Shown here: positions 1 through 51,666 of the stretch, one piece after another
Layout: each line of letters opens with the position of its first letter
How positions within the stretch are numbered: position 1 is the first letter of the stretch
Source of the DNA: Prevotella sp.
GTDB lineage: Bacteria > Bacteroidota > Bacteroidia > Bacteroidales > Bacteroidaceae
Direction: 5' to 3'
Length of the DNA: 51,666 nucleotides
Assembly (NCBI GenBank): GCA_017509155.1
Contig: JAFWQE010000177.1
Span: 1-51,666, forward strand
Notes under the pieces: generated by a model
The model's database searches: none
The model's input: only the letters and a program-made list of their open reading frames with translations
What the model was told of the DNA's origin: nothing
Program-made: the position numbers and the translations under genes

Positions 1-30
1 AGTGAAGAGTGAAGAGTGAAGAGTGAAGAA
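1..30. repeat. 7-bp tandem repeat (AGTGAAG), left arm of an inverted pair
   Basis: Four copies of AGTGAAG run from the first base and continue into AATTTGC. The reverse complement of the same block lies at 451-494, on the other side of the small ORF at 66-449, so the ORF sits between inverted arms. The window starts inside this arm, so its true left end is not visible. Confidence 0.75.
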
Positions 31-65
31 TTTGCGTCCGCAAGAACTTTCTCCTCACTCCCCAC

Positions 66-449
66 TCAATTTTTAATTGGATTATTCTTTTTTATTGTCT
101 TTATTGATGATACCAACAAAGCAATGACTTCACTGCCGTCTTGCGCCATACTCTCAAATCCTTTATCGTTTAAGTATCCGGTATCGTGCAAAAGATTGAG
201 CCAATTCATTGTCTCGTTGGCCTCCTTAAGTGCTATATGAAGTTTTGAAATGAAGTCTGAAGGGCTTTGCGCAAACTCCGACTCATGTACATTGGCAGAG
301 ATGGAAGTACCCGAACGCAGCACTTGCTTATAAATAGCCTGTAGCTTCCAATCGTTATCGGTGAAGTGCAAAAACATCTTCACGATTCTGATTGCAAAGT
401 TGTAGCTTTTAATGTGCAACGGACCACCTTCTCTGTTGTAATGAATCAT
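66..449 (-). CDS. Four-helix-bundle protein (S23 / bIVP family)
   Basis: A 127-residue, wholly helical-looking protein. The pattern is typical of the TIGR02436 four-helix-bundle family, first known from ORFs in 23S rRNA intervening sequences and related to the Avd accessory protein of diversity-generating retroelements: an N-terminal SYNFAIRIVKMF helix, then a conserved turn with RSGTSISANVHE, then FAQSPSDFISKLHIALKEANET and a C-terminal helix. Family members are basic or neutral pentamer-forming helix bundles of unproven function. There is no signal peptide. Inverted GTGAAGA repeats bracket the gene (1-30 and 451-494), and no reverse transcriptase or variable gene is nearby. It is not obviously part of the xylan system. 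Confidence 0.8.
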   Translation of the reverse strand: MIHYNREGGPLHIKSYNFAIRIVKMFLHFTDNDWKLQAIYKQVLRSGTSISANVHESEFAQSPSDFISKLHIALKEANETMNWLNLLHDTGYLNDKGFESMAQDGSEVIALLVSSIKTIKKNNPIKN

Positions 450-450
450 A

Positions 451-494
451 GCGCGGTAGCAAATTCTTCACTCTTCACTTTTCACTCTTCACTT
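451..494. repeat. Right inverted arm, near-identical to 1721-1764
   Basis: This 44-bp block (GCGCGG, then AGCAAATTC, then CTTCACT/TTCACT units) is the inverse of the arm at 1-30. It recurs at 1721-1764 with a single difference (T457 versus C1727). It reaches the stop codon of pta (493-495). Confidence 0.8.
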
Positions 495-1500
495 ACTTAG
501 CATCCATGGCCTGGCAGGCGGTGATGGCGACGAGGTAGTAGATGTCCTCGACGGAGCAGCCGCGGCTGAGGTCGTTTACCGGACGGGCAATGCCCTGAAG
601 GATGGGGCCGATGGCGATGGCGTCGCCCAGGCGCTGCACCAGCTTGTAGGCGATGTTGCCCACCTCGAGATTCGGGAAAACGAGGACGTTGGCGTTGCCT
701 GCAATCTCTGATCCGGGTGCCTTCTTCTTGCCTACACCGGGCACGAGGGCTGCGTCGGCCTGCAGTTCACCGTCGATCTTCAGGGCTGGATCCATCTCCT
801 TGGCCAGCTGTGTGGCCTCGATGACCTTGTCGACCACTTCGTGGGTGGCGCTGCCCTTGGTGGAGAAGCTCAGCATGGCCACGCGTGGATCCTGGAATCC
901 GGCCACGCTCTTGGCGGTCTGCGCGGTGCACACGGCAATCTGTGAGAGCTGGTTAGCATCGGGCATCGGCGTCACGGCCACGTCGCCCACGACGAGCACG
1001 CCGTTCTCTCCGAACTCGGGCTTCTTGGTGATGAGCAGCATGGCACCGCTCACGCAGGTGATGCCGGGAGCCGTCTTGATGATCTGAAGGGCGGGGCGCA
1101 GCGTCTCGCCTGTGGTAGACAGGGCTCCGGAAATCTGTCCATCGGCGTCGCCGGTCTTGATAATCATGCAGCCCAGGTAGAGCGGGTTCTTCACCAGCTC
1201 GCGAGCCTGCTCAATGGTCATGCCCTTCTTCTTGCGGAGCTCGGCCAGCAGCTGTGCATACTCTTCGCTCTTCTCGCAGTTCAGCGGGTCGATGAGCTTG
1301 CCCTTGCCGATGTTCTTCAGGCCTTTCTCCTCGGCCAGTTTGTTCACTTTGACAGGGTCGCCGATGAGGATGATGTCGGCCATGTCTTCTGCCAGCACGC
1401 GGTCGGCAGCAGTAAGCGTGCGCTCTTCCTCTGCCTCGGGGAGCACGATGCGCTGCTTGTTGCTCTTGGCACGTGCAATGATTTGTTGAATTAAATCCAT
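493..1500 (-). CDS. pta: Phosphate acetyltransferase
   Basis: A cytosolic 335-residue enzyme that interconverts acetyl-CoA plus phosphate and acetyl phosphate plus CoA, part of acetate production from sugars. It is the single-domain (short) PTA type, without the N-terminal DRTGG/AAA region of the long enterobacterial form. Recognisable stretches are RIVLPEAEEERTL near the N-terminus, DGQISGALSTTGETLRPALQ (about 120-140), GDVAVTPMPDANQL (about 172-185) and the C-terminal GNIAYKLVQRLGDAIAIGPILQG. The usual partner acetate kinase is not downstream, where a four-helix-bundle ORF lies instead. A TACCTTTG box 36 bp upstream of the start gives it its own promoter. It is housekeeping metabolism rather than part of the xylan cluster, although acetate is a main end product of xylan fermentation. 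Confidence 0.96.
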   Translation of the reverse strand: MDLIQQIIARAKSNKQRIVLPEAEEERTLTAADRVLAEDMADIILIGDPVKVNKLAEEKGLKNIGKGKLIDPLNCEKSEEYAQLLAELRKKKGMTIEQARELVKNPLYLGCMIIKTGDADGQISGALSTTGETLRPALQIIKTAPGITCVSGAMLLITKKPEFGENGVLVVGDVAVTPMPDANQLSQIAVCTAQTAKSVAGFQDPRVAMLSFSTKGSATHEVVDKVIEATQLAKEMDPALKIDGELQADAALVPGVGKKKAPGSEIAGNANVLVFPNLEVGNIAYKLVQRLGDAIAIGPILQGIARPVNDLSRGCSVEDIYYLVAITACQAMDAK

Positions 1501-1535
1501 AGTTCTGTAGTTTATTAATTGAATAATAAGATGTG

Positions 1536-1543
1536 CAAAGGTA
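1536..1543 (-). promoter_or_regulatory. -7 promoter box of pta
   Basis: Read on the minus strand this is TACCTTTG, an exact match to the Bacteroidetes -7 consensus TAnnTTTG, 36 bp before the pta start. No clear TTG -33 box stands at the expected distance. Confidence 0.5.
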
Positions 1544-1612
1544 CGAAAAAAAGTGAAAACAGAAGAGGAAAGACGGGAAAAAGTGAAGAGATTTTTAAGT
1601 GAAGAGGATTTA

Positions 1613-1764
1613 AAGTGAAGAGTGAAAAGTGAAGAGTGAAGAATGTGAGCCCGATGGGCTCAAGTGATAAGTGATAAGTGATAAGTAAGAAAATAAAGAG
1701 TGAAGAACTGGCACTTTGTCGCGCGGCAGCAAATTCTTCACTCTTCACTTTTCACTCTTCACTT
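1613..1764. repeat. 152-bp inverted-repeat element without a gene
   Basis: The left arm at 1613-1642 (AGTGAAGAGTGAAAAGTGAAG...) and the right arm at 1721-1764 (CTTCACTCTTCACTTTTCACT...) are inverse copies. Between them are a small hairpin (AGCCC GAT GGGCT) and three AGTGATA units. The right arm matches 451-494 at 43 of 44 bases. It looks like an empty version of the arrangement around the four-helix-bundle ORF. Confidence 0.7.
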
Positions 1765-1788
1765 TTTTAAAGCTCTTCACTTAAGACT

Positions 1789-4700
1789 CTACTTCTGGTG
1801 CTCCTTCATGTAGTCGCGCGGCGACATGCCGTAGAACTTCCGGAACATGGTGGAGAACGATGCGGAGTTGGAGAAGCCGCAGGCATACATCACCTCGGTG
1901 ACGTTGTGGTGTTGCGAGGCCAGCAGGTTGGCGGCCTGCTTGAGGCGGAGGTTGCGGATGAAGTCGTGTGGCGTCTGATTGGTCAGTTCCTTCATCTTGC
2001 GGTGCAGGTGTACGCGGCTGATGCCTACCTCCTGCGCAATCATATCGACGCTGAGGTCGGAGTTGCCGATGTTCTTGTTGATGACCGCCATCACCCTTTC
2101 GAGGAGTTTCTCGTCGGGCGACTTCATTCTCACCTCTTCCACCTTGTCTTCCTGGCTTTCATGACCTGTGTACTTATATCTCATCACCTTTCTGGCATTG
2201 AGCAGGTTGAAGATGGTGCGGCGCAGTATCTCCATGTTGAACGGCTTCACCAGATAGGCATCGGCACCGGTCTCGAGTCCTTCCAGCTGGTCTTCCTCGC
2301 GGTTCTTCGCGGTGAGCAGGATGACGGGCACGTGGTTGGTGTTCACGTTGTTCTTGATGCGCGAGCACAGCGTGTTGCCGTCCATCTCGGGCATCATGAC
2401 GTCGCTGATGACCAAGTCGGGCACGTCTTGCAGGATGGTGGGCAGCGCTTCCTTACCGTTGGAGAACCTCGTCACGGTGTAGTCCTTGCCGAGTTCTGTC
2501 AACAGGTAGCCGGCAATCTCGTCGTCGTCTTCCACGATGACCAGGTTCAGCTGCTTCCTGACCACGTTGTGCAGGGCGGTCATGTTGTTGTCGGTGCTTT
2601 CTTCGGTCTCGGCATGGGCTTCGCTTTCTATGGCCTCCCACACTTCGCTCTTCTCCTCTTGCACCTCGCTCTCGTCGAGTATCTCCTCTGGTTTCAAGTG
2701 ATCCTTGCCCAGCGGCAGCGTGATGACGAACTCGCTGCCGGGCTCTCCCTCGTTGTTGCGAGCGGTGATGGTGCCATGGTGCAGTTCCACGAGCGAGCGT
2801 GTCAGGTCGAGTCCGATGCCCGTGCCGATGCTCTGTTCGTTCATGGTGCTCGCGCTCTGGTAGAAACGCTCGAATATCTTCTGCAGCTTGTCGGCGGGTA
2901 TGCCCTCGCCGCTGTCCTTGAACGAGAGGGTGGCCTCGCGGTCGTCGTGAGTCAGACGGATGGCAACCTTGCCGCCTGCCGGTGTGTACTTGAAAGCATT
3001 GGAAAGGATGTTCATCACCACCTTGTCGAAGTTCTGGCGGTCTATCCATACGGGCAGCTCGTCGCAGTCGTGCTCGTAGACCAGACTGATGTTCTTGGCC
3101 TTGGCCTGATGCCCGAAGAGCTCGTGCAGGTCGCCCACAAACGACACGAGGTCGGTTTCACGCATGTGCATGGTCATCAGTCCCTTGTCAATCTTGCGGA
3201 GGTCCATCATCTGGTTGATGAGGTGGAGTATTCGCTCAGCGTTGCGCTTGATGATTTCGTAGACGCCGTGGCGTGTCGGGTCGGTGTCTTCCTTCATGAG
3301 CGACAACAGGGGCGTGATGATGAGCGTCATAGGCGTGCGGATCTCGTGGCTGATGTTCATGAAGAAGCGCAGCTTGGCCTCGCTCATCTCCTCGGCGTGT
3401 ATGTGCTCTTGCAGCCGCAGGTGGTCTTGCTCCTTGCGGCGGCGGTTACGAATGAGGGCATACACGGCAGCGGCAATGGCCATCAGGTAGACCAGACAGG
3501 CCCACGTGGAGGCATACCACGGCGAGTGAATCCTCACGGTGAACTCGCGGATTTCCGTTTCCTGTTGGTTGTTCATGGCTTTCACGCGGAAGCGGTAGGT
3601 TCCGGGAGAAAGATGGCTGAAGGTGATTTCGTTCACGCCCTTCTGCAGCCGTGTCCACTCCTCGCCGTTGATACTATACATATATATAATATGTTCGGGA
3701 TTGTCGTAAGTGAGCGTTGAAAGCTGGATGGTAAACGAGTTGTCCGATGCGCTCAGGTCGAAGCGGCTGGAGCTGATGACCGTGCTGTCGGTGACGGTGT
3801 AAATGCCCGACTTGCTGCCTGCCATCACAGGCTCGTTGCCCATGAGGAACTCCGTTAGGTGCACCTTGGCCTTCCATGCGTTTGGCTTTATTTCAGAAGG
3901 ATTGAACCAGGTGATGCCGCCTGTTCCGCCGAAGATAAGCGTCCCCTGCGGACTGATGCTCACGGTTCCGTCGCTGAACTCGCTGCCCTGCAGGCCGTCG
4001 TCGACGTAGTAGTTGAGGCAGGTTTCCTTTTCGGGGTTGAAGCAGCAGAGGCCGCCGTCGGTGCCGAGCCACAGGTTGCCCTGCTTATCGGCCATGATGG
4101 AAGCCACGCCGTTGTCGGGCAGTCCGTCGCGGGTGGTATAGTACTTTCCGGTCTTTGTCTTCAGACTGTAGCAATAGAGGCCGTCGTTGGTGGCCAGCCA
4201 CACGCGTCCCTTTGCGTCGGCCAGCACGTCGCGCGAGAAGGTGCCGTGGTTGGGACAGTTGCTTCCGAAGACGTTCACCCAGCTGTTCTTCTCGATGTCG
4301 AGACAGCAGAGGCCCACCGAACTGGCCACATAGAGTCGTTTCTGGTCGGTCGAGAGGCATATCTTGCAGATGAAGTTGTTAGGCAGGCTGTTCATCTTGC
4401 GGTCGTTGTCGGCTCCTTTCTGCATGGTGTATCGGGTAACGGCGCCTGTCTCCACATTCTTCCTGATGAGGCCGTTGCCCATGGTTCCTATCCACACATC
4501 GCCGTTGGAGGCTGCCACCATGCCGAAGATGCTGGCATATTTGTCGAGTCCCAGGTCTTCGGGGTGCCAGCTGCCGGTCTGTGGGTCTATCCATCCGCAG
4601 CCCTGTGCATAGGAGCCCAGCCAGATGTGCCCCTTGGTGTCCTCGACCATGTCGAGCAATGTCGAAGGCACTTCCTGATGATGGATAGCAGTCATGGTTT

Positions 4701-5844
4701 TGGAGTTCACCTGATAGAGTGCATCCTTGTCGGTTCCCACCCACACCTGGCCATTGCGGTCGATGAGGGTACTGGTCACGCAGTTGCTGCCGATGATGTT
4801 TCGTGCGCCCAGCCTGTAGCCCATGTATCCGAAGACGGTGCGCGGACGCGGCTGCATGAACACGCCCTTCTGGAGCATGGCCACCCAGATGTTTCCGTTG
4901 CGGTCTTCAACGATGGAGTTCACCTTGCCTTTGCTGATGTCGAAGTCGCGGCTGAAGAAGGGATTGGGGTTCAGCTCGTCGGTTTTCGGATTGTAGATGA
5001 TGGGGCCCTGTCCGTCGCAGCCCAGGAAGATGTTTCCTTCGCGGGTGATGGTCAAGGATACGACGGGAAGCCCGTTGGTCTTTGCGATGTGCTCAAACTG
5101 CCGGCTGGCCTCATTGAAGCGGAAGAGTCCCTTTCCGTTTACGATGGCATAGATTATTCCGTCGGGTGCCTGACTGATGGCGCTGACAAAGCTCTTCGAG
5201 TCTTCGTCGGTGAAGAACTTGGTGCGGCGTGCGCTCTCCTTGAGCAACAGGCCGTTGTTTTCGGTCACCACCCAGTAGCGGCGCTTGTTGTCCTGCAACA
5301 GGTAGCGCACATAGTTCTGGCCGCTGGTCAGCTCGGTCATGATGGTCGACGTCATGTCGTCATTCAGGCGCATGATGCCATAGCCCGAAGTGCAGATGAG
5401 CATCTCGCCATCGCGCGACTCATAGATATAGTTGACGTAGGTTCCGACATTGTTGCCTTTGGCGTCGTGGAGCTGGAAGTCGCGGAAACGCGACCCGTCG
5501 TAGAGCTGAACGGTGAAGTTGTTGCCGACAAAGATCTGTCCCTTGCGGTTCTGCACCACGCAGTTGATGTAGTTGCTGCTGAGGCCCTCAGACTCGTTCT
5601 CCTTTTTGAAAATCTTGAACTTATAGCCGTCGTAGCGGTTCAGACCGTTACGCGTGGCCACCCAGATGAAGCCTTTGTCATCCTGGAAGACATTGCTGGC
5701 GTTGCTGCTCGACAACTGGTTGTCGGCATTGAAAAGCTTTCCCGTCTGTGCCTGTACCGAAGAATGGTGTATCAGCAGTGTGATAGTGCAAACAAGTAGG
5801 TAACGGCAAATCTCTGAAAAGATGTTATAACGTGATTTCTTCAT
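1789..5844 (-). CDS. Hybrid two-component system regulator (HTCS), probable xylan sensor
   Basis: A 1351-residue sensor, kinase, receiver and DNA-binding protein in one chain. In order: a signal peptide or N-terminal membrane anchor (1-32); about 14 periplasmic Reg_prop beta-propeller blades (35-680, with repeated GxIWVAT.NGL and KGxLWLGT type motifs); a Y_Y_Y domain (about 690-760, GTYRFRVKAMN); a transmembrane helix (about 770-795); HisKA with phospho-acceptor His833 in FFMNISHEIRTP; HATPase (DSGEGIP, GTGIGL); a receiver with Asp1148 in VISDVMMPEMDG; and an AraC-type HTH at the C-terminus (about 1255-1350). In Bacteroidota such proteins bind oligosaccharide in the periplasm and activate the neighbouring polysaccharide locus. 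In P. bryantii the xylan regulator XynR is of this type. It has its own promoter (5875-5906), and a perfect inverted repeat lies upstream of that. The position next to the xylan genes supports xylan sensing; the ligand is inferred. Confidence 0.93.
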   Translation of the reverse strand: MKKSRYNIFSEICRYLLVCTITLLIHHSSVQAQTGKLFNADNQLSSSNASNVFQDDKGFIWVATRNGLNRYDGYKFKIFKKENESEGLSSNYINCVVQNRKGQIFVGNNFTVQLYDGSRFRDFQLHDAKGNNVGTYVNYIYESRDGEMLICTSGYGIMRLNDDMTSTIMTELTSGQNYVRYLLQDNKRRYWVVTENNGLLLKESARRTKFFTDEDSKSFVSAISQAPDGIIYAIVNGKGLFRFNEASRQFEHIAKTNGLPVVSLTITREGNIFLGCDGQGPIIYNPKTDELNPNPFFSRDFDISKGKVNSIVEDRNGNIWVAMLQKGVFMQPRPRTVFGYMGYRLGARNIIGSNCVTSTLIDRNGQVWVGTDKDALYQVNSKTMTAIHHQEVPSTLLDMVEDTKGHIWLGSYAQGCGWIDPQTGSWHPEDLGLDKYASIFGMVAASNGDVWIGTMGNGLIRKNVETGAVTRYTMQKGADNDRKMNSLPNNFICKICLSTDQKRLYVASSVGLCCLDIEKNSWVNVFGSNCPNHGTFSRDVLADAKGRVWLATNDGLYCYSLKTKTGKYYTTRDGLPDNGVASIMADKQGNLWLGTDGGLCCFNPEKETCLNYYVDDGLQGSEFSDGTVSISPQGTLIFGGTGGITWFNPSEIKPNAWKAKVHLTEFLMGNEPVMAGSKSGIYTVTDSTVISSSRFDLSASDNSFTIQLSTLTYDNPEHIIYMYSINGEEWTRLQKGVNEITFSHLSPGTYRFRVKAMNNQQETEIREFTVRIHSPWYASTWACLVYLMAIAAAVYALIRNRRRKEQDHLRLQEHIHAEEMSEAKLRFFMNISHEIRTPMTLIITPLLSLMKEDTDPTRHGVYEIIKRNAERILHLINQMMDLRKIDKGLMTMHMRETDLVSFVGDLHELFGHQAKAKNISLVYEHDCDELPVWIDRQNFDKVVMNILSNAFKYTPAGGKVAIRLTHDDREATLSFKDSGEGIPADKLQKIFERFYQSASTMNEQSIGTGIGLDLTRSLVELHHGTITARNNEGEPGSEFVITLPLGKDHLKPEEILDESEVQEEKSEVWEAIESEAHAETEESTDNNMTALHNVVRKQLNLVIVEDDDEIAGYLLTELGKDYTVTRFSNGKEALPTILQDVPDLVISDVMMPEMDGNTLCSRIKNNVNTNHVPVILLTAKNREEDQLEGLETGADAYLVKPFNMEILRRTIFNLLNARKVMRYKYTGHESQEDKVEEVRMKSPDEKLLERVMAVINKNIGNSDLSVDMIAQEVGISRVHLHRKMKELTNQTPHDFIRNLRLKQAANLLASQHHNVTEVMYACGFSNSASFSTMFRKFYGMSPRDYMKEHQK

Positions 5845-5874
5845 TTTACTATAGCAGTACTACAATAATTGGTG

Positions 5875-5906
5875 CAAAAGTATAGATTTTTGATTAAACG
5901 GACAAA
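5875..5906 (-). promoter_or_regulatory. Promoter of the HTCS gene
   Basis: On the minus strand: -33 TTTG (5906-5903), a 20-bp spacer, and -7 TACTTTTG (5882-5875). This fits the Bacteroidetes sigma-ABfr consensus. The start codon at 5844 lies about 25 nt after the expected transcription start. Confidence 0.75.
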
Positions 5907-5929
5907 TTTTTACAAACAAATTTTACTCA

Positions 5930-5947
5930 GAGTAACAAATGTTACTC
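5930..5947. promoter_or_regulatory. Perfect inverted repeat, candidate operator upstream of HTCS
   Basis: GAGTAACA-AA-TGTTACTC is an 8+2+8 perfect palindrome, 24 bp upstream of the -33 box of the HTCS promoter. An extra half site (TTACTC, 5923-5928) stands next to it. The position suits a regulator of HTCS expression. Which protein binds is unknown. Confidence 0.4.
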
Positions 5948-5983
5948 AAAATAAAGTGGTTTTCACTCCTTTTCCTAGTTTTT

Positions 5984-6034
5984 CTGCCGTTTTTTCTATC
6001 TTTTGGCGGCAGGAAAACGCAAAAAAGACGGCAG
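5984..6034. terminator. Hairpin with T/A-rich arms in the HTCS-propeller gene gap
   Basis: CTGCCGTTTTTTC (5984-5996) pairs with AAAAAAGACGGCAG (6021-6034) with one bulge. It can act as an intrinsic terminator on the minus strand for the operon ending at 6149. A similar CTGCCGTCTTTTTT hairpin lies at 37456-37493. Confidence 0.45.
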
Positions 6035-6049
6035 AATTATGCCACATAC

Positions 6050-6114
6050 AAACACGGACTGACTCGGACTATTCCTCCAGCGATGGAAGGAACTGTCCGA
6101 GTCAGTCCGTGTTT
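6050..6114. repeat. 20-bp perfect inverted repeat (hairpin)
   Basis: The left arm at 6050-6069 (AAACACGGACTGACTCGGAC) and the right arm at 6095-6114 are exact reverse complements. The 25-nt loop itself contains a TTCC/GGAA stem. It lies just downstream of the propeller lipoprotein gene, where it could stop transcription or protect the 3' end. Confidence 0.75.
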
Positions 6115-6148
6115 GTCCGTGGCGAAAACAGTGAGCGCCGTGGCACCG

Positions 6149-7654
6149 TTATGGATTCAGCTTCGGCACATACTTCACAGGCACTGCGTCGCCTTTCAAG
6201 ACATCGGCAAACTCGCGAGGTCTCATGGTCACAGGACCCTTCATGAATTCCGGCACATTATAGCATTTCATGAACTGCCGATGATAGTCGGGGTCGCTGC
6301 AAGGCAGCTCGAAGGGCTTCGACCACTTGCCGTTCTTGTCGACGTGGGCAAAGAACGGACGGGTGTACTCGCCGTCATGTCGGCGACTGCTGAACACGAG
6401 CCACCGGCCGTTGCTCGACCATGAATGGTAGCTCTCGGTGTCCTTCGAGTTGATTTCGTTCAACATGCGCGGCGTGTTCGACTTCAGGTCCAGCGCCCAC
6501 AGGTCGCCATCGCGGTGCCAGATGTGGAACACGCCATACTTGCCCATGGTGAATACCAGCCAGCGACCGTCGGGCGATATCCTCGGCAACGTGGCACTCA
6601 TGTCGAGCCCGGCAGCGTCGAACACCAGATGCCGCTCGCCAAACGTCTTCGTCACAGGGTCGAACGACTTGCGGTAGATGTTGTATTTCACCTCGCGACG
6701 TCTCTTGATCACCTGCTTTCCATGGTCCGTCGTATCCGTGTATTCAAAGTGGGCGCTGCAATAGTAGAGCGTCTTTCCGTTGGGCGACCAGCAGGGGAAC
6801 ACCTCCATCTCGTTGGGGTCATTCTCAATGTTCGTCACCTCGTTGCGCTCCACGTCGTAGGCTATCAGGTCGCTCTCTGAGTCGAACACCTCGATCTTGT
6901 TCGGGTCTGTCACCTGGAACGTCTGGCTTGTCTTGTTCGTTGAATACACAATCAGGTTCAGCGTCGGGTGCCAGGCAGGATACACGCCGGCCGACAGGAT
7001 GGAGTCGTTGGACATATTGATCTTGCGCATCTTCCCGTCGTAGGCTATCAGCGTGCCGCCCATGTTCTGACGGGCATGGAACTGCATGCGCGCGGGGTTG
7101 TACATCTGATAGTTGTGGCAGTTGATGCACTGTCCGCTTCCCTCCTCACTGCAGAGGATATTGTCGTAGATGACGCTCTCGTCGTAGTTCTCCAGACAGC
7201 GCTGACTGATGGTCAGCTCCTCGTAGCTCACATACGACGGATAGATGAGGCGGTAGCTCAGATAGGGGTCGATGCTGTCCTTCGACACGTAGATGTCAAA
7301 CGGCTTGTACTTCGTCCACTGGCCATCGTAGCGGGCAAACACTTCCACGCCGATGCTCTTGTCGGCAGCCTTTTCCACGAGCCGCTTCCAGTCGCTCTGG
7401 CTGGGCTGAATCTTGTTGCCGTCGCACAGCAGTTCTTCGTCGCCGGCCGTGAAGCGTGCCACCATCTGCTCGGCCTCATGGGTCATCTCGAATGTCAGCG
7501 GCGCCATGTTCACCGGCACCGTCACGCCTTTGTAGTCGGGGTAGATGTCGGGCTCTTGGCGCGATGTGGTATAGTCATCGGGCACGTGCGGACTGCATGC
7601 AGCCAGCAAAGCCACCACCGACAGGAACGTCAATATTTGTCTCATCATAAGCAA
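6149..7654 (-). CDS. TolB-like beta-propeller lipoprotein with c-type haem motif
   Basis: A 501-residue predicted lipoprotein (lipobox VALLAAC, Cys near residue 20). PD40/WD40-like blades fill the C-terminal half, with motifs such as YPAWHPTLNLIVYSTN, VFPCWSPNGKTLYYCS, LPRISPDGRWLVFT and YHSWSSNGRWLVFSS. Before the propeller, Cys176-Ile-Asn-Cys179-His180 is a canonical CxxCH covalent haem c site, followed by Met-containing sequence that could supply an axial ligand. PD40 proteins of this kind are known in Bacteroidota, but their function is not established. The gene starts 22 bp after the DUF6057-like membrane protein and is surely co-transcribed with it. A redox or sensing role at the cell envelope is possible; I do not assign one. 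A hairpin 35 bp past the stop codon may end the transcript. Confidence 0.8.
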   Translation of the reverse strand: MLMMRQILTFLSVVALLAACSPHVPDDYTTSRQEPDIYPDYKGVTVPVNMAPLTFEMTHEAEQMVARFTAGDEELLCDGNKIQPSQSDWKRLVEKAADKSIGVEVFARYDGQWTKYKPFDIYVSKDSIDPYLSYRLIYPSYVSYEELTISQRCLENYDESVIYDNILCSEEGSGQCINCHNYQMYNPARMQFHARQNMGGTLIAYDGKMRKINMSNDSILSAGVYPAWHPTLNLIVYSTNKTSQTFQVTDPNKIEVFDSESDLIAYDVERNEVTNIENDPNEMEVFPCWSPNGKTLYYCSAHFEYTDTTDHGKQVIKRRREVKYNIYRKSFDPVTKTFGERHLVFDAAGLDMSATLPRISPDGRWLVFTMGKYGVFHIWHRDGDLWALDLKSNTPRMLNEINSKDTESYHSWSSNGRWLVFSSRRHDGEYTRPFFAHVDKNGKWSKPFELPCSDPDYHRQFMKCYNVPEFMKGPVTMRPREFADVLKGDAVPVKYVPKLNP

Positions 7655-7676
7655 GGGTCTAAGCCATTTTGAAAAA

Positions 7677-9524
7677 CTACAGGTATATCAGGTCGTCCAT
7701 CAGGAAGAACTCAAAGAAATAGGTGTCGCCATACAAAGGATACAGCGTGGCGCGAACATCCTCAATGTCAACGCCGTCAAAGTGGGGCAGCTGGTCCATG
7801 AAGTCCTTGAGGGTCTTCTTCATGTGGTCGTCGACAGGCACTTCAAACGGGGCGTTCTCCTGGATGACGGAATAGAGATAGGCAGCCTCCGTGTAGTAGC
7901 GGGGAATGGGCTGTCCGGGATGCAGATTCAGGTATTTCGCAAACTGAGGCCAGAACTGGTTGCTGTTCTTTGTCCAGAGCGACGCCAGCAGGCACTGCTC
8001 CTGGAAATAGGGGTCGTCGCTGTTCATCTGGGCCAGGTGGTTCATCACATATCGCTCGGTATAGCCGTGGTCTGTGCCGACAATGTCGGGATACTGCAGC
8101 ATGTGCATGACGGGACCTGTCTCGGCGTCGGAACGCATCAGCTCGGGCTGCTGCTGCAGTTTCTCAAGATGGTCGGCCCACTGTCCGTAGAACATGGTGT
8201 GCTTCAGCAGCTCGGTGTACTTGTACATGGCGCTCACCTCGTTGCTCATCAACGCGCGCCGTGCCATGTATTTCAGGTGCTCCACTCGCCATCCGAACTC
8301 CACACCGCCCTCAATGCACATGTGGTGGCAATCGTTCATCATGCCATAGTGGTAGTATATCATGTTGCCCACCAGCATCGATGCCTGAAGGGGGAAGGGC
8401 GATGCGGGCTTCTTCGAGCCGTTGCGGTAGCGATACATCTCCGTACTCTGACGGCCCAGCCTCGACAGGGCGAGGTTTCTCATCATCACCACCGCTCGCG
8501 TCGGCACGTCCTGCTGCTTGGCAGCTTCTGCCAGCACGTCCTCCCAGCGGGTCTGTTCCACATAGTATTCCATGGCCACCTCGCGGTGGAAGTTCTCGTC
8601 TTTCATCCATGCCTTCCACACACCGTAGACCGTTGCGGCCAGCACCACACATACAATGGCCGTCTGCAACCGTCCCTTCGACTTCTTGCCTCTGGCTTCT
8701 TTCTTCTGCCAGCGGCCCAGGACCAGGACGACCAGACTGGCGCCCAGCAGCGCATAAGGCACGTAGTATTCGGGCGTCTCTTCGAGAATCTTGAAGATGG
8801 GGAGCGCCGTCCACCACAGGTTCACCTTGTTCGTCTGGTAATACACATACTGGTAGCACAGCAGAGGCACGGCCACAACGACGAGCACTGCCAGCACGCT
8901 GTCAGCCAAAGCCTGCCAGCGCTGGCCATCGAGCCGCCAGCTCCACAGCGCCATCAGAAGCACTGCGGCAAGGGCATAGGAACCCATGAGCGGATAGCCC
9001 ACAACGGCCGTCGCCACGAGCAGAACGCGACGCCAAAGCCTATGTGAGGACAGCACCCGATAGGCCCACAACAGGGCGACGACAGCCGTCATGCCTATCG
9101 TGGCGTCGAAGTACCACCCACGAAGCTTGATGGGATATATCCAGTAGCCCATTTCCACATTTGCTGCCAGCAGCAGTGCCACCGGAACAAGCAGCAGCAC
9201 CGACCACGGCGCGTCCACACGGAACGTGCGACGCATGAGTTCCATGAGCAGGCCCCACCACACGCACAGCACCGCCACACCCAGCACGGGGTAGTAGAGC
9301 AGCTGCATCAGGAAACTGCCCACATACGTCAGGAGACCGCCGGGCAGCACCATCTGCTGACGGAAAAACAATGGCGTGTCCAAAAACAGGTTCTGTTCCT
9401 GAATCTTCCACAGCACATGGCGCTCATACACCAACAGCACGCCGGCAATGACCACCAGCGCCAGCACCCACGTCAGCACCGTGACGTGGGGCTTACACTT
9501 GTCGATTATTGATTTTACAGACAT
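7677..9524 (-). CDS. DUF6057-like multi-pass membrane protein
   Basis: A 615-residue integral membrane protein. About eight to nine hydrophobic segments fall in the first 310 residues (for example around 15-35, 62-95, 105-122, 137-155, 165-190, 208-230, 250-275, 288-308). A soluble C-terminal half follows that looks helical and TPR-like (repeated short helices with WEDVLAEAAKQQ and YMARRALMSNE). This matches the DUF6057 family as I know it, which has no proven function. It forms a pair with the downstream haem-motif propeller lipoprotein (22-bp gap), so the two likely work together in the envelope. The gap to the GH30 gene upstream (195 bp) holds a palindromic repeat and no clear promoter, so read-through from GH30 is possible. 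Confidence 0.7.
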   Translation of the reverse strand: MSVKSIIDKCKPHVTVLTWVLALVVIAGVLLVYERHVLWKIQEQNLFLDTPLFFRQQMVLPGGLLTYVGSFLMQLLYYPVLGVAVLCVWWGLLMELMRRTFRVDAPWSVLLLVPVALLLAANVEMGYWIYPIKLRGWYFDATIGMTAVVALLWAYRVLSSHRLWRRVLLVATAVVGYPLMGSYALAAVLLMALWSWRLDGQRWQALADSVLAVLVVVAVPLLCYQYVYYQTNKVNLWWTALPIFKILEETPEYYVPYALLGASLVVLVLGRWQKKEARGKKSKGRLQTAIVCVVLAATVYGVWKAWMKDENFHREVAMEYYVEQTRWEDVLAEAAKQQDVPTRAVVMMRNLALSRLGRQSTEMYRYRNGSKKPASPFPLQASMLVGNMIYYHYGMMNDCHHMCIEGGVEFGWRVEHLKYMARRALMSNEVSAMYKYTELLKHTMFYGQWADHLEKLQQQPELMRSDAETGPVMHMLQYPDIVGTDHGYTERYVMNHLAQMNSDDPYFQEQCLLASLWTKNSNQFWPQFAKYLNLHPGQPIPRYYTEAAYLYSVIQENAPFEVPVDDHMKKTLKDFMDQLPHFDGVDIEDVRATLYPLYGDTYFFEFFLMDDLIYL

Positions 9525-9584
9525 GGTGATGACCTAGACATCAGTTGTTAATATTCGTCTTTCTCGAGCTTGCTTGTTCTTTGG

Positions 9585-9712
9585 AGTCCAGAAGTCTGGG
9601 CGCTTGGACGATGGTCTTGACGTGCTCACAAGCAAAAGCCTCATGCAAGAACTGTTGTCCACACTCCAGCGGCTTCAGCCGCGGAAACTCCTAAATTCCG
9701 AGACTCCTTTGT
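9585..9712. repeat. Palindromic intergenic repeat with a conserved core (copy 1)
   Basis: The arms carry GGAGT/ACTCC motifs. The core at about 9603-9666 (TTGGACGATGGTCTTGACGT..., AGCAAAAGCC, ATGCAAGAACT) is closely matched at 47877-47940, so this is a dispersed element rather than simple-sequence DNA. The core can fold on itself (GACGAT... with ...TTGTC). It sits between GH30 and the DUF6057-like gene. Confidence 0.7.
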
Positions 9713-9719
9713 CGTGCCT

Positions 9720-11249
9720 TTACTGAATGAACACCTTTCTGGAGGTGCCATCGGCGTTTTGCTCTATGCACAGTCCCTTGGGCTGGGCCAGCCGGCGGCC
9801 CTGCAGGTCGTAATAGGTCTTGGAACCTGCTGCGGCATGCGTCAGCTCCTTGATGCCCGTGCCGTCGTTGGCTATCTTGAAGATGTATGTAGCCAGGCAC
9901 TCTGCGGGCAGCTCAACGGTCAGCTTGTTCGTAGGCTCTGCCACCTCGATGGGGTATTTCTGGCAGAGCTCGTCGCGCTCATTGCCCCACGACAGCAGCA
10001 TTTCGCAGTCGGTGACGTTGCAAGGCAGCTTGACGATGAAGTCTCTGTCGGAAGCAAGGGTATTGATGGCCATCACAATCAGCGAGTCGCCCTTGATGAA
10101 GGCCGAGGTCTCAATGGCAGCATTGGTCGTGAGGTCGAAACTGCAGGTGGACTCCAGAAGGGTGGAGCCGGTGACATTCTTGGCAAAGTGAGACATCACG
10201 TAGGCACGGGGCAACAGCTTGTTCTTCGTGCGGTTCGCCTCGCCGTACTTCGTCTCGCCGGTACTGATGAATGCCCAGTGGGCGCGCATATACCAGTAGA
10301 TGTAGCCCGTGCAGCCTGCCTGCAGGCACTCGTTCACGGCCTCGGCAAACTCCAGCTGCTCACGCCAGTTGGGCAGACGGTCCTGAATATTGTCGGACAC
10401 GGAGTGCTCCGTCATCCACACTTCCTTGCCATATTGCTTGGCCAGCTTGGCGGCGTTCTTCAGGTTGCCAAGTGGCGGATGACCGTAGATGTGACCGGCG
10501 ATGATGTCCACCTGGTCGCGCGCAATGGGGTCGTTGAGCAGCATGTTGGAATAGTTCGGGTCGAAGCCTAAAGGCTCGGCGCTGATGAGGCGCACGCCAT
10601 TATACTTCTCACGGTCGAGCATGTAGGCATAGTTCTTCACCAGGTTGAGCTGCTCCTCCGGACTATAGAGGCAGCCGGAATAGCTGACCCACCAGTCGGG
10701 CTCGTTCTGAACGGACACGGCATCCACGTCGACGCCATGGTCGTGCATCCACTCCAGAAACAGGTTCAGCCACGGGAAGAACTTGTCGTAGCAGTCTGTG
10801 CGCAGCTTGCCGCGCTGGTTGCCCTGGTCGTCGGAGTTTCCGCCCTGGGCGGTGCCATTGGTCTTGTATTCTCCGGGAGGCGACCACGGCGTACCGAAGA
10901 CGATGCCGCCGCGCTGCTTCACAATCTTGGCAGAGGGCAGCGAGCCGTTCCAGTCGTAAGGGGTGTCCCAGTAGTTCCACTCGGGCACCTTCACGTCGCC
11001 CACGAAGTTGGGCGAAATCTCCATGCGCATGATGTTCAGGCCGATGGCCGACTCGTCGCCATAGAGCAGCTTCACGGGCTGCGTGTCGCTGGCGAAGGGT
11101 TCCATGGCGCCGTAGCAGCAGGCTGCGCCGAAACCGGTAATCGTCTGCAGGCGGTTGCCGGTGATGGTAATGGTGACTTTCGGTAGGGCGTAAGCAGCCG
11201 TGATGGCCGTCAGCGCCAGAAAAAGGGTAATGATTTTTCTCATTGACAT
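9720..11249 (-). CDS. GH30 endo-xylanase (subfamily 8-like), secreted
   Basis: A 509-residue secreted xylanase of family GH30. It has a signal peptide (about 1-22), a (beta/alpha)8 barrel with a beta-sandwich, acid/base Glu183 in VSVQNEPDWW and nucleophile Glu281 in VWMTEHSV. GITGFGAACC-like and NIMRMEISPNF motifs at the N-terminus also fit. GH30_8 enzymes are typically glucuronoxylanases that cut next to methylglucuronic acid side chains, using an Arg after strand 7; here Arg322 in IYWYMRAHW is the candidate. The last 35 residues (YYDLQGRRLAQPKGL) are a Bacteroidota C-terminal tail like those of type IX secretion substrates. The gene has its own promoter (11444-11474) and a 190-nt leader containing a G-rich palindromic repeat. 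Family assignment is firm; dependence on glucuronic acid is inferred. Confidence 0.9.
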   Translation of the reverse strand: MSMRKIITLFLALTAITAAYALPKVTITITGNRLQTITGFGAACCYGAMEPFASDTQPVKLLYGDESAIGLNIMRMEISPNFVGDVKVPEWNYWDTPYDWNGSLPSAKIVKQRGGIVFGTPWSPPGEYKTNGTAQGGNSDDQGNQRGKLRTDCYDKFFPWLNLFLEWMHDHGVDVDAVSVQNEPDWWVSYSGCLYSPEEQLNLVKNYAYMLDREKYNGVRLISAEPLGFDPNYSNMLLNDPIARDQVDIIAGHIYGHPPLGNLKNAAKLAKQYGKEVWMTEHSVSDNIQDRLPNWREQLEFAEAVNECLQAGCTGYIYWYMRAHWAFISTGETKYGEANRTKNKLLPRAYVMSHFAKNVTGSTLLESTCSFDLTTNAAIETSAFIKGDSLIVMAINTLASDRDFIVKLPCNVTDCEMLLSWGNERDELCQKYPIEVAEPTNKLTVELPAECLATYIFKIANDGTGIKELTHAAAGSKTYYDLQGRRLAQPKGLCIEQNADGTSRKVFIQ

Positions 11250-11280
11250 TTATTCTTGATTGTTTCTTCTATATAACTAA

Positions 11281-11405
11281 GTTACAGACCCCATCCCTGA
11301 CCCCACCCCTGAAATGGGAGGGGAGCGGCTACCGCTGGAAAGCAAGTCTCAGGCACTCCCCTCCCTTCAAGGGGATGGGTCAGGGGTAGGGTCTATATCT
11401 GTTAC
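11281..11405. repeat. G-rich palindromic element in the GH30 leader (type 1)
   Basis: The left arm at 11286-11325 (AGACCCCATCCCTGACCCCA...) pairs with the right arm at 11357-11393 (...GGGGATGGGTCAGGGGTAGG). The loop contains AGCGGCTACCGCTGG. The same arm and loop appear in inverse orientation at 51588-51666. It lies inside the predicted 5' UTR of the GH30 mRNA. No coding capacity is evident. Confidence 0.8.
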
Positions 11406-11443
11406 TATTCATGATTGCTTTCGCTATGACGAAAATGTTTCTG

Positions 11444-11474
11444 CAAAGGTACGGAAATTCGATAGAAACACCAA
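11444..11474 (-). promoter_or_regulatory. Promoter of the GH30 transcript
   Basis: On the minus strand: TTG (11474-11472), a 20-bp spacer, and TACCTTTG (11451-11444). This is a full match to the Bacteroidetes consensus. Transcription would begin near 11437 and run through the palindromic element to the start codon at 11249. Confidence 0.75.
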
Positions 11475-11698
11475 GAAAAAAGAATATTTCTTCTGAGGCA
11501 GCAGCTTAAAATGGGCTTTTAAACAACAAATGGTAACTCCAGAAAAAAAGCTGATTCGCGGATAGGGCTGTGCAGGTAGCACAGCCTACGTAACCTTAGG
11601 CGGGGAAGATGGAGGACTTGCGCAGGTGTTTTGGCGCCTTCGATGAATGGTTTTGACGGTTTCTGGCGGCCAGATTGCCAATCTCAAGAAACAAATCC

Positions 11699-11852
11699 AT
11701 TGATATTGCTGAACGATTCCATTGATATTGTTGAACGATTCCATTGATTTCGTTCAACAATTCCATTGGTTTTGTTTGGCAATTCTGTCGGTTTTGTTTG
11801 GCAATTCCGTCAGTTTTGTTTGGCAATTCCGCTGGAATGACTTGGCAAATAC
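11699..11852. repeat. 22-bp iteron-like tandem array A (7 units)
   Basis: Seven consecutive units of exactly 22 bp begin at 11699, 11721, 11743, 11765, 11787, 11809 and 11831. The better conserved ones read ATTGATATTGTTGAACGATTCC. Most carry a GTTnAAC or related mini-palindrome. The same repeat in inverse orientation forms array B at 31284-31371. The unit length is not a multiple of 3 and is inconsistent with coding. It lies in the 1-kb gap between the core operon terminator and the GH30 promoter. Confidence 0.85.
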
Positions 11853-12010
11853 GCCAAAATGGCGGAGCGGGCAAAACAATGAAAGGCGAACGAAGCGGCA
11901 GGGCAAGCGCTGAGAACAATAGAAACGATATGGCTGTTGGCATATAAACCAGCTTAATACACGTTAATCGGTTACAGGCAATACGCGTAAATCGGTTACC
12001 GGCCTTTCTG

Positions 12011-12136
12011 GCGCAGCCGCTCCCCTCCCTTTTTAGGGGAGGGGCAGGGGGTGGGGTACATTACTTTCGGGCGCAAGGGATAGCCTACCCCACCCCTGCA
12101 CCCCTCCCCTAAAAATGGGAGGGGATTGGCTGCGCC
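12011..12136. repeat. G-rich palindromic element (type 2, GCGCAGC ends)
   Basis: The left part (12011-12058, GCGCAGCCGCTCCCCTCCCT...) and right part (12083-12136, ...AATGGGAGGGGATTGGCTGCGC) are inverse copies of about 50 bp. Inner sub-hairpins are formed by CCCCTCCC/GGGAGGGG. A sibling lies at 37118-37242. It sits downstream of the core-operon terminator. Confidence 0.8.
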
Positions 12137-12221
12137 CATAAGGTAATGCACTTTCGAAATCCAAAACAGTTCTACATTTCATGCTGAACCTTGCGGAAAT
12201 GCCATCTGAAACACAAACACC

Positions 12222-12266
12222 CAACAAAAAAGACCCGGCCTGTGAAAGACCGGGTCTTTTTTGTTG
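12222..12266 (-). terminator. Rho-independent terminator of the core xus operon
   Basis: A 17-bp perfect stem (CAACAAAAAAGACCCGG, 12222-12238, with its complement at 12250-12266), an 11-nt loop and a T-run on both strands. It lies 38 bp after the stop codon of the carbohydrate-binding protein and would end the 15-kb core transcript. Confidence 0.9.
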
Positions 12267-12303
12267 AAGTTATGTCTTTGTCAGTTAGAAAGACTGACAA
12301 TGA

Positions 12304-14442
12304 TTACTTAGAGATGTACTTCTTGCCGTTCTTCACGACGATGCCCTTGTAGTCCTTAGACACACGCTGGCCAGCGAGGTTGTAAGCAGCAGAAGAAGCG
12401 GGGTTGTTGACAGTCAGGGTGCTGATAGCATCCGGATCTGAGAACACGTGAGGCTCGGTGCCTGCACCTTCCTTCACGTAGAAGTTGTCAGCGCCAGTCA
12501 TGTTGATGAGCGTCTCGGTGTTGTCAGCGAGCTTCCAAACGATGTTCTTGATGGTGTAGTCGCAAGCGCCACGGATTTCGGCCATGTTGAATGCGATGGA
12601 CTTCATGCCCTTGCCTGCGCACTCGTTAGGAATGGTGAATGTCATTTCGAAGTGCTGCTCCTCGGGAGTGAAGTTCACGTCGCCGATGGCACCCCAGTGG
12701 ATGTAAGCACCGGGAGCTGCGTGGCACTGAGTAGTGGTCTTAGCCTCAACAGAAGAAACATAGTCGAATGCGATGACAGTCTCCTCACCAGCGTCGAGCT
12801 CACGGTTGGCAACGATGAAGAACTGGTTGTCCCAAGGCTGACCTGTGCCACCCTCTTCTTCATTCACGGTGTCACCATCGGTAAGGTCGTCGCGCTCCAG
12901 TCCGTGAACGACAACAACGGTCGGGTTGGGCTTCACGTCGATGGGCTGACGGTCTTCCTCACCTTCAACCTTGATGAAGTTCATCTGCTTGCCTTCGGTG
13001 TCGATAGAGATGGTCCATACACCAGCTGCGGGGAGCTTGATCTTTGCAAGGCTGGCCTCGGTGTAGTCGAGCCATGTGTCGGGATCGCTGGTGACAGTGC
13101 CCTGAGGCTTCAGAGTAGCGCCCTTGAAGGCAGCGTCGTTACCGCGGATGGTGGAGATCATCACCTCGTTCACCCATGTGTCCTGCTTGCCTTCCGTACC
13201 AACAGTAGCAACGATCAGGTCATCATCCTGAACAAATTCGGTAGCATTGTCGAAGTCATACTCCAGACCCGTAGTCGTGTTGCAGGCAGCAACAAAGTAA
13301 CCTTCGTCGAGTTTCATCTTCTCCCAAGAGAGGTCGTCGAAGTAGAAGTTGATGGCATCCTTGTCGCTGGAGTTCAGGTTGAAGGCAATAGACCAACCAC
13401 CGTCCATGTCAGACTCAAATGTAATGGTCTTATCAAACTCCTGCCACTCTGTGGTGAAGGCAACATCGCCAATGGCGTGCCAGATGAGGTAGTCAGAGGG
13501 GTTCTGCTTGTGAATCTGAGTGTTGCAAGAAACGTTCTTAGAAGCCTTGTAGCGGAACTTGATTCTGACCTGAGTGCCAGCCTTCCAAGACTGCGGCGAC
13601 TGGATCCAGAACTGGTTGTCCCAAGCAGCGGCATCGCCCTCGGTGATAGCGGCCTGACCATGGCAAACAAACACGTGGCTGCCGTCAACCTCTTCGATGT
13701 CAGCGGGGAAGGGATCCCAACCTTCGCCAGTCTCGTTCAAGTTGCGCATGCGCTCCTTCGACCAAGCACAAATCTTGTAGTTGTTCTCCTGATCGTTGTA
13801 CTTTACGTTAGCGAGGTCGCCCCAAGGTGTCTCAGCATCGCGGTGCTCGTCGAGCATCTGAATCCATTCAATGGGACGCTGAGCCTTCTGGTTGTGGGAA
13901 ACGGTGAGCCACTTCCACTCAATCTGTGCAGCGGTATTGGGCTGAGCAACGAGGTTACAGCTGGTGCCGCCGATTCCGGAGTACTCCCATTCAACCTCTG
14001 CCCATTCGGTGCCGATGTTGACAGAAGCACTGGCCTGCTGGCCTTCGCCCCAGCCCCAGCCCATGTTGACATTGATGGTGACAGCCTCAGAGGCCTTCAC
14101 CATAGCCTTAACGGTGTAAGCACCATCGAGCTCTGTGGGGATACCATCAGCAATGAAATACTGGTGCCATGTGCCATCGCTGGGAAGACGATAGTACTCA
14201 ACGCCACTGTGGGTCTTAACGATGACGTCGCTGGTTTCACCGGCTTCATTGTCGAGTGTCACGTAACGGTAGTTACCGCCCATGTCGGTCATCACACCGT
14301 TGAACCATTCCGGCACATAGCCCATCACATAGAATGGGAAGCCAGAATACGTAGAGTAGTCGACCTTGTAGTCTTCTACCCACTCTGCCTTTGCTCCCAT
14401 GAAACATGCCAAGAGAGCAACAAGTGTAAACAATTTCTTCAT
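12304..14442 (-). CDS. Multi-module carbohydrate-binding surface protein (last gene of core operon)
   Basis: A 712-residue secreted protein without a recognisable catalytic domain. The signal peptide is about 1-19; the LLAC at 10-13 could alternatively be a lipobox. I see three jelly-roll-like modules: about 20-195, 225-375 and 535-660. Modules two and three are clearly duplicates: both contain WDNQF(W/F)I, a HWGAIGDV/WHAIGDV core followed by F(T)..EWQ/EEQHFE, and SIAFN(L/M). This is the pattern of CBM4/CBM9-like domains. Between them (about 395-520) is a segment like the SusE/SusF type (GVWTISIDTEGKQMNFIKVEG). The protein ends with NLAGQRVSKDYKGIVVKNGKKY, a common Prevotella C-terminal tail. 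From its place behind XusE and the GH10-like protein, I infer a xylan-binding role at the cell surface. The gap upstream (208 bp) carries a palindromic repeat. Confidence 0.75.
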   Translation of the reverse strand: MKKLFTLVALLACFMGAKAEWVEDYKVDYSTYSGFPFYVMGYVPEWFNGVMTDMGGNYRYVTLDNEAGETSDVIVKTHSGVEYYRLPSDGTWHQYFIADGIPTELDGAYTVKAMVKASEAVTINVNMGWGWGEGQQASASVNIGTEWAEVEWEYSGIGGTSCNLVAQPNTAAQIEWKWLTVSHNQKAQRPIEWIQMLDEHRDAETPWGDLANVKYNDQENNYKICAWSKERMRNLNETGEGWDPFPADIEEVDGSHVFVCHGQAAITEGDAAAWDNQFWIQSPQSWKAGTQVRIKFRYKASKNVSCNTQIHKQNPSDYLIWHAIGDVAFTTEWQEFDKTITFESDMDGGWSIAFNLNSSDKDAINFYFDDLSWEKMKLDEGYFVAACNTTTGLEYDFDNATEFVQDDDLIVATVGTEGKQDTWVNEVMISTIRGNDAAFKGATLKPQGTVTSDPDTWLDYTEASLAKIKLPAAGVWTISIDTEGKQMNFIKVEGEEDRQPIDVKPNPTVVVVHGLERDDLTDGDTVNEEEGGTGQPWDNQFFIVANRELDAGEETVIAFDYVSSVEAKTTTQCHAAPGAYIHWGAIGDVNFTPEEQHFEMTFTIPNECAGKGMKSIAFNMAEIRGACDYTIKNIVWKLADNTETLINMTGADNFYVKEGAGTEPHVFSDPDAISTLTVNNPASSAAYNLAGQRVSKDYKGIVVKNGKKYISK

Positions 14443-14520
14443 AATAGAAACGATTTAGATTAATAATTAAGAATAAAAATAGAGTAATGATTTCTTGTTC
14501 AACTTTATCGAGCTCCGCCT

Positions 14521-14640
14521 GTCATTGGGAGTTGGGGAGTCTGGAAGCTCTGGACTACTGACAACGGCCTGCCCGTGCCAGTGTTCCAGCGGCTAACCGC
14601 TAAGACTCCGAGACTCCTCGACTCCTTTGACATGCGAATC
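14521..14640. repeat. GGAGT/ACTCC palindromic repeat within the core operon
   Basis: Left-arm sequence GGGAGTTGGGGAGTCTGGAAG and right-arm sequence AGACTCCGAGACTCCTCGAC surround a CCAGCGGCTAACCGCTAAG hairpin. It shares the CCAGCGGC...CCGC and ACTCC...GAGACTCC parts with the element at 9585-9712. It separates the GH10-like gene from the carbohydrate-binding protein gene and could set differential expression or mRNA stability. Confidence 0.6.
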
Positions 14641-14650
14641 TTGAATGACG

Positions 14651-16315
14651 TTATTTTCCGCTGAGTGCGTCGCAGAATGCCTTGTAGGTGGCAGTGCGCA
14701 CCCAGTCCTTGCTATTGGCGTCGATAGCCCAGAGGCCCACAGGATCGGTGGTGTCCGCGAGGTTGCCCTTGCAGATGCCGGCCTGCTTGTCGTTTGGAAT
14801 CTTGGACATGTAGCTCTTGATGACATGACCGTAGAAGTCGGCAAGCCTCTGACGCTGATCAGCAGAGATACTCTTTGCTGCTACACTTACACCCGCTTCG
14901 TCCTGATACTTGATGTCGAAGTTGGAGAGACGGATAAGCTTGCCCGTGGAAGCAAGGTTGTCGAGGAGGGTGTTGAGAGATGCCTCGGTGGCTGCCTGCA
15001 CTTGCGGATCCTCGCTGTAGACGAGATTCAGCTTGGCATTGATGCCATCGATCTTTGCGCCGTTGGCGTCCCAGATGTTGATCCAGTACTTGAGACTCTC
15101 GAATTTCTTCTGGTCATCGAGACCCGACTCGCTGATGAAGAACTTCAGCTCTGCAGGGTTGCCGCCATACTTTTCGAATGAAGAGCTGGCCACGCGCGAC
15201 ACTACGGGTGCATAGTTCTCGCTGCCAAGCACGTCCTGCCAGAAGATGCTCTCGGTGGAGTGCTTCAGGTCGTACATGCCGTTCTCGAGCTCGGCCTTGC
15301 TGTCGATAGCCTCGTCGATGAGGTCGAACGACTTGATGCGGCCTTCGTTGATCTTCATCAGACCGTCGCACCATGCGTTGAGGGCATAGTTGATGGTGTC
15401 TGTCCTCTCCTGAGCTGTCTGCGGACGATGGTTGTCGGGGTAGTAGCCTACCTCAACCTTCTGGATATAGAGAACGGCACTACGCGTGTTCTCAATTCTC
15501 AGATAGCCCTCCGTAGCGTCGGGTGCACTCTGAGCCTCGACCACGACCTTAGTCCACTTACCAGGCTTGAGGGTCCACTTTCCGTCAGGACCGGTTCCGT
15601 CAACCTTTTTGCCGGAGAAGGTAATGTTGTAGGATGCTTCCTTGTCAACCTTTACCCAGAAGGTCGTGGTATATTTAGCGAGCGGATCCACATCGAAGCC
15701 TTCAATGATGCGCACTTGGCCTGGTGTCGGAGTGGCACTGATCTGAAGAACATTCTGATCATCATACTTGACGATAGATGCCTTACCCTTGTCTACAGTA
15801 CCAGGAAATTCTCCTACAGGCATATCATTGTAGTTAACCTTCTTTCCTTCTACGAAATCAACCTGGATTTCAATGGGAGCCGTGAGCATGTTGAGCCAGT
15901 CGTCAGCCTGATTGGCATTGGCAACAATAGGACTGCCAAACACCTCACCGCCGATATCCTCTACATGGTCGAGAAGGTCCTTCATGTCGAGGAAGTTCAT
16001 GATACCCTTGGCATTGACGATGTTTCCCGACATGAGCGTGGTGCCGAAAGCAAGGTTGTCGAAGTTGGTGACGGCTGCGGCATGCGCCAGTTCCTGCTTG
16101 TTGAAGTCAGTCACTTTGAGCGTGGCACCAAGAGACATGTTGGCATATTTGCTTCTGTCGATGTACGACTTGATAGGAGCCAGGTCCTTGTACGGCTCTA
16201 CGAAAGTGGGATCGGGCTGAGCGACAAAGTCGTCAGTCTCGTTATAGTCGGCACAGGACACAGCGAGTGCGCCTGCAGCCAACATATAAAGACCGTTTCT
16301 TAAAATTCTGTTCAT
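14651..16315 (-). CDS. GH10-fold lipoprotein with degenerate active site (putative surface xylan-binding protein), in the xyn10C position
   Basis: A 554-residue predicted lipoprotein (LAVSC, Cys21). It aligns by eye with a GH10 xylanase split by a carbohydrate-binding module: the first GH10 part is about 44-150, a CBM4/22-like insert about 150-295, and the rest of the barrel 300-552. The order matches Xyn10C of P. bryantii and the Bacteroides xylan clusters, where the gene follows xusE. But the catalytic site is gone. The nucleophile motif TELD is S464-N-F-D467, so Glu is replaced by Asn465. WDVVNEA is F330-D-L-I-D-E-A336, so the Asn is lost though Glu335 remains. RGHTLVWH is F126-G-S-P-I-V-A-N133. 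The QxH motif is K428-L-N430. I therefore infer a non-catalytic xylan-binding protein. Spacing to xusE is 18 bp. The fold assignment is strong by pattern but not computed. Confidence 0.78.
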   Translation of the reverse strand: MNRILRNGLYMLAAGALAVSCADYNETDDFVAQPDPTFVEPYKDLAPIKSYIDRSKYANMSLGATLKVTDFNKQELAHAAAVTNFDNLAFGTTLMSGNIVNAKGIMNFLDMKDLLDHVEDIGGEVFGSPIVANANQADDWLNMLTAPIEIQVDFVEGKKVNYNDMPVGEFPGTVDKGKASIVKYDDQNVLQISATPTPGQVRIIEGFDVDPLAKYTTTFWVKVDKEASYNITFSGKKVDGTGPDGKWTLKPGKWTKVVVEAQSAPDATEGYLRIENTRSAVLYIQKVEVGYYPDNHRPQTAQERTDTINYALNAWCDGLMKINEGRIKSFDLIDEAIDSKAELENGMYDLKHSTESIFWQDVLGSENYAPVVSRVASSSFEKYGGNPAELKFFISESGLDDQKKFESLKYWINIWDANGAKIDGINAKLNLVYSEDPQVQAATEASLNTLLDNLASTGKLIRLSNFDIKYQDEAGVSVAAKSISADQRQRLADFYGHVIKSYMSKIPNDKQAGICKGNLADTTDPVGLWAIDANSKDWVRTATYKAFCDALSGK

Positions 16316-16333
16316 ATTCTTTGCCTCCTATTA

Positions 16334-17464
16334 TTATTTTACGTATTTGGGTGAGAAGAATACTTTCTGGTTAGACTCACGGGTCTGAACAACGAGGGTG
16401 TCGGTGGTTGACACCTGGATGTCGCTGTTCTTGAAGTTCACTTCGTAAGCCAGACGGAGGATGTCGCGCGATACGGGCTTGCCGTTCATGCTTCCCCACT
16501 GGTAGTCCTTGTATTCTGCCCTATCCGTTCCGTTGACGATGAATTCGCCGGAACCAGTGGCGGTCACGTTCTCATCGTCGGTGGACACTGTGCACTGATT
16601 GCCATTGAACGTAAGGATGAGGTTGCAGGAAATGGAGGCGGAGTTGCCGGCACGCTTAAAGGAAACCGGGAAGATGGCCTGCGACATGTTCTTTGTGGTG
16701 ATGCCGCAAATCTCGTCGTTCTGGTTAACCGGGTTCTCCTTGTAATGATCGAGGTCGGAATTCACCAACGTGAAGTCCTTGCGGACTACCTTGATGGTAT
16801 TGCCTTTCTCCGTCACATTGTCGACACCGCGGCGGATATACTTGCCCTGCCAGGGGTTCATGTACCTCACGCAGTAGAGCACATAGTCCTTGGCCAGAAC
16901 ATCCCAGTCCTCGGTATTCGTGCGCGACGGCGACAGGCCTTCACGCGGTGTGCCGGTGAGGATGTGGTCGATGCCTCTGACGCTTTTCATCACCAGAGGA
17001 ATGACGTATGTGTTCTTCGTGGCATTGGGGTCGCTGAAGAAAGCGTCGGTGAACTGCACTTCCACATAGCCGCGAGGGTCACCCTTGTAAGGAATGACAT
17101 TGGACGAAAGCTGATAGTAGGCCGATGGCATGGGCAGCACGGGCTCTGATGCGTTTCCACCATCGTCGACAAACCAGAGGTTGTCGCAGAGAGTGGGATC
17201 GACAGCTATTTCCACGTATGCGTCACGTCCACCGTAGGCACCGCCCATGGTCGACCAGATACGGCACTTGTGCTCGTTGTCGAGTGTATTGTCGTAGATG
17301 TCGTTGCCAAGCACGAGTGTACGCACTGGGAACTGATAGGCGAAGTAGGCGGTTGTGCCTCCTTCATAGTCGGGGAACTCGTTCTCATCATTATAGCAAG
17401 ATGCACAGGTGAGAGAGAGTGCTCCCAAGGCTATTCCGTATATAACTTTATTGAGGTTCATCAT
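16334..17464 (-). CDS. xusE: XusE-like surface lipoprotein (DUF1735 / DUF5627)
   Basis: A 376-residue lipoprotein with lipobox around CASC (Cys20 or Cys23). The N-terminal half (about 30-170, YFAYQFPVRTLVLGNDIYDN, YVIPLVMKS) resembles DUF1735 of surface glycan-binding proteins. The C-terminal half (about 190-376) matches the DUF5627 type and ends in RLAYEVNFKNSDIQ...VFFSPKYVK. In the conserved xylan cluster of rumen and gut Bacteroidota (xusA-xusB-xusC-xusD-xusE-xyn10C) a protein of this size stands in exactly this place. It probably binds xylan on the cell surface together with the SusD proteins. It lies 23 bp after the second SusD gene and 18 bp before the GH10-like gene, in one operon. Confidence 0.85.
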   Translation of the reverse strand: MMNLNKVIYGIALGALSLTCASCYNDENEFPDYEGGTTAYFAYQFPVRTLVLGNDIYDNTLDNEHKCRIWSTMGGAYGGRDAYVEIAVDPTLCDNLWFVDDGGNASEPVLPMPSAYYQLSSNVIPYKGDPRGYVEVQFTDAFFSDPNATKNTYVIPLVMKSVRGIDHILTGTPREGLSPSRTNTEDWDVLAKDYVLYCVRYMNPWQGKYIRRGVDNVTEKGNTIKVVRKDFTLVNSDLDHYKENPVNQNDEICGITTKNMSQAIFPVSFKRAGNSASISCNLILTFNGNQCTVSTDDENVTATGSGEFIVNGTDRAEYKDYQWGSMNGKPVSRDILRLAYEVNFKNSDIQVSTTDTLVVQTRESNQKVFFSPKYVK

Positions 17465-17487
17465 AATGATAAATATTTAATGTATTA

Positions 17488-19344
17488 TTACCAACCCTTG
17501 TTCTGCTTAAGATTACTCCATTTGAGTACTTCACTCTTCGGTATCGGACCGTAACACTGGTAAGAGTTGTCGTAAGTGCGAGGCTCAACGTCGATGAGGG
17601 TATAGGTGAGCACACCTGTCTCATCGTTGCGCGTAATCTTCATGCCCCTGACCGTTTCGTTGAGCGGCAGCATCCAGCGACGGAGGTCCCAGAAGCGCTT
17701 GTTCTCGAAGCAGAGCTCAATGCGGCGCTCGTTGCGGATGAGGTTTGTCATCTTTGCCTGGTCAGTAGCGCACTCCTCAAGATAGACATCGCCTTCAGGA
17801 AGTGCAACGCCGATTTCGTTTGTGGCAAGACCGGCACGAGTGCGGATGGCCTTGATGACGTCGTAGGCAGTGAAGCCAACGCCTGTTGGATCGGCCTTGG
17901 GTCCCCATGCGTCGTTGGCGGCTTCTGCGTAAGCAAGGAAGAGCTCGGTGTAGCGGATGCGGGGATAGATGTGCTGCTGCTCAATAAGCGAGCTGGTCTG
18001 AGGGCTGACGTCGTCGCGCATGAGTTTCAGCAGATAATAGCCTGTACGTGTTGAGGCGGCGATACTGTTGAGGTTGTCATCGGTCTCCTTCTTATCGTTC
18101 GGATACAGACCAGTGATGATAACAGTTCTCCTTAATGTCATGCCGTTGTAGAGGACATCGTCGGAAAGACGCGGGTCACGGTTCACATAAGGATTATTGG
18201 GGTCATAGCCCGAATTAGGATCCGTGATAGGACGACCGTTGCGCATGGGGAATGCATCGACGAGGTTCTGTGAGGGATTCACTCGTCCGTTTCCGAACAA
18301 TGTCGGCGGGAAGTTCGTTCTCTCCTGGTCTGCATTCTTATGACGGTCTTCACGCCAGATGATCTCAGGAATGTCTGCATTGCTTTCGATAACGGTCTTA
18401 AACGAAGACTTGTACCAGTCCTTGTCGCCAGACTTGTCGAAGCCGTCCATTCCACCAATGCGCTTGAGGACATTGGCGCAGAGCGCTGCTGCCTCGGCGG
18501 AGGTGACGCCACTCTGTTCGCGGAATGCTGGACTTGCAGCAAGAAGGGCAATCTGAGCCTTAATGGCCTCGGCTATCTTACCCGACAGGAGACCTTTGGC
18601 CTTTTGGCCGAACACGAGGTTGAAGCCAGAAACATTTGCGCCGAGAGCCTGATACTTTGCAGGAATAAGGTCGCCTTCGTTGATTCCCAGGTCTTTATAG
18701 TCTGCAGGAAGAAGCGCCATGGCACTGTCGCAGTCAGCAAAGCACTGCTTCACGCAATCGGCGAAAGTGGCGCGTGGCTGGTTATAGTCGGAACTACCGT
18801 CTTCGGGAGTGGTCAGCAAGGGAACTCCGTAGAGCACGCCGTCGTCGGCATAGCCACCATGAGCCTGAAGCAGGTAATAATAGAAGAGAGCACGCAGGCC
18901 AAAAGCCTCGCCTTTCAGACGGTCGATGAACATCTGCTGCTTTGAGCGGGCACTCGGTGCCCACTTCACTTTGTCCACGATGGTGAAGAAAAGATTCACA
19001 TACTGAATGCCCTCCTTACATTTGTCCCACTGAGACATGGGGTTGTAGTCAGAAGCCCACGAGCCCGTAGCCATATTCACGAGATTCGTGCCCGTCTGGT
19101 TGGAGACGGCATCATCCGTGGCAATGTCGGTCTGTGTGGTCGTAATATAAGGAAGACATTCGTAGCCGTGCATCAGCAGACCATGTGCATACATAGACTC
19201 CTCTGTCATGTCTTCTACCTGTCGCTGATTCTCTTTTGCCGGTTCGAACATGTCGTCGCAAGAGCAAAGCAGACCCCCGACAACACCCCCGAGGGGGAGA
19301 GCCGTTGCCAGGTACAGGCCATATTTAACAATACTTTTTCTCAT
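17488..19344 (-). CDS. xusD: SusD-like nutrient-binding lipoprotein (second pair)
   Basis: A 618-residue SusD/RagB family lipoprotein (LLCSC, Cys27 or Cys29). It has the N-terminal SusD-like region with TPR helices (RLKGEAFGLRALFYYYLLQAHGGY, the characteristic R.LRA.YY segment) and the C-terminal part with YPRIRYTELFLAYAEAAND and LIRNERRIELCFENKRFWDLRRWM. It ends in YGPIPKSEVLKWSNLKQNKGW, the usual SusD ending. It caps the SusC encoded 27 bp upstream and captures oligosaccharide at the cell surface. Homologue of XusD by order and size. Confidence 0.95.
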   Translation of the reverse strand: MRKSIVKYGLYLATALPLGGVVGGLLCSCDDMFEPAKENQRQVEDMTEESMYAHGLLMHGYECLPYITTTQTDIATDDAVSNQTGTNLVNMATGSWASDYNPMSQWDKCKEGIQYVNLFFTIVDKVKWAPSARSKQQMFIDRLKGEAFGLRALFYYYLLQAHGGYADDGVLYGVPLLTTPEDGSSDYNQPRATFADCVKQCFADCDSAMALLPADYKDLGINEGDLIPAKYQALGANVSGFNLVFGQKAKGLLSGKIAEAIKAQIALLAASPAFREQSGVTSAEAAALCANVLKRIGGMDGFDKSGDKDWYKSSFKTVIESNADIPEIIWREDRHKNADQERTNFPPTLFGNGRVNPSQNLVDAFPMRNGRPITDPNSGYDPNNPYVNRDPRLSDDVLYNGMTLRRTVIITGLYPNDKKETDDNLNSIAASTRTGYYLLKLMRDDVSPQTSSLIEQQHIYPRIRYTELFLAYAEAANDAWGPKADPTGVGFTAYDVIKAIRTRAGLATNEIGVALPEGDVYLEECATDQAKMTNLIRNERRIELCFENKRFWDLRRWMLPLNETVRGMKITRNDETGVLTYTLIDVEPRTYDNSYQCYGPIPKSEVLKWSNLKQNKGW

Positions 19345-19370
19345 AATTATCTATTTTTCCTTTTTTTTCT

Positions 19371-22328
19371 TTAGAGAGTTACCTTAACACCAAGATTATA
19401 GAAACGAGTCTGTGGTGCATAGCCAACGCTTGTCTCCATCATCTTGCGATGCTTGGAAATCGTGAGAAGATCGTTTCCGTTCAGATAGACCGAGAGAGCC
19501 TTCACCCACTTTCCTTCAAAGATATCCTTGGGGAAATCGTAGGTAAGCTGAATCTTGCGAAGATTGAAGCGGTCGGTGCTGTAGAGCCAGAAGGTAGAGC
19601 CAGCGGCATTGTTTGCCGAGCTCAGCGAAGTCAGACGAGGATGCGTTGCCACATCGGCTGTCTCCGGTGTCCAACGGCCACGAGCATTAACAGAGTACTT
19701 GGCTTCTCCACTCATATAGAAGTAACCGCCGTTCATCATTCCCTTACCACCGTACTGGCCATTGCCGAGCATGAAGAGCGTGAAGTTCTTATACTTCAGC
19801 GTGAGGTTCAGTCCGATGTGCCAAGGAGTGCCGATATTGCCAAAGCCTGTATTGTCGCCGAGGTTGTTTACCTGACCGGACCTGCCAAGGACAATCTGGT
19901 CTAAGTTAGTGATGACACCGTCACCATTTACGTCCTCGTACTTCAGGTCACCAGGCTGGATGGCGCCGCCGAGCTGCGACCTAGGCACTCCGTCCTTCAG
20001 AGCATACACCGTCTTACCATCGGCTGTGGTCGAGATGTTGAAGTCATCGGCTGTATAGAAGCCAAGGCAATTGTAGCCCCAAAGAGCGTCAAGCCACTGT
20101 CCCTCTGAGTATTTGTGAGGCGCATTCGGATCGAGGGTCTCATCGATTTTCTTCCACTTGGTTGTGACATAGGTACCGACGACACCGAGCTGTGCGTGAA
20201 CCTGACCGAACTGCTTCTGAGCCGTTACGCTGAAGTCGAAGCCTTTGCGGTTCTGGATATCGTTGTTGAGGGCGGGCTTGAATGAACTGCCATTGAGACC
20301 ACTCTGCAAGTGAGAGGGAATGATTGACGGGGTCTGAGGAATGAATCCATCCATATCTGTATTAAAGAATGTAAGGTCGGTGGTGATGAGCTTGTTGAAG
20401 AACGAACCACGGAGACTTACAGAGAACTCCTTGCGATGTACGAAGTCAAGAGCCGGGTTGGAACCCGTCTTGGAGAAAGTATAGTCTGTGCTGACTCCTT
20501 CATTCCAGGAGAAGCTGCCGCCGATTTTATCCCACAGGGCATCATAGATGTAGAAACTATCGTCGCCCATATACACATCGGCGTCCTCGTTCAGGTCGCT
20601 ATAGGATGCACTGAGCATCAGGTCATCGATGAAGCTTCCGCTCAGGAAGTTCTCCTTGGCAATGTTCCAACCAAGTGTGAACGACGGTGAAATGGCTTCG
20701 CGATTGCCTTTGGGAAGACGTGCGGAATGAACACCGGCGAACGAAGCGTCGGCAAAGTAGCGACCCATATAGTCATAACCAACCTGCAAACCTAAGTTGA
20801 CGTTTGCATAACGATGGTATGCGCGGCTGGCTGTCGTGGTGTACATGTTGCCCAGGAACATTCCCGTTACATGATGCTTGCCACCGAATGTGTGGTCGTA
20901 GTCGAAATGACCGTTCCAGCTGATTGTCTGACGGTACTTGGTATCCGACATAGACATGTGACCTGTCACAAGTTCGTCGTTCTGCTGAGTAATACCAACG
21001 ATAATGTCCTGAGAGTTATAGTTACTCCAAGTCGGGATAAACACAGCATACTTGTTGTTGTACGACAGGCTGTAGTTGGCAGCATAGTCGATGGAGAACA
21101 TCGTCTTGAACGACAGACCTCTCACGAACTTATCCAAATCGTAGATAATACCTGCGTCGAACTGGAACTGACGGCTCACAGCTCTGGTCTTTCCACCGAA
21201 ATAGCAATCGGCGATGGCATTGGTCTGGGTATTCTTCGTACCACCGGGGAAATACTTTCCGTCGAGAAGGTTCAGAGACTTGCCAAGGATGGCGAGAGCC
21301 TTTGAAGCATTCGGGTCGACCATGTCAATAGAAATCAGCGGAGCTGCGTTTTCCGGGAAGTTCGGACGCATGGATGCTGCGTCGCTCCAGAAGTTGCCTT
21401 TGTTCTGGTTGGCATTGTAGAACGTGGCACTCACATTGGCAAAACCCTTGACGAGCTTGTTGACGACGAGGTCCACATTACCACGCACGCTGAAACGGTC
21501 AGTGTAGTTATCCTTTGCCGGACCGAAGTTGATCAGGTCTTCGAAGCGATAGTAATTGATGTTCGTGTAGAAGTGAGCACGTGTGCCACCACCCTGAATC
21601 TCCAATGTTGCTTCAGAACGGTTGTAAACCTTGCGGATATACTCATCTGAATAGTAGTTGACATTGGGATAACGATAGGGATTCACACCTGCGGCGTGGT
21701 TGTAGATGGCCTGCTGTGAATACTCGGGCTTAGGTCCAAGTCCATCGTTGATACGGGCTTCGTTGTAAAGTGTCATATACTCTGCGGAACCCAAATACTC
21801 AGGAAATTCCTTGGCCACATGGAACCCAGTATTGGCGTTTGCCGTAATCTGGAGTCCGTCCACCTTTCCGCGCTTGGTAGTGATAAGGATAGCGCCCTTG
21901 GCACCTTTAGGACCGTAGAGCACCACAGCCTGTGCACCCTTGAGGAAAGTGACCTGCTCGATTTCTGAAGGCAGCACGTTGTTTGACGGGCGCTTCACGC
22001 CGTCGATGATAACAATCGGAAGGTTGGCATTGTCGTTGTTGTCAAGCCGCTCATTGTCCATACCCCAAAGGTTGTTGCCGTTCCATCCGCCGACAAGTGC
22101 ATACATGTCTTCAAGGCTACCCATGGTATAGTCCTTCTTCTGCAGCTCTTCCATGTCGACATAGGAAATGCCTCCGAGAAGATGGTCGGGATCCTTGTCG
22201 CGGAAAGCAACATGGACTTTCTTTTGTACCACGACAGAATCAGCCTCGTCCTCGACCTGTGCATTGACCGTCAGTGGCGACACCGCAAGCATGGCAAAGA
22301 GAATTATGTTTGTTTTTATCTTTTCCAT
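19371..22328 (-). CDS. xusC: SusC-like TonB-dependent transporter (second pair), short N-terminus
   Basis: An outer-membrane TonB-dependent channel for xylo-oligosaccharides, 985 residues from the start chosen here. I prefer the Met at 22328 (MEKIKTNIILFAMLAVSPLTVNAQ, a good signal peptide). The alternative at 22361 adds 11 residues from a low-complexity TTTTCAATT tract. Unlike the first SusC, it has no CarboxypepD_reg-like domain: the plug begins almost at once (LPIVIIDGVKR, GAQAVVLYGPKGAKGAILITTKRG). The barrel then continues to the C-terminal RFYNLGVKVTL. A shortened N-terminal extension is known for some SusC paralogues. It is encoded just downstream of the first SusD, 46 bp from its stop codon, and 26 bp upstream of its own SusD partner. 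Confidence 0.94.
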   Translation of the reverse strand: MEKIKTNIILFAMLAVSPLTVNAQVEDEADSVVVQKKVHVAFRDKDPDHLLGGISYVDMEELQKKDYTMGSLEDMYALVGGWNGNNLWGMDNERLDNNDNANLPIVIIDGVKRPSNNVLPSEIEQVTFLKGAQAVVLYGPKGAKGAILITTKRGKVDGLQITANANTGFHVAKEFPEYLGSAEYMTLYNEARINDGLGPKPEYSQQAIYNHAAGVNPYRYPNVNYYSDEYIRKVYNRSEATLEIQGGGTRAHFYTNINYYRFEDLINFGPAKDNYTDRFSVRGNVDLVVNKLVKGFANVSATFYNANQNKGNFWSDAASMRPNFPENAAPLISIDMVDPNASKALAILGKSLNLLDGKYFPGGTKNTQTNAIADCYFGGKTRAVSRQFQFDAGIIYDLDKFVRGLSFKTMFSIDYAANYSLSYNNKYAVFIPTWSNYNSQDIIVGITQQNDELVTGHMSMSDTKYRQTISWNGHFDYDHTFGGKHHVTGMFLGNMYTTTASRAYHRYANVNLGLQVGYDYMGRYFADASFAGVHSARLPKGNREAISPSFTLGWNIAKENFLSGSFIDDLMLSASYSDLNEDADVYMGDDSFYIYDALWDKIGGSFSWNEGVSTDYTFSKTGSNPALDFVHRKEFSVSLRGSFFNKLITTDLTFFNTDMDGFIPQTPSIIPSHLQSGLNGSSFKPALNNDIQNRKGFDFSVTAQKQFGQVHAQLGVVGTYVTTKWKKIDETLDPNAPHKYSEGQWLDALWGYNCLGFYTADDFNISTTADGKTVYALKDGVPRSQLGGAIQPGDLKYEDVNGDGVITNLDQIVLGRSGQVNNLGDNTGFGNIGTPWHIGLNLTLKYKNFTLFMLGNGQYGGKGMMNGGYFYMSGEAKYSVNARGRWTPETADVATHPRLTSLSSANNAAGSTFWLYSTDRFNLRKIQLTYDFPKDIFEGKWVKALSVYLNGNDLLTISKHRKMMETSVGYAPQTRFYNLGVKVTL

Positions 22329-22374
22329 AAAATTGTCCATTTTCAGATTTTCAATTTTCAATTCTTAATTGTCT

Positions 22375-24384
22375 TTACCATCCTGGATTTTGAGCGAATC
22401 CTTCGTAAAGATAGATATCCTTGTCAGGAAGCGGGAACCAGTAGTGCTTTGATTCCAGACGACGGGTAATCAGCTCCTGCTTGTGGAAGTTACCGATGCG
22501 TGCGTCCTTCGGATCGTGGTCCTTAAACCAAGCGGCTGTTTCCAAACGCTCGAACTCGTGAGAGTACTTCACCGTGTAGGGAGGTTCAGTCAGGAGAAGC
22601 CAGCGCTGCAGGTCGCACCAGCGGAAGCCTTCGAAGGAAAGCTCCACAGCGCGCTCACGGCGTACTTCATCGATGAAATGCTCTCTGGTGTCACGGAGAT
22701 TAGCTGCAACGTGTTCCATAGGATAATCGGCAGAGTTGACGCGGTCGCGGAGCGCGTTGATGGCATCAACAGCCGACAGCTGCGGGCAATAGAGAGGCCT
22801 TTCGGTCAGCTGGCTGGCACCCGTTGCGATTGCGGCTCTTGCCTCGGCATACATCAGATAGATGTCAGCAAGGCGCATGTAGGGAAGATAGCTCTGGAAG
22901 CTGTAATCCCAATCGTACCATTTGTCGCCCTGGTTACACTGGTGAGGAATGAGCTTCTGAATGAAATAGCCCGTGCTGCTGCCATGGTCGATGTCGCGCA
23001 TGGCGCCACCGGTGAAGAGGTCGCAGTACTCAAGCTTTTTCTGGTTTTCATTCAAGGCATCTGTACTCAGTACGTAGTGGAATCCGTCGAACACGATATC
23101 ATGATAGAATCGTGGGTCGCGGTCTTTGTAAGGATGCTCGGGGTCCCATCCAGAAGCAGGATTCAGCACATATTCACCGTTCCGCACCAGATAGATGGGC
23201 TGTCCGTTAGCCATTCCGTACTGGTCTATGAGGTTGGCTGTGGGATGGTGGATGATGTTGTCGTGGTCTACGAGACCTGCCACCTTCGGGCCAAAGATCT
23301 TAGCGCAGTTCCAGTTGGCAGAGTTTGCACCGGGATAGACACCGCGGAAGATAGCCTCACAAGAGCCAGGCATCTTCCAGCTGTCCTTCACTGTGTAGAA
23401 GATGTCTGAATAGTTGGTCTCTGCATTGTCATCACGCACATGGTCGTAGATGTTAGAGTACCTGTACTCAGCGAGTTTGTATTTCACACTTCCCTTGACG
23501 ACCAGGTCGAGAGCCCTACCGAGTGTCTCAGCTGCCTTCTGGCAGTACTCCACATCGTAATCGTATGTCTTGCCGTTTGAGCTTGCGCCCAGCAGCTGAG
23601 GAGAGCCGCCGTTCTTGGCCTTCTCCATCTCCTTCATGAGCGGAGAACCTGCCCAGAGGTAGCACTTGCCAAGATAGCAGAGCGCCATGAACTTGTTGAC
23701 GCGCAGTTCGTTCTTTCCTGAGGTCTGCATACCAGCAAGTGTCTCGTCCCAGTCCAGGGGAAGGAGATTGTAGGCTCTTTCGAAGTCTTCAGCACAGCGG
23801 TCGGCGCACTCCTGGAAACTGAGTCGTGGGAGCTCGGGGATGCTTGTTGCCTCGAAAGTCTGGTCAATGTAAGGCAGACCACCGAAGTAGCACATCAGCT
23901 CGAAATGCCACCATGCGCGGAAGAAATACATCTGCCCGAGCAACAGGTCGCGCTCCTCGTCACTTCCGACGAGCGACTTGATCTGCTCAATACCCATATT
24001 ACACTTACGGATGCAGTACCAAGAGTTTCTCCAGAGTGAGCTTCTGTCACCATTGAGCCAGCACTGAGTGTTGTTGTACCAGTCACGATAGTTGCCGAGG
24101 TCGACCTGATGGTCCATGTGAGCATAGCCTTCAGGGTTGTGTACGGCATCGTCGCCAAAATTCCATGCAGTACAATAATTGACCTTCTGCTTGTCAGGAA
24201 TCAGGTTATAGATTTCCTCTATATATCCCTGGAAGTTGCGGTAGTTCTTGAATGCCTCATCCTCAGCCACGATAGACTCTGGGTCCTTGTCGAGCCAATC
24301 GGTGCAAGAAGTGAAGGAAGCACCGCCAGCCAGGACAAGCAGCGAACCGCACAGAAGGGATTTGATATTATTATTATATTTCAT
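22375..24384 (-). CDS. xusB: SusD-like nutrient-binding lipoprotein (first pair)
   Basis: A 669-residue SusD/RagB lipoprotein (FTSC, Cys27). Typical features are LLLGQMYFFRAWWHFELMCYFGGLPYID (TPR region), LPYMRLADIYLMYAEARA and RRERAVELSFEGFRWCDLQRWLL. The end, YWFPLPDKDIYLYEGFAQNPGW, is canonical. It pairs with the SusC gene 14 bp upstream and corresponds to XusB in order and size. It is expected to bind long xylan fragments on the outer membrane. Nothing is odd in the frame or in key motifs. Confidence 0.95.
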   Translation of the reverse strand: MKYNNNIKSLLCGSLLVLAGGASFTSCTDWLDKDPESIVAEDEAFKNYRNFQGYIEEIYNLIPDKQKVNYCTAWNFGDDAVHNPEGYAHMDHQVDLGNYRDWYNNTQCWLNGDRSSLWRNSWYCIRKCNMGIEQIKSLVGSDEERDLLLGQMYFFRAWWHFELMCYFGGLPYIDQTFEATSIPELPRLSFQECADRCAEDFERAYNLLPLDWDETLAGMQTSGKNELRVNKFMALCYLGKCYLWAGSPLMKEMEKAKNGGSPQLLGASSNGKTYDYDVEYCQKAAETLGRALDLVVKGSVKYKLAEYRYSNIYDHVRDDNAETNYSDIFYTVKDSWKMPGSCEAIFRGVYPGANSANWNCAKIFGPKVAGLVDHDNIIHHPTANLIDQYGMANGQPIYLVRNGEYVLNPASGWDPEHPYKDRDPRFYHDIVFDGFHYVLSTDALNENQKKLEYCDLFTGGAMRDIDHGSSTGYFIQKLIPHQCNQGDKWYDWDYSFQSYLPYMRLADIYLMYAEARAAIATGASQLTERPLYCPQLSAVDAINALRDRVNSADYPMEHVAANLRDTREHFIDEVRRERAVELSFEGFRWCDLQRWLLLTEPPYTVKYSHEFERLETAAWFKDHDPKDARIGNFHKQELITRRLESKHYWFPLPDKDIYLYEGFAQNPGW

Positions 24385-24398
24385 AATAGGTATAGCGA

Positions 24399-27300
24399 TT
24401 AAATGTAAAGCTTAAATCCGAAGTTATAACGTCTCACTGTGGGGTAAGCACCGCCACCGCCACTGAAGTTCATACCATTACCTGTCACATTACCCTCACG
24501 GTCGTCGGGCATCTTTGTAATCAGGAAGAGGTTATTACCGTTCACATATATCTTCAGGCTGGTGAAGCCAAGCTTCTTAATCCAGCCCTTTGTCCAGGTG
24601 TAAGCCACCTCCACATTCTTGAGTCGGAAGTAAGAACCGTCGAAGAGATACTGTGTACCGTCGTTGTAGGCAACCTGAGAGGTGAAGCGAGGAACGACAA
24701 CCTCACCTGTTCCGTCCACAGGATTCCACCATGTACCATTGTCATAAGCCGTAAGCAGCTTATTGTTGAACGAAGGCAGACCCACGTCACGGGTAACGCC
24801 TGTCACACCGTAGAGCTGTGCAAACATGCTAAAGCCTTTCCACTCCCAGCCGATAGTGGCATTGTAGGTGTGTTCCGGGTTTCCGGTGTAACCGTAAGGA
24901 GCCTGGTCGTTGGTCTGGTCGACAACGCCGTCACCGTTGAAGTCCACGATATAGTGGTCGCCAATCAGCACTTGCTCGTCGCTGGTCTGACGTTCCGGTG
25001 AACTATAGAGCTCGTCGTATGTCGAGATGAAGCCGTTGTCGATAAACGAATGGAACTGTCCCTGGGAATAGCCCTGAGCCTTGCGGTAGGACGGGAACAA
25101 TGCGGGGTCATCCTTCAGCTTGATCACGTTGTGGGCGTATGTGTAGTTGGCGTTTGTCCAGAAACGCATGCCGTTCTTCAGAACCTTATTGAAGCGAACT
25201 TCAACCTCGAAACCAGAATTCTTCATCTTACCCTTGTTGATGTCAGGCGTTCTTGCTGCACCGTAGTATGACGGAACGGAACGCTCGCCACCTGAGATGA
25301 AGATATCGTAGCGGTCGTCGCGGAACCAGTCGAAAGTACCTGCGAACATGCCGCCGAGGAATGAGTAGTCGAAACCGATGTTCTTCTTCGACACCGTGGC
25401 CCAGCGCAGGTCAGGCATGGCAATCGTTGCCTCCTTGTATCCTACGAAGGGACTGTCAGAACCGTCGATGGACATTTTGTAGCCATTTCCGTTGTTGGTG
25501 ACCTCCCAACCTGTCATGTATGCGAAACGTGCACCAGAACTGTCATCACCAATTTCACCGATAGATCCACGGATCTTCAGCATATCGATGATTCGCTTGT
25601 CCTTCAGCGGTTTCATGAACTTCTCTTCCGAGATCATCCATCCGGCAGCTCCCGAGCAGAAGAATGCGAAACGATTGTCGGGAGAGAACCTCTGCGAACC
25701 GTTGTAGGCACCGTTGAACTCAGCGAAATAGCGGCTGTTATAGTCGTAAGTGGTACGGAACACCCAGTCCTCGCGACGATTCTCGAGTTCGCTATTAAAA
25801 GCATCAATACGACGCTTCCAGTTACCCATTGCTGTTATATTGTGCTTGCCGAACTCGCGTCCCCAGAAGAGCTGGAGCGACATTTCCGTTGCACGGAATG
25901 TCCTGCTGACATTACCATATTCATCTCTCCAGTCGCGGCTTTCGTAGAAGTCGAAACCCGTCTTGGCGTTAATCTCGTCAGCCCAGAGCATCTGTCCGTC
26001 TTCAGGAAGGATGTAGGCCTGTTTCTTGGTGTGAGTGTCAGAAATACCGCGGTCAGCCTCGTCGAACTGGTTGTCCCAAGAGATGGTGCCTCGTGCGACA
26101 AGACCCTTTGTAACGAAGTCGAGCTTCTGCTCAACGGCAAAGTCGGTGAACACACGCGTGATGGTTTTCAGCTCATAACCCGATGTTGCCACGTTGGCAG
26201 GAGAGTTGGCGATGTTAGACACCAGCTTCGAGTAACCCCATGAACCGTCAGAGAACTGAACGGGGAAGAGGTTAGGAGCCATACCGTAGGCACCGGCCCA
26301 GTTCTGCTGCTGGAAGAACTCGCCATTATTACCATAATAATAACGCGGGGTCTTCTGCTGGGCGTTAGAACCAGCCAGGTTAACACGGAACTCTGTGGTC
26401 TTCGTAATCTGGAAGTCAAGGTTTGAACGCACGTTCAGACGATTGTAAGTATAACCGCCCTCATAGCCCTGGTGGTTGTCCCAGATCTTGGTCATGTCAC
26501 CTTCGTTCTGGAAGTCGAACGACACGAAATACTTCACAAGTTTCGTACCACCAGAAATATTAAGGTTTGTATTATACGACAATGCCGTGCTCTTGAACAT
26601 CTCGTCCTGCCAGTCAATGTTCGGATAGCGCTCAGCCTGACTGTAGTCGCCGAGGTAGATACCGTCGGCAGAATAGTTAGGCTTCACGGTGTAGTCCTGA
26701 TTGCGGAAGTTGTCGATGAATGTCTGCGGACGGTAGTAAGCCCAGGATGCAGCGCCGCCCGTGGGCAGAGCAAGCTCGTGCTCAATGGCCTGGTTGCGCA
26801 GCATGTAGGCGTCGTATGAGTCGTACTTGCGCGGAAGTTTCGACACAGCCTTCAGCGTAGCATTGAAGCCGACGTCGATTCTTGCCTTACCTTCCTGACC
26901 ACGCTTGGTGGTGATAAGGATAACGCCGTTAGCACCTTCCACACCATAGACGGCCGTGGCAGATGCGTCCTTCAGCACTGAAATGGTTGCGATTGACGTG
27001 ATGTCTACCGACTTGATTTCACGCTTCACGCCGTCTACGAGGATCAGCGGCTGGGCGTCAGTGTTCCAGGCTGCTGCACCACGGATGTAGATACGTGGGT
27101 CTTCATCACCAGGCTGTCCGGTAGAAGCGATGGTCGCAATACCAGGAAGGTTACCGGTGAGGGCGGCACCCACACTACCGATACCGGCTGCGCGTTCAAG
27201 CACTTCACCCGTTGTCTGCGTGATGGCACCTACCACAGAAGCTTTCTTCTGCTGGCCATAGCCGACAACAACCACTTCTTCAAGCTGGGTATCGTCATCT

Positions 27301-27632
27301 TCAAGCGTCACTCTGTTCTCTCTGTCAGATGTGACTCTCACTTCTTTCTCTTTCAGACCAACGTAAGTCACGATAACAGTACCCTTACCACCTGGCATTT
27401 TTAACGAGAAGTTTCCGTCGATGTCGGTAATAGTTGCATTCCTTCGGTTGTCCTTCTGAACAACACTTGCACCAATAACCGGCTCGCCGCTGCTGTCAAT
27501 GACGACACCCTTGACTAGGCCCTGAGCAAATGATGGCAATGCAAAAACCATCATAAGCAGAGCTAGAACCGATGTCTTTGACGATGTCTTGCGCATGACA
27601 AGATTCATCATCACTTTCAGTTTTTTTGTCAT
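24399..27632 (-). CDS. xusA: SusC-like TonB-dependent transporter (first pair)
   Basis: A 1077-residue outer-membrane transporter opening the core operon. It has a signal peptide (about 1-36), a CarboxypepD_reg-like domain (about 40-115, VKGVVIDSSGEPVIGASVVQ... TDIDGNFSLKMPGG...), a TonB-box-like stretch (LEEVVVVGYGQQKK), a plug (about 135-240, with PLILVDGVKRE and GANGVILITTKRG), and the barrel to YNFGFKLYI. XusA homologues are among the most strongly xylan-induced genes in P. bryantii and Bacteroides. The start at 27632 follows a 106-nt leader from the promoter at 27745-27774. An alternative start at Met13-14 of the listed frame would shorten an unusually long n-region. Confidence 0.95.
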   Translation of the reverse strand: MTKKLKVMMNLVMRKTSSKTSVLALLMMVFALPSFAQGLVKGVVIDSSGEPVIGASVVQKDNRRNATITDIDGNFSLKMPGGKGTVIVTYVGLKEKEVRVTSDRENRVTLEDDDTQLEEVVVVGYGQQKKASVVGAITQTTGEVLERAAGIGSVGAALTGNLPGIATIASTGQPGDEDPRIYIRGAAAWNTDAQPLILVDGVKREIKSVDITSIATISVLKDASATAVYGVEGANGVILITTKRGQEGKARIDVGFNATLKAVSKLPRKYDSYDAYMLRNQAIEHELALPTGGAASWAYYRPQTFIDNFRNQDYTVKPNYSADGIYLGDYSQAERYPNIDWQDEMFKSTALSYNTNLNISGGTKLVKYFVSFDFQNEGDMTKIWDNHQGYEGGYTYNRLNVRSNLDFQITKTTEFRVNLAGSNAQQKTPRYYYGNNGEFFQQQNWAGAYGMAPNLFPVQFSDGSWGYSKLVSNIANSPANVATSGYELKTITRVFTDFAVEQKLDFVTKGLVARGTISWDNQFDEADRGISDTHTKKQAYILPEDGQMLWADEINAKTGFDFYESRDWRDEYGNVSRTFRATEMSLQLFWGREFGKHNITAMGNWKRRIDAFNSELENRREDWVFRTTYDYNSRYFAEFNGAYNGSQRFSPDNRFAFFCSGAAGWMISEEKFMKPLKDKRIIDMLKIRGSIGEIGDDSSGARFAYMTGWEVTNNGNGYKMSIDGSDSPFVGYKEATIAMPDLRWATVSKKNIGFDYSFLGGMFAGTFDWFRDDRYDIFISGGERSVPSYYGAARTPDINKGKMKNSGFEVEVRFNKVLKNGMRFWTNANYTYAHNVIKLKDDPALFPSYRKAQGYSQGQFHSFIDNGFISTYDELYSSPERQTSDEQVLIGDHYIVDFNGDGVVDQTNDQAPYGYTGNPEHTYNATIGWEWKGFSMFAQLYGVTGVTRDVGLPSFNNKLLTAYDNGTWWNPVDGTGEVVVPRFTSQVAYNDGTQYLFDGSYFRLKNVEVAYTWTKGWIKKLGFTSLKIYVNGNNLFLITKMPDDREGNVTGNGMNFSGGGGAYPTVRRYNFGFKLYI

Positions 27633-27667
27633 TTAGGTTTCAGTTAATATTTTATGAAAATTTATAA

Positions 27668-27745
27668 GCTAATCGATAACGGTTGCTAATTTCTTGCGGT
27701 AGATATATAAGGGCTACTAATACTCAAATAATTGATAACGTTTGC
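27668..27745. promoter_or_regulatory. Imperfect direct repeat in the xusA leader
   Basis: Two similar 18-19-bp segments lie at 27668-27686 (GCTAATCGATAACGGTTGC) and 27727-27745 (AATAATTGATAACGTTTGC), 59 bp apart, between the xusA promoter and start codon. AATTGATAAC recurs at 31571-31580, upstream of the GH43 operon. It could be a regulator or RNA-level site; I cannot tell which. Confidence 0.35.
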
Positions 27746-27774
27746 AAAAGTAATGAATTTTTTAATATAAACAA
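27745..27774 (-). promoter_or_regulatory. Promoter of the core xus operon
   Basis: On the minus strand: TTG (27774-27772), a 19-bp spacer, and TACTTTTG (27752-27745), matching the Bacteroidetes consensus. The surrounding DNA is very AT-rich. Transcription should start near 27738. Confidence 0.8.
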
Positions 27775-27809
27775 GGTTTTAAAACGCTTTTTTTTTGCCG
27801 AAACAAGAT

Positions 27810-27842
27810 TTTGAAACAACGTAAATACTTATTGAAACAAAT
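27810..27842 (+). promoter_or_regulatory. Candidate regulator box: TTGAAACA pair, 21 bp apart (copy 1)
   Basis: TTGAAACA at 27811 and again at 27832 (inside ACTTATTGAAACAAAT). The same two boxes with identical spacing lie at 28472-28504, in front of the esterase gene. Further GAAACA motifs occur at 27800, 27853 and 27891. The site lies 36 bp upstream of the -33 box of the xus operon. A 21-bp direct repeat (two helical turns) suits the AraC-type output domain of the HTCS, but this is inference. Confidence 0.5.
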
Positions 27843-27899
27843 TATATATAAAGAAACATTAAAAAATAGTTCGTTTTTCCTTCGTTACATGAAACAATG

Positions 27900-28128
27900 C
27901 TGGATGCAGCACCCAGAGTGAATCGTCAGATGCGTCGAGGTGCACAAAACGAACGTACAGGAACACATTTCGACAAGGCACAGGCGCAGGGAAACGGCTG
28001 TGGGCGCCATCTTGGCGAGGGAGGACGCTTTCGGGCCGTCTGATGTCATTCCCACTGCAATAAGTGACTCATGGAACGCAGTCGAAACATCCTGCTACAT
28101 TTGACAACAACGATATGAAAGGAAATGA
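27900..28128. other. Divergent intergenic stretch with no recognised feature
   Basis: This is the middle part of the gap between the core operon and the esterase gene. It is more GC-rich than the promoter zones on either side. I see no convincing ORF, tandem repeat or terminator in it. It may be the remnant of an older gene or an upstream control region. Confidence 0.3.
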
Positions 28129-28129
28129 C

Positions 28130-28370
28130 TAACTTTGCAGCAGAATACAAAATACGACGAACAACACCCGCCAGAATGCCTGAAGGCACCCATGCCGACG
28201 GCTTGCAGCATAGACAAACCCAAACCTTGCCCTTCAGGCTTCCCTTCAGAAGCAGGGCGGACAAGGCTACCTTAATAATTTAAACATGATATAGTTAGTG
28301 CATGATAGTAGGAACTGTAAAAAGCAGTTCTTTTGAGAGGTCACATCGGGAGGTGCGGCCTCTTTTCTTT
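28130..28370 (+). ncRNA. Candidate structured small RNA with promoter-like box and terminator
   Basis: A TAACTTTG box (28130-28137) fits the -7 consensus, although the upstream TTTG lies 26 bp away instead of about 19. The following sequence is rich in stems: GCCTGAAGG (28178) pairs exactly with CCTTCAGGC (28231); CCTTG...AGGGC...CAAGG and GAACTG/CAGTTC (28313-28331) also pair. A terminator-like hairpin (AGAGGTC/GGCCTCT, 28336-28363) followed by TTTTCTTTTT ends it. No family is recognised. It may instead be a leader or an unrelated fold. Confidence 0.3.
28335..28370 (+). terminator. Intrinsic terminator-like hairpin
   Basis: AGAGGTC (28336-28342) pairs with GGCCTCT (28357-28363), one G-U pair, followed by TTTCTTTTT. 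It stops any transcript entering from the divergent gap before the esterase promoter. Confidence 0.55.
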
Positions 28371-28471
28371 TTCCTGCCGCCAGCAATACCTTGGGAAAGG
28401 CCTGAGAGACGCCACAAATGGGAAAAATGCATCTTCAAAGGGAGACAAACGCTACTTTTCGCTTTTATTTC

Positions 28472-28504
28472 TTTGAAACATGAGAAAAACTTATTGAAAC
28501 AAAT
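28472..28504 (+). promoter_or_regulatory. Candidate regulator box: TTGAAACA pair, 21 bp apart (copy 2)
   Basis: TTGAAACA at 28473 and 28494, the second within ACTTATTGAAACAAAT, exactly as at 27827-27842. It ends 27 bp before the -7 box at 28532, so a bound activator would touch the -33 region. That region has no TTG of its own, as expected for an activator-dependent promoter. Confidence 0.55.
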
Positions 28505-28520
28505 CTATAGGTATATATAA

Positions 28521-30572
<2,052 letters not shown>

Positions 30573-30610
30573 GCAGGAAGGCACATTGCCCTCTCCCACC
30601 CCATAACAAT

Positions 30611-30650
30611 AGTGGCCGTTTCCGCATCAATCGGAAGCGGCCACTGTCGT
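30611..30650 (+). terminator. Terminator of the esterase gene
   Basis: The stem AGTGGCCGTTTCCG (30611-30624) with CGGAAGCGGCCACT (30632-30645) has one G-U pair and a 7-nt loop, and is followed by GTCGTTTTC. It is 39 bp after the stop codon. Confidence 0.85.
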
Positions 30651-30670
30651 TTTCTCTGCTTTCAGTAGCT

Positions 30671-30776
30671 ATGGAATTGCAGGAGTTCAGGAGCAACAAA
30701 CATTTCAAACGTCAGTATGCCAGCGCTTAAAGTATTGTCAGTAACTCCTGCCACTCCTGAATTCCAGCAACTCCCG
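30671..30776. repeat. GGAGTT/AACTCC palindromic repeat
   Basis: Left motif GGAATTGCAGGAGTTCAGGAG and right motif AACTCCTGCCACTCCTGAATTCC surround about 50 bp that contain GTATGCCAGCGCTTAAAGTA. It belongs to the same loose family as 40255-40417, 48961-49115 and 49153-49211. Confidence 0.6.
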
Positions 30777-30832
30777 TACAGATTGCGCCCTTTCATGCTT
30801 CACCTCCTTTCTGCGGCTGTGGCGGTTGCTGG

Positions 30833-30854
30833 TCAGACGGAGAAGCGTCTGACA
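30833..30854. repeat. Short hairpin (GTCAGACG / CGTCTGAC)
   Basis: An 8-bp perfect stem with a short loop just before the 88-bp tandem repeats. Function unknown. Confidence 0.5.
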
Positions 30855-30865
30855 CGGCGGCCCTC

Positions 30866-31084
30866 ATTCTTTAATTCTCTAATTCGTGATAAAGAAAGGA
30901 GCTCAACTTGTTTGTCACGAATTTGAGAATTAGAGATTCTGGGGCTGGATATGATTCTTTAATTCTCTAATTCGTGATAAAGAAAAGAGCACAACTTGTT
31001 TGTCACGAATTTGAGAATTGGAGATTCTGGGGCTGGATATAATTCTTTAATTCTCTAATTCGTGATATAGAAAGGAGCACAAGA
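30866..31084. repeat. 88-bp tandem repeat of hairpins (2 full copies and a part)
   Basis: The units start at 30866, 30954 and 31042 with exact 88-bp spacing. The third breaks off after about 43 bp. Within each unit AATTCTCTAATTCGTGATAAA is nearly the inverse of TTTGTCACGAATTTGAGAATT, so every unit forms a hairpin of about 20 bp. Copies one and two differ at only a few bases, indicating recent duplication. No coding frame runs through. Confidence 0.85.
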
Positions 31085-31283
31085 TAAAATCGTGAAAGGA
31101 GAATGGTGGCTATCAAGAAGAAGATAACACCTAACAAGACCAGGAATCAGGGCTGTATATCCAGTCTCCCCGCTACATTCTCTCTTATCTGATGGAGGAA
31201 TTGCAATAGCCAAAACTGGCGATTGCGCCCTGCTTTCTTGACAATACTGACGGGCAAAAGCGCCAGTCTTGCAGAGCTATTCC

Positions 31284-31371
31284 AATGGAATCGTTGAACA
31301 AAACCATTGGAATCGTTCAACAAAATCAATGGAATCGTTGAACGAAATCAATGGATTTGTTTCAGCAAACT
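31284..31371. repeat. 22-bp iteron-like tandem array B (4 units, inverse to array A)
   Basis: Units of exactly 22 bp start at 31284, 31306, 31328 and 31350 (for example AATGGAATCGTTGAACGAAATC). They are the reverse complement of the units at 11699-11852. Both arrays end in a divergent unit beginning AATGGATTTGTTTC. An ACTGGCG/CGCCAGT stem (about 31213-31268) stands before it. The array lies 250 bp upstream of the GH43 operon promoter. Confidence 0.85.
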
Positions 31372-31622
31372 GCCGTTTTTCTTTCGTTTTTCCGCCATTT
31401 AAACCGCATTTAATTGGCAGTTTCGGCAGCCGAAACGGCCTGATGCCCGACAGCAAGAGTCTAAAACCGGAAACGCAGAGTGTCAGACAACCGTTCTTCG
31501 TCTGATGCACATAACGGCAGATGATGGAGGACAGACATAGAAACGAAAGAAAAGAAGAGATTCGTGTTACAATTGATAACAAATATGATACAACGTTGTT
31601 ATGGATTGTCAGTGGCTTTTCG

Positions 31623-31630
31623 TACCTTTG
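31623..31630 (+). promoter_or_regulatory. -7 promoter box of the GH43-GH10-GH8 operon
   Basis: TACCTTTG, 24 bp before the start codon of the GH43 gene. The -33 region is weak (TTG at 31606 or 31596, neither at the ideal distance), which would suit control by an activator. AATTGATAAC at 31571-31580 also occurs in the xusA leader. Confidence 0.65.
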
Positions 31631-31654
31631 CAACCACAATCATAAGAAAACTTC

Positions 31655-33304
31655 ATGAGCACACTGAAAGACTCGTTGCTGGGTGGCCTGTTCGTAGCGA
31701 TGGCCATTCTGACATTCTCCACCGAGGCCCGTTCGCAGGAGTCTCGGCCGGACGCCATCACCAACCCGATGCTCTGGGCCGACGTTCCCGACCCCGACGT
31801 CATCCGCGTGGGCGACTGTTTCTACCTGGTTTCCACCACCATGCACCTGATGCCTGGTGCACCCATCATGCGGTCGCGCGACCTGAAGAACTGGGAAATC
31901 GTCAGCTATGTCTACGACCGACTGACAGATTCTCCGAAATACGACCTCAACGAGGGCACGGTGTATGGCCGCGGACAGTGGGCCACATCGCTGAAGTTCC
32001 ACCAGACGGCCGCCGAGCGCCGCGCCGGCAAGCCCGGTCGCTTCTACGTGCTCTTCGCGCCCAACGAGGCGGGAAGCATGGGCGACACCTACATCTATTC
32101 GGCAGAGAAGGCCGAGGGTCCGTGGACACTGGTGTCGCGCATGCGTCATTTCCACGACTGCTCGCTGTTCTTCGACGATGACGACCGCGTCTATGTGGTC
32201 TTCGGCACGGGCGAGATGATGGAGCTGAAGTCAGACCTCTCGGACGTCGTCGAGGGCTCCTATCGCAAGATTTTCGAGCGCGAGGAGGACGAGACCGGAC
32301 TGCTGGAGGGCAGCCGCATGATCAAGCACCGCGGACGCTACTACCTGCTGATGATTTCCCACGTGTGGGCACCGGGGCGCCATCGCCGCGAGGTGTGCTA
32401 CCGCACGAAGGACCTTCGCTCGTCGTGGGAGAAGAAGACCATCCTGGAGAGCGACTTCGGAGGCTTCCCCCATGTGGGACAAGGCACCATCGTCGACACG
32501 GAAGACGGCGACTGGTATGGCATCATCTTCCAGGACCGTGGCGGCGTTGGCCGCGTGCTCACGCTGATGCCCTGCCGATGGATTGACGGCTGGCCCATGC
32601 TGGGCGACGAGGAAGGACGCATTCCGCTCCATGTACGCCCGCTGGTGAGCGGCGAACCCACCCGTAGCATTGTGACGAGCGACGACTTCGACACTACTAC
32701 GCTCAACGTCTGCTGGCAGTGGAACCACAACCCCATCGACGCCGCCTGGTCGCTGACCGAACGTCCTGGCTGGCTGCGGCTGCATACAAATCGCGTGGTG
32801 GAGAACCTCTATCTGGCGCCCAACACGCTGTCGCAGCGCATGACAGGTCCCACGTGCAGCGCCACAGTGGAGCTCGACCTGAGCCATCTGAAAGACGGCG
32901 ACTGCGCCGGCTTTGCCGCCTTCAACGGGCAGTCGGGCGTGTTGTGCGTCAGCAAGCAAGGCCGGCAGCTGCGTCTCGACATGCAGGAGCAGGAGGTCAG
33001 CCTCACCGAGCGGGAGAAGGCCGTGAAGAGTGTCGACGTAAAGACCATTGAGAGCGCCGCCCTGCGCCAGAGCCACCTGTGGCTGCGCATCGACGGAGAC
33101 TTCATGCCCGGCCGCGACATCGCCACCTTCTTCTACAGCCTCGACGGCGAACAGTGGACGAAGATTGGCAGCGACTACAAGATGCGTTTCGACTACCGCC
33201 GCCTGTTCATGGGCACCCGCTACGCCCTGTTCTGCTACGCCACCAAGCGCACCGGCGGCTATGCCGATGTGGCAAGCTTCCGCCTCGGTCCCACACAGCA
33301 GTAG
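31655..33304 (+). CDS. GH43 glycosidase (subfamily 12-like; beta-xylosidase / alpha-L-arabinofuranosidase)
   Basis: A 549-residue secreted enzyme (signal peptide about 1-27). The five-bladed propeller catalytic domain (about 35-330) has general base Asp46 in VPDPDVI, pKa-modulating Asp168 in FHDCSLFF and acid Glu218 in GLLEGSRM. A C-terminal concanavalin-like beta-sandwich (about 350-549, SDDFDTTTLNVCWQWNHNP ... FFYSLDGEQWTKIG) is of the type found in two-domain GH43 enzymes. Such enzymes remove xylose or arabinose from xylan oligosaccharides; sequence alone does not separate the two. It is the first gene of the operon with GH10-CE1 (50-bp gap) and GH8, which argues for a role on arabinoxylan fragments, probably in the periplasm. 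Confidence 0.88.
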   Translation: MSTLKDSLLGGLFVAMAILTFSTEARSQESRPDAITNPMLWADVPDPDVIRVGDCFYLVSTTMHLMPGAPIMRSRDLKNWEIVSYVYDRLTDSPKYDLNEGTVYGRGQWATSLKFHQTAAERRAGKPGRFYVLFAPNEAGSMGDTYIYSAEKAEGPWTLVSRMRHFHDCSLFFDDDDRVYVVFGTGEMMELKSDLSDVVEGSYRKIFEREEDETGLLEGSRMIKHRGRYYLLMISHVWAPGRHRREVCYRTKDLRSSWEKKTILESDFGGFPHVGQGTIVDTEDGDWYGIIFQDRGGVGRVLTLMPCRWIDGWPMLGDEEGRIPLHVRPLVSGEPTRSIVTSDDFDTTTLNVCWQWNHNPIDAAWSLTERPGWLRLHTNRVVENLYLAPNTLSQRMTGPTCSATVELDLSHLKDGDCAGFAAFNGQSGVLCVSKQGRQLRLDMQEQEVSLTEREKAVKSVDVKTIESAALRQSHLWLRIDGDFMPGRDIATFFYSLDGEQWTKIGSDYKMRFDYRRLFMGTRYALFCYATKRTGGYADVASFRLGPTQQ

Positions 33305-33348
33305 CCGCAATCATTCTGGAAAAATTATTAAAACCATTAAAACCATAA

Positions 33349-36908
<3,560 letters not shown>

Positions 36909-36950
36909 CACATACGAAGGGAGAAACGACATTCCCATCACAATCAACAT

Positions 36951-37002
36951 AAAAGAGTCTGGTAAGTGTCACGGCCATCGGCCCGCACTACCAGACTCTT
37001 TT
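36951..37002 (+). terminator. Terminator of the GH43-GH10-GH8 operon
   Basis: AAAAGAGTCTGGTAAGTG (36951-36968) pairs with CACTACCAGACTCTTTT (36986-37002), with a small inner CGGCC/GGCCCG stem in the loop. It works in both directions. Confidence 0.88.
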
Positions 37003-37117
37003 CATTTAGGCAGGCAGGCCGCCCGCATAGGAGTACATCATTTCTTTGGCAATAATATCGCAGATGGCACTATATATTAGCCGACATATATACTCGTGAT
37101 TCGTTTGCATTTTTCTG

Positions 37118-37242
37118 GCGCAGCCACTCCACTCCCATCTCAGAGAAGGAGCAGAGGTGGGGTGTAAGTCTTTCGTGAGCAAAGGACACGTTCACCCCAC
37201 CCCTGCACCCCTCCCCTAAAATGGGAGGGGAGTAGCTGCGCA
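37118..37242. repeat. G-rich palindromic element (type 2, second copy)
   Basis: GGCGCAGCCACTCC... at the left is inverse to ...GGGAGGGGAGTAGCTGCGC at the right. The right arm (CACCCCTGCACCCCTCCCCT) matches the copy at 12011-12136 almost exactly, whereas the left arm has decayed. It lies between the GH8 terminator and the GH31 promoter. The stretch 37243-37420 shows nothing recognisable. Confidence 0.75.
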
Positions 37243-37455
37243 CAGATGGAAACGCACATTTGAAACAGAATGTGAATCTTCATTCTTCTCCTGGCTCCTC
37301 GGAGGTGCCAACGGCAATATTGTTTCCATTTCTTTTTGATGGAAACAAAAACGGATTAAAACAGGAGTTTTGTGTTAGTAGTATCCGAGGAAAAAGAGCG
37401 TCCGAGGCAGCCCTTGTAAGTACGTGAAAAAAAACTGCCAATTAAACTACGTTTT

Positions 37456-37493
37456 GACGGCAAATAAAGTGATTTTATCTGCCGTCTTTTTTT
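37456..37493 (+). terminator. Hairpin with T-run before the GH31 promoter
   Basis: GACGGCA (37456-37462) with TGCCGTC (37480-37486) and inner AATAAA/TTTAT pairing, followed by TTTTTTT. It may block read-through into the GH31 operon. AAACTGCCAATTAAA just before it resembles a piece at 31366-31421. Confidence 0.55.
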
Positions 37494-37606
37494 ATGACTC
37501 ACACTAAACACATGGCCCACGGCAAGCGACGCCCAAAAGTGGGCGCATTTTACGAATCGCAAAAAAAATGTTACATGGGGGAAGAGGGACGACCAGTTTT
37601 TTTTAT

Positions 37607-37614
37607 TACCTTTG
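37607..37614 (+). promoter_or_regulatory. -7 promoter box of the GH31-GH97-GH95-GH43 operon
   Basis: TACCTTTG. No TTG at -33. Predicted leader of about 125 nt before the GH31 start at 37749. Confidence 0.6.
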
Positions 37615-37748
37615 CATTCGCGTTGCTGCATGGCCGGAGAACAGACAAAAAGCACTGGTCGCCACATGCCAAAAAGGGAGAAGCAACGTGAGGGGAAGCA
37701 GAAAAAAGGCTTTTGGAACTTACCTCTGACAATTCGCACTGAAAACAA

Positions 37749-40250
37749 GTGAAAATAATTCTCAACGTGAACATCAGGACTACAACGCTATTCTTATGCC
37801 TCATGGCACAGCTGTGCTGCATGGGGCAAGGCCGTTTTACGGTCAGGAAAATGGGCGGCAATGCCGTCAGAATCAGGTATACACAGACCGACAGCCGGAC
37901 AGGTAACCTGCCCGAATGGATCTATGTGGACAACGGCGATGGCGAAGACAACGGCCTCGAAGTGAAAGCCGACGAGGCAACAGGCATCGTGACCATCGTC
38001 GACAAAAAGCATGGCACAGCCTTCACCGCGACCAGGCACCAGACAGCAAACGGCGGCGTGGCGCTGACCATCGCGTCGCCCGAGGACGAGTGTCTGTTCG
38101 GCCTCGGACAGTTCCAGGACGGAGAGACCAACCTGCGCGGACTGTCGAGAAGGCTGACGCAGGTGAACACGCAGATATCGGTTCCCATGATGCTCTCGAG
38201 CAAGGGATGGGGTCTGCTGTGGAACAACTACGGACTGACGGAGTTGAACCCGGGCAAGGACAGCGTGAGACTGGAACGGCAGGCGGGCAGCGGCGAGACG
38301 GAAGTGGTGGACGTGACTTCGACGGAAGGTGGAAAGAAGGAGGTGCGCCAGCGCAACATCTTCGCCGCCACCATCGACATTGCCGAGGAAGGCGACTATG
38401 CCCTGCTGCTCGACGTGGGACAGAAGATGGCGCGCCGTCATAACCTCTGCGTGGACGGTGAGACGGTGGTGGAGATGCAGAACCTGTGGCTGCCGCCCAC
38501 GGCCTCGGCCACGGTACACCTGAAGGCAGGAAGCCACACGCTGACGGCCGAGCTGGCCGACGGCGACCATCCGGTGGTATTCTACGGAAAGACGGGGAAC
38601 ACGACCGTGCTACGCTCGCCCGTCGGCGAGGCCGTGGACTACACGGTGTTCATGGGAACGCCCGATGAAATCATGGCCACCTACAGAAAACTGACGGGCA
38701 AGGCGCCGCTCATGCCGCAATGGGCACTGGGATACATCCATTGCCGCGAGCGCTTCCACTCGCAAGACGAGATACTGGCCACGGCACAGCGCTTCAGACA
38801 GGAACGGCTGCCCATCGACGTCATCGTGCAGGACTGGCAATACTGGGGTCGCCACGGATGGAACTCCATGAAGTTCGACGAGGCCAACTACCCTACTCCA
38901 CGCCTGCTCACCGACAGTCTCCACAAGATGAACATCCGACTGATGCTCAGCGTTTGGTCGAAGATAGACAAGAACTCGGAGGTGGGGCGCGAGATGGAGC
39001 GACAGGGTTTCTACATCCCACAGACGGACTGGATAGACTTCTTCAACCCCAAGGCTGCCGAGGCCTACTGGCAGAACTTCAGCCAGCGGCTGCTGCCACT
39101 GGGCATCGACGCATGGTGGCAGGATGCCACGGAGCCGGAGAACGACGACCTGGCTGGCAGACGCGTGGCCAACGGACAGATAGACGGCAACCGCGTGCGC
39201 AACATCTACCCGCTGCTGGTGTGCAAGACGGTGTATGAGGGACTGCGCAAGGACAAGCCGCAACAGCGGCCCATGATACTGACGCGCTGCGGATTCCCGG
39301 GCATTCAGCGCTATGGCGCTGCACTGTGGTCGGGCGACGTGGGCAACGACTGGGAGACCTTCCGCCGACAGATCACGGCAGGACTGGGACTGCAGGCTGC
39401 CGGCATTCCCTGGTGGACCTATGATGCCGGCGGGTTCTTCCGACCCAGAGACCAATACCACGACAAGGACTACATAGAGAGGATGCTGCGATGGATAGAG
39501 ACCAGTGTGTATCTCCCCCTGATGCGTGTGCACGGCTACATGAGCGACACGGAGCCCTGGAACTACGGCGACGAGGCGAAACACCACATCGGCCGGTGCC
39601 TGGAGGAACGCTACAGTCTGCTGCCCTACATCTACTCGAACGCCGCTGCCGTGGCCTTCGAGGGGAGTACGCTGATGCGCCCGCTCATCTTCGACTTCTG
39701 CAACGATGAGGAGGCACTGCGCCAAAAACACAACTATATGTTCGGACGGGCACTGCTCGTCAGTCCGGTAACGGAGCCTCACGCCAGCTCATGGCAGACC
39801 TACATGCCGAAGAACGCTGCAGGATGGTATGACTACCGCACTGGCAAGCACCTGGACGGTGGACAGACGGTGACGGCCACGGCGATGGCTGACGGCATGC
39901 TCGCCATGCCCGTCTATGCCAAAGGCGGCAGCATCGTCACCACAACCACGCCCGCACAGCATGCCATCGGCCAGCATTCGCCCATCACCATCCACATCTA
40001 TCCCGGAGCCGACGCACGGTTCACGCTCTATGAGGACGACGGCACAACCAACGAGTACGAGCAAGGACAGTGCAGCCGCATCATGATGGAATGGAACGAA
40101 CAGAAGAGGGAGCTGACCATCCATCAGCGTGAAGGATCGTTCCCCGAAATGGAAGGAAAAAGGCAGTTCACCATCGTGCTGCCCAACGGATGGCAGAAGA
40201 CCATCAGCTACAAAGGAAAGAAAATACGGATGAAAGTCTCAGGAAATTGA
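37749..40250 (+). CDS. GH31 alpha-glycosidase with PA14-like insert (probable alpha-xylosidase)
   Basis: An 833-residue secreted GH31 enzyme (signal peptide about 1-26). The N-terminal beta-sandwich is interrupted by a PA14-like module (about 205-300, EEGDYALLLDVGQKMARRHNLCVDGE... LKAGSHTLTAEL). The barrel (about 315-690) has nucleophile Asp459 in AWWQDATEPE and acid/base Asp530 in WSGDVGNDWETF, with C-terminal sandwich domains after it (YEDDGTTNEYE). A PA14 insert is typical of bacterial alpha-xylosidases such as Cellvibrio Xyl31A. GH31 enzymes in Bacteroides complex-xylan loci also act on side chains. It is the first gene of an operon with GH97, GH95 and GH43-GH43. Alpha-glucosidase activity cannot be excluded. 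Confidence 0.88.
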   Translation: MKIILNVNIRTTTLFLCLMAQLCCMGQGRFTVRKMGGNAVRIRYTQTDSRTGNLPEWIYVDNGDGEDNGLEVKADEATGIVTIVDKKHGTAFTATRHQTANGGVALTIASPEDECLFGLGQFQDGETNLRGLSRRLTQVNTQISVPMMLSSKGWGLLWNNYGLTELNPGKDSVRLERQAGSGETEVVDVTSTEGGKKEVRQRNIFAATIDIAEEGDYALLLDVGQKMARRHNLCVDGETVVEMQNLWLPPTASATVHLKAGSHTLTAELADGDHPVVFYGKTGNTTVLRSPVGEAVDYTVFMGTPDEIMATYRKLTGKAPLMPQWALGYIHCRERFHSQDEILATAQRFRQERLPIDVIVQDWQYWGRHGWNSMKFDEANYPTPRLLTDSLHKMNIRLMLSVWSKIDKNSEVGREMERQGFYIPQTDWIDFFNPKAAEAYWQNFSQRLLPLGIDAWWQDATEPENDDLAGRRVANGQIDGNRVRNIYPLLVCKTVYEGLRKDKPQQRPMILTRCGFPGIQRYGAALWSGDVGNDWETFRRQITAGLGLQAAGIPWWTYDAGGFFRPRDQYHDKDYIERMLRWIETSVYLPLMRVHGYMSDTEPWNYGDEAKHHIGRCLEERYSLLPYIYSNAAAVAFEGSTLMRPLIFDFCNDEEALRQKHNYMFGRALLVSPVTEPHASSWQTYMPKNAAGWYDYRTGKHLDGGQTVTATAMADGMLAMPVYAKGGSIVTTTTPAQHAIGQHSPITIHIYPGADARFTLYEDDGTTNEYEQGQCSRIMMEWNEQKRELTIHQREGSFPEMEGKRQFTIVLPNGWQKTISYKGKKIRMKVSGN

Positions 40251-40254
40251 TTGA

Positions 40255-40417
40255 GGAGTATAGAAGTTGCAGAAGATACAGAGGTTAGTTTAGTCAGCTC
40301 CATTTAAAAGACTATAGCGCCAAAAGTATCGTCTGCCGCTCGACCTTGGTCGCTCTGCTTGCAGAGAACTCCTGCAACTCCTGTAACTCCTGCAACTCCT
40401 GTAACTCCTGAACTCCT
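40255..40417. repeat. Palindromic repeat with 9-bp AACTCCTGY tandem units
   Basis: Five tandem 9-bp units (AACTCCTGC / AACTCCTGT) fill 40367-40417. The left side (GGAGTATAGAAGTTGCAGAAG) is a degenerate inverse arm. A CTCTGCTTGCAGAG hairpin at 40353-40366 recurs at 49176-49189. It lies in the 213-bp gap between GH31 and GH97, inside the operon. Confidence 0.65.
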
Positions 40418-40463
40418 CACAACCACTAGAAAAGAAAATTATCCTATAAAAACCTAAAAAGAA

Positions 40464-42416
40464 ATGACAAGAACCCTTCACTTCTGCACACTGCTGTTGC
40501 TGCTGCCAGCCATCGTCATGGCACAGACCAGCACCACGGCGAAGAGCCCTAACGGCCGCATCGCACTGGAACTGACTCTCGACAACGGAACGCCCAGCTA
40601 CAGCGTCAGCTATGACGGACAGCAGGCCATCGGGAAGTCCGCACTCGGCATCGTAACCAACATGGGCGACTACAGTAACAACCTCAGCCTGAAAGGCACC
40701 GAAACACGCGACATCAACAAGCAGTACTCGCTGACGAACATCAAGCAAAGCCACGTGAACTACGCCGCGACAGAACTGGTGGCCCACTACGAGCAAGACG
40801 GACGGCAGGTGCTCGACATCATCTTCCGCATCAGCAACCGCGACGTGGCCTTCCGCTACAAGGTGCTTCCCAAGCGCGACACCAGGGTGTGCGTGGTCAA
40901 GGAGGAACAGAGTTTCTTCAGCCTACCTGAACAGTCCACGTCGTTCCTCTGTCCGCAGTCGAAGCCCATGGGCGGCTTTGCCCGCACCTCGCCCAGCTAT
41001 GAGACACCCTACACACTGGACGAGCCCGTGGGAAAGAACGGCTGGGGCGAAGGCTACACATTCCCTTGTCTGTTCAAGGTTGGGCCACAAAACATTTGGG
41101 TGCTCATCAGCGAGACGGGCACCGACGGCGACTATGTGGGCTGTCGTCTGCTAAACAAGCAGGGAGGCAGCTACTGCATCGGGTTCCCACAGAGCGGCGA
41201 GCTGAACGGCGCGGGCTCCACGACGCCGTCGATGGCCCTGCCCGGCGAGACACCCTGGCGCACCATCACCATCGGAACACTGGCCGACATCGTGGAGACC
41301 ACGGTGCCCTTCGACCTCGTGAAGCTGAAGTATGAAGCCTCACAAGACTACTCTTCCATATATGGAAAGGGTTCTTGGAGCTGGATTATCGGCATGGACC
41401 CCTCATGCAATTTCGACGAGCAGAAACGCTACATCGACTTCTCGGCAGCCATGGGCTATCAGAGCGTACTCATCGACGCCTTCTGGGACAAGCAGATAGG
41501 CTACGAGGGCATTGCACAGCTCGCACGCTACGGAAAGGAAAAAGGCGTGGGACTCTTCCTATGGTACAATTCCAACGGTTCGTGGAATGATGCGCCACAG
41601 ACGCCCATCGGCAAGATGAACAACTCGCGCATCCGTCGCGAGGAGATGCGATGGATGCTGCAAAACGGCATCCGCGGCATCAAGGTGGACTTCTTCGGCG
41701 GCGACAAGCAGCCGATGATGCAACTCTATGAGGACATTCTGAGCGACGCCAACGACTACGGACTGCTGGTCATCTTCCACGGCTGCACACTGCCCCGCGG
41801 CTGGGAGCGCATGTATCCCAACTACGCAGCCAGCGAGGCTGTGCTCGCTTCTGAGAACCTGCACTTCGGACAGGGGGCCTGCGATGCAGAGGCGCGCAAT
41901 GCCTGCATCCATCCCTTCATCAGGAACACGGTGGGAGCCATGGACTTCGGCGGCTCTACGCTCAACAAGTACTATGGAGCCGACAACCAGCACGGAACGG
42001 TGCGCCGCACCAGCGACGTGTTTGCCTTGGCCACCGCGGTGCTCTTCCAGAGTCCGGTGCAACATTTCGCACTGGCACCCAACAACCTCACCGACGCTCC
42101 CGCCTGGGCCATCGACTTCATGAAGCAGGTGCCAACGACATGGGATGAGGTGCGTTTCATCGACGGTTACCCAGGACAGTACATCATCTTGGCGCGCCGC
42201 CACGGCGACAAGTGGTTTGTTGTCGGGGCGAATGCCGAGAAAGAACCGCTGAAGAAAACCATCACCCTGCCCATGTTCGAGAAAGGCACCGCATTGAAGG
42301 TCTACAGCGACAACGCACAGCTTGAAGGCAGCGTGAAGAGTATCAAACAAACCAAAAAGCAACAGGTCAGCATCGTCATTCCCTGCAATGGCGGACTTGT
42401 TATCACCAACGAATAA
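40464..42416 (+). CDS. GH97 alpha-glycosidase (probable retaining alpha-galactosidase)
   Basis: A 650-residue secreted GH97 (signal peptide about 1-20). It has an N-terminal beta-super-sandwich (about 22-280), a (beta/alpha)8 catalytic barrel (about 290-570, [42 protein letters not shown]) and a C-terminal sandwich. Within GH97 the inverting SusB-type glucosidases lack, and the retaining alpha-galactosidases (such as BT1871) have, an Asp nucleophile in the KVDF motif. Here Asp409 in GIKVDF is present, so the galactosidase type is predicted. It lies 8 bp before the GH95 gene. This fits removal of terminal alpha-D-galactose from complex xylan side chains. Confidence 0.88.
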
Positions 42417-42424
42417 CGCATCCT

Positions 42425-44908
42425 ATGAAGAAAGCCATTCTCTCCGTCGTATTCCTGCTGACCACGTTCTCTGCGATGGCACAGCAACACCGACTTTGGT
42501 ACAGTCAGCCGGCGTCACACTGGCTGGAGGCTCTTCCCGTTGGCAACTCCCATCTGGGCGCCATGGTGTTTGGCGGTACGGAAAGCGAGACCATTCAGCT
42601 GAACGAAGAGACCTTCTGGTCGGGCTCGCCCCACGACAACAACTCGCCAGAGGCCAAGGCGCACCTTCAGGAAGTGAGAGACCTGATATTCCAAGGGAAA
42701 GAAGAAGAGGCTCATAAAATCATTGACCAGTATTTCTTCAAGGGTCCCCACGGCATGCGTTTCCTGCCTTTGGGCAACCTGAAAATGACGTTCGGCCACA
42801 AGGACGCAACCAACTATGAACGGGCACTGAACCTGGGCGACGCGACTACAACCACCTCTTATGTATGTAATGGGGTGAAATTCGAGCGCACTGTGTTCGC
42901 CTCACAAACCGATAATGTCATCGTGGTCCATATCAAGGCCAACAAGAAGAAGGCCTTGTCGTTCAAAGTTGATTTCGACAGTCCGTTGGAGACGTCCAAG
43001 ACAGCATATCTGTCTTCACCCCTCACATCTGCATCCAAAGCGCTGAAAGCTGCAGACAAATCCGTTCATCACCTGACGGCAACCGTCAAGAATGTGGAAC
43101 ATGAAGGTATCAAGGGAAATCTGTATGCTGATTGTCATGCGGTGGTCAAGGCAGACGGAAAGACGACGGAGCAGGATAACGTCATCGTTGTCTCGAACGC
43201 CACGGAGGCTTTCATCTTCATCACTGCTGCCACAAACTTCGTGAACTACCACGACACGAGTGCCAATCCCAGTGCCAAGAACGTGGAGACGCTGCGGGGA
43301 ATAGACCAGTTCAACTACAACCAGCTCCTGAACCGCCACCTCCAGAAATACCAGGAACAGTACAATCGCGTGTCGCTGATGCTGCCGAAGTCGGAGAATT
43401 CCGGCCTGCAGACCGACCAGCGTCTTGCTGCTTTTGCGGGTGGGAAAGACCTCGACATGGTGTCGCTGATGATGCAGTATGGGCGCTATCTCCTCATCTC
43501 GTCGTCGCAGCCCGGCGGACAGGCTGCCAACCTGCAAGGAGTGTGGAACGACAAGGTGAACGCTCCATGGGACTCGAAATACACCATCAACATCAATGCG
43601 GAGATGAACTACTGGCCCGCCCTCGTCGGCAATCTGGCAGAGACGCAGGAACCGTTGTTCAGCATGATTGACGACCTGAGCCACACGGGCACCATCACCG
43701 CGCAGCAGATGTATGGCTGCCGCGGATGGGTGGCCCACCACAACACCGACATCTGGCGCATTGCAGGACCGGTGGACGGCACCACCTGGGGCATGTTCCC
43801 CACGGGAGGCGCCTGGCTCACCACACATCTCTGGCAGCACTATCTCTTCACTGGCGACAAGGACTTCCTGGCCCGCCACTGGCCCGCCATGAAGGGCGCT
43901 GCCGACTTTCTCATCGACTATATGCAGGTACATCCCGAATACGGATGGCTCGTCACCGCACCCACCGTGTCGCCTGAGCATGGTCCCGTGGGTAAGAAGA
44001 CCACTGTCACAGCAGGCTCAACCATGGACAACCAGATAGTGTTCGACGTGCTGAGCCAGACACTCCAGGCCGCCGACGTGTTAGGCATCAGCGACGCGTC
44101 GCTCACCTCACTTCGCACTGCGCTCGACAAACTGCCGCCCATGCAGATTGGCCGCTACGGACAGCTGCAGGAATGGCTCATCGACGGCGACGATCCTAAC
44201 GACCAGCACCGCCATGTTTCGCATCTCTATGGACTCTATCCCTCCAATCAGATTTCTCCTTACACCCATCCCGAACTATTCCAGGCTGCCAAGACGACGC
44301 TGCAGCAACGCGGCGACATGGCCACAGGATGGAGTCTTGGCTGGAAAATCAATTTCTGGGCTCGACTGCTTGACGGCAACCACGCCTACCAGATTGTGAA
44401 GAACATGCTCCACCTGCTGCCCGACGACAGAAAGATGAGAGAATATCCCGACGGCCGCACCTATCCCAACCTCTTCGATGCTCACCCGCCTTTCCAGATA
44501 GACGGGAACTTCGGCTTCTCCGCCGGCATCTGCGAGATGCTGTTGCAGAGCCACGACGGCGCAGTACACCTGTTGCCGGCACTGCCCGGTGAATGGGCCA
44601 ATGGACAGGTGAAGGGCCTGCGTGCCCGTGGTGGCTTCACGGTCGACATCGAATGGAAAGACGGCGCACCCACACAGGTCACCGTTCATTCTTCCATCGG
44701 TGGAACACTTCGTCTGCGTTCCTACTGGCCATTGAAGGGCAAAGGGCTCCGTCAGGCAAGCGGCACCTGCAACAACCCACTGCTGCAGTCGGCCCACATC
44801 AGACAGCCACTGGTCCACGTCACTTCTGCCGATGTCTCGCCGGCTCAAAAAGTCTATGAATACGACATCGAGACAGCTCCAGGAGTTTCATACAGTTTTA
44901 CGAAATAA
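42425..44908 (+). CDS. GH95 alpha-L-galactosidase / alpha-L-fucosidase
   Basis: An 827-residue secreted GH95 (signal peptide about 1-20). It has an N-terminal sandwich ([23 protein letters not shown]), an (alpha/alpha)6 catalytic barrel, and a C-terminal beta domain. Catalytic parts: Asn389/Asn391 in [14 protein letters not shown], Glu583 in [10 protein letters not shown] and Asp693 in [11 protein letters not shown]. Fucosidases such as Bifidobacterium AfcA usually have His two residues before the first catalytic Asn; here it is Thr387. The characterised alpha-L-galactosidase from the B. ovatus complex-xylan locus also lacks that His, as I recall. With GH31, GH97 and GH43 neighbours, L-galactose on cereal xylan is the likelier target than fucose. 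Gap to the next gene: 14 bp. Confidence 0.88.
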
Positions 44909-44922
44909 CAATCACATATTAT

Positions 44923-47721
44923 ATGAAAAAGATATTTCTTTCCCTGATGGCGTGCATAGCCACACTGAACTGCATTGCGCAGAATCCTTTTGTACAAACC
45001 TGGTGCACCAGCGACCCGGCACCTATGGTGCACAATGGCAGACTCTATGTCTATACCGGACACGATGAAGACGGCGCTGACTTCTTCTGGATGCAGGAAT
45101 GGCGCGTCTACAGTACTGCCGACATGGTGAACTGGACCGACCACGGCTCACCTTTGGCATTGGAGAGTTTCTCTTGGGCCGACGACCGCGCATGGGCAAG
45201 CCAGTGCATCGAGCGCGACGGAAAGTTCTACTGGTACATCTGCGCCCACTCCAGAATCTCCAAGGGCATGGCCATCGGCGTTGCCGTTGGCGACTCGCCC
45301 ACGGGTCCTTTCCACGATCCGCTGGGCAAGCCGCTTTTCGAGAACGGCTCGTGGGACCACATCGACCCCACCGTCATGATTGATGACGACGGACAAGCCT
45401 GGCTCATGTGGGGCAATCCGCAGGTGTATTACCTGAAGCTCAACCGCGACATGATTTCCTACGAAGGCGAGGTGGGCCAGCTGCCTATGACAGAACAGGC
45501 CTTCGGCAGTCCGCGCATGGACCAACGTGAGAAGGGAAAGACCTATAAAGACAGCTACGTGGAAGGTCCCTGGCTGATGAAGGCTCCACAAGGAGTGGCA
45601 AAGAACAATGCCTACTACCTTCTTTATGCCGCTGGCGGCGTGCCTGAGCATATCGCCTACAGTACGGCGCCGTCGCCCACAGGTCCCTGGACCTACGCCG
45701 GGCAGGTCATGCCGCTCTGCGACACCAACTCGTTTACCAACCACTGCGGTGTGGCCGACTTCATGGGCCACCACTACTTCTTCTACCATACGGGCCATCT
45801 GCCGCAGGGCGGTGGTTTCGGCCGCAGTGTGGCCGTGGAGGAGTTCCAGTACAACAAAGACGGCTCCTTCCCCACCATCATGCCCACCAACGAGGGCGTG
45901 AAGCCTGTGGCAACGTTCTCGCCCTACCAACGCGTGGAGGCCGAGACCATGGCATTCTCGCGTGGCGTAAAGACGGAGCAGAACAACGAGGTGGGCGTCT
46001 ACGTCACCGACATTCACAACGGCGACTACATCAAGCTGCAGAACGTGGACTTCGCCAACCGCATCCCGCGCACCTTCTCCGCACGAGTAGCCAGCGGACT
46101 GCGAGGCGGACAGATAGAGCTGCGACTCGACAGCGTCCAGGGCCAGCGTATCGGAACGCTACAGGTGCCTGCCACCGGAGGATGGGAGCAGTGGCAGACC
46201 ATCACCATCGACCTGCCGCCCGTGGCACAGCTGCCCACGAAAGTGTGTTCACTCTACCTCGTCTTCACCGGACGAAAGGGACCCAAACTCTTCAACTTCG
46301 ACTGGTGGGAGATGCGTGGCCTCGAGCAGGTCAACATGCCGCTCTTCCAGACGAAGTTCACAGCCGACCCGTCACCGCTTGTGGTGGGCGACACCATCTT
46401 CCTCTACACGTCGCACGACTCCTCACCCGAATATATCGCCGACGAGAACGAACGGAGTTCGGCCGGTTTCTTCATGTACGACTGGCTGCTGTGGAGCACC
46501 ACCGACATGGTGAACTGGACTGAGCACGGCGCTGTGGCCTCGCTCAAGGACTTCTCATGGCGCAGCCGCGACAACGGAGGCTGGGCTATCCAGACCGTAG
46601 AGCGCAACGGCAAATACTACCTCTATGCCCCACTCCACGGCCACGGCATCGGCGTGCTGGTGGCCGACTCGCCCTATGGTCCTTTCCACGACCCACTGGG
46701 CAAGCCGCTTGTATGGCAACAGGAACACTGGGACGACATCGACCCAACGGTCTACATCGACGACGACGGACAGGCCTACATGTACTGGGGCAACCCCAAT
46801 ACCTACTATGCCCTGCTCAACGACGACATGATATCGCTGAAGAGCGACATCGTGAAGCTCGACTACCACATCGAACACTATCAGGAAGGTCCGTGGCTCT
46901 ACAAGAAGAACATCAACGGAGCCACTCACTACTACCTCTCCTACGCTTCTACCTGCTGCCCCGAAGCCTTGGGCTATGCCATGAGCGACAAGCCCACAGG
47001 TCCGTGGACATCGAAAGGCTACATCATGAGGCCCACAGAGCGCGACCGCGGCAACCATCCGGGCATCTGCGACTTCAAGGGACATTCATACGTGTTCGGA
47101 CAGAACTACGACCTCATGCACCTTGAGACTTACATTCATCATGAGCGTCGCTCTGTGTCGGCCACGGAAATGCACTACAACGCCGACGGCACCATCCAGG
47201 AGGTGCCCTACTGGCTCGACCAGCAGCCCCTGCAACAGCTGCACTGGCTGAATCCCTACCAGCGTGTGGAGGCAGAGACCATGAACTGGGGCTTCGGACT
47301 GAAGTCGGCTAAGATGGGCTTTGAGAACACGGGCATCGTGGAACGTATGCTGCCCTCGGCAGGCCGCTGCAACATGTATCTCTACGACATCAACGACGGC
47401 GAATACATCCGCCTGCGCGGCGTCGACTTCTCGGCAGACCAGAACACCAAGGGCGCCGGCAAGTTCAGCATCAGTGCCGCCGCCACAGGGCGTTGCACGG
47501 TCACACTGAGACTCGACAGCACCGACGGTCCCGTCATTGCCACAGCCGTCATCAACGCCACCACCAAACAGCTTGAGCCAGCCTCAGCGTCCGTCAACCA
47601 GAACCTCTTCCGCCTGTTTAATGCAAAGGTGAAGCAGGCAACAGGTGTCCACGACCTCTACATCTGTTTCTCAGAGGTACAGGGAGACGTCTGCCTCGAC
47701 TGGTGGCAGTTCAAACGATAA
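44923..47721 (+). CDS. Tandem GH43-CBM6-GH43-CBM6 enzyme (arabinofuranosidase / xylosidase)
   Basis: A 932-residue secreted protein (signal peptide about 1-20) with two complete units: GH43 (about 22-325) plus CBM6 (about 328-462), then GH43 (about 465-775) plus CBM6 (about 785-932). Both catalytic triads are present: Asp31, Asp148 and Glu214 in the first (CTSDPAP, HIDPTVM, YVEGPW); Asp482, Asp607 and Glu655 in the second (FTADPSP, DIDPTVY, YQEGPW). Both CBMs begin with NPYQRVEAETM/SPYQRVEAETM and end in FDWWEMRG / LDWWQFKR, typical CBM6 edges. The halves are diverged duplicates, so they may hit different linkages, for example singly and doubly substituted xyloses. It is the last gene of its operon; the terminator lies 56 bp after the stop. 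Confidence 0.9.
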   Translation: MKKIFLSLMACIATLNCIAQNPFVQTWCTSDPAPMVHNGRLYVYTGHDEDGADFFWMQEWRVYSTADMVNWTDHGSPLALESFSWADDRAWASQCIERDGKFYWYICAHSRISKGMAIGVAVGDSPTGPFHDPLGKPLFENGSWDHIDPTVMIDDDGQAWLMWGNPQVYYLKLNRDMISYEGEVGQLPMTEQAFGSPRMDQREKGKTYKDSYVEGPWLMKAPQGVAKNNAYYLLYAAGGVPEHIAYSTAPSPTGPWTYAGQVMPLCDTNSFTNHCGVADFMGHHYFFYHTGHLPQGGGFGRSVAVEEFQYNKDGSFPTIMPTNEGVKPVATFSPYQRVEAETMAFSRGVKTEQNNEVGVYVTDIHNGDYIKLQNVDFANRIPRTFSARVASGLRGGQIELRLDSVQGQRIGTLQVPATGGWEQWQTITIDLPPVAQLPTKVCSLYLVFTGRKGPKLFNFDWWEMRGLEQVNMPLFQTKFTADPSPLVVGDTIFLYTSHDSSPEYIADENERSSAGFFMYDWLLWSTTDMVNWTEHGAVASLKDFSWRSRDNGGWAIQTVERNGKYYLYAPLHGHGIGVLVADSPYGPFHDPLGKPLVWQQEHWDDIDPTVYIDDDGQAYMYWGNPNTYYALLNDDMISLKSDIVKLDYHIEHYQEGPWLYKKNINGATHYYLSYASTCCPEALGYAMSDKPTGPWTSKGYIMRPTERDRGNHPGICDFKGHSYVFGQNYDLMHLETYIHHERRSVSATEMHYNADGTIQEVPYWLDQQPLQQLHWLNPYQRVEAETMNWGFGLKSAKMGFENTGIVERMLPSAGRCNMYLYDINDGEYIRLRGVDFSADQNTKGAGKFSISAAATGRCTVTLRLDSTDGPVIATAVINATTKQLEPASASVNQNLFRLFNAKVKQATGVHDLYICFSEVQGDVCLDWWQFKR

Positions 47722-47776
47722 ACCTCTGCAACCGTACCGTGCTCTTCCCCGCACGGTACAACAGCCTTTTACAAGC

Positions 47777-47815
47777 AGACAGCCCAGGGCGTGAACCCTG
47801 GGCTGTCTTTTATTA
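47777..47815 (+). terminator. Terminator of the GH31-GH97-GH95-GH43 operon
   Basis: A 13-bp perfect stem AGACAGCCCAGGG (47777-47789) / CCCTGGGCTGTCT (47796-47808), a 6-nt loop, and TTTTATTATT after it. Confidence 0.92.
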
Positions 47816-47816
47816 T

Positions 47817-47950
47817 TATTCAACTTTCGCAGACTCTGCTTGTCTTTTGGAGTGTAGGAGTTTAGGAGTTTGGGAGTTTGGACGATAGTGTTGACGTGCT
47901 CGTTAGCAAAAGCCTAATGCAAGAACTATTGTCTAAACTCTTAGTCTGGC
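47817..47950. repeat. Palindromic intergenic repeat with a conserved core (copy 2)
   Basis: The core at 47877-47940 (TTTGGACGATAGTGTTGACG ... AGCAAAAGCCTAATGCAAGA) matches 9603-9666 closely. It is flanked by GGAGTTTAGGAGTTTGGGAG. It begins with TTCAACTTTCGCAGACTCTG (47820-47839), a module also found in inverse form around 51553-51578. Confidence 0.75.
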
Positions 47951-47985
47951 GAAACTTGTTTCTCTGGGCGCAAGCGCCGCAAGCA

Positions 47986-48804
47986 TCACTGCACCACGTA
48001 CTTCTCTCCGCCAACGACGTAGATACCACGCGGCAGGTTCTTCAGAGCCTGACGTCCCTGCACATTCTGGCGAACCAGCTGTCCGCTCATGTCATAGACA
48101 TCAACGACGCCTTCGAAAGCCCTCACCGAGCCAATGCCCGTCACTTCCGACAGACTGCTGATGTGTCTGATTTCAAGATTGGTAGCGCCAGCGGCCTGCT
48201 CTTCCCATACGAAGCCACAGCGCGTCGGCAGGAAGGTCTTGTCGGCCTCGGTGCGCACCAGCACACTCTGCAGCGGCTTCACATCCTGCTGGGCAGGAAT
48301 GCCGTAACGACCAACCTCAGCAATGCCTTTCCAGCTGCTGCAGAAAGTAACCTTGTTGCCCTGACCATCATTCATCGTCACAGGCATGAGATTGGTCCTC
48401 ACACCCATCGTCTCAGCAGCCTTGATGCGGATGACCTGCGTGGTGGGCGAACAAACCAGATAGGGCACACCGGCCGTGATGCCTTCATTGGTGCAGTCCA
48501 TGAAATACATGCAGAGGGTGCTGCCCTCCTGCTGGATGGCCACCAGGCGCTCCAGCTTCAGCCCTTTGGCCACGCGGTCCATCTGGTCTGCGCTGACCGT
48601 CATGGGCAGGCAAAGGGTGTTATAGCCGGCAAACAGATAACGGCTCAGCTGAACGTTCTGCTCGCTCTGCTGCAATTCATTCACGTTGAGCACCTCTGTA
48701 TCGGCCGAAACAGTCTTCATACGAACCTCACCCGTAGAACGCTGTGCAGCGGCTGTGGTGCAAAGGGTGGCAGCGGCCACCATCATAAGTAAAGCTTTCT
48801 TCAT
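47986..48804 (-). CDS. Secreted protein of unknown function with C-terminal sorting-like tail
   Basis: A 272-residue protein from the ATG at 48804 (MKKALLMMVAAATLCTTAAAQ, a clear signal peptide). The frame can be extended to 48903, but that would start upstream of the promoter. I recognise no enzyme or binding family. The middle (about 60-230) looks like a beta-rich domain (RYLFAGYNTLCLPMTVSADQM, CMYFMDCTNEGITAGVPYLVCSP, VTFCSSWKGIAEVGRYGIPAQQ). The end, VDVYDMSGQLVRQNVQGRQALKNLPRGIYVVGGEKYVV, is the form of Bacteroidota C-terminal tails (NLPxGIYIV) seen on secreted or surface proteins. It has its own promoter and is convergent with the GH43-CBM6 operon. A link to xylan use is only by position. 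Confidence 0.7.
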   Translation of the reverse strand: MKKALLMMVAAATLCTTAAAQRSTGEVRMKTVSADTEVLNVNELQQSEQNVQLSRYLFAGYNTLCLPMTVSADQMDRVAKGLKLERLVAIQQEGSTLCMYFMDCTNEGITAGVPYLVCSPTTQVIRIKAAETMGVRTNLMPVTMNDGQGNKVTFCSSWKGIAEVGRYGIPAQQDVKPLQSVLVRTEADKTFLPTRCGFVWEEQAAGATNLEIRHISSLSEVTGIGSVRAFEGVVDVYDMSGQLVRQNVQGRQALKNLPRGIYVVGGEKYVVQ

Positions 48805-48861
48805 AGGATTCTGTATTTTATTTGGTGAAACATTTTTATCATGCCTAAGCATTATCCACCG

Positions 48862-48893
48862 CAAAGATAGCGTTTCTCTACGAACTATGCAAA
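48862..48893 (-). promoter_or_regulatory. Promoter of the unknown secreted protein
   Basis: On the minus strand: TTTG (48893-48890), a 20-bp spacer, and TATCTTTG (48869-48862). Full consensus match. It rules out the upstream start at 48903. Confidence 0.75.
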
Positions 48894-48960
48894 TCTTTGG
48901 CAAGTTTTTTTTGCACAGAACGCCTTGTGGTCTGAAGTATGTATGATGAATATTAATGTA

Positions 48961-49115
48961 CTCAACTTTCGCAAGTTGATGGAGTTCAGGAGTTACAGGA
49001 GTTACAGGAGTTCAGACAATACTTCCAACCCCTGTAAACTGACGCTAAGAGAGCCTTCAGCACTATCGTCTGTAACTCCTGTAACTCCTGAACTCCAAGA
49101 AGTTGAGCGAATGCG
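48961..49115. repeat. GGAGTTACA palindromic repeat with 27-bp perfect arms
   Basis: The left arm at 48981-49007 and the right arm at 49070-49096 are exact reverse complements built from 9-bp units (GGAGTTACA). Outside them ACTTTCGCAAGTT and GAAACTTG motifs give weaker pairing. The loop is 62 bp. Confidence 0.8.
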
Positions 49116-49152
49116 AAACTTGAATTAATGTAGTTCAAGTTCCGCATGTTTG

Positions 49153-49211
49153 GGGAGTTTAGGAGTTTGGGAGTTCTCTGCAAGCAGAGAACTCCCAAAC
49201 TCCCAGACTCC
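49153..49211. repeat. Near-perfect hairpin of about 27 bp with 2-nt loop
   Basis: The centre CTCTGC-AA-GCAGAG (49176-49189) extends outward as GGAGTTTAGGAGTTTGGGAG on the left and ACTCCCAAACTCCCAGACTCC on the right. It is strong enough for cruciform extrusion. Confidence 0.8.
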
Positions 49212-49278
49212 CAAACTCCATCAGTAATATAGGCTAAACTCCGTTGGCAACACGCATGAAGTCACGGCCACTGAGCTC

Positions 49279-49601
49279 CCTCCCTTGGGGCTACTCTTTA
49301 TACACATCTGGAATAATCGGCCTGGAAGGCCAGCAGCAACCAGCCCAGGGCAACGCCCTGGGTACTATGGTCGTGTGTTGCTAACGCCCTACAGGGGCAA
49401 AAGCATTTTCCCGGATGAAGATGATCAATTCTTTTGCCCCTGTGGGGCGTACATAGGCCATCATATTATACCCAGGGCGCTGCCCTGGGCTGGTTGCTGT
49501 TTGCCTTCCAGGCCGTCTTCTCCGCTAACCATTGAAAGCGTAGCATTCGTTGCCAATTGTATTGCCTATACAAATGTGTATAAAGAGTAGCCCTTGGGGA
49601 G
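49279..49601. repeat. 323-bp near-palindromic element
   Basis: The outer ends (CTCTTTATACACAT near 49294-49307 and ATGTGTATAAAGAG near 49575-49588) are inverse, together with flanking CCTTGGGG/CCCTTGGGG sequence. Inside, GGCCTGGAAGGCC, GCAACCAGCCCAGGGC, GCCCTGGGTACTATGG and GCCCTACAGGGGCAAAAG on the left (49319-49403) each have an inverse partner on the right (49431-49514). It sits between the unknown secreted gene and the 3' end of the GH43 gene at 49618. No transposase frame is visible. Confidence 0.8.
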
Positions 49602-49617
49602 GGTCGGGGTGGGTTTC

Positions 49618-51294
49618 TTATTGCTTTGCGCTGCAAGCGTACAGCCCGATGCAGGCTCCGATGAAACCGCCCGACCGCGAGGTACTCAGGTTCACTGCGT
49701 CCACGCCTGTGGCCAGCGTATGCCACTCTCCGTCGGTTGCATAGTAGAACGAGTAATAGCGCCCGTCGCCCTCTATCTTCAGCCTCAGCGGCGCGTTCAG
49801 CTCCACGGGAGCCGAGCCCACCACGACCTTGTCGCGCTCAGCACGCGTCAGCACCACCCTGGCGCGTCCGCCCACCAGCGTCTTTCCCAGCACGAAGTTG
49901 TAGTGCTCGTTCTGCAACAATGCCAGACCTGCCACGTCGTTCTCCGACTTAGGCACAAAGCGCACCTCTGTTTCAGCCGTGAACGTGGTGTGCTGCTGAC
50001 GACAGAAGAGTGCCGACAGCGACTCCAGCTGACTGATGTCGGCTGCCGACGCACGGATGGTCAGCTTGCCGTCGCCCCAGTGGTAGCGGTCCATCTCCGG
50101 GTTGCGCAGGAAGAGCCAGCGCGGGTTCAGATCAGGACTGTCAAACTGTTCCGTATAGCTGAAATTGCCCGTCAGCCGTTCCTTCGCTGTCGTGGGGATG
50201 CGGTCCAGTCCCGGCTTGCTCACCACCGTAGGCAGTGCCTTGCCCTTCTCCAGGATCTCGGGCCAGCCGTCCTTCCACGTCACCGGCAGCATATACGTGT
50301 CGCGTCCCGTGTTGTAGAACGGACCTTCGTAAGCGCGGCAGCCCAGGAACACGGCCCACCACTGCCCTTGCTTGTCCTGCACCAGGTCAGCATGTCCCGT
50401 GCTCGTCACGATGTCCTGTCGGTTCGGATCCACGCCGGTGCGCTGCGTCAGTATCGGGTTGTTGGGACATTCCTCCCACGAGGCCGGGTCCATCGGGTCG
50501 CTTTTCACCGACGCCCGCAGTATCACCTCCGAGTGCCAGTCGCCCGTGCCGCCTTCAGCACACATCAGGTAGTAGTATTTGCCGATGCGATACAGATGGG
50601 GACCTTCTATCCAGATGGGCTTCGCCTCCACATGCGTTCCGCCGCGCACGATCTGCCGGTAGGTGCCCACGATGCTGTCGCCCTTCGTGTCGAACTTGAA
50701 GATGCGGATGGCCCGCTGGCCCTCATAGTCGGCGCCGCCGTCCACAGGCCCGTTGTGCACGATATAGCCCTGACCGTTCTTGTCGAAGAAGAACGACGGG
50801 TCGATGCCGTCAATCTGCGGCAGCAGGACAGGCTCGCTCCACCCCTTCCGCGGGTCCTTGGTCTTCACGAAGAAGTTGCCCATGCCCACGTTCGTCGTAA
50901 TCATGTAGAACGTCTTGTTCTTCTCGTTGTAGGTGATGGCAGGAGCAAAGATGCCGCCGCTCACATGCTGGCGAGCCAGTGGCAACTGCGACGGACGGTC
51001 GAGCACGTGGCCCAGCTGTCGCCAGTTCACCAGGTCGTCGCTCTCAAAGATAGGCACGCCCGGATAGAACGAGAACGACGAGTTCACCAGATAGAACTTG
51101 TCGCCTGCGCGGCACACCGACGGGTCAGGATAGAAGCCCGCCAGGATAGGATTCAGATACTCATTGCGCTCATCGATGGTTTTGTTGAACCGCGCATCGT
51201 TGCCCGCATACTTGAAATAGGAGAATGAGGCCTCCTGAGCCGCAGCCGTCAGCGCCGCCAGCGCCACAGCCGTAGAAAGGAATAACTTCTTCAT
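49618..51294 (-). CDS. GH43 glycosidase, two-domain (subfamily 10-like beta-xylosidase / arabinofuranosidase)
   Basis: A 558-residue secreted enzyme (signal peptide about 1-20, LTAAAQ end). The propeller domain (about 45-345) has base Asp57 in LAGFYPDPSV, Asp165 in GIDPSFFF and acid Glu230 in IWIEGPHLY. A C-terminal concanavalin-like domain (about 370-558, YTEQFDSPDLNPRWLFLRNP ... SFYYATDGEWHTLATGVD) contributes to the active site in beta-xylosidases of this type. Substrate may be xylose or arabinose units of xylan oligosaccharides. It stands alone on the minus strand. Its promoter is not within the window; the 372-bp upstream stretch is filled with repeats. The 15 bp CTTCTATATAACTAA just upstream of the start also stand just upstream of the GH30 gene. 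Confidence 0.9.
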   Translation of the reverse strand: MKKLFLSTAVALAALTAAAQEASFSYFKYAGNDARFNKTIDERNEYLNPILAGFYPDPSVCRAGDKFYLVNSSFSFYPGVPIFESDDLVNWRQLGHVLDRPSQLPLARQHVSGGIFAPAITYNEKNKTFYMITTNVGMGNFFVKTKDPRKGWSEPVLLPQIDGIDPSFFFDKNGQGYIVHNGPVDGGADYEGQRAIRIFKFDTKGDSIVGTYRQIVRGGTHVEAKPIWIEGPHLYRIGKYYYLMCAEGGTGDWHSEVILRASVKSDPMDPASWEECPNNPILTQRTGVDPNRQDIVTSTGHADLVQDKQGQWWAVFLGCRAYEGPFYNTGRDTYMLPVTWKDGWPEILEKGKALPTVVSKPGLDRIPTTAKERLTGNFSYTEQFDSPDLNPRWLFLRNPEMDRYHWGDGKLTIRASAADISQLESLSALFCRQQHTTFTAETEVRFVPKSENDVAGLALLQNEHYNFVLGKTLVGGRARVVLTRAERDKVVVGSAPVELNAPLRLKIEGDGRYYSFYYATDGEWHTLATGVDAVNLSTSRSGGFIGACIGLYACSAKQ

Positions 51295-51361
51295 GAAATA
51301 ACCGTTTGTTCTTTTTGCTTCTATATAACTAATTTAAGTTTCGCGAGTTTCTCATTGCTCA

Positions 51362-51549
51362 CTTTAGAGGTGAGAGGTAAGTGGTGAGAGGTAAGAGAAT
51401 ACCTCTTCCGCTTCAAGACCCTCCCCAACCCTCCCTGTTTAGGGAGGGAGAGGTAAGAGAATACCTCTTCCGCTTCATTTTTCTAGTTTTCTATTCTGGG
51501 CTTGCCCGCATTCCTCTCACCTCTTACCTCTCACCACTCACCTCTAAAA
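51362..51549. repeat. AGAGGTGAG/CTCACCTCT palindrome with an internal 30-bp duplication
   Basis: The left arm (51364-51397, TTAGAGGTGAGAGGTAAGTG...) and the right arm (51512-51548, ...CTCTCACCACTCACCTCTAA) are inverse. Within, the 30 bp at 51386-51415 (GAGAGGTAAGAGAATACCTC...) are repeated exactly at 51448-51477. It is in the leader region of the GH43 gene. Confidence 0.75.
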
Positions 51550-51587
51550 CTGAAGCAAGCAGAGCTTGCGAAAGTTGAATAACTAAG

Positions 51588-51666
51588 TTGCAGACCCCAC
51601 CCCTTACCCATCCCCTTGAAGGGAGGGGAGTGCCCTTCGGCTTGCTTTCGGCGGTAGCCGTTCCCC
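51588..51666. repeat. G-rich palindromic element (type 1, second copy, cut by the window end)
   Basis: GTTGCAGACCCCACCCCTTA, then CCCATCCCCTTGAAGGGAGG and GCTTGCTTTCGGCGGTAGCC correspond, in inverse orientation, to 11281-11405. It continues beyond the window. It too lies upstream of a minus-strand xylan enzyme gene. Confidence 0.75.

What the first reader, a model, noticed from the sequence alone, without database searches (positions are those of the whole stretch)
14651..16315. A GH10 xylanase fold without a working active site stands in the place of Xyn10C
Seen: the 554-residue lipoprotein follows the GH10 plan, with a carbohydrate-binding module inserted in the barrel. But the nucleophile Glu is Asn465, the two His and the Trp of RGHTLVWH are replaced (S128, N133, A132), QxH is K428-L-N430, and the Asn before the acid/base is Asp334. 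Known: in the conserved cluster xusA-E the next gene encodes the active surface xylanase Xyn10C with the same split architecture. Inference: here the enzyme has become a surface xylan-binding protein, and cutting is left to GH30 and GH10-CE1. An enzyme-derived binding protein in the core of a Sus-type system would show how surface glycan-binding proteins arise.
Basis: partly seen in the sequence, partly recalled or inferred. Interest (0 to 1): 0.75.

Follow-up and report, generated by a model that had tools for sequence, protein, structure and literature searches.

The report
Dead xylanase kept beside sugar importer
In many gut Prevotella-type bacteria, the slot in a xylan-uptake gene cluster that normally holds a xylan-cutting enzyme holds a conserved protein of the same fold whose cutting site has been dismantled, most likely a xylan-holding protein, and related clusters seem to have made this change several times independently.

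The parts
14651..16315 (-). Inactive GH10-derived lipoprotein (P0001, 554 aa)
15878..16198 (-). N-terminal part of the split barrel, residues 40-146, with T92 and M95 at the former subsite -2 and GSPIVAN (127-133) in place of GHTLxWH
   Evidence: naming of subsite -2 residues is recalled GH10 knowledge
15434..15877 (-). Inserted beta-sandwich, residues 147-294, CBM-like; less conserved than the barrel
14654..15433 (-). C-terminal part of the barrel, residues 295-554, with former acid/base region (D334-E335), QxH (K428-L-N430), nucleophile (N465) and Trp (G517)
16334..17464 (-). XusE-like lipoprotein (BT_3987-like_N, DUF5627); homologous to PDB 3n91, which PMC4491172 identifies as BACOVA_03430
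17488..19344 (-). SusD-like (xusD position)
19371..22361 (-). SusC-like (xusC position); first ATG at 22340
   Evidence: (Plug match below its cut-off)
22375..24384 (-). SusD-like (xusB position)
24399..27632 (-). SusC-like (xusA position)
12304..14442 (-). Protein P2 (712 aa): free-standing array related to the CBM tandem that interrupts Xyn10C; residues 22-374 collinear with it, a further copy at 530-634
   Evidence: follows the dead GH10 in 80 of 80 named loci
9720..11249 (-). GH30-like enzyme of the same cluster
   Evidence: Pfam GH30 28.5 bits, cut-off 23 (GH59 scores higher, 39.3); NCBIfam XynC 139.5 bits, below its cut-off of 650
33355..35580 (+). Intact GH10 fused to an esterase domain (GHCLMWH, WDVVNEA, QGH, TELD motifs present)

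Best explanation
The protein is a catalytically dead descendant of the xus-linked surface xylanase Xyn10C that now serves as a non-cutting surface glycan-binding protein of a Sus-type xylan importer. Shown by computation: GH10 fold; loss of the nucleophile and of most sugar-contacting residues in all orthologues seen; purifying selection; fixed position next to SusC-SusD-SusC-SusD-XusE; core genes that descend from clusters with an intact enzyme. Inferred: it is lipid-anchored on the outer face, the altered cleft plus the inserted CBM-like domain hold xylan chains near the SusCD pores, P2 adds further CBMs in trans, and cutting is done by the GH30-like, GH10-esterase and GH8 proteins. The precedent BACOVA_03431, which does bind xylan, appears to belong to a separate core lineage, so the same change probably happened independently.
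Against: No binding or activity was measured. The acid/base Glu is kept in 90 of 101. The 13 former motif positions are not clearly more conserved than the rest of the barrel: mean 0.883, reached by 1427 of 20000 random sets. The insert, the obvious binding module, is the less conserved part; of its three Trp, W220 (0.63) and W247 (0.53) vary and W254 (0.94) is kept. A comparable dead GH18 in N-glycan clusters (BT1284) showed no measurable glycan binding (PMC11180146), and BACOVA_03430, the XusE homologue, bound no xylan. The barrel tree with all columns joins this group with the other dead group (99/99), and AU does not reject that union on the reduced barrel columns (p 0.086).
Confidence: 0.75

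Rival explanations
1. It is a structural or docking subunit of the SusCD-XusE complex that no longer binds glycan at the former active site; conservation reflects protein-protein contacts.
For: The dead barrel is more conserved than the CBM-like insert; strict linkage to XusE; former motif positions stand out only weakly (1427 of 20000 random sets); a dead GH18 in N-glycan clusters bound no N-glycan; BACOVA_03430 bound no xylan.
Against: BACOVA_03431, in the equivalent slot, does bind xylan; nine positions lost in every orthologue and carrying a mostly uniform new residue average 0.955 (93 of 20000 random sets), but these nine were chosen after seeing the counts.
Confidence: 0.17
2. It is an enzyme with changed chemistry or substrate, using Glu335 with another carboxylate such as the new invariant Glu396.
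For: Glu335 kept in 90 of 101; Glu396 in 101 of 101, Asp in 21 of 21 intact relatives.
Against: Glu335 is Lys in 8, Arg, Asp and Gly in 1 each of 101; the 9 Lys/Arg cases form one subclade with the rest of the pattern unchanged. The nucleophile and nearly all the sugar-contacting His, Trp, Asn, Gln and Lys are gone.
Confidence: 0.06
3. It is a decaying xylanase gene without function.
For: Loss of catalytic residues.
Against: No stop inside in any of the 71 genus matches, dN/dS 0.08-0.28, uniform replacements across 101 sequences.
Confidence: 0.01

Closest known systems
BACOVA_03431 (inactive GH10 surface xylan-binding protein, B. ovatus PUL-XylL; Rogowski et al. 2015, PMC4491172)
   Same: GH10-like surface lipoprotein, nucleophile lost, subsite -2 disrupted, encoded next to a 3n91-type protein; PUL-XylL encodes two SusD-like proteins and a GH30.
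   Different: The sequence of BACOVA_03431 was not in hand. L208 was taken as its type because its XusE is 68% identical to 3n91 and a GH30-like gene follows. The SusD2+XusE genes of L208 belong to another lineage than the window's (union rejected). The L208, L201 and L207 proteins are 737-744 aa with other replacements (GGTL(C/A)S, (I/V)GEPL, ISD), and no ORF beside them matched P2.
Xyn10C-type surface xylanases (BACOVA_04390, BiXyn10A/C, Pm25, P. bryantii Xyn10C)
   Same: Position after susC-susD-unk; GH10 barrel split by a binding module.
   Different: Those are described as active enzymes with CBM4-type modules inserted (PMC7848910, PMC5041131, PMC4491172, passages); here no active site and one insert without a BLAST relation to the Xyn10C-type CBMs of 21 relatives.
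GH18-like dead endoglycosidases BT1284 and kin in N-glycan PULs (PMC11180146)
   Same: Conserved dead glycosidase inside a PUL.
   Different: GH18 fold, N-glycan clusters, no measurable binding found.

Membership tests
GH10 (fold and descent) | Pfam GH10 score over the curated cut-off | tested here: met
   39.7 against 22.1 bits
GH10 (fold and descent) | GH10 (beta/alpha)8 barrel | tested here: met
GH10 xylanase (enzyme) | Catalytic nucleophile Glu | tested here: not met
   Asn465; N in 100 and D in 1 of 101
GH10 xylanase (enzyme) | Acid/base Glu preceded by Asn | tested here: inconclusive
   Glu335 kept in 90 of 101; the Asn is Asp in 97 and Glu in 4 of 101
GH10 xylanase (enzyme) | Subsite -2/-1 residues (Asn, Lys, His-Trp-His, Gln-His) | tested here: not met
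   none kept in the window protein; over 101 sequences Lys95, His128, Trp132, His133, His430 kept in 0, Gln428 in 1, Asn92 in 9
Xyn10C-type surface xylanase | Gene follows susC-susD-unk/xusE | tested here: met
   in the window; XusE directly upstream in 76 of 80 named loci, 3 run off the contig, 1 has an unmatched ORF
Xyn10C-type surface xylanase | Barrel interrupted by a CBM4 tandem | tested here: not met
   one insert of about 150 residues, best BLAST E 0.13 to the Xyn10C-type set
Inactive GH10 surface xylan-binding protein (BACOVA_03431 type) | GH10-like with lost nucleophile and disrupted subsite -2, beside a 3n91-type protein | tested here: met
Inactive GH10 surface xylan-binding protein (BACOVA_03431 type) | Common inactive ancestor with the PUL-XylL proteins | tested here: inconclusive
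   core SusD2+XusE genes reject the union with L208 (p-AU 6.5e-58), but the reduced barrel columns do not reject a union with L163, L164, L166 and L075 (p 0.086), and BACOVA_03431 itself was not available
Inactive GH10 surface xylan-binding protein (BACOVA_03431 type) | Binds xylan, displayed on the surface | not testable with these tools
   lipobox LAVSC read from the sequence only

The most novel reading that the evidence does not exclude
The slot behind xusE repeatedly turns surface xylanases into binding proteins. In this Prevotella lineage the old active site has been rebuilt into a new conserved ligand site (S128, N133, E396, K428, N465, K516) and CBMs of the Xyn10C kind sit in a separate neighbour protein, so that gripping and cutting, once one polypeptide, are now divided among three or more gene products.
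Probability: 0.4. Interest if true: 0.7.

Novelty: new variant of a known kind. Interest (0 to 1): 0.52.

Why it matters
One inactive GH10 binding protein has been described; its authors in 2015 knew no other. Here is a second, larger group in rumen and gut Prevotella-type bacteria, with a close intact relative identified (L056), a sister cluster without the gene (L159), and further separate losses (L163/L164/L166/L208, and L195). That makes the question of how surface glycan-binding proteins arise from enzymes testable as repeated natural experiments. It also warns that counting GH10 genes overstates xylanase capacity: Pfam scores this protein above its GH10 cut-off.

Tried and rejected
Rejected: pseudogene (selection). 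Rejected: the gene belongs to another family and an intact orthologue sits elsewhere. The window genome has 4 other GH10 matches: C154 is 62% identical to the window GH10-esterase, C211 and C97 are distant, and none matches the Xyn10C query at E 1e-60 (2 of 9 candidates scored; genome 82% complete). In L104, L105 and L153 an intact secreted GH10|CBM lies after P2; the three group with other enzymes that do not follow XusE, not with this lineage (L105).

Checked and corrected on recount: an earlier count of 12 of 12 motif positions lost in all orthologues was wrong; 10 are kept in 0, Q428 in 1, N92 in 9 of 101. The statement that former motif positions are unusually conserved also weakened: 13 positions average 0.883 (1427 of 20000 random sets). 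The stronger figure (534 of 20000) included positions 396 and 516, added after they were seen to be conserved. I lowered the novel case from 0.45 to 0.4 for this.

The careful barrel tree joined this group with the second dead group; FastTree left it unresolved. Dropping 20 columns at the active-site motifs removed the join, so I read it as convergence plus long branches, although AU on those columns does not reject the union (p 0.086). The trees also differ on L056: with all columns it pairs with L061.

phmmer of the single protein against PDB gave only weak GH10 hits (E 0.03). NCBIfam gave nothing for this protein. A direct link of the insert to Xyn10C CBMs by BLAST failed. A first IQ-TREE run timed out. 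The metagenome and viral collections were not searched. BACOVA_03431 itself was not found by name.

Counts that are lower bounds: 71 of 398 and 33 of 71, because at most 3 and 2 candidates per genome were scored. The 21 intact relatives (18 from same-genus genomes, 3 from named records) were picked; L075, which keeps both catalytic Glu but has changed other site residues, was left out, as were L070 and L071 (insert only). L165 (run of N) was left out of the barrel trees; L207 and L201 were left out of the last core tree for lack of one gene.

Literature: of PMC4491172 I read section 7 and passages; of PMC11180146 section 6 and passages; of PMC7848910, PMC5041131, PMC7815789, PMC8631079, PMC4855328 and PMC11610566 passages only. 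Other papers were seen as search listings. Nine searches listed no paper that I recognised as describing an inactive GH10 in Prevotella; two searches listed 20 of 48 and 20 of 165 papers, and the library holds open-licence papers only. PMC11610566 suggests, without test, that a Phocaeicola GH10 may be a binding protein too.

Full report

THE ACTIVE SITE. I compared 101 distinct orthologues (131 records; rule: best match to this protein, at least 45% identity, over 500 aa) with 21 intact relatives (18 from same-genus genomes, 3 from named records), picked after their motifs were seen and without the intermediate L075. Eleven GH10 motif positions other than the acid/base are the same in 21 of 21 intact proteins, and a twelfth, Trp517, in 20 with one gap. 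In orthologues, ten of the twelve are kept in 0 of 101 (intact residues K95, H128, W132, H133, W330, N334, Y397, H430, E465, W517), Q428 in 1 and N92 in 9. The window protein has M, S, A, N, F, D, S, N, N, G at the ten, and K428 and T92. The acid/base Glu335 is kept in 90 of 101; it is Lys in 8 and Arg, Asp and Gly in one each. The nine Lys/Arg cases are L039-L047, one subclade. The orthologues were chosen by similarity to the window protein, which favours agreement with it; but in the genus search the identities of long matches fall from 55% to 38% with nothing between. Two hits of 49-51% cover only the insert.

SELECTION. Among 21 non-overlapping close pairs, dN/dS is 0.077-0.278. On the same pairs the medians are 0.17 for this gene (21 pairs), 0.13 for XusE (20) and 0.24 for P2 (20). 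The dead barrel halves (mean majority frequency 0.81 and 0.80) are more conserved than the insert (0.67). The 13 former motif positions average 0.883, which 1427 of 20000 random sets of barrel positions reach, so they are well conserved but not clearly beyond the rest of the barrel. Nine positions that changed in every orthologue to a mostly uniform residue average 0.955 (93 of 20000), but they were chosen after the counts were seen.

NEIGHBOURHOOD. Upstream lie SusC-SusD-SusC-SusD and a XusE-like protein. Among 80 named loci, P2 follows directly in 80, XusE precedes directly in 76, three run off the contig and one has an unmatched ORF. Of 398 genus genomes at least 71 hold the protein (not every candidate was scored), and all 71 hold XusE at 62% identity or more. 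Three further genomes have such a XusE but not the protein: two at contig ends (G033, G036) and one, G156 (L159), where XusE is followed by unrelated reverse-strand genes. Many record titles of the 80 loci name ruminant hosts or carry RUG isolate names (recalled to mean rumen genomes); two isolates are P5-92 and MN60. Eight genomes of two other genera of the family, among 301 searched, also hold it (L167-L174).

ORIGIN. In trees of SusD2 plus XusE, the group and L159 are sister to L056, whose cluster holds an intact 582-residue GH10 lipoprotein and a P2 homologue. A second set of dead proteins behind XusE (L163, L164, L166, and L208 of the PUL-XylL type) and a third (L195) lie elsewhere, separated by clusters with intact enzymes. 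Holding all dead ones plus L075 together is rejected (p-AU 2.0e-31), as is this group plus L208 (6.5e-58, quick tree). L075 is intermediate: both catalytic Glu present, but other site residues changed. The careful barrel tree joined the dead groups (99/99); without 20 columns at the motifs it places this group with L056 (96/97), though the union is not rejected there (p 0.086). At least three separate losses follow if the core genes and the GH10 gene share their history, and if regaining a site is discounted; transfer of the GH10 gene alone is not excluded.

P2. The next gene (12304-14442) has no Pfam match at E 0.1. Its residues 22-374 align collinearly with the CBM tandem that interrupts Xyn10C-type enzymes (L067 residues 157-459, 32%, 7e-33; L065 7e-27; L059 2e-26), with a further copy at 530-634. 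Its homologue beside L056 scores above the CBM_4_9 cut-off. So relatives of the Xyn10C binding modules sit here in a separate protein, and did so before catalysis was lost if L056 shows the older state (inference).

WHAT IS KNOWN. Rogowski et al. 2015 (PMC4491172; section 7 read) showed that BACOVA_03431 of B. ovatus PUL-XylL is a surface lipoprotein related to GH10, inactive through loss of the nucleophile and disruption of subsite -2, and that it binds birch glucuronoxylan and corn xylan. They wrote that no other naturally inactive GH10 was described. Its neighbour BACOVA_03430 is PDB 3n91, which the window XusE matches at 1e-62; BACOVA_03430 itself bound no xylan. XusE of L208 is 68% identical to 3n91. 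The xusA-E and Xyn10C layout and the activity of Xyn10C-type enzymes are in PMC7848910 and PMC5041131 (passages). In PMC7848910 an inactivated Pm25 still bound xylan, mainly through its CBMs. Against a simple transfer of function, a dead GH18 of N-glycan clusters bound nothing measurable.

VERDICT. It is a new variant of a known kind: an inactive GH10 surface protein in the xus core, apparently evolved separately from the one described, under purifying selection in many species. That it binds xylan is likely but unproven. Enzymes for cutting are present: a GH10-esterase with all motifs and a GH8 in the window, and a GH30-like protein whose active site was not tested. At least 33 of 71 genus genomes also hold an intact-type GH10|CBM relative at E 1e-60; none was seen in the window genome (82% complete, 6% contaminated; 2 of 9 candidates scored).

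Noticed in passing
12304-14442 (-): P2 has no Pfam match but is a free-standing array related to the CBM tandem of Xyn10C; its C-terminus (NLAGQR...NGKKYISK) looks like a type IX secretion tail (recalled pattern, not tested).
   Followed up: partly
L070 ORF 5670-8708, residues 863-1012; L071 446-1177: The insert of the dead GH10 is about 50% identical to the C-terminal domain of a BspA-like leucine-rich-repeat protein with a dockerin-like stretch in L070, and to part of a 244-residue ORF in L071, so the module is shared with another type of protein.
   Followed up: partly
L159 4537-5688: XusE of the same lineage with no GH10 gene behind it: the slot can also be empty.
   Followed up: partly
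L209 7251-9722, L210 7051-9561: GH10-like proteins of 824-837 aa in single SusC-SusD clusters with the acid/base motif changed (WDVVQH) but the nucleophile motif kept: possibly another inactivation route.
   Followed up: no
L163, L164, L166, L195, L201, L207, L208: Further GH10-like proteins in Sus-type clusters that lack the nucleophile Glu, with several replacement patterns; L201, L207 and L208 are followed by a GH30-like gene as in PUL-XylL.
   Followed up: partly
L162 7934-9406: A 491-residue XusE homologue (73% identity) without recognised cluster genes around it, in a genome that also has the full cluster.
   Followed up: no
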